Of a stretch of DNA of 64,000 nt, positions 1 to 64,000 are shown piece by piece. The DNA is taken from NCBI RefSeq assembly GCF_014635305.1, contig NZ_BMCS01000001.1, positions 744,001 through 808,000 of the forward strand. Direction: 5' to 3'. The notes under the pieces were generated by a model that worked only from the letters and a program-made list of their open reading frames with translations, was not told where the DNA came from and made no database searches. How positions within the stretch are numbered: position 1 is the stretch's first letter; each line of letters opens with the position of its first letter. Origin of the DNA: Williamsia phyllosphaerae. Its GTDB lineage: Bacteria > Actinomycetota > Actinomycetes > Mycobacteriales > Mycobacteriaceae. A program made the position numbers and the translations under genes.

Positions 1-3000
1 GAGAAGTGTGGTGTCCGAGCGCACGGTCTGCGGCGGCGCGACGGCGGTCGCGGTGGGCTCCAGAGCGGTTGCGGCGACGCGACGTTCGGGGTCGACGGTC
101 CACTGGTCGATCACCGCGGCCACGGCGCGGGTGAGACCGGTGGCGTAGTGCTCGGACACCAGGGAGCTGTCGTACTTGATCTCCAGCGCCAGCTCGTCGC
201 CGGGGAACGCGACCAGCGACACCGGGTAGTGCGGGGTGTCGGTGCCGGTGAACCCGGTGACGCGCAGCGCATCCGGATCGGAGCCGGGCGTGTCCTCGAC
301 ATCCGGGAAGTTCTCGACCACGACCATCGTGTCGAAGAGCGTCGGATGCCCGGTGAGGCGGGCGATCTCGGTGAGCCCCAATTGCTGGGCGTCCATGACC
401 TCGAGCTGGAAGGCGGCCACCCCGGCGACGACGTCGGCCAGCGAGTCGGCACCCTGCCAGGACACCGCGAGCGGGTTGGTGTTGATGAGGAGTCCCACCA
501 CACCGATGACGTCGGGATCGGTGCCCGCACGACCCGACACGGTGGAACCGAACACGACGGAGTCGGTGCCGGTCATGCGCCCCAGGACCAGCGCCCACGC
601 GGCGTGGACGACGGCGCCGAGGGTGACGCCGCGGGTGCGGGCGGCCGCGGTCAGTGCTCGCGTGGCGTCCTCGGGCAGGGTGGTCGAGACGTCTCGGTGT
701 CCGGTCGACGGGGTGGCCACCGTGGGGAGGTGTTCCGCGATCGACGTGGGACCGTTCACCCCGGACAGTGCCGCGGTCCAGGCGGCCCGAGCGTCGGCGA
801 TGTCGCCGCGATGAACCGCGGCGATGTGATCGGCGAGGTCGATCGCGACCGGCGGGAGGGTGTCGACTCCGGAACGGTAGGCGGACAACAGGTCCGCGAA
901 GATCAGCGGGTAGGACCAGCCGTCGGCGAGCGCGTGGTGCATGGTCTGCACCAGTCGGTGCTCGGTGTCGGTCAGGCTCAGCAGCGCGAAACGGATCGGT
1001 GGCGCGGCGTTGAGGTCGAACGGTCGGGCCAGCGTGCGAGCCGCCCACTCGTCCGCGCTCACGGAGGGATCGGCGTCCGATCGCAGGTCCACCTGCTCGA
1101 CGTCGGCCGTCTGATGGGATTCGATGACCTGGACGAGAGCACCGGCCGACGTGGTCGCGAACCGTGCTCGCAGAGCGGCATGGCGGGCCACGACGGCGTC
1201 GATCGCCGCGGCGAACCGGTCGACATCGACCCGGCCGGTGATCGCGGCGACCTGTTGCACCACATAGGGATCGGTGACATCGGCGCCTGCTGCCCGGTCA
1301 CCGGCCAGCAGTATCGAGTGGAAGTACATCCCGCTCTGCAGCGGCAGCAGCGGCAGGATGTCGTCCGCTGGTCGGTCGGTCGGCGACAGTGTGGCGATGT
1401 CCTCAGGCGTCAGATCCACCTGACCGAAGTCCGACGGCGTGTGGCCGCCGACCCGCGCTCGGGTGAGTCCGGTCAGGGCCGCCATCCAGCGGTCGGCCAG
1501 GTCGGTCACGGCGACGTCGTCGAGGATGCCGGTGGGCCAGGTGATCTCGGCGACGAACCGGGCGGAGTCGCCCGTGCCGTCGATCCGGGCGTTGATCTCG
1601 AGTGCCGCTGCGGGGTTGCACGGATCGACCCCCTCGTGCAGCTCGCCGATCCCGGGGACCGAGGTCCAGTCGGGCACGTCGGTGGTCCCGTCTGAGTTCG
1701 ACCCATCAGGGGCGTCGAAGCGACCCAGGTAGTTGAAGAGGATCTCCGGTGTCGGCAGGTCGACGAGTTCGGGGACCTCGTCGACGTACCGCAGGATGCC
1801 GTACCCGATGCCCTGCGACGGAGTGGACCGGACCTGTTCCTTGACCGTCTTGAGCGCGGCGTCGAGGACGGGCGCCCCGCGCAGGACGTCGTCCCACTCC
1901 ACGTCGCCGGCGTCGACCGCCACCGGGTGGATCGACGTGAACCAACCGAGGGTCTCGGCGAGCCCGACGTGGTCGCCGGCGGTGCCGAGGACCTCCGGAC
2001 GCCGACCGTGCCCCTCCAGGTTGACCAGTAGACGGGCGGTCGGGTCGACGTCGGGACGGCGGGCCGCCCGCCAGGCGCGACTCGCCAACGACAACCCGGT
2101 CAGGAGGATCTCGTCGACGCCTCCGAAGATCGACGACGGCAGTGGACCCGCGAGTGTGGAGGTGACGTCGGGGGGAAGGTCGACGGTGATGGTGCGGGTG
2201 GTGGCCGCGGTGTCGACGGCGGCGTCGAGCGCGCGGTCACCGATGGGCGGAACGGGCTCGAGAGTTGCCGTCCAGTGGTCGATCTCGGCGCGCTGGGCGC
2301 CACTCGCGATCGTGGTGGTCAGCAGCTGCGCCCAGCGGCGAAAGGACGTCCCCACGGGCTCGATCCGAGGGTCGTTCCCGGCACGGACCCGTGACCACGC
2401 CTGCGCGAGGTGTTCGACCACGATGCGCCACGAGACGCCGTCGATCACGAGGTGGTGGATCACGAGAAGGAGCTGACCGCTCCCCGTGCCGCTGCTGTTC
2501 GTGTTCGGGCCCGGGTGCCACGCCGCGGTGAGCATGATCCCGCCGTGTGCGTCGAGGGCGGCGGCACGCTCGGCGATGGCCGCGTCGAGGCGACCGGAGC
2601 CGAAGTCGCTGTCGGACAGTGCGAGACGGTAGCGCTCGCGCACCGTGACGTCGGTCGGTACGACCAGTTCCCACTCGTCTCCACCGAAGACCTCGGCACG
2701 CAGCAGATCATGTCGGGTGACCAGCGCGTCGAGGACGGCACTCAGCTGCTCATGGGTCATGCCGACCGGGGTGCGCAGCACCATGGACTGGTAGAACGCG
2801 GCGAGCGAGGTCCCGGCCGTGCGTGTCTCGGCCAGCATCGGTGTCGACGGGACGGTGCCGACGGCGACGTCCTCGGTGTCGCCGGCTCCCGAGACGGTGG
2901 TCGCGGCGGCGGCGATCGCGAGGATCGTGCGCCGACGGAACACGTCACGGGAACTGATCCGCAGCCCCCTGGCCGCGGCCCGGCTCGACAGGGAGATCGA

Positions 3001-6000
3001 GGAGATGCTGTCGCCACCGAGGGCGAAGAAGTCGTCGTCGATACCGACGCGGTCGATGCCCAGGATGGTCTGGCACAGCTCGGCGACGATCTGCTCGCTC
3101 TCCGACCGGGGATCGCGCGCGTCGGCGCGGGTGGCCGCGACCGGCTCCGGCAGTGACGCGATGTCGAGTTTGCCGTTGACGGTCAGCGGGAGGTCGTCGA
3201 CGACCCCGTAGCGCGTCGGCACCATGTAGGCGGGCAGAACCTGGGCGAGCCGGTCGCGGACGTCACCGATGAGATCGGCCGGCTGGCGGTCGGCCTCGAC
3301 CGGGATCACGTACGCGGCGAGCGTCTTCTGGCCGGGGACGGCAGCGTCGGAGCGGGCGATCACGGCACATCGCGCCACCGCCTCGATCGTCGACAGCACG
3401 CTCTCGATCTCGCCCAGTTCCACACGGTAGCCGCGGATCTTGATCTGGTCGTCGCTGCGGCCGAGGTAGTCGAGGTTGCCGTCGGGTCGGCGTCGCACCA
3501 GGTCGCCGGTGCGGTACATGCGACCACCGGTGGTGAAGGGATCGGCCACCATCGCGGCCGCGGTGAGGTCTGGGCGCCGGTGGTAACCGCGCGCCAGACC
3601 TGTTCCGGCGATGTACAACTCGCCGACCACGCCGTCGGGCACCGGTCGCAGGGCGGTGTCGAGGATGTGGCTGCGGGTGTTCCAGATCGCCTGTCCCACC
3701 GTGGGCGTGGCGCTGTCGGCGGTACCGGCACCGAGAGTGTTGATCGTGTATTCGGTGGGGCCGTAGAGGTTGTAGCCCTCCACGCCCGGCGCGTCGAGCA
3801 GACGGGACCACACCGTGTCGGTGACGGCCTCGCCGCCGAGCAGGACCAGTGCCGGGTTGTGTTGATCGGTGGCAAGCAGCCCGGCGTCGATGAGGTGGTG
3901 GGCGTAGGTCGGCGTGACGTTGATGACGTCGACGGTGTGCGCACGGCAGTACTCGACGAGTCCGAGCGCGTCACGGCGCAGCTCCTCGTCACAGATGTGC
4001 ACCTCGTGGCCGGCGACGAGCCAGAAGAGTTCTTCCCAGGACATGTCGAACGAGAACGACACCGTATGGGCCACGGCAAGAGGAACATCCGCGCCGCGAT
4101 CGGCACGTGCGATGGTCGGTTCGAAGATCGCGGTCGCGTGGTTGTGGTACATGTTCGTCAGCCCGACGTACGGCGTGACGACACCCTTGGGCTTCCCGGT
4201 GGAGCCCGAGGTGTAGATGAGGTAGGCCGGATGGCGCAGGCGATCGGCGCCCGAGGCGAAGGCACCGAGCTCGTCGTCGCGCAGAGCACTCGCCGACGCG
4301 TCGGCCATGCGGGCGACCACGTCGGGATCAGCGAGAGCGACGATGTCGCAGCCACGCTCGGCGGCCGCGGTCGTGAGCGCGGTCCCACCGACGTCGGTGA
4401 GCAGGATCGTGGGTTCGGCGTCGTCGACGATCGCCGCGAGCCTCTCCACCGGGTACTCGCGCTCGAGAGGAAGATACGCCGCGCCGCTACGCAGCACCGC
4501 GAACAACGCCACCACCATGTCGACCGACCGCGGCAGGTCGAGCGCCACGATCCGCTCCGGACCGGCGCCATGGGCGAGGAGGAGACGCGCCATGCGGTTG
4601 ATGCGCGCGTCGAGTTCGGCGTAGGTCACCCGTTCATAACCGGAGACCACCGCGACGGTGTCACCACGTCGTGCCGACTGATCGGCGAGGAGTTCAGCGA
4701 CGGTCAGCGGCTCGAAATCGTGGTCGGTGATGTGCCGGTCGGACTCGAGGGTCGCCTGCTCGGCCGGGGTGACCAGGGTGACCGCACCGATGGCGCGGTC
4801 GGTGTCGGCGACGAGCGCACTGAGGACGGTGGTCAGCCGGGTCAGCATCGAGTGCGCGAGCCCGGTGTCGACCGACGAGGGCCGGTACTCGAGCTTGACG
4901 CCCATCGACTCCCCGGGCGTCAGCACCCAGGTGATCGGGAAGTGCGTGGTGTCGGTGTAGTCGACCCCGGTGATGCCCTGCGCGCGTTCGAGATCGGCGA
5001 ACGTGTCGTCGTCGAGGAAGTTCTGCAGCACGAACAGCGAGTCGAACAGCGGTGCGTGTCCGGCGATTCGCTGCACCTCGCCCAGACCCACGTGGTCGTG
5101 CGGCATCGTCGCCACACGCTGGTCGGCGACGCCACGGATGACGTCGGCGACGGTCCGCGACGGCGTCAGGTCGACACGCGCCGGGACGGTGTTCAGGAAC
5201 AGACCGATGGTCTCCTCGATGCCGACCAGTTCGCCGGGTCGCCCCGCGACCGTCGTGCCGAGCACCACGTCCGAGGTGCCCGCATGGTGGCCGGTGACGA
5301 CGGCGAGCGCCGTGGTCAGCACGGCGTTGTCGGTGACCCCGAGTCGATCGGCGGTGGTGTGGACCGCAGCGGTCAGCTCCGCGGAGATCTCGGAGAAGAT
5401 CTGCAGTGGTGCGGAATCCGCGGTGTCCCGCCCTGGATTCGCCGAGCCCGTGCCCGCCACGAGGGTGGGTTCTGTGACATCGGCCAGGACGTCCGCCCAC
5501 GTAGCACGCGAGGCGGCGGGATCGATCTCGTCCAACCACCGCAGATAGTCGGTGAACGGTGCCGACCCCGTCGGCGCGCTCGACGCGTCGCTTCCGGTCC
5601 GGGCGGCGTCGTAGAGCGCGAACAGATCACGCAGCACGAGTTCGCGCGACCAGCCGTCGAACAGCAGGAAGTGGTAGGTCAGCAGCAGTCGGTCGGTGCC
5701 GTCCGGGAGGTGGACGATGCCGAGCCGGATCAGTGGCGGCGCCTCGAGGTCGAACGGTGTGGTGCGGTCGGCGTCGACGATCGCACCCAGGCTCGTGGCC
5801 GGGTCGTTCGCGGCCGTGAGGTCGTGGACGCTGATGTCAATCGGAGGATTCCCGGCGATGACCGCGACCAGAGACGTCTCGGACTCTGCGTCGGCGTCGG
5901 TGTCGGTGTCGACGGACCGGAAACCTGCTCGCAGCTGTGGGTTCCGGTTCAGCAGGGCCGCAAACGCCGTGCGCATGGCGCCGACGTCGAGACGGTGGTC

Positions 6001-9000
6001 GACGGTGAACGAGTTCTGCGCGATGTAGGTGGCGTCCTCGTCGGCGCCGTCTAGGTCGGCGCACTGGAAATAGACGCCCTGCTGCAGCGGGGTCATCGCC
6101 CAGATGTCGTCCACCGCCGAACGGGCTCCGGCGATCACCGCGTCGATCACGCTGCGCGACAGACGAACCGTACCGAATCGCTCGACCGGCTCACGGGGCA
6201 CCGACCGCGCCCGGCCCACCCGTGCGGCGATGCCGATCGCCGTCCGTCCGCGGAAGACGTCCTCGCCGGTGATGTGGTGACCGAGTCGGGCGAGGCGCCC
6301 CGTGAGTCGGATCGCGGAGATGCTGTCGCCGCCCTGACGGAAGAAGTCGGCGTCGGCCGAGAGGGTGTCGACTCCGAGGACGTCGGTCATCACCGCGACG
6401 ACGGCGCGCTCGGTGTCGGTGGCGGGTTGGACGAACTCCGCGTCAGCGGAGTGCGAGCCGCCGGACCTTGCGTCGGCCAGCCTTCCCAGCAGCGACGCGC
6501 GGTCTCGTTTTCCGTTGGGCAGCAGCGGGATCGCGTCGACCATGACCACCGATGACGGGACGAGGTGACGGGGCAGTTCGTCGGCGAGCCGGGCGCTGAC
6601 GGTCTGCGGGGTCAGCTCGGGGTCGGACGCGACGACCGCGGCGAGGAGCTCGACGGTCCCGGCGGACTCGTGAGGGATGACCGCGGCGTCGGCGACTCCG
6701 TCGATGGCGACGATCGCCGTCTCGACCTCGCGCGGTTCCACACGGAACCCGTTGATGGCGATCTGGTCGTCGGTGCGGCCGACGTAGAACACCGCCCCGG
6801 CGGCGTCGACCCAGCCGAGGTCGCCGGTGCGGTAGAGACGTGATCCGTCCGCGACACCCGGGCGTGGATCGGCGACGAATCGGGTCGCGGTCGCGGCCGG
6901 GTCGTCGAGGTAGCCACGGGCGAGTTGCACACCTCCGACGTGGATCTCACCGACGACGCCGGTCGGCTGCGGGGTCAGGGCACGACCGAGGACGACGGTG
7001 TCGGTGCCCGCGACGGCGCAGCCGAGCGAGATGGGCGCGTCGGCGTCGACCGCGTGATCGGCGAGTACGTCCCCGGCGACCTCGGACGAGCCGTAGGAGT
7101 TGACGATCGTCGCCGTCGGTGTGCCGGTGCGCAACGCGGCGACGGTGTCCGCGCCGAGCGCCTCACCGCTGAGGATCCACCGGCGGACACGGGAGACCTC
7201 GTCGGCGAACTCCTCGGCCAGGACACGGGCCAGCGACGGGACCGCGAGCACCTGCTCGACCGAGCCGGCGTCGATGAGCCGAGCGAGAGAGGGTCCGTCG
7301 CGGCTCTCCCGGTCGTCGGCGAGGACGACGGTCGCTCCGGCGATCAGGGCGCCGAGCAGTTCGGTGGTGCCGTCGATGAAGGACAACGAGCTCTTCGCCA
7401 GACGCACCTGCGCGGGCCAGTCGCGGCCCGCCCAGGCGAGACGGTTGGCCAGCGCGCCGTGGGTTCCGACGACTCCGCGGGGCGTGCCCGTCGATCCGGA
7501 CGTGAAGATCACCGAGACGGCGTCGGCCGCGGTCAGATCGACGGCGGGCAGGGTGGCGTCGGTGACTCGGTCACCGCCGAGGTCGACGACGCGGATCGAG
7601 CCACCGGCCGCGTCGACGACCGCACGCCCCGTGGCGTCGGCCAGGACGCAGACCGGTGCCGCGGCATCGAGCATGTGGCGGATCCGGGCGACGGGATAGC
7701 TCGGGTCGATGGGGAGGTAGGCCGCGCCCGTGGCGATGATCGCCCACAGCCCGGCGACGGTGTCGACCGAGCGCTGCGCGACGAGACCGACCACGTCACC
7801 GCGGCCGACACCGGCGTCGATGAGTCGTGTCGCGATCGATGCGGCCGACGCGGTGAGTTCGGCGTAGGTCACCGACGCGGCGCCGATCATGAGGGCGGTG
7901 GTCGTGGGGTGGTGCTCGGCGGCGTCGGCGAGAAGACGGTTCACGGTGCGGGTCTCGACGGCCGACGGGCGGGACGCGGTCTCCGCGGGCACACGCGGCC
8001 CGTTTAGGTCGGTGAGGAGCGCGGCGTACTCGTCGAGGAGGGTGTCGGCGAACTCGTCGCTGATCACCGATCGGTCGTTGGTGACGGTGATCGAGATGTC
8101 GTCGTGTAGCGCGATCATCACCGTCACCGGGTAGTGCGGTGCCTCGATGACACGCACGTCGCCGAAGCGCAGACCGTCGGCGGCGGCGGCCGGTCGGTCC
8201 AGGTTCTCGATCACGACGAGGGTGTCGAACAGTTCGCCGTGCCCCGCGATCTCGCCGACCTCCGCGAGCGGGATGTGGTGGTGGTCGATGACACCGAGTT
8301 CCGCGGCGGCGACCGCCCGTACGGTGTCGGCGACCGACGATCCCCCGCCGTGGCGTACCCGCGTCGGGACGGTGTTGATGAGCAGGCCGACGATGCTGTC
8401 GACACCCGGCAGGTCCCCACCGCGCCCGGAGACCGCGGTGCCGAACACGATGTCGGACCGGCCGATGAGGCGGCCCAGCAGGATCCCCCACAGCGACGTC
8501 ACCACGGTGCTCGTGGTGACCGACTGGGTGCGAGCGAACTCACCGACGCGCGCGCGGGCGCCGGCATCGACCGTCCGACGTCGGCGGCCGTAGCGGTCGT
8601 CGCCGTCCGCGGGGTCGCCTCCGTGCCGGATCGGGCCGTCGGCGGACGCGACGCGGGTGGGACCGTCGACGTCGGCCAGATACTCCGACCACGCGGCACG
8701 GTCCGCCGGTGCGTCCCGATCCGCCAACCACCGCAGGTAGGTGTCGAATCGCGGTGCAGGGGAGGTGAACCGGTCACCTCGATAGGCGGTGCGCAGATCG
8801 TCGAGGACGAGCGGCACCGACCACCCGTCGGCGATGATGTGGTGCACCGTCTGGATCATCGTGTACCCGGCACCCGAACCGTCGCGCACCATGGTGAAGC
8901 GCATGAGCGGCGGGGCGGACAGGTCGAACGGTCGTTCGCGGTCCGCGCGTGCGGCGCTTTCGACGACGTCAGCGCTCTCTACGACGCCGACGCCCTGTTC

Positions 9001-12000
9001 GTGGGCATCACCGCCGATCCAGCGGACCTCCGGAGCGGGGGTCCGGCCGTGGACGGCGACGGGCGAGCCGTCGGCGACGGTGGTGAACCCGGCCCCGAGG
9101 GCCTGGTGGCGGCGGATGACCGCGGCGGTCGCGGCCTCGAAACGGGCCCGATCGATGTCACCGTCGAACTCGCCCGTGATCTCGACGATCTGTTGGACAA
9201 CGTACGGGTCGTGGGCGTCGGAGAAGGTGGAGTGGAACCAGATCCCCTGCTGCACCGGGGTGAGCGGGAGGACGGCGGTGAGTCCCGGCGTGGACGAGTC
9301 GATCTGACGGACGTCGTCAGGGGTGAGATCGACCAGCGGGAAGTCCGAGACGCTGTGTCCGGCGACGTGGTCGTTGTCGGCGATCGCGGTGAGCGTCTGT
9401 ACCCAGAGGTCGGCCAGTCGCGCGATGGCGTCGGCCCCTACCGCGTCGCGCGGCCAACTGACGACCGCCGACAACACCGGACCCGCTGCGGTGTCGGCGG
9501 TCTCGGCGTTCACCTCGATCAGTCGCGGAAGCGGCATCGACGGTCCGCGACCCTCGAGGACAGTGGTCTCCGCGGCGGTGATCATGGACCACGGCCGGGA
9601 GGTGTCGGTGAACCGGCCGAGGTAGTTGAACAGCACCTGGGGTGCGACGGCGAGATCGTCCCGGCCGGCGAGGTATCGCAATGCGCCATAACTCAATCCG
9701 TGCGACGGCACGGCGCGCAACTGGTCCTTGACCGAGCGGACCAGCTCACCGAGCCGGGCCGATGTCAGGTCGGTGTCGGCGGCCGGACCGATCTGCAGGA
9801 GCGCCGGATAGAGCGTGGTGAACCATCCGACGGTCCTGGACACGTCGGCGTCGCCGACCAGTTCACCCTCGCGACCGTGTCCCTCGAGCTCGAGAACCAC
9901 CTCGCCGGCGGTGCCGGCGATCTCACGCTCGGTGCGCCAGCGCTCGATAGCGATGGCCAGCGCCGCGATCATCGGATCGTCGACCCGCCCGTGGATCGAA
10001 TCCGGGACGGTGGTGAGCAGCCGGGTGGTGACCGCGGTCGGTAGTTCCACGCGCAGCCGGGCCTCGGTGGCGACGGTGTCCACCGCCGCGTCCAGCGGTC
10101 GGTCACCGAGAGGCGCGTCGGTCGTCGCGGCCACCCGCGACCAGAACTCGATGTCGGGATCGAACGTGCCGTCGCCGGTGGCCTCACGGAGGGCGTGGGC
10201 CCAGCCGCGGAACGACACCGGGACGTCGTCGACAACCGCCGCGCCGTCGTCCACCAACCGCCGGTGTGCCTCGGCGATGTCCTCGGCGAGGACGCGCAGC
10301 GAGATCCCGTCGACCACGATGTGGTGCGCGATGACCAGCAGGCGGCGCAGATCGCGGAGCCACACGAACGAGACCATCCGGCCGACAGTCGGGTCGAGAC
10401 GGCCCACCGCGTCGTCGACGACGACAGCGAGATCACGGCCTGGCGAATCGGCGATGGATGAGTCGACCACCGTCAGCGGCGCGCGCGCGTCATCGCCGTC
10501 CACGACGAGATCCGCTGCGTAACCGTCGGTGTGGGCACGCAGCAGCTCGTGACGGACGACGACGGCGTCGAGGACAGCGGCGAGATCGGATTCGGTGAGA
10601 TCGTCGGGGGTGACCAGTGTGATGCCCTGGTAGAAACCCTCCACCGCATCACCCACCTCGTCGAGCCAGGCGGTGATCGGGGTGGCCCCGATCGGACCGA
10701 TGGCCTCGATGTCGGTGCGCGGGGTGAGCGATGCGGCGTCGCCGATCACCGGCGCGAGTGCGCGAACGGTGCGGTGGGCGAACATGTCCCGCGGTCGCAG
10801 GGTGTAACCGTGGGCGCGCAGCCGGGACACGACGCGGATGGCGACGATGCTGTCGCCGCCGAGGGCGAAGAAGTCGGCGTCGATGTCACCCCAGTCAGGA
10901 TCGAGGTCGAGCACATCGGCGAACACCGCGCACAGCGCGACCTCGCGAGGCGTGGTCGGCGGGGCCGCCTCACCCACGGCGTGCACAACAGCCTGTTCCG
11001 CCGTACGGCGCGCGAGTGCGACCCGGTCGGCCTTGCCGTTGGCGGTCACCGGCATCTGATCGAGCACGGTGATCTCCGACGGCACCATGTACTCGGGCAA
11101 CGTCTGCGCCGCCCACTCCAGCAGTTCGTCGCTCGCGACACCGGTCGCCGTCGTGACGTAGGCGACCAGCGCCGCGCTCGGCTTCTCGCGCACGGTGACG
11201 ACCGCGGCGTGTACCGACGGGTGATCGGCCAGGGCCGCCTCGATCTCCTCGAGTTCGATGCGGCGGCCGCGGATCTTGACCTGGTTGTCGGCGCGGCCCA
11301 GGAACTCCAGCGTCCCCTCGGGCGTCCACCGGGCCAGGTCACCGGTGCGGTACATCCGGGACCCGTCGGTGTCGAACGGGTTGGCCACGAACCGGGAGCC
11401 GGTCAGCGCGGGTGCGTTGACGTATCCACGACCGAGCAGGAACCCGGCCGCGTACAGCTCGCCGCCGACGCCCGGCGGGACCGGCGTGAGGTCCTCGTCG
11501 AGTACGTAGAGCTGAGTGTGCGGGTTGGGCGACCCGATCGAGGTGGCGATGCGTTCGGCGACGTCACGGTAGATCACATGGGAGACACCGATGGTGGCCT
11601 CGGCGGGACCGTAACCGTGATAGAGCGTGGTGGTCAGCTGATCACGGAAACGGCGGAACAGATCCGGGGTGAGAACCTCGCCGCCGCACCACACGTGGCG
11701 CAGTCCGGCGAGAGCCGACGCACCCGCGCCTCGTTCGGACACCGCGAGCGCATCCAACTGCAGCAGCGCGTCCAGCATCGACGAGACGAGGTAGACGTAG
11801 GTGACGCCCTCGGATTCGATGAGCTCGAGCAGGTATTCAGGGTCTTTCTCGCCGTCCGGCTCGGCGACCACGACCCGTCCCCCGGTCACCAGCGGGAGCA
11901 GGATCTCGTTGATGGCGATGTCGAAGGCCAACGGCGCCTTGAACAACGAGGCGTCATCGGGTCCGAAGTGCAGGATCTCGTCGCGCTGCCAGCGCAGGCG

Positions 12001-12585
12001 TTCGCAGATCGCCTCGTGGCGGATCATGGCGCCCTTCGGCGTGCCGGTCGACCCGGACGTGAAGATCACGTACGCCAACCGGCTCGTCTCGATCTCGACG
12101 TCGGGAAGTTCGGTGGGCTCGTCGGCGAAGGCCCAGTCCGCCAACGACACCTCGACGGTCGGGACCGACCACCCGTCGCCTGACGCGGTCCTGCCGTCAC
12201 CGGGTTCCACCAGTACCCGGGTCGCCCGTGAGTCGGTGAGGACCTGCGCGCGCCGGGCCGCGGGCCACGACGGGTCGACCGGGACGAACGCGCATCCGGC
12301 CGCCATGACGGCCAGCACGCCGACCACCATCTCCGCGCTCCGCGGGACCCCGATGGCGATGATGTCCTCGGGGGCGGGATGCTCCGCGCGCAGTCGGTGC
12401 GCGAGCTGCGCGACGCGGGTACCGAGTTCGTCGTAACTCAACCGCAGGTCCCGGTGCACGAGCGCGATGGTGTCGCCGCCCGCGGCGAACTGCGGGGCGA
12501 TCATCGCCGGCACGGTGCTCACCGACGGAGGTGCAGACCGATCGTTCCAGGCTTCGAGAAGTTCGAGAACAGAGGTATCGGGCAC
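1..12585 (-). CDS. Hydroxamate siderophore non-ribosomal peptide synthetase (C-terminus beyond the window)
   Basis: About 4195 codons of one uninterrupted frame, open at base 1. It would assemble a hydroxamate siderophore. Domain order, with motifs seen: A1 (TSGSTG near residue 172, NGK near 515); T1 (GGDSI near 575); E1 (HHIVVDG, EGHGRE, FNYLGRF); C2 (HHIIADG); A2 (TSGSTG near 1690); T2; C3 (HFLLFDG near 2300, second His of HHxxxDG replaced by Phe); A3 (TSGSTG near 2790); T3; E3 (HHLVIDG, EGHGR, FNYLGRF); C4 (HHALADG near 3883). Aligned to GrsA by eye, A1 gives DINYWGGIGK, the known formyl-hydroxyornithine code, and A3 gives DMENLGLINK, an Orn/hydroxyOrn code. I could not assign A2. Starting directly with an A domain implies a free N-terminus, as in coelichelin synthetase. 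The GTG start at 12585 ([11 protein letters not shown]) follows the ABC gene by 14 nt. There is no strong ribosome site. An ornithine N-hydroxylase is not in view. Confidence 0.95.
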
Positions 12586-12589
12586 CCGG

Positions 12590-12608
12590 TAAGGATAGCC
12601 TACCCTGC
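12590..12608. promoter_or_regulatory. Possible IdeR/DmdR iron box before the NRPS
   Basis: TAAGGATAGCCTACCCTGC matches the actinobacterial iron-box consensus TTAGGTTAGSCTAACCTAA at about 14 of 19 positions by eye. It lies between the ABC exporter stop and the NRPS start and overlaps that stop codon. If real, it would give the NRPS its own iron control inside the operon. It is weaker than the box at 16442-16460. Confidence 0.4.
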
Positions 12609-14408
12609 CGGAGTCACCGCATCGGTCTCCCACGCACGCCAGAGCTGGGCGTATCGCCCGTCCGCATCTCTCAACAACTCTGCGTGCGAACCGAACTGGA
12701 TGATCTGCCCGTGCTCCATGACCGCGATCGCATCGGCCACCGCAGCCTGCGTGAGACGGTGTGCGACAACGAGTGTGGTCCGGCCCTCGGTGGCCGCGAG
12801 AGCAGCGTCCTCGAGGTCCCGGGCACTCGCACTCCCTGCCTCCGCGGTGGCCTCGTCGAGCACCACGACACGGGGGTCGCCGAGGACGAGACGGGCCAGC
12901 GCGATGTGCTGCGCCTGCGCCGCGGTCAGCGTCAGACCGCCCTCGCCGACCCGGGTGTCGATGCCCTCGGGCAGTGCGGTGACCCAGTCGAGTGCGCCGA
13001 CCGCGCCGACCGCGGCCAGCACCTCGTCGCGCGTGGCGTCGGGCGCGACCAGTCGGAGGTCCTCGATCAGCGGCCCGGCGAAGACGTGCACCTCCTGGGT
13101 GATCGTCGCGACGTGCGACCGTAGTCGGGTGGGGTCGATGTCACCCACCCGGACACCGCCAATGGTCACCGAACCGGAGTCGGCGTCGCGCATGCCCGCG
13201 ATGATCGCCGCGAGCGTGGTCTTGCCCGCACCGGTCGATCCGACCAGTGCGGTCCGGGTGCCCGCCGGGATCGTCAACGAGACGCCCTGGAGCACCGGGT
13301 GATCCGGGTGGTAGGCGAACCGGACGTCGCGGACCTCGACCGTCGCGTCGCGGGGTTCGGCGTCGCCTCGGCCGGACGTGGCGCCGGTGTCCGGCAGGGC
13401 GATGTCGACGACGCCGACCAACCGCGAGAGGCTCGCGCCGGCGGCCTGGACCTCGTCGAAGTTGAACATCAGCATGCCGATGGGGTTGAACAGCCGATGG
13501 AACAGCAATGCCGCCGCGGTCACCGCACCGACGGTCACTCCCCCGCCCGGGCTGTCGGCGCCGTCGCGGACCAGCAGGAAGCCGACGACGAGAATGGCGG
13601 CGAGACCGATGAACTCGGCGCGGTTGATCCGCCCCACGAAACGCGTGAACTGGGTGAACACCGCGATGGACAGGTCACGCGCCCGGGCCGAGGCGACGCT
13701 GATCCCGTCGCGGTGATGGGCGTGCCGCTCGTAGGCGTCGATCGTCTTGATGCCCTGCAGCGATTCCACCATCACCTGTGCGCGTGCCGCGATGGCCATC
13801 CGCTCGTCGCGGTACAGCGGTGCCGATCGCGGCAGGTACCACCGCAGCGCGAGTATGTACGCCGGGATGGCAAGAGCCCCGGCCAGTCCCAGCCGCCAGT
13901 CGATACCCGCCATCCCGACCAGGCTGAGCACACCGAGGAAAAACGCGTTGATCATCGTCGGCACGACCTGCGACACCGCCTTGCCGACCGCGCCGACGTC
14001 AGCACCGACGCGCGAGAGCAGGTCACCGCGGCCGGATTCGTCGATGGTGTCGGCGGGCAGATCCAACGCACGCGCGAGGACCGACTCGCGGAGGTCGGCC
14101 AGGGTCTGTTCGCCGAGTTTGGTGACCAGGTAGGTCGACACCCCGGTGCCGAGTCCGCCGAGCAACGCCGCGACCCCGATGACGACGGCGAGCGGCCACA
14201 GGTCGGACACGTCGGCGCCGTCGCGCACGCGGTCGACCAACGATCCGAGCAGGTAGATCGGGACGACCGAGGCACCGGCCGCGGCGACACCGACGAGCAA
14301 CGTCGCGACGAGGGTCCGGGGGCGACGGGCGAGATCGGTGCGCAGCCACCGCAGGGTTCGCCGCGACTGCGCGACCGGCAGGATCGGCGCCACGTCGGGA
14401 ATGGTCAT
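12600..14408 (-). CDS. ABC exporter half-transporter with intact Walker motifs and a decayed signature motif (pair 1)
   Basis: A 602-residue fusion of a six-helix exporter domain and a nucleotide-binding domain. Walker A is normal (GSTGAGKTT near residue 390), as is Walker B (VVVLDEAT near 515). The LSGGQ signature is replaced by LTAAQAQ near 497, and the D-loop reads AEAGS instead of SALD. Its partner, which overlaps it by 4 nt (ATGA), has the opposite defects, so the two should form one heterodimer with a single working ATP site. Export of the finished siderophore or an intermediate is the natural role because it shares an operon with the NRPS; that role is inferred. It is clearly paralogous to the protein at 18215-20014 over its whole length. 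Confidence 0.85.
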
Positions 14409-16132
14409 CGGGACACCAGCTCTCGGTAGTCGTCGCGTCCGCGGGCCAGCTCGGAGTGCGATCCGACGGCGGCGATCGCGCCGTCGACGAGCAGCAGGAC
14501 GCGATCGGCGGTGGCGAGCAGGGCGGGGCTGCTGGTGATGACCACGGTCGTCTTCCCGGCGCCGCTGCGCACGGCACGGATCCCGTCGGCGATGGCGGCC
14601 TCGGTGACCGCGTCGACGGCCGTGGTCGGGTCGTGCAGGACGAGGACGTCGGGGGCGGCGATGAGTGCGCGGGCCAGCGCGAGGCGTTGGCGCTGACCGC
14701 CGGACAGGCTCGCGCCCCGCTCGGTCACCGGGTGATCGAGCCCGGCCGGGTACAGCGCGACCACCTCGTCGGCGGCCGACGCCGCCAGCGACGCCGCGAC
14801 ATCTCCCGGTCGGGCGCTCACCGAGGTGCCCCAGTCGATGTTCGATCCCAGCGTGCCGGTGAACAGGTGGGAGTCGTGGTGCTCGACGACGATCGCGTCT
14901 CGGCGGGTGCCCACCGCGATGTCCTCGATACGACGACCGTCGACGGTGACCGAGCCCGCGGGCGCGGTCGGATCGCCGGCCAGCAGTTCGACGAGCGCGA
15001 CCGCGTCGCGTGCCGACGGCGCCAGCACGGCCACGTACTCCCCCGGCGCGATGTCGAGGACGACGTCGGTGAGTCCGCCGTGGGCGCGAGCGTCGATGCG
15101 CACCGCACCACGGGTGTCGGTCGGCGTGGGATCGGAGCCGGTGGTGGCCGTCTCCTTCTGACCACGCAGCGTGGGTGCGGCCAACACCTGGGCGACGCGG
15201 TTGGCGCTGGCCCGGGCCTCGGCAACCCAGCTCGGCACGATGGCCAGCAGCGCGAACGGGTCGATGAGGAACTGGGCGAGACCGATGACGGTGATCAGGG
15301 CACCGATACCCATGTCGCCGGTGAGCGCGAAGTACACCGCGGCGACCGCGACGCCCATGGCGGCCAATGCGCCGGCCGCGGCGGAGGCGCCCGCGTGCAC
15401 GCTCTGGATCCGCGCGGCCCGCAACGCCGCGGCCAGCGAGGTGCGGCTCGACCGTCGGTACCGGTCGGACGCGGCACCGGTGGCCCCGATCCCCTGCAGT
15501 GGTCGGAGTCCGCTGACGAGGTCGGTGGCCAGCCCCGAGGTGCGGCCGACCGTGTCCTGCTGCGCCTCGACGCGGCGCGCGATCAGGGGCGCGGTGACCT
15601 GCAGACCCAACACCACGACGGGGATGCCGACGAGCACCATCGCGCCGAGCACCAGGTCGATCGTCAGCAGCACGACACCGCACGCGACGGTCCCGACCAC
15701 CGCGCTCACGACGCGAGGGATGTAGTCGATGACGTACGAGGTGTTGTCGGCGTCGGTGGTGGAGATCGACAGCAACTCACCCGACGACCAGGCGTCGTCC
15801 CGACCGGCCGCGACGGCCAGCCCGCCGGGTTCGAGCGCGCGGCCGCTGAGTTCGTCACGCAGCAGATGCGATTCGCGTGCGATCCCGAACATCAGCTGCC
15901 GGGCGCCGAGACGGTAGAGGACGGTGAGCACGACGAAGACCGCGGCGAGCACGGCGGTCCAGACCGCGATCGAGACGACCGAACCCGACGACACGGCGCG
16001 GTCGACGATCACGCCGATGAGGACGGGGATCGCGACCTCGCACAGCTGATATCCGGCGATGAGCACCGAACCGCCGACGAGCCACCGGGCGTTGCGGGTG
16101 ATGGTCCGACGCAGGACCCATCCCCCGGTCAC
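14405..16132 (-). CDS. ABC exporter half-transporter with degenerate Walker A and B and an intact signature (pair 1)
   Basis: A 575-residue exporter domain plus nucleotide-binding domain. The Walker A position reads [11 protein letters not shown] (near residue 365), with no GKS/T. The Walker B end reads [11 protein letters not shown] rather than LLLDEPTSALD, so the catalytic Glu is Asp and the preceding Asp is His. The signature [16 protein letters not shown] is perfect. This subunit probably cannot bind ATP in its own site but supplies the signature to its partner at 12600-14408. The GTG start at 16132 overlaps the mbtH stop as GTGA, which points to translational coupling. It is a paralogue of the protein at 20014-21762, which shows the same losses. 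Confidence 0.85.
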
Positions 16133-16347
16133 GCCTGCATCTGCTCCCGGAGGGAGCGCGGACGCATGTCGGTCCAGTTCTTCTCGATGTGGTCGAGGCA
16201 GCTCGCACGGTCGGTCCCGGTGTCGCCGAACGCCACGGTCCAGCCGCCGGGCACGTCGGAGAACGACGGCCACAGCGAATACTGGTCCTCGGCGTTCACC
16301 AGCACCACGAAGGTGCCGTCGGCGTCGTCAAAAGGATTGCTGGACAA
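16129..16347 (-). CDS. mbtH: MbtH-like protein (NRPS adenylation chaperone)
   Basis: 72 residues. MbtH proteins bind NRPS adenylation domains and are often needed for their folding and activity, so the client here is the NRPS of the same operon. The family signature is clear: NPFDD at the N-terminus, then [15 protein letters not shown] and WTDMRP. The TTG at 16347 is chosen because the upstream frame has no family sequence, SSNPFDD follows it directly, and AGAGGAAG sits about 5 nt before it. The TTG is an unusual start and may limit expression. This is the first gene of the leftward biosynthetic operon and is divergent from the formyltransferase. Confidence 0.92.
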
Positions 16348-16441
16348 TCCACTTCCTCTCGTCGAAGGTCGGCATCGGGCGCGAAGACGCGTGGCGTCCG
16401 CGGTACGGACGCATTTGATACCTGAACTGAGCGATGGTATC

Positions 16442-16460
16442 AAAGGCTAGGCTAACCAAA
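16442..16460. promoter_or_regulatory. IdeR/DmdR iron box in the divergent mbtH / formyltransferase promoter
   Basis: AAAGGCTAGGCTAACCAAA matches the iron-box consensus TTAGGTTAGGCTAACCTAA at 15 of 19 positions, including the central TAGGCTAACC. It lies between mbtH (start 16347, leftward) and the formyltransferase (start 16485, rightward). One Fe-loaded IdeR/DmdR site could therefore repress both transcripts when iron is plentiful. Confidence 0.75.
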
Positions 16461-16484
16461 TCGGGGGCCAGGCAAGGGGTGACT

Positions 16485-17432
16485 GTGCGCGTCGTGATGC
16501 TGGGCTATCAGACCTGGGGACACAAGACCCTGGAGGCGTTGGTCAAGTCACGTCATCAGGTCGAGCTCGTGGTGACCCACCCGCCGAGTGAGCACTCCTA
16601 CGAATCGATCTGGGCCGACTCGGTGGAGGACCTCGCCCGCAGCGAGGGGATCGACGTCCACCTCGCCAAGCGACCCACCGATGGGCTGATCGCCGCAGTC
16701 CGCGACATCGCGCCCGACGTGATGGTGGCCAACAACTGGCGGACCTGGCTCCCCCCGGAACTGTTCACCATCCCCGAGCACGGCACGCTGAACCTGCACG
16801 ACTCCCTGCTGCCCGAGTTCACCGGGTTCTCGCCGGTCATCTGGGCGCTCATCAGCGGTGCGTCGCAGACCGGTCTGACCGCCCACATGATGGACGACGA
16901 TCTCGACACCGGCGGCATCATCACCCAGCGTTCCGTGCCGATCACCGACACCTCGACCGGCACCGGTCTGGTCCAGGCGACCATCGACCTCATCCCCGAG
17001 GTGCTCATCGAGGCGCTCGACGCCATCGAGTTCGGGACCGCCGAGCTGACACCGCAGGATCTGAGCCGACGCACCTTCTTCCACAAGCGCGCCGACATCG
17101 ACAGCCTGGTCGACTGGACCAAGCCCGCCGGCGAGATCGAGCGGTTCGTGCGGGCGCTGCAGGACCCGTATCCCAACGCCTACACGTACTTTCACGGTGA
17201 GCGGCTCCGCATCACCGGCGCGCACCTCTCGCGCAGCATCTACGGCGGGACGCCCGGCCGGGTGTTCATCGCCGAGGACGACGGCATGGTCATCGTCGCG
17301 GGCAGCGAGGCGTACCGCGGTGGCTCGCACGGTCTCGTCATCGACCGCCTGCGCACCGACGACGGCGTCGAGCACGCCGCGCTCGACTACTTCACCCGCG
17401 GCGGCGGATATCTGACGAACACACCCCGCTGA
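16485..17432 (+). CDS. Hydroxyornithine formyltransferase (CchA/Rft-like)
   Basis: 315 residues of the Met-tRNA/GART-like formyltransferase fold. It is predicted to transfer a formyl group from 10-formyl-tetrahydrofolate to delta-N-hydroxyornithine, giving the hydroxamate monomer read by NRPS domain A1. Motifs seen: MLGYQTWGHKTLEAL at the N-terminus, ANNWR, the catalytic-type NLHDSLLPEF with Asn and His, then DDDLDTGGII containing the Asp. The C-terminal part looks like the small beta-barrel domain of the family. The GTG at 16485 is chosen because AAGGGG ends 5 nt before it; an in-frame GTG at 16479 is the alternative. An ATG further upstream would put the iron box inside the gene and is unlikely. 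Confidence 0.9.
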   Translation: MRVVMLGYQTWGHKTLEALVKSRHQVELVVTHPPSEHSYESIWADSVEDLARSEGIDVHLAKRPTDGLIAAVRDIAPDVMVANNWRTWLPPELFTIPEHGTLNLHDSLLPEFTGFSPVIWALISGASQTGLTAHMMDDDLDTGGIITQRSVPITDTSTGTGLVQATIDLIPEVLIEALDAIEFGTAELTPQDLSRRTFFHKRADIDSLVDWTKPAGEIERFVRALQDPYPNAYTYFHGERLRITGAHLSRSIYGGTPGRVFIAEDDGMVIVAGSEAYRGGSHGLVIDRLRTDDGVEHAALDYFTRGGGYLTNTPR

Positions 17433-17538
17433 GACACCGCCGGCGCGCACACCGAGGCCGGTTGTCGGTGGTCACTTGTACGGTTCGCTCCATCACGTTC
17501 GTCCGCGTCGCCCCGGCGACTCGTTCTCTGGAGTGCAC

Positions 17539-18186
17539 ATGACCGATCCACAGCTTTCCCTCGTCGCCGCCCTGCTCGACCGTTCCGGCTCCATGCAGTC
17601 CATCGCCGACGACACCCGCGGCGGTTTCGACGCGTTCATCGCGAAGGAGCGTGCGGCCGAGGGCGAGACGGTCGTGACGCTCGCGCAGTTCGACGACCGG
17701 TACGAACTCGTCTACTCGGCCACACCCATCGCGGAGGTGCCGCCGCTGGTCCTCGAGCCGCGTGCGATGACGGCGCTGTACGACGCGATCGCGAAGCTCA
17801 TCACCGACGTCGGCACCGACCTGGCCGCGAAACCGGAGCACGAGCGTCCGGGTTCGGTGACCATCCTGGTGATGACCGACGGTCACGAGAACTCCAGCCG
17901 GGAGTGGTCGAACACCGCTGTGCGCGAACTGATCACGCAGCAGGAGACGCGCTACGACTGGGACTTCGTGTTCCTCGGTTCGAACATCGACGCCGTCGAG
18001 GTGGGGGCCGATCTCGGGTTCAAACGGGAGAAGTCCATGACCTACGAGTCGTCACCGATGGGCGTGTCCGCGGCGTTCGAGTCGGTGTCGGGATACCAGG
18101 GTCGCAAGCGGTCGAAGCGGCTCGCCGGCGAGCCGCCCGCGGACGGGTTCACCCCGCTCGAACGGGAGCGCTCGAGCGGGCGGTGA
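17539..18186 (+). CDS. VWA (von Willebrand factor A) domain protein
   Basis: 215 residues, almost wholly a VWA fold. The metal-ion site is visible: DRSGSM (DxSxS) near residue 14, TALYDA for the Thr position, and VMTDGHEN for the second Asp. No signal peptide or membrane segment is visible, so it is probably cytoplasmic. The C-terminus is basic and disordered-looking. VWA proteins bind protein partners through a divalent metal; no substrate can be named. It stands between the formyltransferase (106 nt upstream) and the convergent second ABC pair (28 nt away), an odd place for a housekeeping gene. The ATG at 17539 fits the start of the fold (MTDPQLSLVAALLDRSG). Confidence 0.85.
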   Translation: MTDPQLSLVAALLDRSGSMQSIADDTRGGFDAFIAKERAAEGETVVTLAQFDDRYELVYSATPIAEVPPLVLEPRAMTALYDAIAKLITDVGTDLAAKPEHERPGSVTILVMTDGHENSSREWSNTAVRELITQQETRYDWDFVFLGSNIDAVEVGADLGFKREKSMTYESSPMGVSAAFESVSGYQGRKRSKRLAGEPPADGFTPLERERSSGR

Positions 18187-18214
18187 CCCGGTCGGTCGGG
18201 TCCGCTCCGGGGCA

Positions 18215-20014
18215 TCAGACTGAGCGTGCGGTCCAGGCGTCCCACAGCTGCGCATAGCGGCCGCCGGCGGCGGCGAGATCGTCGTGCGTCCCGATCTCGA
18301 CGACGCGGCCGTGCTCGAGCACCACGATCCGGTCCGCGGCGGCCGCCTGCGTGAGCCGATGTGCAACAACGAGAGTGGTGCGGCCGCGGGTGGCGGCCGC
18401 CGCGGCCTGCTCCAGGCCGCGCGCACCCAGGCTGCCCGCCTCCGCCGTCGCCTCGTCCAGGACGGCGACCGCGGGGTCAGCCAGGACCAGCCGGGCCAGG
18501 GCGAGCTGCTGCGCCGCCGCCGCGGTCAGTTCCCGACCGAGTTCGCCGACGACGGTGTCCATTCCGTCGGGCAGGGCGTCGACCCACTCGAGGGCACCGA
18601 CCACGTCGAGGGCGGCGCGGACCTCGTCCCGACCGGCCGACGGCTGGGCCAGTCGTACGTCGTCGACGAGCGGTCCCGCGAAGACGTGCACCTCCTGGCT
18701 CACGATGGTGACCTGGCGTCGGAGCTGATCGACGGTGAGATCGGCGACCGACACGCCACCGATCCGCGCCGATCCGTGCGTCGGCGCGTACTGACCGGCC
18801 GCGATCGCCGCGAGCGTCGTCTTGCCTGCGCCGGTCGATCCGACCAGGGCCACCCGCTCGCCGGGCGCGATCCGGATGCTCACCCCGTGCAGCACCGGGT
18901 GCCCGGGGGTGTACCCGAACTCGATGTCGGTCAGCTCCAGCGACGTGTCTGTCGGTTCGGCGAGCACCGTGGTCGGCCTTGTGGCCTCGTCGGGGATGTC
19001 GACCACGCCGACCAGACGCGCCAGGCTCGCGCCGGCGGACTGCACCTCGTCGAAGCTGTGCAGGATGGTGGCGATCGGGAAGAAGAGTCGATGGAACAGC
19101 AGGGCGGCCGCGGTGGCCGCGCCGACGCTGACCAGATCGGCGCGGACCAGGAAGAAGCCGGTGATGAGAACGGCGGACAACCCGACGAACTCGGCACGGT
19201 TGGTGCGCCCCACGAATCGGGTGAACAGCGTGACGATCCCGATGGAGATGTCACGCGCCCGGACGGCGGCGGCGTCGATCTCACCGAGATGCCGGTCCTC
19301 GAGTCCGTAGGCGTGCACGGTCCGTGCGCCGACCATGGCCTCCATCAGCTTCTGCGAGCGGGTGGCGACCGCCCTGCGCTGCAGCGCGTATCGCGGCGCC
19401 GACCGGGTGAGGTACCACCGGAGACTGACGATGTAGAGCGGCGCGGCGAGCAGTCCGGCGAGCCCGAGTCGCCAGTCCAGGCCGGTCATGGCCGCGATGC
19501 CGAGCACCGCCATCAGCATCGACGTGATCATCGTCGGTAGGACGTCGGTCACCGCGCGGCCGATGGTGTTGACGTCGTCGCCGATGCGCGACAACAGGTC
19601 TCCCTTGCCCGCGCGCTCGACCGTCGTGGTCGGCAGCGTCAACGACCGCTCGACCACGCGTTCGCGCAGACGCGCCAGCAACGTCTCGCCCAGCTTGCTG
19701 ACCAGGTACGTCGACACCCCGGTGGTCACGCCGCCGACGACGGCGGCAACGACGATGACCACCGCGATGACGGTGATCGACGAGACCGGATCGCGGTCGC
19801 GGACGCGGTCGATCAGTTCGGCGAAGACGTAGGTCGGCAGCACCGACGCACCGGCCGCGACGATCCCGACCAGCAGCATGGCGGTGGTCGCACCGACGTT
19901 GCGGCGCAGCTCGGCTCGCAGCCAACGCCAGGAGTCCCGCGCGGTCGCGATCGGCAGGAGGGTGTCGGGGGCGTCGGCGAGATCGTCGGTCGCCGCCGTC
20001 GAGCGACCGGCCAT
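18215..20014 (-). CDS. ABC exporter half-transporter with intact Walker motifs and a decayed signature motif (pair 2)
   Basis: 599 residues: exporter membrane domain, then a nucleotide-binding domain with Walker [10 protein letters not shown] (near residue 390) and Walker [13 protein letters not shown]. The signature region reads LTAAAAQQ instead of LSGGQ. The same pattern occurs in its paralogue at 12600-14408, and long stretches such as [18 protein letters not shown] and FTRFVGRTNRAEF are nearly shared. Its start overlaps the partner's stop by one base (TGATG). It is the last gene of the leftward uptake operon that begins with the SIP gene. Siderophore export or recycling is inferred from context. 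Confidence 0.85.
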   Translation of the reverse strand: MAGRSTAATDDLADAPDTLLPIATARDSWRWLRAELRRNVGATTAMLLVGIVAAGASVLPTYVFAELIDRVRDRDPVSSITVIAVVIVVAAVVGGVTTGVSTYLVSKLGETLLARLRERVVERSLTLPTTTVERAGKGDLLSRIGDDVNTIGRAVTDVLPTMITSMLMAVLGIAAMTGLDWRLGLAGLLAAPLYIVSLRWYLTRSAPRYALQRRAVATRSQKLMEAMVGARTVHAYGLEDRHLGEIDAAAVRARDISIGIVTLFTRFVGRTNRAEFVGLSAVLITGFFLVRADLVSVGAATAAALLFHRLFFPIATILHSFDEVQSAGASLARLVGVVDIPDEATRPTTVLAEPTDTSLELTDIEFGYTPGHPVLHGVSIRIAPGERVALVGSTGAGKTTLAAIAAGQYAPTHGSARIGGVSVADLTVDQLRRQVTIVSQEVHVFAGPLVDDVRLAQPSAGRDEVRAALDVVGALEWVDALPDGMDTVVGELGRELTAAAAQQLALARLVLADPAVAVLDEATAEAGSLGARGLEQAAAAATRGRTTLVVAHRLTQAAAADRIVVLEHGRVVEIGTHDDLAAAGGRYAQLWDAWTARSV

Positions 20015-21762
20015 CAGCGCAGCACCGCCCGGCGGTAGTCGTCGTCGGTCTCGCTCAGTTCGGCGTGCGAGCCCGCGGCGACCACCCCGTCGCTGCCCAG
20101 CACCACGACCCGGTCGACGCCGGCCAGCAGGGTGGGGCTGCTGGTGACCAGGACGGTGGTGAACCCGGTCTCGCCGCGGTGTCGCATCGCGGTGATCCCG
20201 TCGGCCACGGTCTTCTCGGTGACCGAGTCGATGGCGGTGGTCGGGTCGTGCAGCACCAGGACCGACGGCTCGACGAGCAGCGCCCGCGCCAGTGCGACCC
20301 GTTGGCGTTGTCCGCCGGACAGGCTCGATCCGCGCTCGGTGACCGGGGCGTCGAGGCCGGCGTCGTGCATCGTCACCACGTCGGTGGCCGCCGAGGAGCG
20401 CAGGGCGTCGGTGATGAGTTCGGGGTCAGGATCCGGTGCACCCGCGGTGATGTTGGACCCGAGGGTGCCGGTGAAGATGTCGGTGATGTGCGGTTCGACG
20501 ACCATGGCCTCGCGCGCCTGTCGGTGTTCGATCTCATGGAGGTGGTTCGCCCCGAGCCGCACGGTCCCGCGGTACTCCTCCGGCGGGACCCGACCGGACA
20601 GGACCGCGACGAGCGCCTCGGCGTCGGCCGATTTCGGTGCGACCACCCCGAGCAACTCACCGGGCTCGACGGTCAGGTCGACGCCGTCGAGGGAGCCGTA
20701 GCCCAGCCCCGTCACCTGTAGTCCGTAGGGCGGCTCACCCGGGTCGCGGTCGCCGTCGGGCAGCAGCGACGGCGCCGCGAACACCAACGACAGCCGGTTG
20801 GCCGACGCCCGCGCCTCGGCCACCCAGCTCGGGACGACCGTCAGCTGGGTGAGCGGCTCGATGAGGAACTGCGCCAGTCCGATGACGGTGACGAACTGTC
20901 CGATGCTGATGTGACCGTCGAGCGCGAGCCAGCCGGACGCGATCGCGATGCCCGCGGACAGCAGGTTGCTGATGGTCGCCGAGACGCCTGCGAACCCGCG
21001 CTGGGTCCGCGCCGCGCGCAGCGTCGCCTGCAGCGAGGTCTGACTGATGTCCCGGTAGCGTTGCGCAGCAGCCTGTTGCGCGCCGATCCCGCGCAGTGGA
21101 CGCAACCCGGCGACGAGATCGGTGGCCACCGCGGTGGCCCGACCCACCGTCTCCTGCTGGTCCTGCACGCGCCGGGTGATCAGCGGTGCGCTCAGGTGCA
21201 GGACGGCGAGCACGACGGGCGTGCCCACCAGGACGCCCAGCCCGAGCGGCACGTTGATGATCATCAGAGCGACGGCACACGCCAGGGTGGCGGTGACGGC
21301 CTCGACGATCCGCGGGATGTAGTCGAGCATGTAGGAGGTGTTGTCGGCGTCGCTGCTCGAGATGGTCAGCAGCTCACCCGACCGCAGGTCGGTGCGAACG
21401 CCCCTCGGCGACAGGATCTTCGCGGCGACCTCGACCCGCAGGGTGCAGCCCTCCCCCGCCTCGGCCCAGGTGAGGATTCGCGCGCCGAACCGCCAGGTGA
21501 GCGTCAGCGCCATGAACAGGCCGAACAACACCGCGATCCACACGACGAGTGCACCGAGGTCGCCGGTGCTGACCGCCTGGTCGATGACGACCCCGATGAC
21601 GACGGGCACGAGCACCTGCGTGATCTGGTGCAGGCCGTACAGCAGGGAGCCGGTGGTCAGCCATCGTCGGTTGCGCGCCATCCCGAGCAGCAGGATGCGC
21701 GAGCCGGTCAGCACGGTGGGCGGACGGGTCTGCGCAGCACCGCTCACATCCGCGGCGCTCAT
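20014..21762 (-). CDS. ABC exporter half-transporter with degenerate Walker A and B and an intact signature (pair 2)
   Basis: 582 residues. The Walker A position reads VAPKSADAEAL near residue 371, and the Walker B end reads [28 protein letters not shown] is intact. These are the same losses as in the paralogue at 14405-16132. It should pair with the 18215-20014 protein to give one canonical and one dead ATP site. The ATG at 21762 overlaps the stop of the ATPase gene as ATGA; the reading frame upstream of it lies in that gene and has no family sequence. It is translationally coupled within the uptake operon. Confidence 0.85.
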   Translation of the reverse strand: MSAADVSGAAQTRPPTVLTGSRILLLGMARNRRWLTTGSLLYGLHQITQVLVPVVIGVVIDQAVSTGDLGALVVWIAVLFGLFMALTLTWRFGARILTWAEAGEGCTLRVEVAAKILSPRGVRTDLRSGELLTISSSDADNTSYMLDYIPRIVEAVTATLACAVALMIINVPLGLGVLVGTPVVLAVLHLSAPLITRRVQDQQETVGRATAVATDLVAGLRPLRGIGAQQAAAQRYRDISQTSLQATLRAARTQRGFAGVSATISNLLSAGIAIASGWLALDGHISIGQFVTVIGLAQFLIEPLTQLTVVPSWVAEARASANRLSLVFAAPSLLPDGDRDPGEPPYGLQVTGLGYGSLDGVDLTVEPGELLGVVAPKSADAEALVAVLSGRVPPEEYRGTVRLGANHLHEIEHRQAREAMVVEPHITDIFTGTLGSNITAGAPDPDPELITDALRSSAATDVVTMHDAGLDAPVTERGSSLSGGQRQRVALARALLVEPSVLVLHDPTTAIDSVTEKTVADGITAMRHRGETGFTTVLVTSSPTLLAGVDRVVVLGSDGVVAAGSHAELSETDDDYRRAVLR

Positions 21763-22616
21763 GCCTCGCGCACGTCGGGGACGGACGAGAGGTCCCGCCG
21801 GGCGCGGGCGGTCCGCGAGGCGCGCGGGATCACCAGCGGGGTGTCGGTCTCCGGGTCGTCGATGATCTGGCACCGCAGCCCGTAGACGTCCTCCACGAGC
21901 TCGGCGGTGATGACATCGGCCGGATTACCTTGCGCGACGATCGATCCCGCTTTCATGGCGATGATGTGGTCGGCGAAGCGGCACGCGTGGTTGAGGTCGT
22001 GCAGCACGGCGACGATGGTGCGGTCCTGCTCGGCGTTGAGCTCGGCGAACAGGTCGAGCAGTTCGATCTGATGGGCGATGTCGAGGAACGTCGTCGGCTC
22101 GTCGAGCAGGATCAGCGGCGTCTGCTGCGCCAGCACCATGGCCACCCAGACGCGTTGGCGCTGGCCGCCGGACAGCTCGTCGACCGGACGGCCCGCGATG
22201 GACGTGACGCCGGTGGCCTCCATGGCCTGCGCCACCGCGCGCTGGTCGTCGCGGGAGTACTGCCGCATGACCTTCTGGTGCGGGAAGCGTCCACGGGCGA
22301 CGAGGTCGGCGACGGTGATGCCCTCGGGCGCGATCGACGACTGCGGGAGCAGTCCGAGCCGACGCGCGACCTCCTTGGTCTTGAGGGAGGTGATGTCGGC
22401 GCCGTCGAGGATGACGTGTCCGGCGGTCGGCTTGAGCAGGCGGGCGAGCCCGCGCAGCAGCGTCGACTTGCCGCAGGCGTTGGGGCCGACGATCGCGGTG
22501 ATCGCGCCGGCGGGGATGTCGACGCTCAGCGAGTCGACGATGGCGGTTCCGCCGTAACCGAGCGTGAGATCGCGTGCGCCCAACGAGTTCTGTGTCATCG
22601 ACTTCTCCTGTGTCAT
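21759..22616 (-). CDS. Iron-siderophore import ATPase (FecE/FepC type)
   Basis: 285 residues, the usual length for a FepC-type ATPase that powers ferric-siderophore import through the two FecCD permeases just upstream. Motifs: Walker A GPNACGKST, Q-loop LLPQSS, signature LSGGQRQRV, Walker B LILLDEPTTFLD, and H-loop VLHDLNHA. The start is doubled: AGGAGAGG-TCG-ATGACACAG at 22616 is followed 18 nt later by GGAGAAG-TCG-ATGACACAG, so initiation is possible at 22616 (overlapping the permease stop as ATGA) or 22598 (279 residues). The C-terminus overlaps the next ABC gene by 4 nt. Confidence 0.92.
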   Translation of the reverse strand: MTQEKSMTQNSLGARDLTLGYGGTAIVDSLSVDIPAGAITAIVGPNACGKSTLLRGLARLLKPTAGHVILDGADITSLKTKEVARRLGLLPQSSIAPEGITVADLVARGRFPHQKVMRQYSRDDQRAVAQAMEATGVTSIAGRPVDELSGGQRQRVWVAMVLAQQTPLILLDEPTTFLDIAHQIELLDLFAELNAEQDRTIVAVLHDLNHACRFADHIIAMKAGSIVAQGNPADVITAELVEDVYGLRCQIIDDPETDTPLVIPRASRTARARRDLSSVPDVREA

Positions 22617-23686
22617 CGACCTCTCCTGGCTTGTACGACCAGCAGCCAGATGAGGTAGAGGCCGCCCACCGACACCGTCACCGCTCCCACCGGGAGCTGC
22701 GCGGGCGCGACGATCTTCTGTGCGATCAGGTCGCTGAACAACAGCAGGAACGCCCCCATCACGGCTGAGGAGACCATGCCGACCCCGGGTGCGCCGGTCA
22801 GTCGTCGGGCCAGCTGCGGTGCGGCCAGCGCGACGAAGGCGATCGGGCCGGCGGCCGCGGTCGCGACGGCCACCAGGATCACCCCGACGACGAAGTACGC
22901 GATGCGGGCCCGTTCGGGTCGGACGCCAAGGGCGCCCGCCGCGTCGTCGCCCATCTGCAGGATCGGCAGCTGCGGGCCGATGGCGACGAGCGCGACCAGA
23001 GCGATCGCGACGCACACCAGGACCGGGTACAGCTGCCCCCACTCGAGCCCGTTGAGCGACCCCTGCTGCCAGATCGACGCCGTGATCGCCTGCTGCAGTT
23101 TGATCTTGATGATGATCCACTGGTTCACCGAGCTCAGCACGGCGCCGACCGCGATGCCCACCACGATGAGACGGAACCCCGCGACGCCGTTCTTGTAGGC
23201 CAGCGAGTAGACGACGGCCGCGGTGATCAGTCCTCCGATCATCGCCCCGGCCGCGGTCGTGTAGTAGCTGCCGCCGAGCATGCCGATGGCCACCAGGGCG
23301 CCGGTGTAGGCGCCGATCTCGAACCCGATGACGTCGGGACTGCCCAGGGGGTTGCGGGTGAGCGCCTGGAAGATCGCACCCGAGATGCCCAGGGCCGCAC
23401 CGATGACCAGCGCGAGCAGGATTCGCGGCATCCGGTAGTCCAGGACGACGACCTCGTCGAAGCTGTGGTTCTGACCGGTCAACACCTCGACCACGCCCGC
23501 GGGCGAGACCGGGTACTCACCGACACCGAGGGCGAAGACCGCCAGCACCAGTGCGCCGACGCCGAGGACGGACAGGACGGTGATGGTGCGCCACGACGCC
23601 CGCATCGACACCCGCGGTCCGCGACGGAGCACGAATTGGCGCGAGCCGAAATCGACGGGAGGCGGGCTTTTCTCGGGCGCGGTCAC
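22613..23686 (-). CDS. Iron-siderophore ABC importer permease, FecCD family (second)
   Basis: 357 residues with many hydrophobic helices, the FecCD/BtuC fold. It would form the membrane channel for a ferric siderophore with the adjacent permease. Family features are visible: an N-terminal RMPRILLALVIGAALG segment, ALTRNPLGSPDVIG, and AGPIAFVALAAPQLARRL near the C-terminus. The GTG start (VTAPEKSPPPV) overlaps the upstream permease stop as GTGA. The C-terminus overlaps the ATPase start. The cytoplasmic N-terminal extension of about 30 residues is proline-rich and basic. Confidence 0.92.
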   Translation of the reverse strand: MTAPEKSPPPVDFGSRQFVLRRGPRVSMRASWRTITVLSVLGVGALVLAVFALGVGEYPVSPAGVVEVLTGQNHSFDEVVVLDYRMPRILLALVIGAALGISGAIFQALTRNPLGSPDVIGFEIGAYTGALVAIGMLGGSYYTTAAGAMIGGLITAAVVYSLAYKNGVAGFRLIVVGIAVGAVLSSVNQWIIIKIKLQQAITASIWQQGSLNGLEWGQLYPVLVCVAIALVALVAIGPQLPILQMGDDAAGALGVRPERARIAYFVVGVILVAVATAAAGPIAFVALAAPQLARRLTGAPGVGMVSSAVMGAFLLLFSDLIAQKIVAPAQLPVGAVTVSVGGLYLIWLLVVQARRGR

Positions 23687-24744
23687 AGGCCTGTCGCATT
23701 CGAGCGGCGGATGAGCCAGATCAGCACGGGCGCACCGACGAACGCGGTGACGATGCCGACCGGGAGTTCGCCCGGGGGGATGATGACGCGACCGACGATG
23801 TCGGCGGCGAGCATGAGCGAGGGCGCCGCGAAGACGCAGTAGGCGCAGATCCAGCGCCAATCCGGGCCGGTGAACCACCGGACGGCGTGCGGCACCATCA
23901 GGCCGACGAACCCGATCGGCCCGGCCGCGGCGGTGGCCGAGCCCGCGAGCAGTGTCACGGCCACGAGTCCGAGGACACGGGTGCGTCTGACGTTGCCGCC
24001 CATCGCGGCGGCGAGGTCGTCGCCCAGCGCGACGGCGTTGAGGGACCGGCTGACGAAGATCGACAGCACCACCCCGACGACGACGAACGGCAGGATCACC
24101 CAGACCACCGACATCGGGCGGCCGTCGAAGGCACCGGCGTCCCAGAACCGCAGTTGGTCGAAGGCGCGGGGGTTGCGCAGCCGGATCGTGTACCCCACGC
24201 CGTCCATCACGGCGCCGATGGCGACGCCGGCGAGCAGCACCCGCACCGGGGTGGCCTCGGCGCGGCCGGTCATGCCGACGAGGAAGACGAACACCATCGA
24301 CACCAGGGCGCCGAGGAAGGCGAACCAGATGTAGGACATCACCGAGGTCAGTCCACCGAACGCGATCGCCGACACCACGAACAGGCTCGCGCCGGAGTTG
24401 ATGCCGAGGATCTGGGTGTCGGCGAGCGGGTTACGGGTGACGCCCTGGATGAGCGCTCCGCACAGTCCGAGGGCGAGGCCCACGACGATGCCCAGGACGG
24501 TGCGGGGGATCCGCAGATCGTGCACGATCCACTCGTTGCCGGTGTCGGTGTAGTTCGTCAGGGCTCGCCACACCGTGCCGAGACCGACGGACTCGGTGCC
24601 AATGGCGAGACTGAGCACGCACATCACGACCAGGACCGTGGCAGCCACGAACAAGCCCGCCCATCGGCGTCGCCCGAGGTCGGCCGGTGCGCCGCCCGCG
24701 GGTGCGGGGGCAGCGAGGTCGGACGGACCCAGGGTCGACACCAC
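23683..24744 (-). CDS. Iron-siderophore ABC importer permease, FecCD family (first)
   Basis: 353 residues, multi-pass, FecCD family. Motifs: LRIPRTVLGIVVGLALGLCG, GVTRNPLADTQILG and AGPIGFVGLMVPHAVR. It is the partner of the permease at 22613-23686. The GTG at 24744 begins 9 nt after the SIP stop codon. No substrate-binding lipoprotein gene accompanies the permeases in this operon, so the binding protein must be encoded elsewhere or lie outside the window. Confidence 0.92.
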   Translation of the reverse strand: MVSTLGPSDLAAPAPAGGAPADLGRRRWAGLFVAATVLVVMCVLSLAIGTESVGLGTVWRALTNYTDTGNEWIVHDLRIPRTVLGIVVGLALGLCGALIQGVTRNPLADTQILGINSGASLFVVSAIAFGGLTSVMSYIWFAFLGALVSMVFVFLVGMTGRAEATPVRVLLAGVAIGAVMDGVGYTIRLRNPRAFDQLRFWDAGAFDGRPMSVVWVILPFVVVGVVLSIFVSRSLNAVALGDDLAAAMGGNVRRTRVLGLVAVTLLAGSATAAAGPIGFVGLMVPHAVRWFTGPDWRWICAYCVFAAPSLMLAADIVGRVIIPPGELPVGIVTAFVGAPVLIWLIRRSNATGL

Positions 24745-24753
24745 GCTCGTCGC

Positions 24754-25632
24754 CTAGAGACCCGCGCGCTCGAGCGCGAGGTCGAATTCCTCCGAGGCGA
24801 CCTTGTCGCCCTTGCCGTCGGCGAGTGCGCGCTCATAGACCGCGACCAGCTCGTCGCTCATCGACTCGAACTTGCGGTCCCAGGTCTCGGAGTCGAAGCG
24901 CCAGTAGCCGATGATGTCGAACTGCGCGGGGGTGAACCCGTACTGCGAGCGGAGGTTCTTGCGGATCTGCCGCGACGGCAACGCCTCACCGGCGAACCAG
25001 CAGTAGCCGCGGCCCTCGGGATGGACGACATCGCCGACCAGGGCGGTGAGCGCACTCTGCGCGTATCCGTTGCCGGTGCCCACCGACGTCACCAGCTCGA
25101 CGCCCTCGCGGCGGGGGAGATAGGCCAGATCGGAGTCGTCCCCCACCTCGACTATGGCCGTCGCACGGGTTCCCGCGGGCAGTTCGTCGAGGATCCGGGC
25201 GAGGGCGGGCAGACCCGAGAGGTCGGCGACCAGCAGTTGCCAGTCGGTGTCGGCCGGGGGCCGGTACCAACTCCGTGCGTGCGCCAGCACGACCTGATCG
25301 CCGCGCTCGACCGACCGCACCCAGTCGCTGGCCACCCCGCGTTCGTGCACGACGAAGTCGACGGTGATCTGTCGGGGGCCGGGTCCGCGCAGTCGCACGG
25401 TGTAGTTCCGGCCGGGCGGGGCGGTGTCGACATCGAAGTAGGCCCACACGCCGTCACGCTGCTCCATCGCGGGCGGGCAGTTGCGCCCGTCGGACGGGAA
25501 GTAGATCCCGACCGCGTCGTCGCCGGCATCGGGCAGACCCAGATCCGCGAGATCCGGCACGTCGAACACGACGCGACGCAGGCGTGGGGTCAGGTCGGTG
25601 ATGGCCACGACGGCTCCGAACACGGTTCCCAT
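24754..25632 (-). CDS. Siderophore-interacting protein (SIP, flavin-dependent ferric-siderophore reductase)
   Basis: 292 residues, ViuB/YqjH-like. Such proteins use FAD and NAD(P)H to reduce Fe(III)-siderophore and release iron in the cytoplasm. It has the flavin-binding barrel (RNYTVRLR near residue 82), DFVVHERGVASDW and a C-terminal NAD-binding half ending in GYWR (near 245). It is the first gene of the leftward uptake operon. The ATG at 25632 lies only 4 nt from an iron box and no ribosome site precedes it, so the mRNA is probably leaderless. Confidence 0.9.
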   Translation of the reverse strand: MGTVFGAVVAITDLTPRLRRVVFDVPDLADLGLPDAGDDAVGIYFPSDGRNCPPAMEQRDGVWAYFDVDTAPPGRNYTVRLRGPGPRQITVDFVVHERGVASDWVRSVERGDQVVLAHARSWYRPPADTDWQLLVADLSGLPALARILDELPAGTRATAIVEVGDDSDLAYLPRREGVELVTSVGTGNGYAQSALTALVGDVVHPEGRGYCWFAGEALPSRQIRKNLRSQYGFTPAQFDIIGYWRFDSETWDRKFESMSDELVAVYERALADGKGDKVASEEFDLALERAGL

Positions 25633-25636
25633 GAAC

Positions 25637-25655
25637 GTAGGCTAGCCTAAGTATC
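25637..25655 (-). promoter_or_regulatory. Iron box half-match at the SIP operon promoter
   Basis: The core TAGGCTAGCCTA (25638-25649) is a perfect 12-bp palindrome. It matches the left and central parts of the iron-box consensus, but its right end has decayed (about 12 of 19 overall). It sits directly upstream of the SIP start, where it would overlap the -10 region of a leaderless promoter. Control by IdeR/DmdR is inferred from the motif and the gene function. Confidence 0.6.
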
Positions 25656-25692
25656 TCGGCGACCGGTCGGCGGGCGAACCCGGGCATTAAAA

Positions 25693-25741
25693 AGCTTCGA
25701 CCGAGCTGCCGGGTCGGGGGTCTGGCAGCTCAGCCGAAGCT
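25693..25741. terminator. Two-step hairpin between the SIP promoter and fadA2
   Basis: AGCTTCG (25693) pairs with CGAAGCT (ending 25741), and GAGCTGCC pairs with GGCAGCTC inside it, separated by 3-nt internal loops. All bases in both steps match. It lies after the fadA2 terminator and upstream of the SIP promoter, so it may insulate the iron operon from fadA2 read-through. Confidence 0.5.
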
Positions 25742-25804
25742 GTCTTGGATATCGAGTGACGCCCGTCAGGCGTTACACATTTCTCTGAAATTGTTTCGCC
25801 GGTG

Positions 25805-25851
25805 CCGTGACCTGCGCAAACCCCTCGGAAGTCACTCCGCGCAGGTCACGG
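25805..25851 (-). terminator. Terminator hairpin after fadA2
   Basis: CCGTGACCTGCGC at 25805-25817 pairs perfectly with GCGCAGGTCACGG at 25839-25851, 14 nt from the fadA2 stop. There is no U-tract, which is common in actinobacteria. Confidence 0.65.
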
Positions 25852-25865
25852 TCACCGACGGGTGA

Positions 25866-27197
25866 TCAGGCCTCGACGATGGCGGTGACGCCCTGGCCGC
25901 CGGCGGCGCAGATCGAGATCAATGCGCGGCCGCCACCGTTGGCGTGCAGCTGCTTGGCCGTCTGGGCGACGATGCGTCCGCCGGTCGCGGCGAAGGGGTG
26001 CCCGGCCGCGAGGGACGAGCCGTTGACGTTGAGCTTGGCGCGGTCGATCGACCCCAGGGCCGCGTCGAGGCCGAGACGTCCCTTGCAGTACTCGTCGGAC
26101 TCGAAGGCCGCGAGCGTGCAGAGCACGACCGATGCGAACGCCTCGTGGATCTCGTAGTAGTCGAAGTCCTGCAGCGTGAGGCCGTTGCGCTCGAGCAGAC
26201 GCGGGATCGCGTAGGTGGGCGCCATCAGCAGGCCGTCGGGCCCGTTGATGTAGTCGACCGCGGCGGTCTCGACGTCGACCAGGTGCGCGAGCACCGGGAG
26301 GTTCTTCTCCGCGGCCCACTCGTCGCTGGACAGCAGCACGGCCGACGCACCGTCGGTGAGCGGGGTCGAGTTGCCCGCGGTCATGGTCGCGTCGCCGAGT
26401 CCGACGCCGAAGACCGGCTTGAGCTTGGCCAGCTTCTCCACCGAGCTGTCCGGACGCAGGTTCTCGTCGCGGGTCAGGCCCAGGAACGGCGTGATCAGGT
26501 CGTCGAAGAAGCCCGCGTCGTACGCCTTGGCCATGTTCTGGTGGCTGGCCGCGGCGAGCGCGTCCTGATCGGCGCGCTTGATGCCGAACTCCTTGGCCGT
26601 GATGGCGGCGTGGTCGCCCATCGACATGCCGGTGCGCGGCTCGCCGTTCTTGGGGATCTCGATGCCGATCTTGGGCAGCAGTGCGGCGATCGCCTTGAGG
26701 CGGTCGCCGGTGCTGCGGGCCCGGTTGACCTCCAGCAGCGCCTTGCGCAGCGGCTCGGAGACGCCGATGGGCGCGTCGGAGGTGGTGTCGACGCCACCGC
26801 CGATGCCGGCGTCGTACTTGCCGGTGGCGATGCCGTCGGCGACGAGCGAGATGGCCGAGAGACCGGTGCCGCAGGCGTGCTGGACGTCGATGCCCGGGGT
26901 GTACGGCGACAGCGCCGAGCCGAGGACGGACTCGCGGATCAGGTTGAAGTCGCGCGAGTGCTTGAGGACGGCACCGCCTGCGACCATGCCCAGACGCTCA
27001 CCCTGCAGACCGAAACGGCTCACGAGGCCGTTGAGGGTGGCGGTGAACATGTCCTGGTTGCTGGCCTTGGCGTAGGCCTTGTCCTGGCGGGCAAACGGGA
27101 TTCGGTTGCCGCCGACGATCGCGACCGGCCGAACCGTCTTCGCCTTGGCGGCGCCGGACTTGGCTCGAGTGCTCTTGGATGTTCCTGCTGTTGCCAC
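25866..27197 (-). CDS. fadA2: Acetyl-CoA acyltransferase / thiolase (FadA2-like)
   Basis: 443 residues, thiolase superfamily. It catalyses thiolytic cleavage or condensation of acyl-CoA. Catalytic residues are visible: Cys in QHACGTG, NEXXA-type HEAF, GHP in SLAAGHPF, and the second Cys in ICAAGGQG. It has an N-terminal extension rich in Ala, Lys and Ser (about 25 residues) before the fold starts at VRPVAIVGGNRIPF. It is divergent from fabG4-htdX, the same arrangement as M. tuberculosis Rv0243 with Rv0242c-Rv0241c. The start is GTG at 27197. The shared promoter region carries a perfect TetR-type operator. Confidence 0.92.
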   Translation of the reverse strand: MATAGTSKSTRAKSGAAKAKTVRPVAIVGGNRIPFARQDKAYAKASNQDMFTATLNGLVSRFGLQGERLGMVAGGAVLKHSRDFNLIRESVLGSALSPYTPGIDVQHACGTGLSAISLVADGIATGKYDAGIGGGVDTTSDAPIGVSEPLRKALLEVNRARSTGDRLKAIAALLPKIGIEIPKNGEPRTGMSMGDHAAITAKEFGIKRADQDALAAASHQNMAKAYDAGFFDDLITPFLGLTRDENLRPDSSVEKLAKLKPVFGVGLGDATMTAGNSTPLTDGASAVLLSSDEWAAEKNLPVLAHLVDVETAAVDYINGPDGLLMAPTYAIPRLLERNGLTLQDFDYYEIHEAFASVVLCTLAAFESDEYCKGRLGLDAALGSIDRAKLNVNGSSLAAGHPFAATGGRIVAQTAKQLHANGGGRALISICAAGGQGVTAIVEA

Positions 27198-27238
27198 TGC
27201 TGATCTCCCCGGGTGTCGGATGGAAGCTATAGCGTATT

Positions 27239-27254
27239 CTTACTCGCGAGTAAG
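27239..27254. promoter_or_regulatory. Palindromic operator in the fadA2 / fabG4 divergent promoter
   Basis: CTTACTCGCGAGTAAG is a perfect 16-bp palindrome midway between the fadA2 start (27197) and the fabG4 start (27335). It has the pattern CTTAC-N6-GTAAG. The same pattern and spacing recur at 39292-39308, just upstream of the TetR gene at 38626-39252, so that TetR is the candidate regulator. Confidence 0.7.
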
Positions 27255-27334
27255 TTACTTGTCGAACCCCGCCGGGTGCCAATGCGCAACCGCCGGGTGG
27301 GGTGGGGAAAACCAAACCAACAAGGAGTCATGAC

Positions 27335-28690
27335 GTGGCAAACACCGGCCTGTACTCGCAATTCGTTCATTCTCTTCCGGGCGCGTTCATCGCCAAGCAG
27401 GCGGGTCTGCCCGTGCCGCCGCCGCTGCGTCGGTACAAGCCGTCGGACCCGGCGCTGACCGGTCCGGTCCTGCTCGGCGGGTCCGGCCGGCTGATCGAGC
27501 CCCTGCGCGAGCTGCTCGACACCCCCGACTATGAGGTGATTCACAACAACGTCACCGGCAAGTCGGCCGACAAGTTCGGCGCCGTGGTCCTCGACGCCAC
27601 CGGCATCACCTCCCCGGCCGACCTCAAGGAGCTCTACGAGTTCTTCACACCGACGCTGCGGTCGGTCACCCCGTCCGCACGCTTCCTGGTGCTGGGAACC
27701 ACGCCCGAGCTGATCACCGACCCGAACGAGCGCATCGCGCAGCGCGCACTCGAGGGCTTCACCCGCTCGCTGGGCAAGGAGCTGCTCAAGGGCGCCACCG
27801 TGCAGCTCGTCTACGTCGCCCCCGACGCCCCGACCGGTCTGTCCGGCCTGGAGTCGACCGTCCGCTTCGTCCTCTCGGCCAAGTCGACCTTCGTCGACGC
27901 GCAGGTCATCCGCATCGGGACCGGTGAGGCCACCCCGCCCGCGAACTGGGACAAGCCCCTCGAAGGCCGCGTCGCCGTCGTCACCGGTGCCGCACGCGGT
28001 ATCGGCGCGACCATCGCCGAGGTCCTGGCCCGCGACGGTGCCCACGTCATCGTCGCCGACATCCCCGCCGCCGGTGAGGCGCTGTCGAAGACCGCGAACA
28101 AGGTCAAGGGGACCGCGTTCCCGGTCGACGTCACCGCCGCCGATGCGGGCGCGACCCTGGCCGAGCTGGCCAAGGAGCGCTTCGGTGGCATCGACATCAT
28201 CGTCAACAACGCGGGCATCACGCGCGACAAGCTGCTCGCCAACATGGACGCCTCCCGCTGGGACTCGGTCATCGCCGTGAACCTGCTGGCACCGCAGAAG
28301 CTGGTCGACGACCTCATCGCCGCCGACGCGTTGAAGTCCGGTGGCGCGGTCATCGACGTCTCGTCGATCGCCGGCATCGCGGGCAACCGCGGCCAGACCA
28401 ACTACGGCACCTCGAAGGCCGGCGTCATCGGGCTGGTCGACGCCTACGCGCCGATCCTGGCCGAGAAGGGCATCACCATCAACGCGGTGGCCCCGGGCTT
28501 CATCGAGACCGCCATGACCGCCGCGATCCCGCTGGCCACCCGTGAGGCGGGCCGCCTGATGAGCTCGCTGCAGCAGGGCGGTCAGACCGTCGACGTCGCC
28601 GAGACCGTGGCGTACTTCGCGAGCCCGGCGTCGTCGGCCGTGACCGGCAACGTGGTCCGCGTGTGCGGCCAGGCCCTGCTGGGTGCCTGA
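27335..28690 (+). CDS. fabG4: High-molecular-weight beta-ketoacyl-CoA/ACP reductase (FabG4-like)
   Basis: 451 residues, close to the roughly 454 of mycobacterial FabG4. An N-terminal flavodoxin-like domain (about 1-210) precedes a classical SDR reductase domain with GAARGIG (NAD(H) binding), NNAG, SSIAG and YGTSK (Ser-Tyr-Lys). It reduces 3-ketoacyl thioesters. The GTG at 27335 follows AAGGAG by 8 nt and gives [11 protein letters not shown], the typical family start. The htdX start follows the stop by one base, so the two are co-transcribed. Confidence 0.93.
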
Positions 28691-28691
28691 G

Positions 28692-29570
28692 ATGGCAACC
28701 GTCGCGCTCACGCGCCTCCCCGCGACCTCGGACGTCTACCGCAGCGCCGTGTTGGGAATGCTCCCCGGCATCGGCAAGAGCGGCCCGGTGCGTCCCGACG
28801 CATCGCTGCCCGACACCACCTACACGGTGTCGAACCTGACCACCGACGCCGACCAGGTCCGCGCGTACTGCTCGGCCACCGGTCTGCAGTTCGGTGAGTT
28901 CCTGCCGCTGACGTTCCCGTTCGTCGCACAGTTCCCGCTGATGATGCAGACGATGGTCGCCAAGGCTTTTCCGTTCGGCGCGGTCGGTTCGGTGCATCTG
29001 GAGAACCGCATCCACCGGCTGCGCCCGATCTCGATCGGTGAGCCGCTGTCCATCGCCACGCACGCGGAGAAGTTGCGCGAGCACCGCAAGGGCATCCTCG
29101 TCGACGTGGTCAGCCGCATCAGCGTGGGTACCGAGTTGGTGACCGAGCAGGTCTCGACGCTGCTCAGCCAGCAGCGCACGAGCCTGTCCGACGGCGAGCG
29201 TTCCGCGCCGCCGAAGGATCATCGTCCGCCGGCACCGGATGTCTCCCTCGCGGTCGACCTGGGGCGCATCCGCGCCTACGCCGGGGCCAGCGGTGACAGG
29301 AACCCGATCCACATGGCGAACCTGACCGCGAAGGCGTTCGGTTTCCCCCGTGCCATCGCGCACGGGATGTGGACCGCAGCAGCAATTCTGGGCAGCATCG
29401 AGGCGCACCTGCCCGACGATGTCGTCTACGAGGCGAAGTTCGGCAAGCCGATCCTGTTGCCCGCCAAGGTCAACGGATACGTCGACGCGGTCGGTGACGG
29501 CTATGACGTGTCGGTTCTCAACCGCAGCAAGGGCTACCCGCACCTGACCGGCACCCTGCGCGGCGCCTGA
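28692..29570 (+). CDS. htdX: (R)-3-hydroxyacyl dehydratase of the MaoC family (HtdX-like)
   Basis: 292 residues. An N-terminal half lacking the hydratase motif is followed by a MaoC hot-dog domain with GDRNPIHM and AIAHGM, which contain the catalytic Asp and His. It would dehydrate or hydrate the 3-hydroxyacyl thioester made by FabG4, so the pair performs two consecutive steps in fatty-acid elongation or a related pathway. The order fabG4-htdX with divergent fadA2 is conserved in mycobacteria. The ATG at 28692 is preferred; an upstream GTG at 28683 overlaps fabG4. Confidence 0.9.
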   Translation: MATVALTRLPATSDVYRSAVLGMLPGIGKSGPVRPDASLPDTTYTVSNLTTDADQVRAYCSATGLQFGEFLPLTFPFVAQFPLMMQTMVAKAFPFGAVGSVHLENRIHRLRPISIGEPLSIATHAEKLREHRKGILVDVVSRISVGTELVTEQVSTLLSQQRTSLSDGERSAPPKDHRPPAPDVSLAVDLGRIRAYAGASGDRNPIHMANLTAKAFGFPRAIAHGMWTAAAILGSIEAHLPDDVVYEAKFGKPILLPAKVNGYVDAVGDGYDVSVLNRSKGYPHLTGTLRGA

Positions 29571-29588
29571 CCGCGCTCGATCGACATG

Positions 29589-29624
29589 AACTCCCCGTCG
29601 TGATCTATGTCACGGCGGGGAGTT
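29589..29624 (+). terminator. Terminator hairpin after htdX
   Basis: AACTCCCCGTCGTGA pairs with TCACGGCGGGGAGTT (one mismatch in 15 bp) around a 6-nt loop, 18 nt after the htdX stop. Confidence 0.85.
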
Positions 29625-29703
29625 CGTGCATCTAGGTTGTTCGTTACGACTACACAATCAATGAGCTCGAAGACGTCGGGCCGATCACGAAGGAGTGAGT
29701 TCC

Positions 29704-30282
29704 ATGGCTGCAGATTTCATCGACAAGGCACAGAACAAGGCGCAGGAAGTCGCCGGCGAGGCCAAGAAGGCGGTCGGTGACGCCACCGACAACGACGACC
29801 TCAAGGCCGAGGGCACCGCCGACAAGGCCGGCGCCAAGACCAAGCAGGCCGGCGCCAAGGTTTCCGACGCCGCCGAGGATGCCAAGGACGCCGCCGCCGA
29901 CGTCGCCGACGAGGCGAAGGACAAGGCCGAAGATGTCGCGTCTGACGTGAAGGCTCAGGCCAAGGATGTCAAAGCCAAGGCCGAAGACGCCGCGCAGGAC
30001 GCCAAGGAGCAGGCGAAGGACGTCGCCCAGGACGCGAAGGTCAAGGCAGACGAGGTCGCAGACAAGGCCAAGGACGCCGCCGCCGACGCGAAGGCCCAGG
30101 CCAAGGACGTCGCGCAGAACGCCGAGAAGAAGGCGAACGAGGTGGCCGACAAGGTCGCGTCGAACATCCGCAGCATCGACAGCAATGACGTCGAGAAGGC
30201 CGCGACCAACCCGGCGGTCATCGCGGGCATCGTGGCGGTCATCGCCGGCATCATCGCGGCGATCGTGATCAAGCGCCGCTGA
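29704..30282 (+). CDS. LEA/CsbD-like Lys-Ala-Asp-rich repeat protein with a C-terminal membrane anchor
   Basis: 192 residues built almost entirely from K, A, D, E, V and Q. The first 45 residues resemble CsbD-type stress proteins ([26 protein letters not shown]). Residues 45-150 are 11-residue-like amphipathic repeats ([20 protein letters not shown]), as in group 3 LEA proteins. The last 25 residues are a hydrophobic helix ([18 protein letters not shown]) ending KRR, a likely tail anchor. GAAGGAG precedes the ATG. A role in desiccation or membrane protection is inferred from composition only. The gene is monocistronic between two strong terminators. Confidence 0.85.
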
Positions 30283-30295
30283 CCCCGACGCAATC

Positions 30296-30355
30296 CGCTC
30301 CACTTTCGTTGAAACGCTCCGGTTGCAACCGGAGCGTTTCGATGTAAGTGGAGCG
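30296..30355. terminator. Very long nested hairpin between the LEA-like and aldo-keto reductase genes
   Basis: The outer arms CGCTCCACTT (30296-30305) and AAGTGGAGCG (30346-30355) match perfectly. The inner 30 bp (30311-30340) is a perfect palindrome with arms GAAACGCTCCGGTTG and its complement. The 5-nt joints between arms are mostly G-U or Watson-Crick compatible. The hairpin starts 13 nt after the LEA-like stop codon, so termination is the simplest reading, but GGAGCGTTT is repeated at 30331 and 30350 in front of the reductase, so an operator role is possible. Confidence 0.75.
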
Positions 30356-30388
30356 TTTGTGTCTGAGGGAGGCCGGTACAACGGAGGT

Positions 30389-31366
<978 letters not shown>

Positions 31367-31457
31367 GTTTCGGCACGGTCGGTAGGTTGTTTCGGCACGC
31401 TCGGCGGGGTGTGGACAACTCAAACCGATTGTTGGACCTCCGGTTTAGACTGTGATC

Positions 31458-32375
31458 ATGATTGACGGGGGTCGGGCGGAGCAGAAGGATGCGCCGGAGC
31501 AGTTCGCGCACGTCGGCGACATCCGACTGTGCCACCAGGTCTTCGGTGCCGAGGGCGACCCGACCGTCGTGCTGATCATGGGTCTCGGGCTCGACATGCT
31601 GTGGTGGCGCGACGAGTTCTGCGAGGACCTGGTCGGCCGCGGCTTCCGCGTCATCCGGTTCGACAACCGTGACGTCGGCCGTTCGACACATCTGTCCGGC
31701 CCGGCGCCCACCGCGTGGCAGTACCTCCGCCGGTCGGCGCCGGTGACCTACTCACTCGAGGACATGGCCGACGACACCGCGGGGCTCATCCGGGCGGTCG
31801 CACCCCGCGGCGCCCACATCGTGGGCGTCTCGCTGGGCTCGTTCATCGCCCAGCAGACCGCGATCCGGCATCCCGACCTGACACGATCGCTCGTCTCGAT
31901 CATGGGCCGCCCGGGTGATCGTCGAAACGGGAAGTCGTCCAAGCGCTATCTGCTGTCCGGGCTGCGGGCCCCGAAACCCGACCCGGTCGACGAGATGGTC
32001 GCTGCGTTCGAGCGGATCGGATCCCGCGACCGGACCGAGGCCGACGAGAACGACGTCCGCACGATCATGCCGCGCTCGCTGGCCCGATCAGGCGGCGACG
32101 ACACCGGTTCCGGGCGGCAGATCGCGGCGATCTTCGCCGAGGCCGACCGCACCCGCGGCCTCCGGGACCTGCGGATCCCGGCCCTGGTGATCCACGGCGA
32201 CGCCGACCGGGTCATCGCCCCGTCCGGCGGACGGGCCACCGCGGCCGCGATACCGAGCGCCGAGTTGTTGACGATCCCGGGGATGGGCCACGATCTGGCC
32301 CGGCGGCACTGGGACGTCGTGCTCGACGGGATCGAGGCCACGGTCCGCCGCGCGGAGGCGACGACCTCAGCCTGA
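31458..32375 (+). CDS. Alpha/beta hydrolase
   Basis: 305 residues, alpha/beta hydrolase fold. The nucleophile elbow is GVSLGS, the acid is in HGDADRVI and the His is in GMGHDL. The oxyanion segment is IMGLGLDMLWW. There is no signal peptide, so it is cytoplasmic. The substrate is unknown; sequences of this kind are often annotated as esterases or epoxide hydrolases. ATG 31458 is preferred over GTG 31452. The last 9 nt overlap the convergent MarR gene. Confidence 0.88.
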   Translation: MIDGGRAEQKDAPEQFAHVGDIRLCHQVFGAEGDPTVVLIMGLGLDMLWWRDEFCEDLVGRGFRVIRFDNRDVGRSTHLSGPAPTAWQYLRRSAPVTYSLEDMADDTAGLIRAVAPRGAHIVGVSLGSFIAQQTAIRHPDLTRSLVSIMGRPGDRRNGKSSKRYLLSGLRAPKPDPVDEMVAAFERIGSRDRTEADENDVRTIMPRSLARSGGDDTGSGRQIAAIFAEADRTRGLRDLRIPALVIHGDADRVIAPSGGRATAAAIPSAELLTIPGMGHDLARRHWDVVLDGIEATVRRAEATTSA

Positions 32376-32834
32376 GGCCAGGCGCTGTTCGTACGTGCGC
32401 ACCGCGTCGATCAGGATCCCGAACACCCGATGGGCGGTCGCGAGATCGGCCTCGTCGACGTCGGCGAGCGCACCACGGGTCAGTTCGCCGAGCGGACCGA
32501 AGAACTCTCGCGCGACCTCCATACCGTGGTCGTCGTAGCGCAGGATCACCCGACGACGATCGCCCGGATCGTGCTCGCGGCGGATGTGCCCCGAGCTGAT
32601 CATGCGCTCGACGAGGTAGGTCATGGCCGCCGACGACATCCCCAGCGAGCTGCCCAGCCGACCGACCGTCAACGGCGTTCCCTCGACGTCGGCCACCATG
32701 ATCCGCAGCAAGGCCTGGAAATCGTTGGCCCCGAGCTCGTGCCGGCCCGCGAAGACCCGACCCAACTGCTCGGACGCGGCCGCCAGGGCACGCATGTCCG
32801 CCGCCATCGCCGACTCGAGTTCCGCTCGTTCCAC
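32367..32834 (-). CDS. MarR-family transcriptional regulator
   Basis: 155 residues with the MarR winged helix: LTVGRLGSSLGMSSAAMTYLVERM (recognition helix) followed by the wing DPGDRRRVILRY. It is divergent from the MMPL transporter with a 73-bp gap, the classic arrangement for self-regulation and control of an efflux gene. The gap contains TCTCA (32866) and TGAGA (32892) as a possible weak operator. GTG start at 32834. Confidence 0.9.
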   Translation of the reverse strand: MERAELESAMAADMRALAAASEQLGRVFAGRHELGANDFQALLRIMVADVEGTPLTVGRLGSSLGMSSAAMTYLVERMISSGHIRREHDPGDRRRVILRYDDHGMEVAREFFGPLGELTRGALADVDEADLATAHRVFGILIDAVRTYEQRLASG

Positions 32835-32907
32835 GTCGGCAGCCTACCTACGACCCTGACATAAGTCTCACTTGCTTAACAGTTCAGTTTCTGAGATTGT
32901 CTGATTC

Positions 32908-35079
32908 GTGAACAACCCGAGCAACGACAGCACGAGCGGGACTGACTCGAACGCTCCGACCTCCTCCGCCTGGGATCGCCTTGCCACCGTCGTCAGCGGC
33001 CGCCGATCGTGGGCCATCGGCCTCGTGATCCTCATCCTGGCGATCGCGTTCATGACCGTCGTCGGCGAGAACGGTTCCGGCGACGACTCCCCGGTGTCGC
33101 TGCCCGACTCGGCACAGTCGGCACAGATCGACGACGTCCTCGCCGCGTTCCCCGACGCCGACGTCACCCCGGCCATCCTCGTGGTCGACCGACCGGACGG
33201 TGCCGCGCTCACCGACACCGACCGCTCGGCGATCGACGAGGCGCGGACGCGGATGCTCGCCGTCGATCGCGCCCTTCCCGCGAGCGAGGACCCCACCGAG
33301 GGCCCGACCGTCGTCGTCGCGCCGGACAACAAGGCCGCCCTCGCCACCGTCGGCGTCTCCTCGTCACTGAGCGGGTTCGGCCTGCGCGACACCGTCGACG
33401 AGTTGCGCGACGCCGCCGACGCCGGACTGCCCTCGGACCTGCAGACCCACGTCACCGGCGGCCCCGCGTTCGCGGCGGACATCGCCAACTCGTTCTCCGG
33501 CGCCAACGTCACACTGCTCGCGGTCACGGCCCTCGTCGTCGCACTGCTGCTGATCGCGACCTACCGCTCCCCCATCCTGTGGCTGGTCCCACTGATCGTG
33601 GTCGGTCTCGCCGACCGCATCGCCAGCTCCGCGGGAACCGCACTCGCCAGCGCCACCGGCCTGAGTTTCGACGGTTCGACGTCGGGGATCACCAGTGTCC
33701 TGGTCTTCGGCGCGGGTACCAACTACGCGCTGCTGCTGATCTCGCGATATCGAGAAGAGTTGCGGCGCTTCCCCGATCACCGCGACGCGTTGCGCGCAGC
33801 GGTCCGACGGGCGGGTCCGGCCATCGTCGCCAGCAACCTCACTGTGGTCCTCGCCCTGCTCATCCTGCTACTCGCCGCGCTGCCGAGCACCCGCAGCCTC
33901 GGCGCCTTCGCCGCGGTCGGACTGCTCATCGCGGCGGTGTTCGTCCTGTTCGTGCTGCCGCCTGCGCTGGGCTTATTCGGTCGAAAGTTGTTCTGGCCGT
34001 TCATCCCGCGCGCCGGCACCGACTCCGATCACGACACCGTCGAGCGCGGCGTGTGGCATCGGGTCGCGTCCGGCGTGGTCGGCCACCCCGTCCGGGCGGC
34101 GATCGCGGCGTTCGCACTGCTGATCGTCTGCGCCGCCGGCCTGTTCGGTACCTCGATCGGGTTGTCGCAGACCGAGCAGTTCCGGGTCAGCGCGGATTCG
34201 GTCGTCGGCTTCGACGTGCTCGACCAGCACTTCCCCGCCGGTCAGTCCGACCCGACGACCGTGACCGCGTCCACCGCGGTGGCCGGTCAGGTCGACGCGG
34301 CGATCACCGGAGCCCCGGGAGTCGAATCGGTCCGACAGACCGGCACCTCCGAGACCGGCCAGACCCGGTGGAGCGTCGTCCTGACCTCACCCCCGGCATC
34401 GAGCGGCGCGTTCGAGACGATCGAGTCCATCCGGTCCACCCTGTCCGGCATCGACTCGGCCGACGCGCTGGTCGGCGGCAGCGACGCCCAGGCTCTCGAC
34501 ACCCGCGACGCCGCGGGCGACGACCGACTGCTGCTGATCCCGTTGATCCTCGCCGTCGTCCTGGCCGTCCTGTTCGCGTTGCTGCGAGCCGTCCTCGCGC
34601 CCCTCGTCCTCATCGCCGTCACCGTGTCGAGCACCGTCGCCGCGTTGGGTCTGGGCAGCTGGGTCAGCGAGCACGTCTTCGGCTTCCCCGCCCTGGACAA
34701 CAACGTCGTCCTGTTCGCGTTCCTGTTCCTGGTCGCACTCGGCGTCGACTACACGATCTTCCTGGTCACCCGCGCGCGTGAGGAGAGCGCCGGACACCGC
34801 ATCGGGACGGCGATGATCCGTGCCGTCTCCGCGACCGGTGGTGTCATCACCAGCGCAGGCATCGTGCTGGCCGCGGTGTTCTGTGTGTTGGGAATCCTGC
34901 CGCTCATCACGCTGACCCAACTCGGGATCATCGTGGGTCTGGGAATCCTGTTGGACACGTTCGTGGTTCGAACGGTCGTGGTCCCGGCCCTGTTCACGCT
35001 GATCGGTGAGCGGATCTGGTGGCCGAGTCACCCTGCGGACTCGACGGCTCTACAGGACAACGGTACGACAGTTCGTTAA
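32908..35079 (+). CDS. MMPL/RND-family transporter
   Basis: 723 residues with two MMPL blocks, each of a large extracytoplasmic loop and about five helices. The first loop spans residues 50-200; helices follow (ALVVALLLIATYRSPILWLVP). RND signature residues are visible in FGAGTNYALLLISRYREEL and in VALGVDYTIFLVTRAREE, where GxxTxY/GxDYxIF carry the proton-relay Asp/Tyr. It is likely a proton-driven exporter of a lipid or hydrophobic compound. The divergent MarR suggests drug- or ligand-induced expression. The GTG start lacks a strong ribosome site. Confidence 0.92.
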   Translation: MNNPSNDSTSGTDSNAPTSSAWDRLATVVSGRRSWAIGLVILILAIAFMTVVGENGSGDDSPVSLPDSAQSAQIDDVLAAFPDADVTPAILVVDRPDGAALTDTDRSAIDEARTRMLAVDRALPASEDPTEGPTVVVAPDNKAALATVGVSSSLSGFGLRDTVDELRDAADAGLPSDLQTHVTGGPAFAADIANSFSGANVTLLAVTALVVALLLIATYRSPILWLVPLIVVGLADRIASSAGTALASATGLSFDGSTSGITSVLVFGAGTNYALLLISRYREELRRFPDHRDALRAAVRRAGPAIVASNLTVVLALLILLLAALPSTRSLGAFAAVGLLIAAVFVLFVLPPALGLFGRKLFWPFIPRAGTDSDHDTVERGVWHRVASGVVGHPVRAAIAAFALLIVCAAGLFGTSIGLSQTEQFRVSADSVVGFDVLDQHFPAGQSDPTTVTASTAVAGQVDAAITGAPGVESVRQTGTSETGQTRWSVVLTSPPASSGAFETIESIRSTLSGIDSADALVGGSDAQALDTRDAAGDDRLLLIPLILAVVLAVLFALLRAVLAPLVLIAVTVSSTVAALGLGSWVSEHVFGFPALDNNVVLFAFLFLVALGVDYTIFLVTRAREESAGHRIGTAMIRAVSATGGVITSAGIVLAAVFCVLGILPLITLTQLGIIVGLGILLDTFVVRTVVVPALFTLIGERIWWPSHPADSTALQDNGTTVR

Positions 35080-35090
35080 CATCGCAGCCG

Positions 35091-35993
35091 ATGGACGCAC
35101 TGACTGTGATGATCCCCGCCCGCAACGCCGAGCGCACCGTCGAACAGGCGATCCGGTCGGTGGCCCGGTCACTCGACCGCGACGGGCGGGTCCTGGTCGT
35201 CGATGACGCCAGCGAGGACGACACGGCGGCCGTGGTGCACCGCGTCGCCCGGCGGGATCGACGGGTCGGCCTCCTCGACGTAGGCGGGAAGCGCCTCGGC
35301 GTGACCGGTGCCGCCAACGCCCTGCTCGACGCGGCCGAGACCCCGTTGGTGGCGCGGATGGACGCCGACGACGTGAGTCTCCCCTGGCGGTTCCGGTCCC
35401 AACTGTCGCTGATGCACCGACACGATCTCGACCTGGTGTTCTCGCCCGCGCTGTTCATCGGCCCCGGACGGTTCAGCGCCGCACCGCAGCCCCTGCTCGG
35501 CGCCGACCCACGCTCGCTCACCTACGAGCTGCTGCTGAACTGCGCGGTCATGCAACCGTCGCTCACCGGTCGGCGCAGCGCGATCCTCGACGCCGGCGGC
35601 TATCGAACCGTGCCGGCCGAGGACTGGGATCTCTGGATGCGACTGGCGCTCAACGGGACCCGGATGGGCCGTACGTCACTCCCGTCGGTGGCCTACCGCA
35701 GGCACGCCGCCCAGACGTCATCGCAGGAGTCGTACAAGCAGGCCGTGTCCGCGGACGCTCCGACCGCGCACGTCCACCGGGATCTGTGCCGGGCGACGCT
35801 CGGTCGTGAGTACCGCGCCTACGCCGCGCTGACCGGGCCCGGCGCACCCCCGGACGAGGTCGCCGACGCGGAACAGCTCATCGACGACGTGGCGGCGCAC
35901 GCATCGGAATTCCCTCTGGCCGAGCGGATCTCGATCCGATCGACCGCACACGGCCTCCGACTCCGCCTGCGCGGGCGCTACCCGACGGCCTGA
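35091..35993 (+). CDS. Family 2 glycosyltransferase
   Basis: 300 residues, GT-A fold: VMIPARNAERTVEQAI at the start, VVDDASEDDT, the nucleotide-sugar DxD in ARMDADDVS, and the ED catalytic pair in AEDWDLWMRL. It would transfer a sugar from a nucleotide-sugar at the cytoplasmic face; no membrane helix is seen. The ATG at 35091 follows the MMPL stop by 11 nt, and the next gene starts 4 nt after this one, so the three may be co-transcribed. Confidence 0.9.
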   Translation: MDALTVMIPARNAERTVEQAIRSVARSLDRDGRVLVVDDASEDDTAAVVHRVARRDRRVGLLDVGGKRLGVTGAANALLDAAETPLVARMDADDVSLPWRFRSQLSLMHRHDLDLVFSPALFIGPGRFSAAPQPLLGADPRSLTYELLLNCAVMQPSLTGRRSAILDAGGYRTVPAEDWDLWMRLALNGTRMGRTSLPSVAYRRHAAQTSSQESYKQAVSADAPTAHVHRDLCRATLGREYRAYAALTGPGAPPDEVADAEQLIDDVAAHASEFPLAERISIRSTAHGLRLRLRGRYPTA

Positions 35994-35997
35994 CGCC

Positions 35998-36855
35998 GTG
36001 CCGACCCGCACACGCTCCCTCGGTGCGCTGGACCTGTCCACCCGTCTGTGGTGGCGGGTCACCGGGACGCGGGTCGACCTCACCGGCGGCTCCCGATGGT
36101 TGGCCGCGCCGCACAACGAGCGCGGCGAGGTCGGGGACGACTGGCTGCACGCCCTCGATCGACGCGGCCTCGTCCGCCCACGGTCCGCCGACCACGGCCT
36201 GATCGACCGTGTGGACCTGCTCGACGGACCCGAGTTCGAGTCCGCGGGCATCGACCCACTGGTGCGTGACTTCTACGAGCACACCGCGGCGTGGCGGATG
36301 GAGGTGTGGTCGCAGTGGAACCCGCTCTTCGCGCCGGGCGGAGCACTGGTGACACGGGTGTTCGGGCGTCGTATCCAGCAACTCGCACTGCCGATCTCGC
36401 CGATGTCGGTCAGCCGCGGGATGACCAGCGGGGTCCATGTCATCGACACCCCGGACGGTCGTCGCGACGGCGCCGCCTGGCTGCGCACACTCCGCTCGGA
36501 CCGTTCCCCTGTCTACAGCGGCTTCTACCAGGTGGCTGCACCCGGCGACGCGGTCCAGCCGCACGTCAAGGTCACCTTCCCGCTCGAGGAGGGCAACGTC
36601 CAGGTGTTCCTCACCCCTCGTCTCGGCGACGACGGTTCGCTGTGGTTGCACTCCCGTTCACGCACCCACGGAGCGGACGGGGCCTACGTGACCGCGCGGG
36701 TGCGAAACCGGTGGTACGCGGCCATGCTCCCGCTCCACGAGACGTTTCACGTCTTCGTCGACGACGAGGGGGTGTTACGCACCGACCATCACCTCCGCGT
36801 GTTCGGACGCCTCGCGTTACGACTGCACTACCGGCTCGACCGGACGGGACACTGA
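35998..36855 (+). CDS. Conserved hypothetical protein, unknown function
   Basis: 285 residues, not recognised. It has no signal peptide and no clear membrane helix. Trp, Arg and aromatic residues are frequent; the segments RDFYEHTAAWRMEVWSQW and PVYSGFYQV look conserved-domain-like, and a C-terminal beta-rich part (VTFPLEEGNVQVFL, GSLWLHSRS) suggests a lipocalin- or enzyme-like barrel. The GTG start is 4 nt after the GT2 stop, so it probably works with that gene. Its last 39 bases overlap the convergent IclR gene. Confidence 0.75.
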   Translation: MPTRTRSLGALDLSTRLWWRVTGTRVDLTGGSRWLAAPHNERGEVGDDWLHALDRRGLVRPRSADHGLIDRVDLLDGPEFESAGIDPLVRDFYEHTAAWRMEVWSQWNPLFAPGGALVTRVFGRRIQQLALPISPMSVSRGMTSGVHVIDTPDGRRDGAAWLRTLRSDRSPVYSGFYQVAAPGDAVQPHVKVTFPLEEGNVQVFLTPRLGDDGSLWLHSRSRTHGADGAYVTARVRNRWYAAMLPLHETFHVFVDDEGVLRTDHHLRVFGRLALRLHYRLDRTGH

Positions 36856-37722
36856 GGGGCTCCCCATGCCGGGATCGCGCGCCAGATCGGCCGCCGCCGA
36901 GGTCAGCGCACCGATGTAGGCATTGCGCTCATCGCGGGTGACGGCCGACCGCAGCGGTCCCATCTGAAGTTCGTGGATCGCCTTCCCGTCGACCACGACC
37001 GGCGCCGCGAGGTAGCTGACCGGCAGCGAACCGTCGTCGTCGAGTTCGGCCGCGGTGTAGGCCCGGGCCGTGAGCGCCGACAACTGCGTCAGGACCTTGG
37101 TACGCAGTCGTGGTCTCAACAGATCGCCGCCGACGACGTCGAGCAGGTCGGCCAACACGTCGACCAGTCCCGCGTCCCCCGACGTCGGCCGGAACATCGC
37201 GTACCTACGGTGTTGCACCAGTCCGAGCAGGCGCTCGGCGGCATCACCGTCGTCGGCGCCGGCCACCCACCCGTCGCGTTCGGCACCCTCGCGCCAGGGC
37301 ATGACCGCGGCGCCGGCGGGGTAGGCGAGCGGAACACGCTGTCCCACCGGCACACCGGGGATGTCCCGGTCACCGCCGTGGGCCTTCGCCACCACCCTGA
37401 GCGCACCGACATCGATGCGACTCAACGTCACCCCGCACCCGACCTGCCTCGCGAGCACCTCGAGGCGTTCGGCGACCGAGCCGCCCACGGGGAGGCGCCC
37501 ACCGATACCGGCGAGTGCCGGTCCCACCGCATAACGACGGTCGGCGTCCCGGGTGACCCACGAGGCGTCGGCCAATTCGCGAACCACCGCTGTGGCCGTC
37601 GCCCGGGCGATGCCCAACGCAGCGGCGATCTCGCCCACCCCCATCGGGCGGTCGGCGGACGCCAGCATCCCCACCACCTCGATGACCCGACGCGTCGGCG
37701 GCGACGGAGATCGATCGACCAC
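36817..37722 (-). CDS. IclR-family transcriptional regulator
   Basis: 301 residues. The N-terminal winged helix ([21 protein letters not shown] then [19 protein letters not shown]) and the long effector-binding domain fit IclR proteins. It is divergent from the SDR gene at 37849, and a perfect palindrome lies between them, so it probably controls that reductase and itself. The GTG at 37722 is the best start. Alignment with the family in the effector domain is loose, so the ligand cannot be inferred. Confidence 0.8.
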
Positions 37723-37753
37723 AGGGCGAGTCCTCTCACGGCAAGGAACATGC

Positions 37754-37782
37754 TTGTCAGTTCGAACGGCCGTCCCTACACT
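37754..37782 (+). promoter_or_regulatory. Sigma-A type promoter for the SDR gene
   Basis: TTGTCA (37754-37759) and TACACT (37777-37782) are spaced by 17 bp, close to the housekeeping consensus. The predicted transcription start is near 37789, upstream of the palindrome at 37815. Confidence 0.6.
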
Positions 37783-37814
37783 GAGCGGCGCGTCGAAATG
37801 ATAGACCACGTAAC

Positions 37815-37828
37815 GACGAATATTCGTC
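37815..37828. promoter_or_regulatory. Palindromic operator between the IclR and SDR genes
   Basis: GACGAATATTCGTC is a perfect 14-bp palindrome located 21 nt before the SDR start and downstream of its promoter, where a bound repressor would block transcription. The divergent IclR protein is the likely binder. Confidence 0.6.
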
Positions 37829-37848
37829 ATCACTCTCAGGGAGCGCCG

Positions 37849-38640
37849 ATGATCCAGGACCGATTCCGACTGGACGGGCAGGTGGCGGTGGTGACCGGCG
37901 CCGGTCGCGGACTCGGGGCCGCCATCGCGTACGCGTTCGCCGAGGCGGGCGCCGACGTCGTCATCGGATCGCGGACCGAGTCCCAGCTCGACGAGGTCGC
38001 CGAGCGGGTACGCGCACTGGGGCGCCGCGCCGTCGTGGTCGCGGCCGATCTCAGCGATCCAGAGGTCACCGCGGGTCTGGCCGGCACCGCGAAGAACGAA
38101 CTCGGCCGGCTCGACATCGTCGTCAACAACGTGGGCGGCACCATGCCGAGCGCGTTGCTCGACACCAGCGTCAAGGCGCTCGAGGGGGCGTTCCGGTTCA
38201 ACGTCTCGACCGCGCATGCCCTGACCTGTGCCGCGGTGCCGTTGATGCTGGAGAACGCCGACGGTGGATCGATCATCAACATCACCTCGGCGATGGGACG
38301 GCTACCCGGTCGGGCGTTCGCCGCCTACGGGACCGCGAAGGCCGCACTCGCCCACTACACCCGCCTGGCCGCCGAGGACCTGTCACCGCGGATCCGGGTC
38401 AACGCCATCGCACCCGGTGCGATCGCCACCTCGGCACTGGAGATGGTCACCTCTGACGAGGGCATGCGCACGGGACTGGAGCAGGCGACGCCACTGCGTC
38501 GCATCGGCCACACCGACGAGATCGCCGCGGCGGCACTGTATCTCGCGTCGGCGGCCGGGTCCTACACGACCGGGAAGATCCTCGAGATCGACGGCGGGAT
38601 CGTCAAACCCAACATGGAGCTGCCGCTACCCGATCTGTGA
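37849..38640 (+). CDS. Short-chain dehydrogenase/reductase
   Basis: 263 residues, classical SDR: cofactor motif GAGRGLG, structural NNVGG, catalytic Ser in ITSAMG and YGTAK. Product-side GGIVKPN at the C-terminus is typical of FabG-like members. It oxidises or reduces an unknown alcohol/ketone. AGGGAG precedes the ATG at 37849. Its last 15 nt overlap the convergent TetR gene. Divergent IclR control suggests an inducible catabolic step. Confidence 0.9.
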
Positions 38641-39252
38641 GACGTGCTCGCCGCTGACCTTCTTGTCGCCGGCCAGACCGTGCCACCCCATGCCGAACAC
38701 GAGATCGGTGGCGCTGTCGAGATCGATGTCGCCCTCGGTGATCCGATCGGCGACGGCCTCGCCGGCTCCGACGAGCGCCACCGCCATCAACTCGAAGTCG
38801 GTCTCGGTCGCGCCCTCGACCGTCGTACCCCGACGGAGCAGGTCGGCGATCATCTCGATGAGTCGGGCGCGGCTCGCGTCGACGATCGCGGTGAAGTTGG
38901 ACTGTGCGGTGGCCACCCGGTAGAGCACCCGCCACGACGCCCGGTTGGTGTCGACGAAGTGCAGGAACTCGTAGATGACGGTGCGGGCCTGGTCGCGCTG
39001 CTTGAGGTTCGGGTCGAACCCGGTGGTCATGGCCTCGATGAACCGGCTGCCCTCACGGTTCACGCAGGCGGCGAACAGCTCGTCCTTGGATCCGTAGTAG
39101 AGGTACAGCATGGGCTTGCTGATGTTCGCCGCGGCGGCGATGGTGTCCATCGCGGTGTCGCGAAAGCCCTTCTCGGCGAACACCGATACGGCGGCATCGA
39201 GCATCTGCTGTTCGCGCACCGCGCGGGGGAGCCTCTTCGTGCCACCGGCCAT
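38626..39252 (-). CDS. TetR-family regulator (candidate repressor of fadA2 / fabG4-htdX)
   Basis: 208 residues. The N-terminal TetR helix-turn-helix is clear: [41 protein letters not shown] is split over residues 18-60. The ligand domain follows. Its promoter region carries CTTAC-N6-GTAAG within a perfect 20-bp inverted repeat. The same pattern stands in the fadA2/fabG4 promoter 12 kb away, so I infer autoregulation plus control of that acyl-CoA block. In M. tuberculosis the TetR gene Rv0238 lies in the matching neighbourhood. Confidence 0.88.
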
Positions 39253-39290
39253 GGTCCACCGCCTTCCGCCCGGTCCGAACCGAAGACCTC

Positions 39291-39310
39291 AACTTACCAG
39301 GCAGTAAGTT
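39291..39310. promoter_or_regulatory. TetR-type operator upstream of the 38626-39252 regulator
   Basis: AACTTAC (39291-39297) and GTAAGTT (39304-39310) are perfect inverted arms around CAGGCA. The inner pattern CTTAC-N6-GTAAG equals that of the operator at 27239-27254. It lies 38 nt upstream of the regulator and overlaps the stop codon of the next TetR gene. Confidence 0.7.
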
Positions 39311-39920
39311 ACGAACGTTCGACCGTGGCGACGTCGGCCCGACGATAACCCACCGCGTCGAGCGCCGCGGCGACGGTGACCTCGGCCAGGTGGGTGTCGA
39401 CCGCGCCGAGAGCGGGCATCAGGGTACGGAGCAGGAGCGGCCCGGTCAGCAGGTCGCAGATCTCGTCCGGATCGGAACCGGCGGTGATGTCCCCGCGGCG
39501 GGCGGCCTGGTCGAGGGCCCGGCGGACGGCCGCTCGACGCGGCGTCATGATGTCCTCGAACAGACGCGAACGCAGGGTGTCGTTGCGCGAACTCTCCTCG
39601 ATCAGGCCGGGCATGGCCCGGACGACCAGGGGATCGGTGAAGAAAGCGATCTGTTGCTTCTGCAGTGCGTCGAAGTCGGAGGGCAGATCACCCGAGTCCG
39701 TGCGGGGGTCGAAAACCACGCGCGAGCTCATGGCCGCGGATACGATCTGCGCCAGCGACGCGTACCGGCGATAGATCGCCGGACGCGTCGTGCCGGCGGC
39801 GCGAGCCACCGCATCGATGGTCGTCGCGCCGTAACCGATCTCGACGATCATTCTCGCTGCCTCATCGAGAATGGCGTCGTCAATCGATGAATCTCGTGGT
39901 CTCCCGGTGTTGACCATCAT
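39309..39920 (-). CDS. TetR-family regulator
   Basis: 203 residues with a TetR N-terminal domain (LDEAARMIVEIGYGATTIDAVARAAGTTRPAIYRRYAS, residues 19-55) and a TetR_C-like domain with IEESSRNDTLRSRLFEDIM. It has its own palindrome just before the start (39924-39936), distinct from that of the neighbouring TetR gene. The two TetR genes are tandem, 56 bp apart, and not closely similar. Its target is unknown; the structured region upstream contains no clear gene for it to control. Confidence 0.88.
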   Translation of the reverse strand: MMVNTGRPRDSSIDDAILDEAARMIVEIGYGATTIDAVARAAGTTRPAIYRRYASLAQIVSAAMSSRVVFDPRTDSGDLPSDFDALQKQQIAFFTDPLVVRAMPGLIEESSRNDTLRSRLFEDIMTPRRAAVRRALDQAARRGDITAGSDPDEICDLLTGPLLLRTLMPALGAVDTHLAEVTVAAALDAVGYRRADVATVERS

Positions 39921-39923
39921 ACA

Positions 39924-39936
39924 TTACAAGCTGTAA
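39924..39936. promoter_or_regulatory. Operator upstream of the 39309-39920 TetR gene
   Basis: TTACAAGCTGTAA, arms TTACA and TGTAA around AGC, 4 nt upstream of the ATG. It probably mediates autoregulation, and its position over a leaderless start would block transcription fully. Confidence 0.6.
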
Positions 39937-40023
39937 CGTAACGGTGCATGAGGACGACAGTAGCAGTGCGGAGGGACGAATGTCTCGGGGGGCACTGCTC
40001 GGTCAATCGGAAGGAAAGTTCCG

Positions 40024-40281
40024 TTGGGTGATGTCTTGATGTGGACGGTGGTGCTCATGACGATCGTGAGCTCACTGGCTGTTTCGACCGTCACCCTCCT
40101 TGTCATTTCGCGGCTTCGGGATATTGGGGAGTACTCCCGGGGCCGCGGAGCTCGCGGCGTCGCGTCCCACACAGGGACATCCGACGCGCACGGACCTGCG
40201 GGCACTACGCGATTCCGAACGAATTCTACGTGGGGTACTTCGTTCGGAGACGCATCTATCGTCCCACCAGTCCGGTGGTGA
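40024..40281 (+). CDS. Possible small membrane protein
   Basis: 85 residues from TTG 40024, or 80 from ATG 40039. GGAAGGAAAG ends about 5 nt before the TTG. Residues 6-30 form one hydrophobic helix (WTVVLMTIVSSLAVSTVTLLVI) followed by SRLRD, which looks like a genuine single-pass segment. The C-terminal half (from about residue 38) is low-complexity and lies over the stem-rich element at 40127-40325, so the coding part may end earlier or the frame may be accidental. No family is recognised. Confidence 0.35.
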   Translation: MGDVLMWTVVLMTIVSSLAVSTVTLLVISRLRDIGEYSRGRGARGVASHTGTSDAHGPAGTTRFRTNSTWGTSFGDASIVPPVRW

Positions 40282-40325
40282 CGCGGACAGCTCGTGTCCG
40301 GATGCGTTACCCGCGTAGTGCCCGC
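40127..40325. other. Multi-branched structured element (candidate ncRNA or structured DNA)
   Basis: Nested perfect stems fill the stretch. P1: GCGGGCACTACGCG (40198-40211) with 40312-40325, 14 bp. Inside it, P2: TCCGAACGAA (40214-40223) with 40239-40248. P3: ACGCATC (40250-40256) with 40301-40307, extendable by G-U on the plus strand. Inside P3 are P4: 40260-40268 with 40274-40283 (9 bp, one bulge, loop AGTCC) and P5: CGGACA with TGTCCG at 40284-40300 (loop GCTCG), adjoining without gaps. Upstream hairpins are GTCCC-ACACA-GGGAC inside GCGTCG/CGACGC (40157-40187), CCGCG-GAGCT-CGCGG (40143-40157) and the palindrome GGGAGTACTCCC (40127-40138). Most apical loops are 5 nt. It is the only sizeable gene-poor stretch in the window. 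The transcribed strand is uncertain. Confidence 0.55.
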
Positions 40326-40352
40326 TGACGCCGTCTCGATCAGCTGCGTCAG
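40325..40352 (-). terminator. Hairpin at the end of the lpqI gene
   Basis: CTGACGC (40325-40331) pairs perfectly with GCGTCAG (40346-40352) around a 14-nt loop, overlapping the lpqI stop codon. It directly adjoins the outer stem of the structured element, so it could also be part of it. Confidence 0.45.
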
Positions 40353-41569
40353 CAGGCACCCGCACCGGTCGCTCGCAGGTTGCGCGCGACCGACCGGTCG
40401 ACCTGGGCCTGCGGCAGCCGCTTCTCCCGCACCGCCGAGGTGAGAGCGGCGAGCACATCGGGGACCTTGTCGGTGCTCAGCCACAACGCGAGGTCGGCGC
40501 CGGCGGTCAACGCCCGCACGACCGCCTCCTCGATCCCGTACCGCGCGCTGATCGCGGCCATCCCACTGAGGTCATCGGTGAAGATCGGGCCGTCGAACGG
40601 TTTCCCGCCGTAACCGGCCCCGCTCCGCAACAGCCGCATCGCCGGGGCCGAGATGCTCGCGGGTAGTTCATCGCCGGTGAGTCCGGGCACGATCAGATGC
40701 CCCACCATCACCCCGGCCGTCGGCACCGCGCGGGTCGCCGGTCCCGGCAGCAGCGTGCGGTAGGGCACGAGGTCGTCGTTCTTCAGCTCCGACAGCGGCG
40801 GCGTGCGGACGGTGCCGGTGTGCGAATCGCCCGAGCCGTGACCGTGGCCGGGGAAGTGCTTGAACACCGGCATCACGCCGGCGTCGCGCAGTCCGTCGGC
40901 GAAGGCGCTCGCGTAGCGGGCCACGACCGCCGGGTCGTCGGAGAACGACCGGTCGCCGATCACCTCGTCGTCGGATTCGTCGCTCACGTCGGCGTCCGGC
41001 GCGAAGTCGACGTTGATCCCGAGACGCTTGAGTCCGGCACCGGTCTTCGCGGCGATGCGGCGCACCTGCGCAGGTGTGGAGGTCGACGCCAGTTCACGCG
41101 CCGACGGGCTGTCGATACCCAGTTCGGAGAGCCGCGAGACCCGGCCACCCTCCTGGTCGACCGTCACCATCAGCGGCCGTTTCGACTGCGCCGCGATCGC
41201 CTTCAGGCGACCGTTCGCCAGGATCGAGAAGTCGGTGAAGCTGCCGACGAAGATCCCGCCCACGTGATAGGTGTCGACGACGCGACGCGCGTCCTGCGTT
41301 CCGCTCACCCCGACCACCAGCATCGCGGCCAGCTTGTCGCGCAACGACATCGACGCCACGACGGGCGACGCGCATCCGGCGGCGACCGCCTTCGAGCTGC
41401 TCGGCGCCGACGACGTCGCCGAGGGAGCTGCCGCGGAGCTCGTCGAACCGGCACTGCTGGTCGAGGTCGCGACACCGTCGGCCCCGCTGCCACAACCCAC
41501 CAGCACGGCGAGAAGACCCACCACACCGACGGCCACACCCTGACGGCGACGCGCCTCCGTTTTCCGCAT
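40349..41569 (-). CDS. lpqI: Lipoprotein beta-N-acetylglucosaminidase, GH3 (LpqI/NagZ-like)
   Basis: 406 residues. A lipoprotein signal (basic start, VAVGVVGLLAVLVGC with lipobox LVGC near residue 29) is followed by a Ser/Thr/Ala-rich linker and a GH3 catalytic domain: DQEGGRVSRL, the family-hallmark KHFPGHGHGSGDSHTG with the catalytic His-Asp dyad, and FTDDLSGM with the nucleophile Asp. NagZ-type enzymes cut GlcNAc from muropeptides in cell-wall recycling; mycobacterial LpqI is Rv0237. The ATG at 41569 gives a normal signal peptide. Confidence 0.93.
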   Translation of the reverse strand: MRKTEARRRQGVAVGVVGLLAVLVGCGSGADGVATSTSSAGSTSSAAAPSATSSAPSSSKAVAAGCASPVVASMSLRDKLAAMLVVGVSGTQDARRVVDTYHVGGIFVGSFTDFSILANGRLKAIAAQSKRPLMVTVDQEGGRVSRLSELGIDSPSARELASTSTPAQVRRIAAKTGAGLKRLGINVDFAPDADVSDESDDEVIGDRSFSDDPAVVARYASAFADGLRDAGVMPVFKHFPGHGHGSGDSHTGTVRTPPLSELKNDDLVPYRTLLPGPATRAVPTAGVMVGHLIVPGLTGDELPASISAPAMRLLRSGAGYGGKPFDGPIFTDDLSGMAAISARYGIEEAVVRALTAGADLALWLSTDKVPDVLAALTSAVREKRLPQAQVDRSVARNLRATGAGAC

Positions 41570-41660
41570 GGCAAGCAGTCTGACACGGCATGATTCCCGC
41601 ACGAATGCCCAGTCCACGGACTATTCTCGTCCCACACCGCAGGTGACGAAGGAGACCATC

Positions 41661-42182
41661 ATGGCAGCCACGGACCAGCAGACCTCGGACCTGATCATGA
41701 TCGCGTACGACGGTACCGAGAACGCGGATCGGGCAATCGATTACGCGGGTCGGTTCCTCGCCGGTCGGCGAGCTGTCGTGGTCACCGCCTGGGAGACCGG
41801 GTCGCATCAGACCGCGCGGTTGTCGTCGTTGTCGGGCGGGATGCAGACGATGGTGGGCGTCTCGGTCGACACCGAGGTCGACGAACTGCTCCGGATCGAG
41901 GCCTCCACCCTCAACGCGCGGGGTGTCGAGAGGGCTCGTGCCTGCGGGATGGAGGCCGACGGACGCCTGGCCGAGGTCGACTCCACGGTGTGGGGTGCGC
42001 TGGTCGACGCCGCGGACGAGCTGGCGGTGGACGTGCTGGTCACGGGCACCCGCGGCGCGTCCGGACTCAAGGCGCTGCTGCACAGCAGTGTCGCCGAGGC
42101 GGTCCTCAAGCACTGCCGGCGACCGGTGCTGGTCGTGCCCGCCCGGTGCACCGCGAACGCCACCGCCGCCACGCGCCCCTGA
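41661..42182 (+). CDS. Universal stress protein (UspA family)
   Basis: 173 residues, one Usp domain: LIMIAYDGTENADRAIDYA at the start and the ATP-binding motif GTRGASGLKALLHSSVAEAVL at residues 125-145, then RRPVLVVP. Proteins with this motif bind ATP and act in stress and dormancy. AAGGAG lies 9 nt before the ATG. It is divergent from lpqI. Confidence 0.93.
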   Translation: MAATDQQTSDLIMIAYDGTENADRAIDYAGRFLAGRRAVVVTAWETGSHQTARLSSLSGGMQTMVGVSVDTEVDELLRIEASTLNARGVERARACGMEADGRLAEVDSTVWGALVDAADELAVDVLVTGTRGASGLKALLHSSVAEAVLKHCRRPVLVVPARCTANATAATRP

Positions 42183-42259
42183 GCGGCACCGGAACCGGAC
42201 GGGCCGGATGGTAGTTTCGACGCGAGCAGTACGACGTCGACCTCAGGAGCACCACACCC

Positions 42260-42460
42260 ATGACCGACAACCGCCTCATCGCCGGAGCCATCGCCGGGAT
42301 CATGGGCGTCATCGTCGCCATCGCGGTCGTGTTCCTCGGCGGGTACATCTCCTCCGACGACAACCCGTCGACCGACGTCAACAGCTTCAACGCGGACAAT
42401 GGTTTCGTGAAGGGCTCGGTCGACTACGGCACGCGTGACAACGCCGGAGTGCAGAACTGA
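42260..42460 (+). CDS. Small membrane or secreted protein upstream of aftD (Rv0236A-like position)
   Basis: 66 residues: a hydrophobic helix at residues 7-28 (IAGAIAGIMGVIVAIAVVFLGGY), then an Asp/Asn-rich outside tail. CAGGAG lies 8 nt before the ATG. It directly precedes aftD and its 3' end overlaps the longest aftD frame by 26 nt. In M. tuberculosis a small gene (Rv0236A) stands at the same place, so I infer a linked function, but no activity can be assigned. Confidence 0.8.
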   Translation: MTDNRLIAGAIAGIMGVIVAIAVVFLGGYISSDDNPSTDVNSFNADNGFVKGSVDYGTRDNAGVQN

Positions 42461-45400
42461 CGTTCGTCCCCGCTCGGTGGATGATCAGCGTCTGACCCGG
42501 CGCGGGGTCGTTCTCGCGGCCGTGGCCGCCCTGGTCTTCGCGTTAGTCCAGTCCCCCGGCGCCATCGCCGCGGACACCAAACTCGATCTCACCGCCGACC
42601 CCGTCGGCTTCCTCGCCCGCGCGACGCATCTGTGGACGTCGCAGGCCACCCTCGGTCAGGTCCAGAACCAGGCCTACGGGTACTTCTTCCCGCACGGCGC
42701 GTTCTTCGTCCTCGGCGACGTCGTCGGTCTGTCGCCGTGGATCACCCAGCGGTTGTGGTGGGCCGTGCTGGTCTTCGTCGGCTTCCTCGGCATCGTCCGG
42801 CTCGCCGAGGCGCTGGGCATCGGTTCCCGCGGCTCCCGGATCGTCGCGGCCGCTGCGTTCGTGCTCAGTCCCCGCGTGTTGACCACCCTGGGATCGATCT
42901 CCTCGGAGACGACGGTGATGATGCTCGCGCCGTGGGTGCTGATCCCGGTCGTCATCGCCCTGGACCACCCACAACTGCGATCGTCGTTGCGTCAGTTGGC
43001 GTTCCGATCGGCCTGCGCGGTCGCGTTGATGGGTGCGGTCAACGCCGTCGCGACACTGGCCGCCTGCGGCATCGCCGTCGTGTGGTGGCTTGCGCACGCC
43101 CCGGTGTCCTTCGGCTCCGCGCACGCCGGGCCCGCCGCGCGGTGGGTCCGGTTCACCGGCTGGTGGGCGCTCGGGGTCGCGTTGGCGTGCGCCTGGTGGA
43201 TCGTCCCGCTGCTGATCCTGTCGCGCGTGAGCCCGCCGTTCCTCGACTTCATCGAGTCGTCGCGGGTGACCACGGAGTGGACCTCGCTCACCGAGGTCCT
43301 GCGCGGTACCAGCTCGTGGACTCCGTTCGTCTCACCGGAACGGGTGGCGGGGTCGTTGCTGGTGAACCAGCCGGCGGCCGTGGTCGCGACCGGGGTGGTC
43401 GCGGCGGCCGGACTCGCGGGACTCGCCATGCGCCGCATGCCCGGACGAGGACGACTCGTCACCGCGCTCGTCGTCGGGTTGCTGCTGATGTGTCTGGGCT
43501 TCGCCGGGCAGCTCGGTTCGCCGGTGGCCGAACCGATCCGGGTGTTCCTCGACGGTGCGGGCGCGCCCCTGCGCAACGTCCACAAATTCGACCCGATGAT
43601 CCGCGTCCCGCTCGTCCTGGGCATCGCGCATCTGATCGCCCGTATCCCGCTGCCGGGCACCGTCTCCTGGCCGCAGGCAGGTCGGGCAGCGGCCCATCCG
43701 GAACGGTCGCCGGCGCTCGCAGCCACCATGGCGCTGCTGGTCGCCGTGGTCGGCGCCGGGTCGCTGGTGTGGACCGGACGCATCGCCCCGCAGGGGACCT
43801 ACGACGCGATCCCCGACTACTGGTCACAGACCGCCGACTGGCTGAAGGAGAACTCCGGTCCCGCCGAGCACCCCGAACGCAGCCTCGTCGTGCCGGGGGC
43901 GCCACTGGCCGACCAGAGTTGGGGACTGACCCGCGACGAGCCGCTGCAACCCCTGGCCGATGTGCCGTGGGCCGTGCGCGACGCGATCCCGCTGGTGCCG
44001 CCCGGCGCGATCCGGGCGCTGGACTCGGTGCAGCGCCTGATCAGTTCGGGTCGGGGGTCGGCGGGGATGGCGGCGACCCTGGCCCGACAGGGGGTCGGCT
44101 ACGTCGTCCTGCGGGCCGACCTCGATCCCACCGCATCGCGGTCGGCGCGACCGATACTCGCCCAGCAGGCCCTGACCTCGTCGCCCGGGCTGGTGCGCGT
44201 CGCGCGGTTCGGCCCCGAGGTGGGTCCTCGGACGATCAAGGGCATCGTCGGCGACGACGGGTTGGCGCCGCGGCTGCCCGCGATCCAGATCTTCGCGGTC
44301 CGGTCGGCGTCCGCATCCCCGGACGGCACCGCCACCGGGGGCACCGGGCCGTCGCTGGTGGACCTCGATGCGATGCCGCGCATCGTCGGTGGTCCGGAAT
44401 CGCTGGCGCGCCTGCAGGATCACGCCGCACGAACCGGGGCGACGCCGCTCGGACCGACCTTGCTCGACGCCGACGCGCGCCGCGCCGGCGTCGACGACTC
44501 GGGCGCGTCCGGGGCGATCGTGACCGATACGCCGACCGACCGGGAGACGGACTTCGGTCGCGTCGACGACCACAGCTCGGCCATCCGCGCCCCCGGGGAC
44601 CGACGCTCCACCCAGAACGCCGTGCCCGACTACCCCGTACCGGGCGCCGGTCTGGTCCGCGGGCAGTGGCTGCTCGACGGCGCCCCGGATCAGGTGTCGG
44701 TGACCGCGTCCGGATCGGCATCGGACGCAACGCAGTTGGGGCAGACGTCGCCTGCCAACTCGACCGCGGCGGCGTTCGACGACGACCCGAACACGTCGTG
44801 GATCAGCCGGGGAATCGACTCCGCGGTGGGTCAGTGGCTGCAGGTGAACTTCACCCGCCCACGGTCCGACCTCGCCGTGACCGTCACCCCGGGCAAGGCC
44901 CTGGGCGCACCCGTCACGAGTCTGCTGGTCACCACCGAGGCGGGCAGTTCGGTCGCCCAGGGCATCACCCCGGGCGCGAAGACGACCATCGTCGCACCCA
45001 GCGGACCGACGCGCTGGATCCAGGTGCGCGCCATCGGCACCGACAACAACACCGCGGGTAGCCAGTTCGCCGTCGCGGAGATGTCGCTCACCGACACCCG
45101 GGCGGGCGCCGACCTGGCCATCCGCCACAGCGTCGTCCTGCCGCCGTTGGTCGCGGGACGGGCCGTCGCCGGGTGGGATCTGGGCACCGAGCTCGGCGGT
45201 CGGACGGCGTGCGCGGCCGACACCGACGTCACGCGGTGTTCGGCGGCGCTGGCGCTGGCGCCCGAGGAGCCCGGCGTGTTCACCCGGGTGCTGTCGGTGC
45301 CCGAGTCCGTCGACGTCGCCCCGCGGGTCTGGTTGCGCAGTGCTCCCGGCACCGCCCTGACCACCCTGCTGACGGCCGCGGGATCGGTGCGCGCCCAGGG

Positions 45401-46805
45401 CGCCTCGCTGGTCGTCGATCCCCGCGGGACAGCCTCGGCGGCGGTCGACGGCGACCCCCGGACGGCGTGGATCGCACCCGAGTCGACCACCACACCGGGC
45501 GCCGCGCCGCCGTCGCTACGGCTGACGCTGCCCGCACCCCAGCGTGTCTCCGCGATGACCATCACCCGACCCCGCGGGCTCTATCCGGCTGCGCCGGTGC
45601 GGGTCGCGGTCGATCTGGGTACCGGGCGCCAGGTCCGGACGCTGCCCGCGAGCGGTCGCATCACCCTCGACCCCGCGGTGACCGACCGGGTGTCGGTGAC
45701 GGTGTTGGCGACGGCCGACCTCATCGACGTCAACAGCCTCGGCTTCGCGAAGCAGTCCCCGGTGGGCATCGCCGAGATCACCGTGGACGGTGCACCGCCC
45801 GCACCGTCGCCCGACCGTGTCGTGACGGTGGGCTGCGACGCGGGCGTCGGGCTGGCCGTCGCGGGCCGCGTGGTCCCGATGACGGTGACCACCACCGCAC
45901 GCAGCCTTCTCGACGGCGACCCGGTCCCGGCGGTCCCCTGCGGCGCGGACTCGCTCGCCCTGCCCGCGGGTGAGCAGCAGGTGTCGATCACCCCCGGGGC
46001 GGCGTTCACGGTCGACTCGGCGACACTGACGCGCACAGGGCCCGGGTCGCCGGGTGAGAATCGAGCGCAGCAAGGCTCGGAGCGAGAGCAGGCCCTGGCA
46101 CCACAGGAGTGGGGTGCCGATCACCGCACCGTCTCCGTTCCCGCCTCGGCTGAGTCCCGCGTCCTCGTGGTGCCGGAGTCACAGAACCCGGGTTGGCACG
46201 CCCGGGCCGGCGGGCAGGAACTGACGCCGATCGTCGTCGACGGTTGGCAGCAGGGGTGGATCGTGCCCGCGGGTGTCGCGGGGACGATCACGCTGGACTA
46301 CCCGCTGGACCGCCCCTACCGGTGGTCGTTGCTGATCGGGCTGCTCGCGGTCGCGGCCCTGTTCGGCGCCACGCTGATCGGCCGACGGCGCCCGACCCGC
46401 GACGACCGCCTGCCGGTCGCGACGCCGATCCGCGCACCGCTTGCCGCTGCGGGTGCGCTCGTCGTCGCACTGACCCTGCTCACCGGATGGCCCGGCGCCC
46501 TGGCGGCGCTCGCGACCGCCGCGGCGGGTCAGTGGATCCGGCGGCGTCGTCCCCGCGCGCTCCCGCTCGTGGTCGCCGCGCTGTTCACGTTGGCCGCAGC
46601 CGGGTTGTCGCTCGGCCCGTGGCAGTCACCGTCGGGCTACACCGGTTTCAGCTGGTGGGTTCAGCTCCCCGCGTTGGCGGCGCTCACGCTCGTCGCCGCC
46701 GGGGCCCTGCCCGCCTCGCGATCGGTCGCGGTCTGGCGCCGCTCGCTGCGGCGACGTTCGGCGTCGCGCATCGCTCGACGTGCCGGCTCCTCGATCAGGC
46801 CGTAG
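42435..46805 (+). CDS. aftD: Arabinofuranosyltransferase AftD
   Basis: 1456 residues from GTG 42435, or 1442 from GTG 42477; neither has a good ribosome site, and the family usually starts close to the first helix (GVVLAAVAALVFAL). AftD is a GT-C membrane enzyme that adds arabinofuranose from decaprenyl-phosphoarabinose to arabinogalactan and lipoarabinomannan outside the cytoplasm. About a dozen helices fill residues 25-450. A long soluble region follows with carbohydrate-binding-like F5/8-type stretches (AFDDDPNTSWISRG; AVDGDPRTAWIAP), then helices near the C-terminus (residues 1290-1440). The C-terminal basic tail overlaps the convergent acyltransferase by 145 nt. Confidence 0.93.
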   Translation: MTTPECRTDVRPRSVDDQRLTRRGVVLAAVAALVFALVQSPGAIAADTKLDLTADPVGFLARATHLWTSQATLGQVQNQAYGYFFPHGAFFVLGDVVGLSPWITQRLWWAVLVFVGFLGIVRLAEALGIGSRGSRIVAAAAFVLSPRVLTTLGSISSETTVMMLAPWVLIPVVIALDHPQLRSSLRQLAFRSACAVALMGAVNAVATLAACGIAVVWWLAHAPVSFGSAHAGPAARWVRFTGWWALGVALACAWWIVPLLILSRVSPPFLDFIESSRVTTEWTSLTEVLRGTSSWTPFVSPERVAGSLLVNQPAAVVATGVVAAAGLAGLAMRRMPGRGRLVTALVVGLLLMCLGFAGQLGSPVAEPIRVFLDGAGAPLRNVHKFDPMIRVPLVLGIAHLIARIPLPGTVSWPQAGRAAAHPERSPALAATMALLVAVVGAGSLVWTGRIAPQGTYDAIPDYWSQTADWLKENSGPAEHPERSLVVPGAPLADQSWGLTRDEPLQPLADVPWAVRDAIPLVPPGAIRALDSVQRLISSGRGSAGMAATLARQGVGYVVLRADLDPTASRSARPILAQQALTSSPGLVRVARFGPEVGPRTIKGIVGDDGLAPRLPAIQIFAVRSASASPDGTATGGTGPSLVDLDAMPRIVGGPESLARLQDHAARTGATPLGPTLLDADARRAGVDDSGASGAIVTDTPTDRETDFGRVDDHSSAIRAPGDRRSTQNAVPDYPVPGAGLVRGQWLLDGAPDQVSVTASGSASDATQLGQTSPANSTAAAFDDDPNTSWISRGIDSAVGQWLQVNFTRPRSDLAVTVTPGKALGAPVTSLLVTTEAGSSVAQGITPGAKTTIVAPSGPTRWIQVRAIGTDNNTAGSQFAVAEMSLTDTRAGADLAIRHSVVLPPLVAGRAVAGWDLGTELGGRTACAADTDVTRCSAALALAPEEPGVFTRVLSVPESVDVAPRVWLRSAPGTALTTLLTAAGSVRAQGASLVVDPRGTASAAVDGDPRTAWIAPESTTTPGAAPPSLRLTLPAPQRVSAMTITRPRGLYPAAPVRVAVDLGTGRQVRTLPASGRITLDPAVTDRVSVTVLATADLIDVNSLGFAKQSPVGIAEITVDGAPPAPSPDRVVTVGCDAGVGLAVAGRVVPMTVTTTARSLLDGDPVPAVPCGADSLALPAGEQQVSITPGAAFTVDSATLTRTGPGSPGENRAQQGSEREQALAPQEWGADHRTVSVPASAESRVLVVPESQNPGWHARAGGQELTPIVVDGWQQGWIVPAGVAGTITLDYPLDRPYRWSLLIGLLAVAALFGATLIGRRRPTRDDRLPVATPIRAPLAAAGALVVALTLLTGWPGALAALATAAAGQWIRRRRPRALPLVVAALFTLAAAGLSLGPWQSPSGYTGFSWWVQLPALAALTLVAAGALPASRSVAVWRRSLRRRSASRIARRAGSSIRP

Positions 46806-47899
46806 CTGGCCGCCGACACCCCGATGGTGATGAGCAGCGTCAGGGACCAGACGGCCCACATCGATCCACCGAAGACCCCGAACCCGAACAGAGAGAACAC
46901 CGCCGACAGCACGGCCAGGTGCCAGATGAAGATCGCGTAGGACCACCGTCCCAGAGCCTGCATCACCGCCGAGTCCAGGAATCGGAACCGACCGTCGGGG
47001 CGGAGCACGATCGGGGCCAGTAAGCCGAAGCCGACGATCGCACCGAGGACGATCTTGACCGCGAACTGGGCCGACGACACCTCGGCGAGCCCGGTGGGAC
47101 CGGCCACCGGTGTGCACGCCGCCGCGTAGGCGGCGATGACCACCACCGTCGTCATCATCCGGTGCCCGGCGAGCCACCGTGCAATCCGACCCCGCGTCGG
47201 TGCGGCCGCCATCTCGGCCAGGACCATCCCCACCACGAACCACGGCAGGTGACCGGGCAGCCAGTTCTTCGGCGCCACCCCGGCGGCGAGCGGCAGGGCC
47301 TCGGCCACCCATCCCCACGTCAGACTGATCCCGGCGGCGGCCAGGAGCAGCGGGATCCGCAGCCGGGCGCGGTCTCCGCGCAGGCGCACGACCGAGAACG
47401 CGATCAGCGGCAGCAGTGCGTAGAAACTGACCTCCACCGACAGCGTCCACATCTGCGTCATCCCCAGCGTCAACGACAGCGGGACATAGATCTGGGCGAT
47501 GAACAGGTTCGCCAGCCAGACGGTAGGGGTCGCGCCGCGTGCGTCTGGGAGCAGGACGAGGACGAACACCACGACCACCAGGTACGCGGGCCAGATCCGG
47601 ACCACCCGATGCCGCAGGTAGCGACGGAACCCGGGCGCGGCCGGTCCGCCCCTGGCCGCGGCAGCATGTGGACGCCACAGCAGGAACCCGGACAGCGCGA
47701 AGAAGAGGGCCACGGCCAGGTCGAGGCGCCCCCAGACGGCCCCGAGCACCGAGCCGTCCACCGACCGGGTCTGGAAGGCGACGTGTGTGGTGAGCACGCC
47801 GATCGAGGCGAGCGCCCGCATGCCCTCGAGGGCCGGGATGAAGCCGGGACGGAGCGGCGCCCCGCGGGGGCGGTCGTCGGCGCCGACACTGGTGACCAT
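46661..47899 (-). CDS. Membrane acyltransferase (acyltransferase family 3, OafA-like; Rv0228-like)
   Basis: 412 residues with about ten helices. Family 3 acyltransferases O-acetylate or O-acylate envelope sugars. Motifs: FIPALEGMRALASIGVLTTH (catalytic-type His) near residue 20, FFALSGFLL, and WTLSVEVSFYALLPL near 150. The C-terminal tail after LIEEPARRAM is hydrophilic and overlaps the aftD 3' end. The context (aftD, DUF3068 gene, GT and methyltransferase in reach) suggests modification of a lipoglycan; the substrate is inferred. Confidence 0.88.
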   Translation of the reverse strand: MVTSVGADDRPRGAPLRPGFIPALEGMRALASIGVLTTHVAFQTRSVDGSVLGAVWGRLDLAVALFFALSGFLLWRPHAAAARGGPAAPGFRRYLRHRVVRIWPAYLVVVVFVLVLLPDARGATPTVWLANLFIAQIYVPLSLTLGMTQMWTLSVEVSFYALLPLIAFSVVRLRGDRARLRIPLLLAAAGISLTWGWVAEALPLAAGVAPKNWLPGHLPWFVVGMVLAEMAAAPTRGRIARWLAGHRMMTTVVVIAAYAAACTPVAGPTGLAEVSSAQFAVKIVLGAIVGFGLLAPIVLRPDGRFRFLDSAVMQALGRWSYAIFIWHLAVLSAVFSLFGFGVFGGSMWAVWSLTLLITIGVSAASYGLIEEPARRAMRDAERRRSERRQTATDREAGRAPAATSVSAANAGS

Positions 47900-48047
47900 G
47901 CGCCGAAACTACCCGGGGTCCGGTCACAGGCGACAAATCGCCGTCTAGCAGCGCCGGAGCGATCGGCCAGGCTGTTAGTCTCGCTCGCAAGGTGGAATGC
48001 GCTCGCTCACCACACCGACACGAGAAGTTCTAAAAGGAGTTTGCGCC

Positions 48048-49523
48048 ATGGCGTCAGGCCGAATGTCGGTCCGGGAACTCGTGGGGCCTGTCCTCATCTT
48101 CGTGGGTGCACTGCTGGTGGTGGTCGCGATCGCCTCCCCGCTGTACCTCGTGGGCCAGCTCGAGAAGACCCCGATGGACACCGACTTCACCACGGTGGCG
48201 TCGTCGCAGCGACCCGATGGCGGCACCGGCAGCCAGGCGTTGCCCGCACAGATCCTCAACCGCTGCTCGCTGTCGGACACCAAGCCCGAGGTCTCCGACG
48301 CCAACCTCACCCGCCAGCAGCGCGTGGTCGTGGTGAAGCCGGCCAACTCCGAGAAGGTCACCTTCCAGGCCGGTACCTCGACGAGGATCAACCAGGTCAA
48401 GATCTCCGGCGAAACCGTTGCGCCCAGTTCGGATTCGACCAGCGGCGGCGGCTGCCTCGGCGCCCTCCTGCTCGCGACCAAGGACCGCGTCACCACCGAC
48501 CGGAGCACCGCACTGCCCGCCCTCGGCGGGGGCGGCAGCTCCGAGGTCCAGCTCGACGCGTCGGACAAGACGGTCACCATCCCCGACCGCACCGGCCTGC
48601 AGTACCGGTTCCCGTTCGATGTCGACAAGTCCAAGAACTACAACTACTTCGACCTCACGACCCGTACCTCGAGCCCGCTGAAGTACGTCGACTCCTCGGA
48701 GATCAACGGCGTCAAGGTCTTCCACTACACACAGGACGTGCCCGAGGCGAACCTCGCGAGCCTCAAGGACGCCAACGGCCAGTCGCCGCAGGGCACCACG
48801 CTGAGCCAGGCGTCGTCCTGGTACGGCGGTTTCCCCGACATCGACCGGACCCAGAAGCTCCCGGCCGACCTGTACCACAAGGCAACTCGCGATCTGTACG
48901 TCGATCCGGTCAGCGGCACGATCATCAACGCGCGTGAACACGTCGAGGAGTACTTCAAGATCTCCGGCGTCAGCGACGACGCACCGGCCGCCCTGCGCGA
49001 CTACAAACTGACCAACCTCGACGCCACCTTCGTCTACGACCAGAAGACGCAGGAGTCGTTGGCCGACGACGCCAAGGATCTCGCGTCGCCGATCCGGCTG
49101 TGGGGCCGCTGGCTGCCGATCGTCTTCGGCGTGCTCGGTGCCATCGCGTTGGTCGCCGGGGTCTTCCTGCTGCTGCGCGGACCGCGTCGCCGTGCCGCCA
49201 CCGCGGGCGGTGACACCGATCCGTACTACCCGGTCGCCACCCACGACGACGACGGCCCGGACGATTCGGCGTTCCGTGACTCCGACTACCGCGACCCCGG
49301 ATACCGCGACCCCGATCACGACGGGGCGTCCGACCGACCGACCACGGTGTTCCCGGACCTGCGCAAGAACGCCGGCGGCTCGGGCGGCACCGATGACGAT
49401 GCGACACAGAACATCCCGCGTGTCACCGACGACCCGTCGCAGGCCGGCTGGTCCGACCCGGACGGTCCCGGGTCGGCCGAGACCCGCCGTGACGATCCCT
49501 GGCGGGGCCCGGACAACCGCTAG
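48048..49523 (+). CDS. DUF3068 (PorA-family-named) membrane protein, Rv0227c-like
   Basis: 491 residues. An N-terminal helix (VLIFVGALLVVVAIASPLYLV, residues 14-35) is followed by a large outside domain of about 330 residues, a second helix near 375-395 (IVFGVLGAIALVAGVFLLL) and a disordered acidic Asp/Pro/Arg-rich cytoplasmic tail (residues 400-491) with DPGYRDPD repeats. AAAAGGAG precedes the ATG. The two-helix topology fits DUF3068. Function is unproven; in mycobacteria it neighbours the same acyltransferase, so an envelope role is likely. Confidence 0.88.
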   Translation: MASGRMSVRELVGPVLIFVGALLVVVAIASPLYLVGQLEKTPMDTDFTTVASSQRPDGGTGSQALPAQILNRCSLSDTKPEVSDANLTRQQRVVVVKPANSEKVTFQAGTSTRINQVKISGETVAPSSDSTSGGGCLGALLLATKDRVTTDRSTALPALGGGGSSEVQLDASDKTVTIPDRTGLQYRFPFDVDKSKNYNYFDLTTRTSSPLKYVDSSEINGVKVFHYTQDVPEANLASLKDANGQSPQGTTLSQASSWYGGFPDIDRTQKLPADLYHKATRDLYVDPVSGTIINAREHVEEYFKISGVSDDAPAALRDYKLTNLDATFVYDQKTQESLADDAKDLASPIRLWGRWLPIVFGVLGAIALVAGVFLLLRGPRRRAATAGGDTDPYYPVATHDDDGPDDSAFRDSDYRDPGYRDPDHDGASDRPTTVFPDLRKNAGGSGGTDDDATQNIPRVTDDPSQAGWSDPDGPGSAETRRDDPWRGPDNR

Positions 49524-49539
49524 CGGTATCTCAGCGACG

Positions 49540-49606
49540 GAAATCGTCCGTCTGGAGGCTCGCTTCGGGCAATACGCCCGAGGTGACGCTCCAGGCGGAC
49601 GATTTC
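49540..49606. terminator. Bidirectional terminator between the DUF3068 and LLM genes
   Basis: The arms 49540-49557 (GAAATCGTCCGTCTGGAG) and 49589-49606 pair over 18 bp with one mismatch. Inside the loop is a second perfect hairpin TCGGGC-AATAC-GCCCGA (49565-49581). It stands between convergent genes. Confidence 0.8.
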
Positions 49607-49621
49607 AGTTGGGCTACACGG

Positions 49622-50602
49622 TCACGCCACCAACGGCGCGAGCGTCTTGCCCGCGAGCTCGACCACTCCAGGGATGTGTCCGTTCGGCACGAGGTTGATG
49701 GTCACACCGTCGACACCCACGTCGAGTACACGACGCTGGATCTGTTCGGCGACCTCGTCGGGTGAACCGACGAACATCCGGTCGGTGGCCGCGGCTCGCG
49801 CATCGTCGTCGAGGTTGTCATAGTCGACACCGGTCTTGATCAGGTACTCGCGCTGCATCTTCCGGGCGGTGTCGCCGTCCTCGTCGATCATCGTGAACGC
49901 CAGGAAGCTGGTCTCGATGCTGTCCCGGTCGCGGCCCGCTTCCTCGCACCGCTGGGCGAGCGCGTCGAGCTTGCGCGGCAGCTCGCTCGCGTTGCAGATG
50001 ATGTTGAGGTGGTCGGCGTAGCGGGCCGCGAGACCGAAGGTCTTCTTCTCGCCGCCACCACCCAGCATGATCGGGAGGTCGTCGCGAACACGCGGCTCGT
50101 TGAGCGTCGAATGCGCCTGGTACCACTTCCCGTCGACCTCGGGGTGACGGCCGCGCAGCATCGGCTCGATGATCTGCAGCGCCTCGTCGAGGCGTTCGAA
50201 GCGGTCGGTGAAGGTGCCGAACTCGTAGCCCATCTGCTGATGCTCGAGCTCGTACCAGCCCGCGCCGATGGCCAGCACCGCGCGGCCCGCGCTCACCAGG
50301 TCCAGCGTGGTGACGGTCTTGGCCAACATCGCCGGGTTGCGGTAGGTGTTGCCGGTGACCAGCGTCGACAGCTGCACCGACTCGGTGGCCGCGGCGATCG
50401 CGGCCAGCAGCGTGTACGCCTCGAGCATCGGCTCCTCCGGCTTGCCGATACCGGGCAGTTGGTAGAAGTGGTCCATCACCAGGACGGTGTCGAAACCGTT
50501 CGCCTCGGCCTCCCGTGCCTGCGCGAGGACGGTCGGGACGATGTCGGCGGGCGTTCCCGGGTAGGTGAAGTTGGGGATCTGGTAGCCAAGGCGGATGCTC
50601 AT
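49622..50602 (-). CDS. F420-dependent LLM-class oxidoreductase
   Basis: 326 residues, luciferase-like monooxygenase fold in the TIGR03560-type F420 group: GYQIPNF at the start, VMDHFYQLP, LVTGNTYRNPAMLAKTVTTLDLVSAGRAVLAIGAGW, then PIMLGGGGEKKTFGLAARYAD. Such enzymes use deazaflavin F420 to reduce or oxidise organic compounds; the substrate is unknown. The ATG at 50602 lies 7 nt from a -10 element with no ribosome site, so the mRNA is probably leaderless. The promoter has the MerR-type layout, so induction by a small molecule or thiol stress is inferred. Confidence 0.9.
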   Translation of the reverse strand: MSIRLGYQIPNFTYPGTPADIVPTVLAQAREAEANGFDTVLVMDHFYQLPGIGKPEEPMLEAYTLLAAIAAATESVQLSTLVTGNTYRNPAMLAKTVTTLDLVSAGRAVLAIGAGWYELEHQQMGYEFGTFTDRFERLDEALQIIEPMLRGRHPEVDGKWYQAHSTLNEPRVRDDLPIMLGGGGEKKTFGLAARYADHLNIICNASELPRKLDALAQRCEEAGRDRDSIETSFLAFTMIDEDGDTARKMQREYLIKTGVDYDNLDDDARAAATDRMFVGSPDEVAEQIQRRVLDVGVDGVTINLVPNGHIPGVVELAGKTLAPLVA

Positions 50603-50608
50603 GCATCC

Positions 50609-50639
50609 ACGCTAAGTCCTGGAGTGCACTCCAGGGCAA
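50609..50639 (-). promoter_or_regulatory. MerR-type promoter with a palindromic spacer
   Basis: Reading the minus strand: -35 TTGCCC (50639-50634), a 19-bp spacer and -10 TAGCGT (50614-50609). The spacer contains most of the perfect 18-bp palindrome CCTGGAGTGCACTCCAGG (50618-50635). An over-long 19-bp spacer holding a dyad is the hallmark of MerR-activated promoters. No MerR gene is in the window. Confidence 0.7.
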
Positions 50640-50752
50640 GGGTTGGACAGGAGTTCGCCGGGAGGTGGCTCATCCTTTCGGATGGTGCCCAGGCCCGTCA
50701 TTCGTACTTCTGACCGTTTCGTTCGTTTCGTCCGGCGAGAACACTTCGACGC

Positions 50753-51238
50753 ATGGGTTTTCACAAGCCGACCGAGACCGTGCTGGGCGTCGAGGCGGGC
50801 GACCGCAACTGGGCCATCGGGTTCGGCGCGGCGATCGGCGTGGCCATCGGCGCCCTGCTCCCGCTGGTCTGGAACTCGATCGACGACGCCGACTGGGTCC
50901 CCGCGCACGACCTCGTGTCGGCGATCATGTCGGTGGACATCACCGCCATCGCGTTCCTGCGACCCGCCGCGCTCGCGGCGGTCGGCGCCGTCCTGATGTG
51001 GATCTGGGCGGTCACCCAACCACGCCTGACCATCAGCGACGACGAGATCATCTTCGAACACAAGGGATCCGAGCGGGTGATCCGACGCGAGCAGGTGTCG
51101 GGTGCCTACCTCGACGGATCGGCGATCGTGATCGACTCCGCCGACGGCCGCCGTCTGTTCGACGAGGATGTCGAAGGCGCGAAGAAGCGTGCGGGCGAGG
51201 CCTTCCGACGCCACGGGTATCCGTGGGAGTCGCGGTAG
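50753..51238 (+). CDS. Small two-helix membrane protein with a PH-like C-terminal domain
   Basis: 161 residues. Two helices (residues 22-45 and 78-98) are followed by a beta-rich part (LTISDDEIIFEHKGSERVI, AYLDGSAIVIDS) that looks like a bacterial PH/YqeB-type domain, then GEAFRRHGYPW. This arrangement occurs in unstudied actinobacterial proteins. The function is unknown. It is convergent with the SDR gene and bounded by a long terminator. Confidence 0.8.
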   Translation: MGFHKPTETVLGVEAGDRNWAIGFGAAIGVAIGALLPLVWNSIDDADWVPAHDLVSAIMSVDITAIAFLRPAALAAVGAVLMWIWAVTQPRLTISDDEIIFEHKGSERVIRREQVSGAYLDGSAIVIDSADGRRLFDEDVEGAKKRAGEAFRRHGYPWESR

Positions 51239-51249
51239 ATCCGCGGATC

Positions 51250-51288
51250 GTCAGCAGTCTTTCCCGCTGAGCGGGAAAGACTGCTGAC
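51250..51288. terminator. Bidirectional terminator, 18-bp perfect stem
   Basis: GTCAGCAGTCTTTCCCGC pairs perfectly with its complement around a 3-nt loop TGA. It lies 12 nt from the stop codons of both convergent genes. Confidence 0.9.
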
Positions 51289-51299
51289 CTTCAAGCGAC

Positions 51300-52052
51300 T
51301 CAGTGCACCTGCCCGGCGAGCTGGGCCATCATCGCGTCTCGGTTCCCGTTGGTCTCGGAATGACGCAGCGGCTTGACGTTCTCGACGAGGATCTCGCGCA
51401 CCGTCGGATCGGCGTCGATGATCGACACCACCTCGGTGAGGAAATCGTCGAGCGGCATCGCCCAATCGGCCTCCGCCTGTCCCGGCATGAGATCGGTCTG
51501 CACGGCCGGCGGTGCCAGCTCGATCACCTGGATACCGGTGTCGGCCAGCTGGATACGGATCGCATCGGTGAACGCGTGGACGGCCGCCTTGGTGGCGGAA
51601 TAGGTCGGGGTGGCCGCCATCGGGGTGAAGGCCAGGCCGGACGAGACCGTCATGATCGTCGCCTCGGACTTCGCGGCGAAGAACTCGGTGAACGCCCCGA
51701 TGAGCCGGATGGACCCGAGCAGATTGGTGGTCACGACCTCGGCGGCGGTGTCGACGAAGTCGCCGGTGTGGACGTCCTCGGTCTTCATCACCCCGGCCAT
51801 CGCGATGAGGACGTCGAGGTCGCCGAACCTCGCCTGGACGTCGGCGGCGACCGCGGTGATCGAGCCCGGGTCACTGACGTCGAGCTCGACGGTGTGGATA
51901 CCGGGATGCTCCGACGCGATCTCCTCGAGCTTCTCGCGTCGACGTCCGGCGACGATCACCGTGTTCCCCGCGGCGTGGAAGCGCAGGGCCAGTCCGAGTC
52001 CGATCCCGGACGTGCCGCCGGGGATGAACATGGTGTTGCCGGTGGTCTTCAT
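51300..52052 (-). CDS. Short-chain dehydrogenase (DltE-like)
   Basis: 250 residues, classical SDR: PGGTSGIGLGLA cofactor motif, catalytic VSSGLAF and YSATKAA. The closest kind is the DltE/oxidoreductase group; the substrate is unknown. CAGGAG precedes the ATG at 52052; upstream codons have no family sequence. Likely monocistronic: the aminotransferase upstream ends 114 nt away. Confidence 0.9.
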   Translation of the reverse strand: MKTTGNTMFIPGGTSGIGLGLALRFHAAGNTVIVAGRRREKLEEIASEHPGIHTVELDVSDPGSITAVAADVQARFGDLDVLIAMAGVMKTEDVHTGDFVDTAAEVVTTNLLGSIRLIGAFTEFFAAKSEATIMTVSSGLAFTPMAATPTYSATKAAVHAFTDAIRIQLADTGIQVIELAPPAVQTDLMPGQAEADWAMPLDDFLTEVVSIIDADPTVREILVENVKPLRHSETNGNRDAMMAQLAGQVH

Positions 52053-52166
52053 TGGGGACTCCTGGGGGTCGGGCCGTTGTCGGCGCGTGGTGTGAACTCT
52101 TCTCGAGTCCACGCCGCCAGCGCCCGGACAACAAGGACGCCCTCATCCAGGGATCGCCGGTCCGGG

Positions 52167-53387
52167 TCAGGCGCGAATCTGGGCCAGGTAGCGCGAGATC
52201 CGACCGATCGCCTCGGTGAGCGTGGCCACGTCGGGCAGCGTCACCAGCCGGAAGTGGTCGGGATCGAACCAGTTGAAGCCGGTTCCGTGGGTCACCAGGA
52301 TCTTCTCCGCGTGCAGCAGATCGATGACGAACTGCTGGTCGTCGACGATCGGATACACCTCGGGGTCGAGTCGGGGGAAGCAGTACAGCGCGCCCTGCGG
52401 CTTCACACAGCTGACGCCGGGGATCTCGTTGAGCAGACGCCAGGCGGTCATCGACTGCTCGTAGAACCGACCGCCGGGCACGATGAGCTCGTCGATCGAC
52501 TGGTAGCCACCGAGGGCGGTCTGGATCGCGTGCTGGGCGGGGACGTTGGCGCACATGCGCATGTTGGCCAGCAGTTGCAGCCCCTCGAGGAAGTCCTTTG
52601 CGATGTGCTGCGGGCCGGTCACCGCGACCCAGCCGCTGCGGTAACCGCACACCCGGTAGGCCTTTGACAGCCCACTGAAGGTCAGACACAGGACGTCGTC
52701 GCCGGCGAAAGTCGCGGTGTGGTGGTGGACGGCGCCGTCGAACAGGATCTTCTCGTAGATCTCGTCACTCATCAGGACCAGGTCGTGGCGACGGGCGATG
52801 TCGACGAACCCGCGGACGATGTCCTCGCTGTAGACCGCCCCGGTCGGGTTGTTGGGGTTGATGAGCACCAGCGCATGGGTGTCGGGAGTGATCTTCGATT
52901 CGATGTCGGCGAGGTCGGGGTTCCATCCGTTCGACTCGTCACAGCGGTAGTGGACCGGGATGCCGCCGGCGAGGCTGACCGCACCGGTCCACAGCGGGTA
53001 GTCGGGGGCGGGGACGAGGATCTCGTTGCCGACGTCGACGAACGCCTGCAGCACCATGGTGATCAGCTCGCTGACCCCGTTGCCGATGAGGATGTCGCCG
53101 ACGTCGACCGACTTGAGACCACGGGTCTGGTAGTACTGCGCGACCGCGGTGCGCGCCGACATGATGCCGCGGGCGTCGCTGTAGCCCTGCGCGGTGGAGA
53201 TGTTCTCGACGACGTTGTGCAGGATGGCGCTGGGCGCGTCGAACCCGAACGGCGCCGGGTTGCCGATGTTCAGCTTGAGGATGCGGTGCCCCTGGGCCTC
53301 CAGCCGCTCGGCCTCGACGAGGATCGGGCCGCGGACGTCGTAGCGGACGTTCCGGAGTCTCTGCGATTGACGGATCTGGCGTGCCAT
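52167..53387 (-). CDS. Class I aminotransferase (AlaA/AspC-like, Rv0337c type)
   Basis: 406 residues, full-length fold type I PLP enzyme: KLNIGNPAPFGF substrate loop, INPNNPTGAVYS, SDEIYEKILFDG, the PLP lysine in SGLSKAYRVCGYRSGW, and FRLVTLP near the end. It probably makes alanine from pyruvate and glutamate or valine. A short inverted repeat GTAAG-C-CTTAC stands just upstream of the ATG. Confidence 0.92.
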   Translation of the reverse strand: MARQIRQSQRLRNVRYDVRGPILVEAERLEAQGHRILKLNIGNPAPFGFDAPSAILHNVVENISTAQGYSDARGIMSARTAVAQYYQTRGLKSVDVGDILIGNGVSELITMVLQAFVDVGNEILVPAPDYPLWTGAVSLAGGIPVHYRCDESNGWNPDLADIESKITPDTHALVLINPNNPTGAVYSEDIVRGFVDIARRHDLVLMSDEIYEKILFDGAVHHHTATFAGDDVLCLTFSGLSKAYRVCGYRSGWVAVTGPQHIAKDFLEGLQLLANMRMCANVPAQHAIQTALGGYQSIDELIVPGGRFYEQSMTAWRLLNEIPGVSCVKPQGALYCFPRLDPEVYPIVDDQQFVIDLLHAEKILVTHGTGFNWFDPDHFRLVTLPDVATLTEAIGRISRYLAQIRA

Positions 53388-53501
53388 GCGGGTAAGCCTT
53401 ACACATCAGGGCAACCAGATTTCGCGAGCCAGGGACCGACGAGTCCTGGTTCAGATCGCCCCGACCGACGATCGTGGGGTGCGACACAGGAGGTGGACGC
53501 G

Positions 53502-54329
53502 ATGGATCGCGCAGGGTTGGCCGAGTTCCTCACGCGACGTCGGGACGCACTGCAACCGGAGGACGTGGGACTGCCCCGCGGTGCCCGCCGACGGACCACC
53601 GGGTTGCGCCGCGAGGAGGTGGCGCTGCTGGCCGGGATGTCGACCGACTACTACAGCCGCCTCGAGCAGCAACGCGGACCGCACCCGTCGGATCAGATGT
53701 TGGCGGCGATCGCCCGGGCCCTGCACCTGTCGCTGGCCGAGCGCGATCACCTGTTCCTGCTCGCCGGTCAGAACACGCCCCGACGCGCAGCGCGCGGCGA
53801 CCACGTGACCCCGGGCATGATGCGGATCATCGACCGCCTGGGCGACACCCCGGCAATGGTCGTCAACAGCGCGGGCGAGACGTTGCTACAGACCGCACCC
53901 GCGACCGCGCTCCTGGGCGACGAGACCGCCCACACCGGCTTGGCCCGCAGCGTCACCTACCGCTGGTTCACCGACGCCGGCGCCCGGGCCAAGCACCCCG
54001 TCGACGACCACGCGATACACGCTCGGGCGCACACCGCTCGGCTACGGACAGCGGCGACCGCGGAGGGGCCGACCTCTCGGGCCGCCGAGGTCGCCACCGC
54101 GCTGCTCGCGGTGAGCCCCGCGTTCGCCGAGCACTGGAGCAGGCACGACGTGGACACCACGTTGCCCGATCAGCGAAAGCGGCTGCTGCATCCCGAACTC
54201 GGACTGATCGAGGTGCACTGTCAGACACTGCTCGATCCCGACCAGTCGCAATTCCTGTTGGTCTACACCGCCACCCCGGGTAGCGAGAGCCACCAGAAAC
54301 TGGCGATGTTGGCCGCGGTGAGCGGCTGA
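53502..54329 (+). CDS. XRE-family regulator with a MmyB-like ligand domain
   Basis: 275 residues. The N-terminal helix-turn-helix (FLTRRRDALQP, RRTTGLRREEVALLAGMSTDYYSRLEQ; residues 7-52) and the C-terminal PAS-like MmyB domain fit a large actinobacterial family thought to sense fatty acids or small ligands. AGGAGG stands 9 nt before the ATG. It is divergent from the aminotransferase across 114 bp, which may include its operator. Such regulators commonly control an adjacent dehydrogenase; none is obvious here. Confidence 0.9.
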   Translation: MDRAGLAEFLTRRRDALQPEDVGLPRGARRRTTGLRREEVALLAGMSTDYYSRLEQQRGPHPSDQMLAAIARALHLSLAERDHLFLLAGQNTPRRAARGDHVTPGMMRIIDRLGDTPAMVVNSAGETLLQTAPATALLGDETAHTGLARSVTYRWFTDAGARAKHPVDDHAIHARAHTARLRTAATAEGPTSRAAEVATALLAVSPAFAEHWSRHDVDTTLPDQRKRLLHPELGLIEVHCQTLLDPDQSQFLLVYTATPGSESHQKLAMLAAVSG

Positions 54330-54366
54330 GCCAAATGTTCCGCCCGCATTGCTGCGTCCGTGGCGC

Positions 54367-55593
54367 TCAGCGCGTGACGCTCGCGGTCCGCATGGTGGCG
54401 GCGACGGTGAGCGTCGCGGCGAGGACGGCTCCGGATGCGGCGATCGCGGCCAGGCCGAGGACCGTGTGCGCGGCGGTCAGGATGACGACCACCTCGACGA
54501 CGACCACCGCCCACGGCACCACCGCGATACGTGTGCGCTCCCGGGCGATGGCGGCGAGCAGCGCCACCTGCAGGATCGCGAGTGCGCCACCGGTGATCGC
54601 GAACAGCCACAGCAGTCCCGCGACCGGCCGGTAGTCGTCGCCGATGACGACCGGCACCAGCGGACCGCCGATCAGGGCCGCCACCGTCGTCACCCCCGCG
54701 AGCCCGATGAGGACGAGAACACCCGTGCGCAGCGCGCCCGCCGATCGTTGTGCGTCGGCCAGACGCGGGAACAGTACGAGGCCGATGGCCTGGGGCAGCC
54801 AGAACGCCACCTTGCTCGCCACCGTCCCGAGCGCGTAGACGCCCGAATCGTGTTCGCTGAGGACCACTCGGGCGAGCAGCAGGTCCACCGACGTCGCCGA
54901 GATCAACACCAGCTGCACCTGCGAGGCGTGCAGCACCGTGGTCGGGGAGAGTCGTCCGACGGGGGCGTCGGCGGATCGTGGTCCGAGGCCGCGCACACCG
55001 GTCTGCCACCCGACGATGACCACTGCGACCACCGCACCGAGCATCGTCGCGACCAGTGCGTCGGCCGATCCCCCGCCGACGGCCAGCGCGATCAACGGCG
55101 GCACGGTGCGCACGACACCGACCATCCCGATCACCCACGCCAGGCGGTGGAACTGTCCGCGACCCTGCAGGATCCCCTGGCCCACACTGATCAGCACCAG
55201 CAACGGTGCGACCGCCATCGCGGCGGCGGTGGCGGTGAAACCGGTGTGGGCGAACGTCATCACGGGCGCGACGGCGAGCGCGGCGAGTATCGCGACGGCC
55301 ACGGCGGTGACGCCCCCGAGGCGCAACAGTGAGCCGATCGGACGACCCGTCACCACCTCGCGCGCGGCCACCGCCTGCAGCGCGAGCGCGGGGACGCCGA
55401 GAACGAGCGTGGCCTGGAGCAACACCGCGAACTCACCGTAGGAACTCGTCGACAACCATGCGCTGGCCGGCAGGTGCACCAGATAGGCGCAGACGTTGGC
55501 GACCATGCTGCCGACCGCGACCTGGCCCATCGACGACGCCAGCGATCCGCCGGACATCACGCGGGGTCCGCCCGCCCGTTGCCCCGTCGCCAT
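54367..55593 (-). CDS. Polysaccharide flippase-like membrane protein (MATE/Wzx type)
   Basis: 408 residues with about 12-14 helices and few charges. The fold resembles polysaccharide/lipid-linked-sugar flippases (LHLPASAWLSTSSYGEFAVLLQATLVLG near residue 40; PQAIGLVLFPRL near 270). It would move lipid-linked saccharides to the outer membrane face. It is divergent from the membrane protein at 55632 across 38 bp, and together with the nearby GT4 and methyltransferase suggests a polysaccharide module. ATG 55593 (MATGQRAGGPRV). Confidence 0.82.
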   Translation of the reverse strand: MATGQRAGGPRVMSGGSLASSMGQVAVGSMVANVCAYLVHLPASAWLSTSSYGEFAVLLQATLVLGVPALALQAVAAREVVTGRPIGSLLRLGGVTAVAVAILAALAVAPVMTFAHTGFTATAAAMAVAPLLVLISVGQGILQGRGQFHRLAWVIGMVGVVRTVPPLIALAVGGGSADALVATMLGAVVAVVIVGWQTGVRGLGPRSADAPVGRLSPTTVLHASQVQLVLISATSVDLLLARVVLSEHDSGVYALGTVASKVAFWLPQAIGLVLFPRLADAQRSAGALRTGVLVLIGLAGVTTVAALIGGPLVPVVIGDDYRPVAGLLWLFAITGGALAILQVALLAAIARERTRIAVVPWAVVVVEVVVILTAAHTVLGLAAIAASGAVLAATLTVAATMRTASVTR

Positions 55594-55617
55594 GGGGTCG
55601 AGTCTGTCAGTCCCAAC

Positions 55618-55623
55618 TAGTGT
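55618..55623 (+). promoter_or_regulatory. -10 element of a leaderless promoter
   Basis: TAGTGT within ACTAGTGTCG, 8 nt before the ATG at 55632. The same 10-mer ACTAGTGTCG lies 7 nt before the methyltransferase start at 59116. TANNNT so close to the start codon implies that transcription begins at or near the first base of the gene. Confidence 0.55.
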
Positions 55624-55631
55624 CGGTTCCC

Positions 55632-57371
55632 ATGACTCGCGTCCGCAGCCTCGGGACGCTGTGGGCATTCAGCGTCGCGCTGGCCGCGTTGATCCTGGCA
55701 CCGGTGCTGGGCGGGGTGATCGGAGACGGCGAGGCGCTGCTCTACCGCGACGCGGTGTCGACGCCGCGCAGCTTCGTCACCGACACCGCGATGGGGCTGG
55801 GCGAGACCCCGGCCCGCGCCGTCCCGCAGGACTGGCTGCTCGCGCTCGCGAGCCACGCCGTCGACGGCTCGCTCATCGTCGCCGGGCTGACGTTCGGTGC
55901 GCTCGTCCTCGCCGGGGTCGGCTCGGGCCTGCTCGCGCTACGCGTCGTCCCCGCCGCCCGCACCCCGGGCGCGCTGGCCGCGGCCGCCCTCGCCATCTGG
56001 AACCCCTATGTGGCCGAACGTCTTCTGCAGGGTCAGTGGAGCCTTCTCGTGGGCTACGGGGCACTCGGCTGGATCGTCGTCTCGGCGCACCGATGCCTCG
56101 TGGCGCCGACCCGCGGCACCTGGCTGAGCCTGCTCGCGTGGTCGGCGGTCGCCGGTCTCACACCCACCGGATCAGTGCTCGCCGCGTTCGTCGTGCTCGC
56201 GGTGCTGGTGATCCCCGTGCTGTGGAACCCGTCGGCGACCGCGCATGAGGGCGTGTTGCGCGTCATCGGGGCAGCGGCCGTGGTCGTCCTCGCGAGCCTG
56301 CCGTGGCTCGTCGCCTCCGTCCTGACATCCGCGGGCGCGACGTCCGACAGCGCCGCGGTCGACGCGTTCGCCGCGCGCGCCGAGACCGGACTGGGCACGC
56401 TCGGATCGATCGCAGGCCTCGGAGGGATATGGAACGCCGACGCGGTGCCGTCCACCCGCTCCGGCGTCTGGGCGCCGGTGGCGGTCGCCTGTCTGCTTGC
56501 CGTCGTCGCCATCGGCGGCACACAGGCCTGGCGACGGCGACGGCGTATCCCGTTGCTGCCGAACCTCTTCTGGCTCGGGGCGACGACGGTGGTCCTGGTG
56601 GTCCTGGCCGCGACCGGTCCCGGCCGTGCGGTGCTCGGGTGGATCGTCGACACCGTTCCGGGCGCCGGGCTGCTCCGCGACACCCAGAAGTGGGTCGCGC
56701 TGCTGGTGCCGTTCTACGCGGTGTCCGCGGCCTTCGCGGTCCAGGCCATCGGCCGGTGGGTGCCCCGTGGGTTGGCCGCGGTCGTCGCGATCGGGCTGAT
56801 CGCGCTCCCCCTGCCCGACCTCGCGTGGGGGGTCGGCGGATCGATCGAGACCGTCGCCTACCCGCGTGACTGGTCGGCCGTCGCCGACATCGTGCCCGCG
56901 GACGAGGGTGACGTCGCCGTCGTCCCGGCCGGGACGAACCGGCGCTACGCCTTCACCGGTGGCGTCGTGTCGCTCGATCCGGCGGCCCGGATGCTGCGCG
57001 CCCCCGTGGTGACCACCGGCGAGTTGAGCGTCGGAGGCACGACGGTCGACCGCCCGGACCGTTCCCGGGCCACCGAGGTGGCCGACGTCCTCGACCGCGG
57101 GGAGCCGTCTGACCGCCTCGCCGAACTCGGGGTCGGGTGGGTGCTCGTCGAGGACGGATCCACACCGGCGACGGTGAGCGGCCTCGCTGTCGCCTTCCGC
57201 GGGCCGACACTCACGCTGTACCGGGTGCCCGCCCCCGACGTGGTCCGGGCGTCGGCCGGCGACCGCGCCGTGTCGTGGACCGCGCACGGGATCTGGCTCG
57301 GGATCATCGTGCTCGGATTTCTCGGAGCGGCCATCGGGGCCGGGCGCCGACTGGTGCAATGGGTCGCGTGA
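55632..57371 (+). CDS. Multi-pass membrane protein, Rv0226c-like
   Basis: 579 residues: about 12 helices, a long membrane-embedded N-terminal part (residues 8-420), then a soluble domain (residues 440-545, VADIVPADEGDVAVVPAG) and a last helix. The topology is that of GT-C-like or flippase-type envelope proteins. It is followed by a coupled SnoaL-like gene (GTGA overlap). In M. tuberculosis Rv0226c neighbours Rv0225 (GT) and Rv0227c, as here. Its chemical role is unknown. Confidence 0.85.
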   Translation: MTRVRSLGTLWAFSVALAALILAPVLGGVIGDGEALLYRDAVSTPRSFVTDTAMGLGETPARAVPQDWLLALASHAVDGSLIVAGLTFGALVLAGVGSGLLALRVVPAARTPGALAAAALAIWNPYVAERLLQGQWSLLVGYGALGWIVVSAHRCLVAPTRGTWLSLLAWSAVAGLTPTGSVLAAFVVLAVLVIPVLWNPSATAHEGVLRVIGAAAVVVLASLPWLVASVLTSAGATSDSAAVDAFAARAETGLGTLGSIAGLGGIWNADAVPSTRSGVWAPVAVACLLAVVAIGGTQAWRRRRRIPLLPNLFWLGATTVVLVVLAATGPGRAVLGWIVDTVPGAGLLRDTQKWVALLVPFYAVSAAFAVQAIGRWVPRGLAAVVAIGLIALPLPDLAWGVGGSIETVAYPRDWSAVADIVPADEGDVAVVPAGTNRRYAFTGGVVSLDPAARMLRAPVVTTGELSVGGTTVDRPDRSRATEVADVLDRGEPSDRLAELGVGWVLVEDGSTPATVSGLAVAFRGPTLTLYRVPAPDVVRASAGDRAVSWTAHGIWLGIIVLGFLGAAIGAGRRLVQWVA

Positions 57372-57910
57372 CCGCAGACATCGCCGAGACCCTGCAGAGC
57401 ATCGCCGACGCCGCCGAGATCCGCGCGCTGAAGTACCGCTATCTGCGCACCCTCGACACCAAGCGGTGGGACGAGTTCACCGCGACCCTGACCGAGGACG
57501 TCACCGGTGAGTACGGGGCGTCGTTGAGTTTTTCCGACCGCGACACCCTGGTGACGTTCATGCGGACGTCGCTGGGCACCGCCGACATCATCACCGAGCA
57601 CCACGTGGGGCACCCGGAGATCGAGGTCACGGGCGACACCGCCACCGGTCGCTGGTATCTGCAGGACCGGGTGATCGCGCCGGGCGCCCAGTTCATGCTG
57701 TTCGGGGCCGCGATCTACGCCGACACCTACCGGCGCACACCGGAGGGGTGGCGGATCAGTTCGACCGGGTACGAGCGGACCTACGAGGCGACGGTGTCGC
57801 TGGCCGACGTGCCCAGCTTCGCGCTGTCCACCGGACCGGCGATCCACCTGCCCGAGACGGCCGCGGACGCCACCAGCGCGACGGCGTCGGCGGTCGCCGA
57901 CCACGAGTAG
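57368..57910 (+). CDS. SnoaL-like (NTF2-fold) protein
   Basis: 180 residues. The fold is clear: DAAEIRALKYRYLRTLDTKRWDEFTATLTEDV, HHVGHPEIEVTGDTATGRWYLQD, and YADTYRRTPEGWRIS. Such small alpha+beta barrels are hydratases, isomerases or binding modules. No active site can be assigned. The GTG at 57368 overlaps the stop of the upstream gene (GTGA). The last 130 nt overlap the convergent GT4 gene; the tail after SLADVPSFAL is Ala/Ser/Thr-rich and disordered. Confidence 0.85.
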   Translation: MTADIAETLQSIADAAEIRALKYRYLRTLDTKRWDEFTATLTEDVTGEYGASLSFSDRDTLVTFMRTSLGTADIITEHHVGHPEIEVTGDTATGRWYLQDRVIAPGAQFMLFGAAIYADTYRRTPEGWRISSTGYERTYEATVSLADVPSFALSTGPAIHLPETAADATSATASAVADHE

Positions 57911-59004
57911 CCCTCCACCCGCTCGCGCCCGGCCGTGCCGAGCGCTGCGCGCCGAGTGTGGTCGGCGAGCAGGTCCGCGGTGACCCGCGCGAGGTCGTCG
58001 CGGTCGGTGGCGAGCACCCCGGTGACCCCGTCGACCACCGAGTCGGTCAGACCCCGCGACGACCGATAGCCGATGGTGGGGACTCCGTGCTGAGCCGCCT
58101 CGATCACCGCGAGTCCCCAGCCCTCGGTGCGCGAGGGCATCAGATGCAGATCTGCGGCGGCGAGAACCGCATGCTTTGTGGTCTCGTCGACATAGCCGTG
58201 GAACGTGACGTGGTCGTCGATGCCGAGGTCGGCGGCCACCACCCGCAGTCGCTCGCCCCACCAACCGTCACCCACGACGTCGAGGTGGATCTCGGGTCGT
58301 GACTCCCGGAGCCGGGCGACGACCTCGAGGGCGTCCTCGATCTGCTTGTGCGGCACCAGCCGCGAGACCACACAGAGCCGGTTGCCGGGCGTCGTCGTCG
58401 TCGAGGGCCGCGCGTGCGCCGGGATCGGGTCGCTGCCGGCACGGACCACCGCGACCCGCTCGGCCTCGACACCGAGCGCGTGCAGGTCGGTGGCCGACGG
58501 GTCGGAGACGGTCAGGTACTGGTTGCGTCGGTGCACCCACGGCGAGATGCGGGACTCGATGAGCCAGCCCAGGCCACCGAGCAATCGTCCGGCGACCGGC
58601 CACTGGGCGCGGTGGCAGTGGTGCACGAGCACCACGACGGGCGCGCGGGTGACGGCCGCGGCGAAGAACGGGATGCCGTTCTGGGTGTCGATGACGACAT
58701 CGGGTCGGACACCGGCCAGCGGGCCGCGCCCGAGGCGGCCGGCCAGGATCGCGCCGAGGGCGCGTGGATACACCGACAGCCGACCACCGCCGCGCGAGAT
58801 GCGGATGCCGTCCCGCATCTCGGTCGCGCTCGCACCCGGGTAACCGGCGGTACGCAGGGTGACGGCGACGCCGCGGCGGGCCAGTTCGGCGCCGACCCGC
58901 TCGAGGTAGCGCTCGCTGCCGCCACCCTGGGGATGGTCGGTGTCGCGCCAGCAGAGCAGCAGCACCTCGCGAGGCAACGATGCCTCGACAACCTGCTGTT
59001 CCAC
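57781..59004 (-). CDS. Family 4 glycosyltransferase (Rv0225-like)
   Basis: 407 residues, GT-B fold: DTDHPQGGGSERYLERVGAEL at the donor side, VVIDTQNGIPFF, and the sugar-nucleotide site CVVSRLVPHKQIEDALEVV with MPSRTEGWGLAVIEAAQHGVPTIG (the EX7E motif). It probably transfers mannose or a related sugar to a lipoglycan. GTG 59004 is chosen because GAGAGG lies 8 nt before it. The C-terminal 43 residues after GYSWSATADAV lie in the overlap with the SnoaL-like gene and are beyond the usual end of the fold. Confidence 0.88.
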   Translation of the reverse strand: MEQQVVEASLPREVLLLCWRDTDHPQGGGSERYLERVGAELARRGVAVTLRTAGYPGASATEMRDGIRISRGGGRLSVYPRALGAILAGRLGRGPLAGVRPDVVIDTQNGIPFFAAAVTRAPVVVLVHHCHRAQWPVAGRLLGGLGWLIESRISPWVHRRNQYLTVSDPSATDLHALGVEAERVAVVRAGSDPIPAHARPSTTTTPGNRLCVVSRLVPHKQIEDALEVVARLRESRPEIHLDVVGDGWWGERLRVVAADLGIDDHVTFHGYVDETTKHAVLAAADLHLMPSRTEGWGLAVIEAAQHGVPTIGYRSSRGLTDSVVDGVTGVLATDRDDLARVTADLLADHTRRAALGTAGRERVEGYSWSATADAVALVASAAVSGRWIAGPVDSAKLGTSASDTVAS

Positions 59005-59102
59005 TCTCACGACCTCTCCACGATCACTCCCCCGCACGGGCGGATCTTCTCCGCGAGGGTAGCGGCCCGACGTCCGGACACCGACGATCAGGGCGGTGCC
59101 AC

Positions 59103-59108
59103 TAGTGT
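59103..59108 (+). promoter_or_regulatory. -10 element of a leaderless promoter
   Basis: TAGTGT within ACTAGTGTCG, 7 nt before the GTG at 59116. It is identical over 10 bases to the element at 55617-55626. Confidence 0.5.
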
Positions 59109-59115
59109 CGTGGCC

Positions 59116-59895
59116 GTGCCCGACCGGATCCCTGTGCCCCAGCACGGCGCCCGTCGGTTCGCCCGTCGGGCCACGCTGCGACGCGCGGCCGGACTGCTCG
59201 ACGACTTCCGGTTCGAGCAGACCGATCCCGACCGCTTCTACTCGGCGTTGGCGCGGGATTCGGTGGAGCTGATCGCCGACCTGTACCCCGGGTCCCTCGA
59301 CGGCGCGGTCGTCGTCGATGTCGGTGGCGGCCCGGGATACTTCGCCGACGGTTTCCGCGCCCGCGGCGCCCGGTACGTGTCGGTGGAGCCCGACCCGGCC
59401 GAGATGCACGCGGCCGCGCTGCCGCACCAGGCGAGCATCCGCGCCTCCGGCATGGACCTGCCGTTCGCCGACGGCTCGCTGGATGTCTGCTTCTCGTCGA
59501 ACGTCGCCGAACACGTGCCCGATCCGTGGCGGATGGGCTCGGAGATGCTGCGCGTCACGCGATCCGGCGGGATCATGGTGCTGTCCTACACCCTCTGGTA
59601 CGGACCGTTCGGCGGCCACGAGATGGGGCTGACGCACTATCTCGGCGGGGCCCGGGCCGCCCGGCGGTACACCCGCCGACACGGCCATCCCCCCAAGAAC
59701 CTCTACGGCACCAGCCTTTTCGCGGTCACCGCGGCCGATGGACTCCGGTGGGCCGCGACCGTCCCGCCCGAGCGGGCAACCCTGATCGCCGCCTTCCCGC
59801 GCTATCTGCCCCGCTGGATGTGGTGGGTCATGCGGGTCCCCGGACTACGAGAACTGCTGGGCAGCAACCTCGTTCTCGTTTTCCACCGGACCTGA
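59116..59895 (+). CDS. Class I SAM-dependent methyltransferase (Rv0224c-like)
   Basis: 259 residues. SAM-binding motifs: VVVDVGGGPGYFADGF (residues 62-78), VEPD, SSNVAEHVPDPW and SGGIMVLSYT. The C-terminal part contains LPRWMWWVMRVPG, which looks membrane-peripheral. In mycobacteria the homologue Rv0224c is adjacent to Rv0225. The substrate is unknown, but methylation of an envelope sugar or lipid fits the context. GTG 59116 is preferred because of the leaderless promoter; GTG 59110 is the alternative. Confidence 0.88.
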   Translation: MPDRIPVPQHGARRFARRATLRRAAGLLDDFRFEQTDPDRFYSALARDSVELIADLYPGSLDGAVVVDVGGGPGYFADGFRARGARYVSVEPDPAEMHAAALPHQASIRASGMDLPFADGSLDVCFSSNVAEHVPDPWRMGSEMLRVTRSGGIMVLSYTLWYGPFGGHEMGLTHYLGGARAARRYTRRHGHPPKNLYGTSLFAVTAADGLRWAATVPPERATLIAAFPRYLPRWMWWVMRVPGLRELLGSNLVLVFHRT

Positions 59896-59905
59896 GCGGG
59901 CGGTC

Positions 59906-60784
59906 TCAGCCTGCGGGCGCCTCGCATCGCAGCAGACCGGTCGACGAGGTCGACGTGTCGAGCACGCGGCCGTCGAGCGTGATGGTGCAGGTGACCTGCC
60001 CCTGCAGCACCACCGCGGTCAGCGATGCCGTCCCGGTCACGTCCGTGGCGACCGCCCACGGCGGGGTGATCGGCCGCGGCGAGATCTTGATGGAGGAGCC
60101 GGCCGCGTAGGTGAGTCCGAGGATCTGCCCGTTCCCGCTCAGCGAGTACAGGATCTGTCCCGGGGCAGCAGACGCGGACGGCTGCGCACCGGGGATCCCG
60201 GAGGTCGGAGGAGGCGTCGACTCCTCGGTCGGCAGGAAGTCCTCGGTGGTCTCGATCGTCGACGAGGCGGCCGGGGTCGAGACATCGTCGTCACTGCCGC
60301 TCACGAGGAAGTAGCCGGCCACCAGGACGATGACCACCAGCAGCGCGACGACCGCCGCGATCAGCCACAACGTGCGCGACGATCCGCCGCCGGGCGGCGG
60401 TGCCGCGGCCGCACCGTCTCCGGGGTACTGGTTCGGGGGGTACTGGTTCGGTGGGTACTGGTTCGGGGGGTACTGGCCGCCGCCGTATCCGCCCTGGTCG
60501 TAGGGCTGCTGGTAGCCGTACTGCGTGGGTGGGTACGGGTTCTGCGTGTACGGGTCCGGCTGGTAGCCGGTGGCCGGGTAGCCGCCGTCGGCCGGATCGA
60601 ACGCGCGCGTCGGTGGGTGCTGGGGGCCCTGGTATCCGGGTTCGGGCTGGTACGGGTACCCGGGCCCCTGCGGACCGTCGACCGAGGTCCACTGATCGTC
60701 GCGCGGAGGCGCCGCCCAGGTGGGGTCGTCGGGCTGCTGTCCCGGCGATGGCTCGCCGTGCCCGCCGTCCGGTCGATCGGTCAT
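59906..60784 (-). CDS. MmpS-like membrane accessory protein with a Pro/Tyr/Gln-rich N-terminal region
   Basis: 292 residues. A disordered cytoplasmic region rich in Pro, Tyr, Gly and Gln (residues 1-125) contains PPNQY repeated three times. One helix follows (LWLIAAVVALLVVIVLVAGYFLV, near 137-159), then a Ser/Thr/Pro linker and a C-terminal domain (residues 205-290) like MmpS accessory proteins (ILYSLSGNGQILGLTYA, VTCTITLDGRVL). ATG 60784 is chosen because AGAGG lies about 9 nt before it. No MmpL gene is next to it, which is unusual. Confidence 0.78.
   Translation of the reverse strand: MTDRPDGGHGEPSPGQQPDDPTWAAPPRDDQWTSVDGPQGPGYPYQPEPGYQGPQHPPTRAFDPADGGYPATGYQPDPYTQNPYPPTQYGYQQPYDQGGYGGGQYPPNQYPPNQYPPNQYPGDGAAAAPPPGGGSSRTLWLIAAVVALLVVIVLVAGYFLVSGSDDDVSTPAASSTIETTEDFLPTEESTPPPTSGIPGAQPSASAAPGQILYSLSGNGQILGLTYAAGSSIKISPRPITPPWAVATDVTGTASLTAVVLQGQVTCTITLDGRVLDTSTSSTGLLRCEAPAG
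60424..60476. repeat. 15-bp tandem repeat coding for PPNQY
   Basis: GGTACTGGTTCGGGG occurs at 60424, 60439 (one base changed) and 60454, followed by a partial copy at 60469. On the minus strand it encodes the pentapeptide PPNQY. Copy number may vary between strains by slippage. Confidence 0.9.
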
Positions 60785-60838
60785 CTCATCGGTCCTCTCC
60801 GTGGTGTCCGCCATCCAGTCTGCACGGCGGTCCTACGT

Positions 60839-61975
60839 CTACGACGAACTCAGGCACTGCGACGCCCACGCCCGGATCTCGCCGACGAACAGCTCCGGCT
60901 GCTCCAGCGCCGCGAAGTGGCCACCGCGGTCCAGCTCGTTGAAGTAGGCGAGCGTCGGGTACCGCTTGCGGGCCCAGCGCTCCGAGGTGCGGAACAACTC
61001 CCGGGGGAACATCGACACCCCCACCGGGACCGTCACATCCGGACGGGTACCCGCCTGCGCGGCCTCCCAGTAGATCCGCGCCGACGACGCCCCGGAGGCG
61101 GTCAGCCAGTACATCATCACGCCGTCGAGGATCTGGTCGCGCGTGAGGATCGCCGACAGGTCGCCGTCGTGATCGGTCCAGTCCCAGAACTTCTCGACGA
61201 TCCAGGCCGCCTGTCCGACCGGTGAATCGACCAGCGAGTAGCCGATGGTCTGCGGGCGGGTCGACTGCTGCTTCTGATATCCGGTCCGGTACCAGCGGTG
61301 CTCGTTCTGGGCCGCGATGATCTCGGCCTCCTGCGCGGTCGGGGTGTCGTCGGGATCCGGCGGCGCCAGTGGCATGTTGAGGTGGATGCCCAGCAGGTGG
61401 TCGGCGTCGCGTTCTCCGAGCGCCGTGGTGATGATCGCGCCCCAGTCGCCACCCTGGGCGGCGTATCGCTCGTAGCCCAGGCGCGCCATGAGCGTCGCCC
61501 AGGCGTCGGCGATCCGCTCGATGTTCCAGCCCGGTCGAGTCGGTTTGTCACTGAACCCGAAACCGGGCAGCGACGGGATCACGAGGTGGAACGCCGGTTC
61601 GGTGTCCGCGGGTTCGGTCAGCGGCCCGATGACGTCGAGGAACTCGCACACCGAGCCCGGCCACCCGTGGGTCAGCAGCAGCGGGGTCGCGTCGGCACGC
61701 GACGACCGCACGTGGATGACGTGGATGCCCAGGCCGTCGATGTCGGTGCGGAACTGCGGGAGGCCGTTGAGGCGCTGCTCGAGCCGACGCCAGTCGTAGC
61801 CGTCGGCCCAGTACGCGACGAGGTCGCGCAGGTAGGCCTCGGGCAGACCCTGACTGCGGTCGTCCACCGTCTCCGGCTCGGCCCAGCGGGTGCGGGCCAG
61901 TCGGTCGGCGAGGTCGTCGAGATCGGCCTGATCGATCTCGATCCGGAACGGTTCCACGGTGTCGTCTGCGCTCAC
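60839..61975 (-). CDS. Epoxide hydrolase (EHN-type alpha/beta hydrolase)
   Basis: 378 residues. The N-terminal EHN domain (FRIEIDQADLDDLADRLARTRW, YDWRRLEQRLNGLPQF) precedes an alpha/beta hydrolase: oxyanion motif HGWPGS, nucleophile Asp in GGDWGA, and general-base His in RGGHFAALEQPE. The enzyme class opens epoxides via an ester intermediate. GTG start at 61975. There is no signal peptide, so it is cytoplasmic. Confidence 0.92.
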   Translation of the reverse strand: MSADDTVEPFRIEIDQADLDDLADRLARTRWAEPETVDDRSQGLPEAYLRDLVAYWADGYDWRRLEQRLNGLPQFRTDIDGLGIHVIHVRSSRADATPLLLTHGWPGSVCEFLDVIGPLTEPADTEPAFHLVIPSLPGFGFSDKPTRPGWNIERIADAWATLMARLGYERYAAQGGDWGAIITTALGERDADHLLGIHLNMPLAPPDPDDTPTAQEAEIIAAQNEHRWYRTGYQKQQSTRPQTIGYSLVDSPVGQAAWIVEKFWDWTDHDGDLSAILTRDQILDGVMMYWLTASGASSARIYWEAAQAGTRPDVTVPVGVSMFPRELFRTSERWARKRYPTLAYFNELDRGGHFAALEQPELFVGEIRAWASQCLSSS

Positions 61976-62012
61976 GTCCCCCAGTGTGCCCCGTGCTCGT
62001 CCGGCGCCGATC

Positions 62013-64000
62013 TCAGACGTCGGAGATGGCCTCCAGCGGGTTGGTCCGCGCCGCCCGGACCGCGGGCCACAGCGCGGCGAGCACGCCCACGACGGCCGCG
62101 CCGACGAGCGTGATGCCGATCAACTCGTAGGGCAAGACCGCCGTGGTGATGCCCAGATCCTTGAACGTCCGGACCACGGCGATGCCCACGACGCTGCCCA
62201 GGATGACCCCGAGAACAGCACCGAAGATGGCGATGAGCACCGACTCGACGTAGATGGTCCGGCGGATCTGGGATCGCGCCATGCCGATCGCACGCAGCAT
62301 CCCGATCTCGCGCTTGCGCTCGATGACCGACAGCGCCAACGTGTTCACGATGCCGAGGACCGCGATGACCAGCGCGAGCCCGAGCATGCCGTAGAGAACG
62401 GCGAGCATCTGATCGATCTGCGACGACGCCTGCCCGACGAACTCGGCCCGGTCGTTCACCTGAACCGTCAGGAAGTCCTTCGTAGCCGCGGTCAACTTGT
62501 CGCGCAGCGCATTCACCGAGACGCCGTCGGCGGCCTTGATGAGGATCAGCCGGTCGCTCTGGAACCCGGCCGGCACCAGCTTCCCGTACGCTCCGTCACC
62601 CATCTGGAACGGATCGAGGATCTGCGAGTCCTTGAAGATCCCGGAGATCCTGACGTCGGCGCGCGTGCCGTCGAAGCTGACGAAATCGATGACCTGGCCG
62701 CGTTTCCAGCCCTTGGCCTTCGCCGTCTTCTCCGAGATGATCATCCCGTCGCTGGGGATGGACTTCGATGCGCCGTCGAGCATCTCGTACGGTGTCACCG
62801 CACTGAGATCACCCTTGGGCGAGACGCCGGTGATGGTCTCGTCGCCCACCTTCGCCGCCACGATCCGGAACGAGACGGTCGACGCGACCCCCTCGGTGTT
62901 GTTGGCGGCGTTGACAACCGAGGTGGGCAGAGAGCCCTGGTCCGACGTCGCGAGCACCAGATCGGCCGACAACTCCTTGTTGATCGTGTCGTCGATCGAT
63001 CCCTTCAGGCTCGACCCGAAGGTACCCACCACGGCCACGAGCATCAGCCCGAGGGTGAGGGCGAATGCGGTGGCCGCGGTTCGACGTGGGTTGCGAACCG
63101 CGTTGGTACGGGCCAGCTGTCCGATCTTGCCGAACGGTCGGCCGATGACGCGGCCGAGCGCGCCGACGAACGGGCGTGACAGCGCGGGGGCGGCGAAGAC
63201 CACCGCGAAGATGAGCACGAGAGCGCCGCCGCCGACGGTGGCTGCGAACTTCGCACCCTGACCCGACGTCCCGACCAGGACGAGCGCGATACCGACGACC
63301 GCGAGCAGGCCGCCGATCGACGTCCGCATACGCAGCGAACTGGCTCCGTCGGTGGCACTCTCACGCATCGCCTCGACCGGGGAGACCTGCGCCGCGCGGC
63401 GGGCCGGAGCGTACGCGCTGACCATCGTGACCACGATCCCGACGGCCATGCACGAGATGATCGCGCCCGGGGTGATCTGCAGCGACGCCGTGGGCAGGCC
63501 CGAGGTGGACGACGTGACGGCCTTGAGGATCGCTGCCAACCCGATGCCGATCCCGAGACCGATCACACCGCCGAACAGCCCGACGACGAACGCCTCCAAC
63601 AGAACCGACCGGGTGATCTGGCGACGACTCGCGCCGATCGCCCGCAGCAGCGCGAGCTCGCGTACCCGCTGCGCGATGATCATCGAGAAGGTGTTGTAGA
63701 TGATGAACGTGCCGACGATGAGGCCTATCGCGGCGAACGCCAACAGGATGTAGTTGAACACATCGAGGAACTGGTTGACGTTGTCCTTCTCCTGCTGTCG
63801 CACCTGCGCGCCGGTCTGCGTCTTGTAGTCGTCACCCACGGCCGACGCGACGCGGTCGGTGAGCTGTTGCGCGGAGACACCCGGCACCGCGGACATCTCG
63901 ACGTAGGCCGCGCGGGATCCGTCGGACAGTTCCTGCTTGGCCACCGACTCCTGCAGTTGCACGTTCACGAAGCCGCTGGTGTCGCCGGGGAGATCGACCA
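62013..64000 (-). CDS. ABC transporter permease, MacB/FtsX family (N-terminus beyond the window)
   Basis: At least 662 residues are visible; the frame is open at the right edge, so the N-terminus is missing. The protein has two FtsX-type repeats: one near visible residues 50-200 (NTFSMIIAQRVRELALLRAIGASRRQITRSV) and one at the C-terminus (NTLALSVIERKREIGMLRAIGMARSQIRR). Each repeat starts with the R-E-(L/I)-(A/G)-x-LRAIG coupling motif, with several helices. A large extracytoplasmic domain sits between them (residues about 310-510). It ends LEAISDV. It probably exports or moves lipids or lipoproteins with a MacB-type ATPase expected to the right of the window. Confidence 0.9.
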   Translation of the reverse strand, partial: VDLPGDTSGFVNVQLQESVAKQELSDGSRAAYVEMSAVPGVSAQQLTDRVASAVGDDYKTQTGAQVRQQEKDNVNQFLDVFNYILLAFAAIGLIVGTFIIYNTFSMIIAQRVRELALLRAIGASRRQITRSVLLEAFVVGLFGGVIGLGIGIGLAAILKAVTSSTSGLPTASLQITPGAIISCMAVGIVVTMVSAYAPARRAAQVSPVEAMRESATDGASSLRMRTSIGGLLAVVGIALVLVGTSGQGAKFAATVGGGALVLIFAVVFAAPALSRPFVGALGRVIGRPFGKIGQLARTNAVRNPRRTAATAFALTLGLMLVAVVGTFGSSLKGSIDDTINKELSADLVLATSDQGSLPTSVVNAANNTEGVASTVSFRIVAAKVGDETITGVSPKGDLSAVTPYEMLDGASKSIPSDGMIISEKTAKAKGWKRGQVIDFVSFDGTRADVRISGIFKDSQILDPFQMGDGAYGKLVPAGFQSDRLILIKAADGVSVNALRDKLTAATKDFLTVQVNDRAEFVGQASSQIDQMLAVLYGMLGLALVIAVLGIVNTLALSVIERKREIGMLRAIGMARSQIRRTIYVESVLIAIFGAVLGVILGSVVGIAVVRTFKDLGITTAVLPYELIGITLVGAAVVGVLAALWPAVRAARTNPLEAISDV

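Follow-up and report, generated by a model that had tools for sequence, protein, structure and literature searches.

The messages of type I toxins are structured mRNAs that encode a short hydrophobic peptide and hide its ribosome-binding site. Actinobacterial RNAs with Rfam families (F6 and others) are conserved within their lineages. For mycobacteria, terminators have been described that are hairpins without a U run ('I-shaped'), located at most 50 bp from the stop codon (excerpts of PMC12288462). This terminator model is contested: the reference list of the same article, as far as available, contains a paper under the title that the U-tract is required.

The locus described here resembles each of these systems in part. 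It lies in a 64,000-nucleotide stretch of DNA from Williamsia phyllosphaerae (this whole stretch is referred to as the window). With type I toxin mRNAs, it shares a structured and probably translated message, a short hydrophobic peptide and a ribosome-binding site that is predicted to be hidden. It differs in that an antisense RNA was not found, in its TetR-type operator and in being a single genus-wide locus. It is lineage-conserved, as are F6 and the other actinobacterial RNAs, but stays below every family cut-off and is much longer than F6 (57 model positions). As in the excerpts on U-less terminators, there is a GC-rich hairpin near stop codons that is devoid of a U run. Here, however, the hairpin is branched, its core is conserved in sequence, and structure extends over the remainder of the proposed transcript.

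A preliminary description of the region 40120-40352 had reported dense nested stems and proposed an undescribed structured RNA. This reading is supported by compensatory changes in relatives, by an energy far below that of shuffled sequence, by the presence of one full copy and by the lack of an Rfam match. It needs some amendment. At about 385 nt, the structured RNA has roughly three times the length of the P1-P3 domain, and the originally delimited region is only its 3' third; it also overlaps a probable small membrane-protein ORF. All stems that had been named could be confirmed by sequence reading and folding. The 3' domain comprises the following features:

40198-40211, plus strand: 5' strand of P1, GCGGGCACTACGCG; it overlaps the ORF codons RALR(D/E) in 7 of 8 genomes, and 12 of 14 columns are invariant.
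40214-40248, plus strand: P2 arm with an invariant UAC-GUGGG-GUA tip; 25 of 31 inner columns are invariant and three pairs are double-changed.
40249-40308, plus strand: P3, a three-way junction here, a single hairpin in three species, missing in Williamsia herbipolensis.
40312-40325, plus strand: 3' strand of P1; 11 of 14 columns are invariant, and the stop codon of the convergent lpqI is 23 nt away.

In the window strain, P1 is a perfect helix of 14 bp (40198-40211/40312-40325) and P2 has 10 bp (40214-40223/40239-40248). The junction stem of P3 (40250-40256/40301-40307) is lengthened by a G-U pair (40249/40308), and the hairpins 40260-40283 and 40284-40300 are present. The region of 233 nt (40120-40352) was folded on both strands (z -6.0 on plus, -5.3 on minus) and none of 200 dinucleotide shuffles was as good on either. 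For the 136-nt core, z is -8.7, again with 0 of 200 dinucleotide shuffles as good. Among 1597 scanned segments of 130 nt, the element ranks fifth and is the third distinct site; hairpins of equal stability occur elsewhere in the window, at gene ends. Three further hairpins, drawn upstream in the preliminary description, are found in that form only in the window strain and its two close relatives, W. maris and a MAG (see below). They add little stability in the window strain (40120-40193, z -1.1), and the region folds differently in the other five genomes, some with a low z (to -3.8 in Williamsia deligens). Other, longer hairpins are conserved there (H2 at 40106-40150 and H3 at 40155-40182, see below), which lie partly beyond the region originally delimited.

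All comparisons within the genus are based on only eight genomes: the window strain (G000), Williamsia maris (G007), a MAG (G004), strain CHRR-6 (G002), W. herbipolensis (G003), W. deligens (G006), Williamsia serinedens (G001) and an uncultured isolate (G005). The first three are close to each other. The element occurs at the same place in all eight, with compensatory changes; W. maris provides the best match to the window element. The z of the core ranges from -7.07 to -8.73. The genome contains one full copy, the 40 other listed matches being fragments (E 0.08 or worse), which removes the concern that this might be one of many scattered identical copies. A covariance model of P1 and P2 (R1) has one match in the window genome at E 0.01. 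R1 matches 8 of 401 genomes from the family, all Williamsia, and 2 of 397 in a wider sample from the order, both also Williamsia; stricter filters were used for these two samples, so that weak matches can be lost. A 19-base pattern matched 21 times, including 14 matches outside Williamsia, none of which has the structure (best 16.1 bits, E 0.5). The structured RNA is thus single copy and has so far been found only in the genus Williamsia.

With Rfam at the gathering cut-off, the whole window gave nothing at the element and only F6 elsewhere. A search of 39880-40400 against Rfam 15 with E up to 10 returned eight matches (best E 0.85), all far below cut-off. There is no match at E 0.01 in collections of plasmids and phages, and an origin from either was rejected on this basis. 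Titles and abstracts in the literature contain no description of this RNA among the matches listed. The RNA, which matches no Rfam family, is classified as a structured RNA specific to one lineage. There is good support for its conserved fold, and its phylogenetic range is narrow.

All eight genomes keep P1, with its 14 bp, and P2, in which 9-10 bp are followed by a tip of 3 bp around GUGGG. In the P1-P2 alignment, 98.1% of cells are paired and three P2 pairs are double-changed. None of 500 shuffles attains its covariation score. The counts of double-changed pairs (reached by 262 of 500) and of further pair types (472 of 500) are not exceptional. Double changes are absent from P1, which in strain CHRR-6 is imperfect, with 11 of 14 pairs. 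In the window strain, W. maris, the MAG and strain CHRR-6, P3 forms a three-way junction with five double-changed pairs (2 of 500 shuffles have as many). Its place is taken by a single hairpin in W. deligens, W. serinedens and the uncultured isolate and by nothing in W. herbipolensis. The junction that had been reported is thus present in the window strain but, of all parts of the reported element, it is conserved least.

The core is also constrained in sequence. In P2, 25 of 33 columns are invariant when the end pair is counted. For comparison, fourfold sites are invariant in 12 of 130 cases in lpqI and in 4 of 73 in tetR1 (eight genomes). Using 12/130, binomial values are 6e-21 for 25/31 (P2) and 1e-9 for 11/14 (P1 3' strand), with columns treated as independent. 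A strong hairpin just after the gene ending at 29570 (29571-29640), which is also found in all eight Williamsia genomes, served as a comparison. As judged by eye, its sequence is almost the same in the three close genomes, altered but still related in W. herbipolensis, and clearly different in W. deligens, W. serinedens, the uncultured isolate and strain CHRR-6; it is an example of 3'-end hairpin turnover. As the sequence of P1 and P2 is held while this one turns over, the element is not a freely drifting terminator. A second comparison hairpin (gene 25866-27197) was left out, having mixed folds in 7 of 8 genomes and a partial match in strain CHRR-6. We also considered that the P2 frame might encode a conserved peptide (NEFYVGYFVR-like) but do not prefer this, as the nucleotides are held at most third positions too (by eye).

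When the alignment was extended upstream (alignment A8), it covered a larger RNA with the following features:

39946-40329, plus strand: whole conserved structured RNA with leader, ORF region, H2, H3 and P1-P3; both transcript ends are inferred.
39948-39954, plus strand: 5' strand of P0, a long-range helix with 40097-40103, with seven pairs in 8 of 8 genomes.
39956-40004, plus strand: leader stems (39956-39958/40002-40004, 39963-39969/39992-39998 and 39973-39975/39984-39986).
40008-40023, plus strand: hairpin before the start codon; a Shine-Dalgarno-like purine run is in its loop in the consensus fold.
40026-40096, plus strand: H1, a long irregular hairpin across the hydrophobic codons, with 23 pairs (helices 6 and 7).
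40097-40103, plus strand: 3' strand of P0, pairing with 39948-39954.
40106-40150, plus strand: H2 hairpin, with 18 pairs, 91.7% of cells paired and four double-changed pairs.
40155-40182, plus strand: H3 hairpin, with 9 pairs, 84.7% of cells paired and seven double-changed pairs; its sequence is species-dependent.

RNAalifold, applied to 39946-40329 of the eight sequences, predicts one fold which includes the long-range helix P0. P0 has no double change, and two of its pairs vary on one side only. Two pairs of the leader stems are double-changed (CG/GC and UA/CG), each split four against four sequences. The hairpin before the start codon has five pairs, one being double-changed in 3 of 8 genomes; single-sequence folds of this region vary between genomes, most of all in strain CHRR-6. 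In the two helices of H1, 97.5% and 93.8% of cells are paired and five pairs are double-changed. H3 is the least certain part of the alignment.

The whole fold has 101 pairs and 808 cells, of which 95.2% are paired (a two-pair helix of P3 is left out). Double changes affect 22 pairs and 59 cells, with means of 15.8 and 24.3 in shuffles; these numbers are reached by 1 and 0 of 500. The covariation score is 0.285 versus 0.162 in shuffles, none of 500 reaching it. Further pair types are unexceptional (61 of 500 shuffles reach the count). With sliding partners, pairing falls to 34-48%. For these pair counts, the structure was derived from the same eight sequences; the structure conservation index serves as an external control. 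It is 0.69 for the leader and ORF (252 columns, identity 0.71), while the maximum is 0.59 in 34 controls from lpqI and 0.46 in 12 from tetR1 (46 in all, from 17 lpqI and 6 tetR1 segments with an identity of 0.75-0.76, taken on both strands). The ORF body, with 174 columns and an identity of 0.66, has an index of 0.65 versus at most 0.61 in 36 lpqI and 0.54 in 16 tetR1 controls. Single sequences provide uneven evidence for structure in leader and ORF. The z of the leader is near zero in strain CHRR-6 (-0.4), W. deligens (0.5) and the uncultured isolate (-0.5), and that of the ORF body is only -0.8 in W. serinedens; the other values are between -2.0 and -5.5. Compensatory changes go beyond chance, though some measures remain within shuffles, and the result is based on eight genomes and a self-derived structure.

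The plus strand, weakly favored from the outset by the G-U pair of P3, folds better in 8 of 8 cores, with a margin of 0.3 to 8.9 kcal/mol. G-U cells on plus outnumber would-be G-U cells on minus by 14 to 0 in the leader, by 7 to 3 in the full element of four genomes and by 3 to 2 in the P1-P2 core. The leader supports the plus strand; the core alone is close to neutral.

The preliminary description had stated that no gene explains the stems. This holds only in part, since a small plus-strand ORF from 40024 enters P1 in all eight genomes. The genes and signals of the locus are:

39309-39920, minus strand: tetR1, divergent, with domains TetR_N and TetR_C_11; probably part of the same cassette.
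39910-39939, plus strand: probable promoter (TTGACC, 18-nt spacer, TAACGT); predicted start at about 39946.
39924-39936, no strand: predicted TetR-type operator, the dyad TTACA-N3-TGTAA, which overlaps the promoter; each of the eight loci has exactly one.
40024-40281, plus strand: small ORF with a TTG start and 85 aa in the window strain; probable membrane protein.

The start codon of the ORF is TTG in the window strain and two relatives and ATG in the other five of the eight; it follows a purine-rich stretch that is kept in all eight. The ORF has 63 codons in W. herbipolensis, W. deligens, W. serinedens and the uncultured isolate, with the stop between the 5' strand of P1 and P2. It has 100 codons, reaching the end of P1, in W. 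maris, the MAG and strain CHRR-6. The window strain has an additional base near 40124; its frame changes after codon 33, resulting in 85 codons. This base, located within 40117-40127 when compared with the seven relatives, lies close to the H2 tip in a column without pairing, and may be real or an assembly error. A second 1-nt indel, between P1 and P2, changes the C-terminus between clades. Both indels are in unpaired columns of the consensus fold. A frameshift in the window strain, together with the indel affecting the C-terminus, is odd for a conserved protein. All four peptides that were scored have a hydrophobic span (residues 10-28 or 11-29). Codons 22-33 have a pN/pS of 0.21 in frame versus 1.12 and 2.68 out of frame. 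For codons 4-21, pN/pS is 1.12, indicating no amino-acid constraint. In H2, several variable third codon positions covary with their RNA partner. Translation of the ORF is considered likely.

Pfam and NCBIfam contain no family above the curated cut-off for this protein; the best is Rv2743c (19.2 bits versus 27.7, in 2 of 7 members). A profile of the ORF gives matches at E 0.1 or better in 65 genomes of the family that are not Williamsia (best E 1.7e-4, in one genome), many of the matches being within much longer frames. The matches outside Williamsia are taken as chance. There is also a 27-codon upstream ORF (39948-40031). Nearly a quarter of mycobacterial transcripts are leaderless, according to the available part of PMC4633059, so that the upstream ATG at 39948 could be read; its frame, open in 8 of 8 genomes, lacks amino-acid constraint, however (pN/pS 1.94), and the region is treated as RNA.

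Promoter hexamers and spacing are the same in 8 of 8 Williamsia genomes. A consensus promoter scan of both strands found no site, and missed the proposed plus-strand promoter as well. TetR1 is encoded in all eight (72-100% identity). Outside the genus, 11 genomes match at E 1e-20 (53 genomes searched in all), with at most 46% identity. For the TetR1 relative with 46% (genome G028), a match to the operator is absent and no similar small ORF adjoins (by eye). The gene lpqI is present in 23 of 41 genomes, 15 of these outside Williamsia. In none of these 15 is tetR1 within 1.5 kb of lpqI, while the next gene, a second tetR (38626-39252), has an ortholog beside lpqI in 9 of 15. This second tetR has its own dyad upstream (AACTTAC-N6-GTAAGTT, in the gap 39253-39308). 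Each of the eight Williamsia genomes has tetR1, the ORF and the element together. As tetR1 has no place beside lpqI in any of the 15 outsiders, the three look like one cassette which, judged by gene order, would have been gained in the Williamsia ancestor or lost elsewhere.

From the fold, its conservation, the cassette and their distribution among the genomes searched, we infer how the transcription unit may operate. We tentatively prefer, at somewhat short of even probability, an mRNA for a small membrane protein which is controlled by TetR1, restrained in translation, and ended and protected by the P1-P2-P3 domain. One plus-strand transcript of about 385 nt would extend from about 39946 to just beyond 40325, with its transcription controlled by the divergent TetR1. 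Its product would be a small single-span membrane protein. The leader would fold on itself, its first bases pairing with the ORF (P0), and the ribosome-binding run would be held in a hairpin loop, restraining translation. P1 would close the end, stopping readthrough towards the convergent lpqI and shielding the 3' end. The position of the element would be in line with U-less termination by analogy, under a model that is itself contested. P3 would be a replaceable hairpin, and the sequence-constrained P1/P2 core may be recognized by a partner. In the 63-aa forms, the stop codon is between the 5' strand of P1 and P2; because of this position, a finishing ribosome should melt P1, which would couple the 3' domain to translation. 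What counts against the mRNA reading are the 1-nt indels with their frameshift, the unconstrained codons 4-21, the negative scans, the small set of eight genomes, the low z of leader or ORF body in four of them, the covariation measures that stay within shuffles and the weak ORF-profile matches outside the genus, as well as strain CHRR-6, where P1 with its 11 pairs is about 138 nt from the lpqI stop.

If confirmed, the mRNA reading would provide a compact test case for coding and RNA structure coexisting in one sequence, and would show how its own message could restrain a TetR-controlled small membrane protein. A genus-restricted RNA that is folded through leader, small ORF and 3' end is in any case absent from Rfam 15. 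It is tempting to go further, though we consider this doubtful, and to speculate about a new family of large RNAs of about 385 nt with a global fold, which the Williamsia ancestor would have acquired together with a dedicated TetR regulator. Selection would then act on one sequence in two ways, as an ORF for a membrane protein and as a fold that a long-range helix closes at the 5' side. The 3' P1/P2 core would be a sequence-specific binding platform switched by the terminating ribosome.

The main rival to the mRNA reading holds that the RNA is noncoding: the molecule of about 385 nt, or an sRNA derived from it by processing, would act on proteins or other RNAs through its fold and P2 tip, with the ORF being incidental or secondary. 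Structure running across leader, ORF and 3' domain would be expected for such an RNA. It would also account for the two frame-changing indels in unpaired columns and for codons 4-21 being unconstrained while P1/P2 nucleotides are constrained. We nevertheless regard it as rather unlikely, given the in-frame pN/pS of 0.21 in codons 22-33, the start codon behind a purine-rich stretch in all eight genomes and the hydrophobic span in each of the four peptides scored. Next comes a mere 3'-end hairpin, an unusually branched U-less terminator shared by the convergent ORF and lpqI, which we judge unlikely. P1 begins 6-25 nt past the lpqI stop in 7 of 8 genomes and overlaps the ORF end, the ORF stop being inside the element in the four 63-aa forms. 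A U-less hairpin is at most 50 bp from the lpqI stop in the same number of genomes, with strain CHRR-6, where lpqI is about 138 nt off, as the exception. The six strongest structured sites of the window adjoin gene ends (genes being long ORFs that passed a GC3 filter), and hairpin clusters acting as terminators, as well as missing U runs, are reported in the available text of PMC8355165. A canonical intrinsic terminator (hairpin and U run) does not occur in 39850-40450 on either strand. A terminator would leave the conserved leader, H1 and H2 unexplained, and P1 and P2 are held in sequence, unlike the hairpin after 29570. On the latter comparison (by eye), an ordinary terminator alone was discarded as a complete explanation.

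A type I toxin-like mRNA, in which the membrane peptide would be silenced by its own structure plus an antisense RNA or lpqI readthrough, is very unlikely. It would fit the short hydrophobic peptide (four scored), the purine run in a hairpin loop and the stable 3' domain, but this is a single conserved locus, and no antisense promoter was found (by the scan that also misses the proposed plus-strand promoter). A foldback of the leader onto the 3' strand of P1 beats mononucleotide shuffles (at most 10 of 200 as good) in only 5 of 8 genomes, three of these being close relatives, which tends to speak against this reading; with 3 of 8 failing, the foldback is too inconsistent to be taken as a conserved switch. 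Hardly credible is a DNA-level palindrome, such as a mobile element end, a recombination site or a dispersed repeat. The long perfect inverted repeat would be consistent with it, and the genome does hold dispersed palindromes, which also form strong stems at gene ends (49541-49606, 51249-51290 and 30296-30355). Those are multi-copy, however, whereas the element is single copy with compensatory changes. A dispersed repeat or MITE was rejected in view of the element's one full copy and its fixed place in 8 of 8 genomes. Leader cells are G-U rather than A-C, and plasmid and phage collections are without match, which also argues against a palindrome at the DNA level.

A few observations concern other sites in the window. 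Five stable gene-end sites were searched in the genus; three are the dispersed palindromic repeats just mentioned, while 29521-29690 and 25761-25890 are not. The hairpins at 49541-49606 and 51249-51290 are strong and located between convergent genes. They represent two dispersed palindromic families with several copies, also in other Williamsia; at these places, they were refound in close relatives only, if anywhere. The site 30296-30355 is a 27-bp hairpin with one internal mismatch, just past a stop codon, and is dispersed with several copies in the window strain, the MAG and W. maris. The F6 TB sRNA match is at 25688-25746 on the minus strand and scores 47 bits versus a cut-off of 46.
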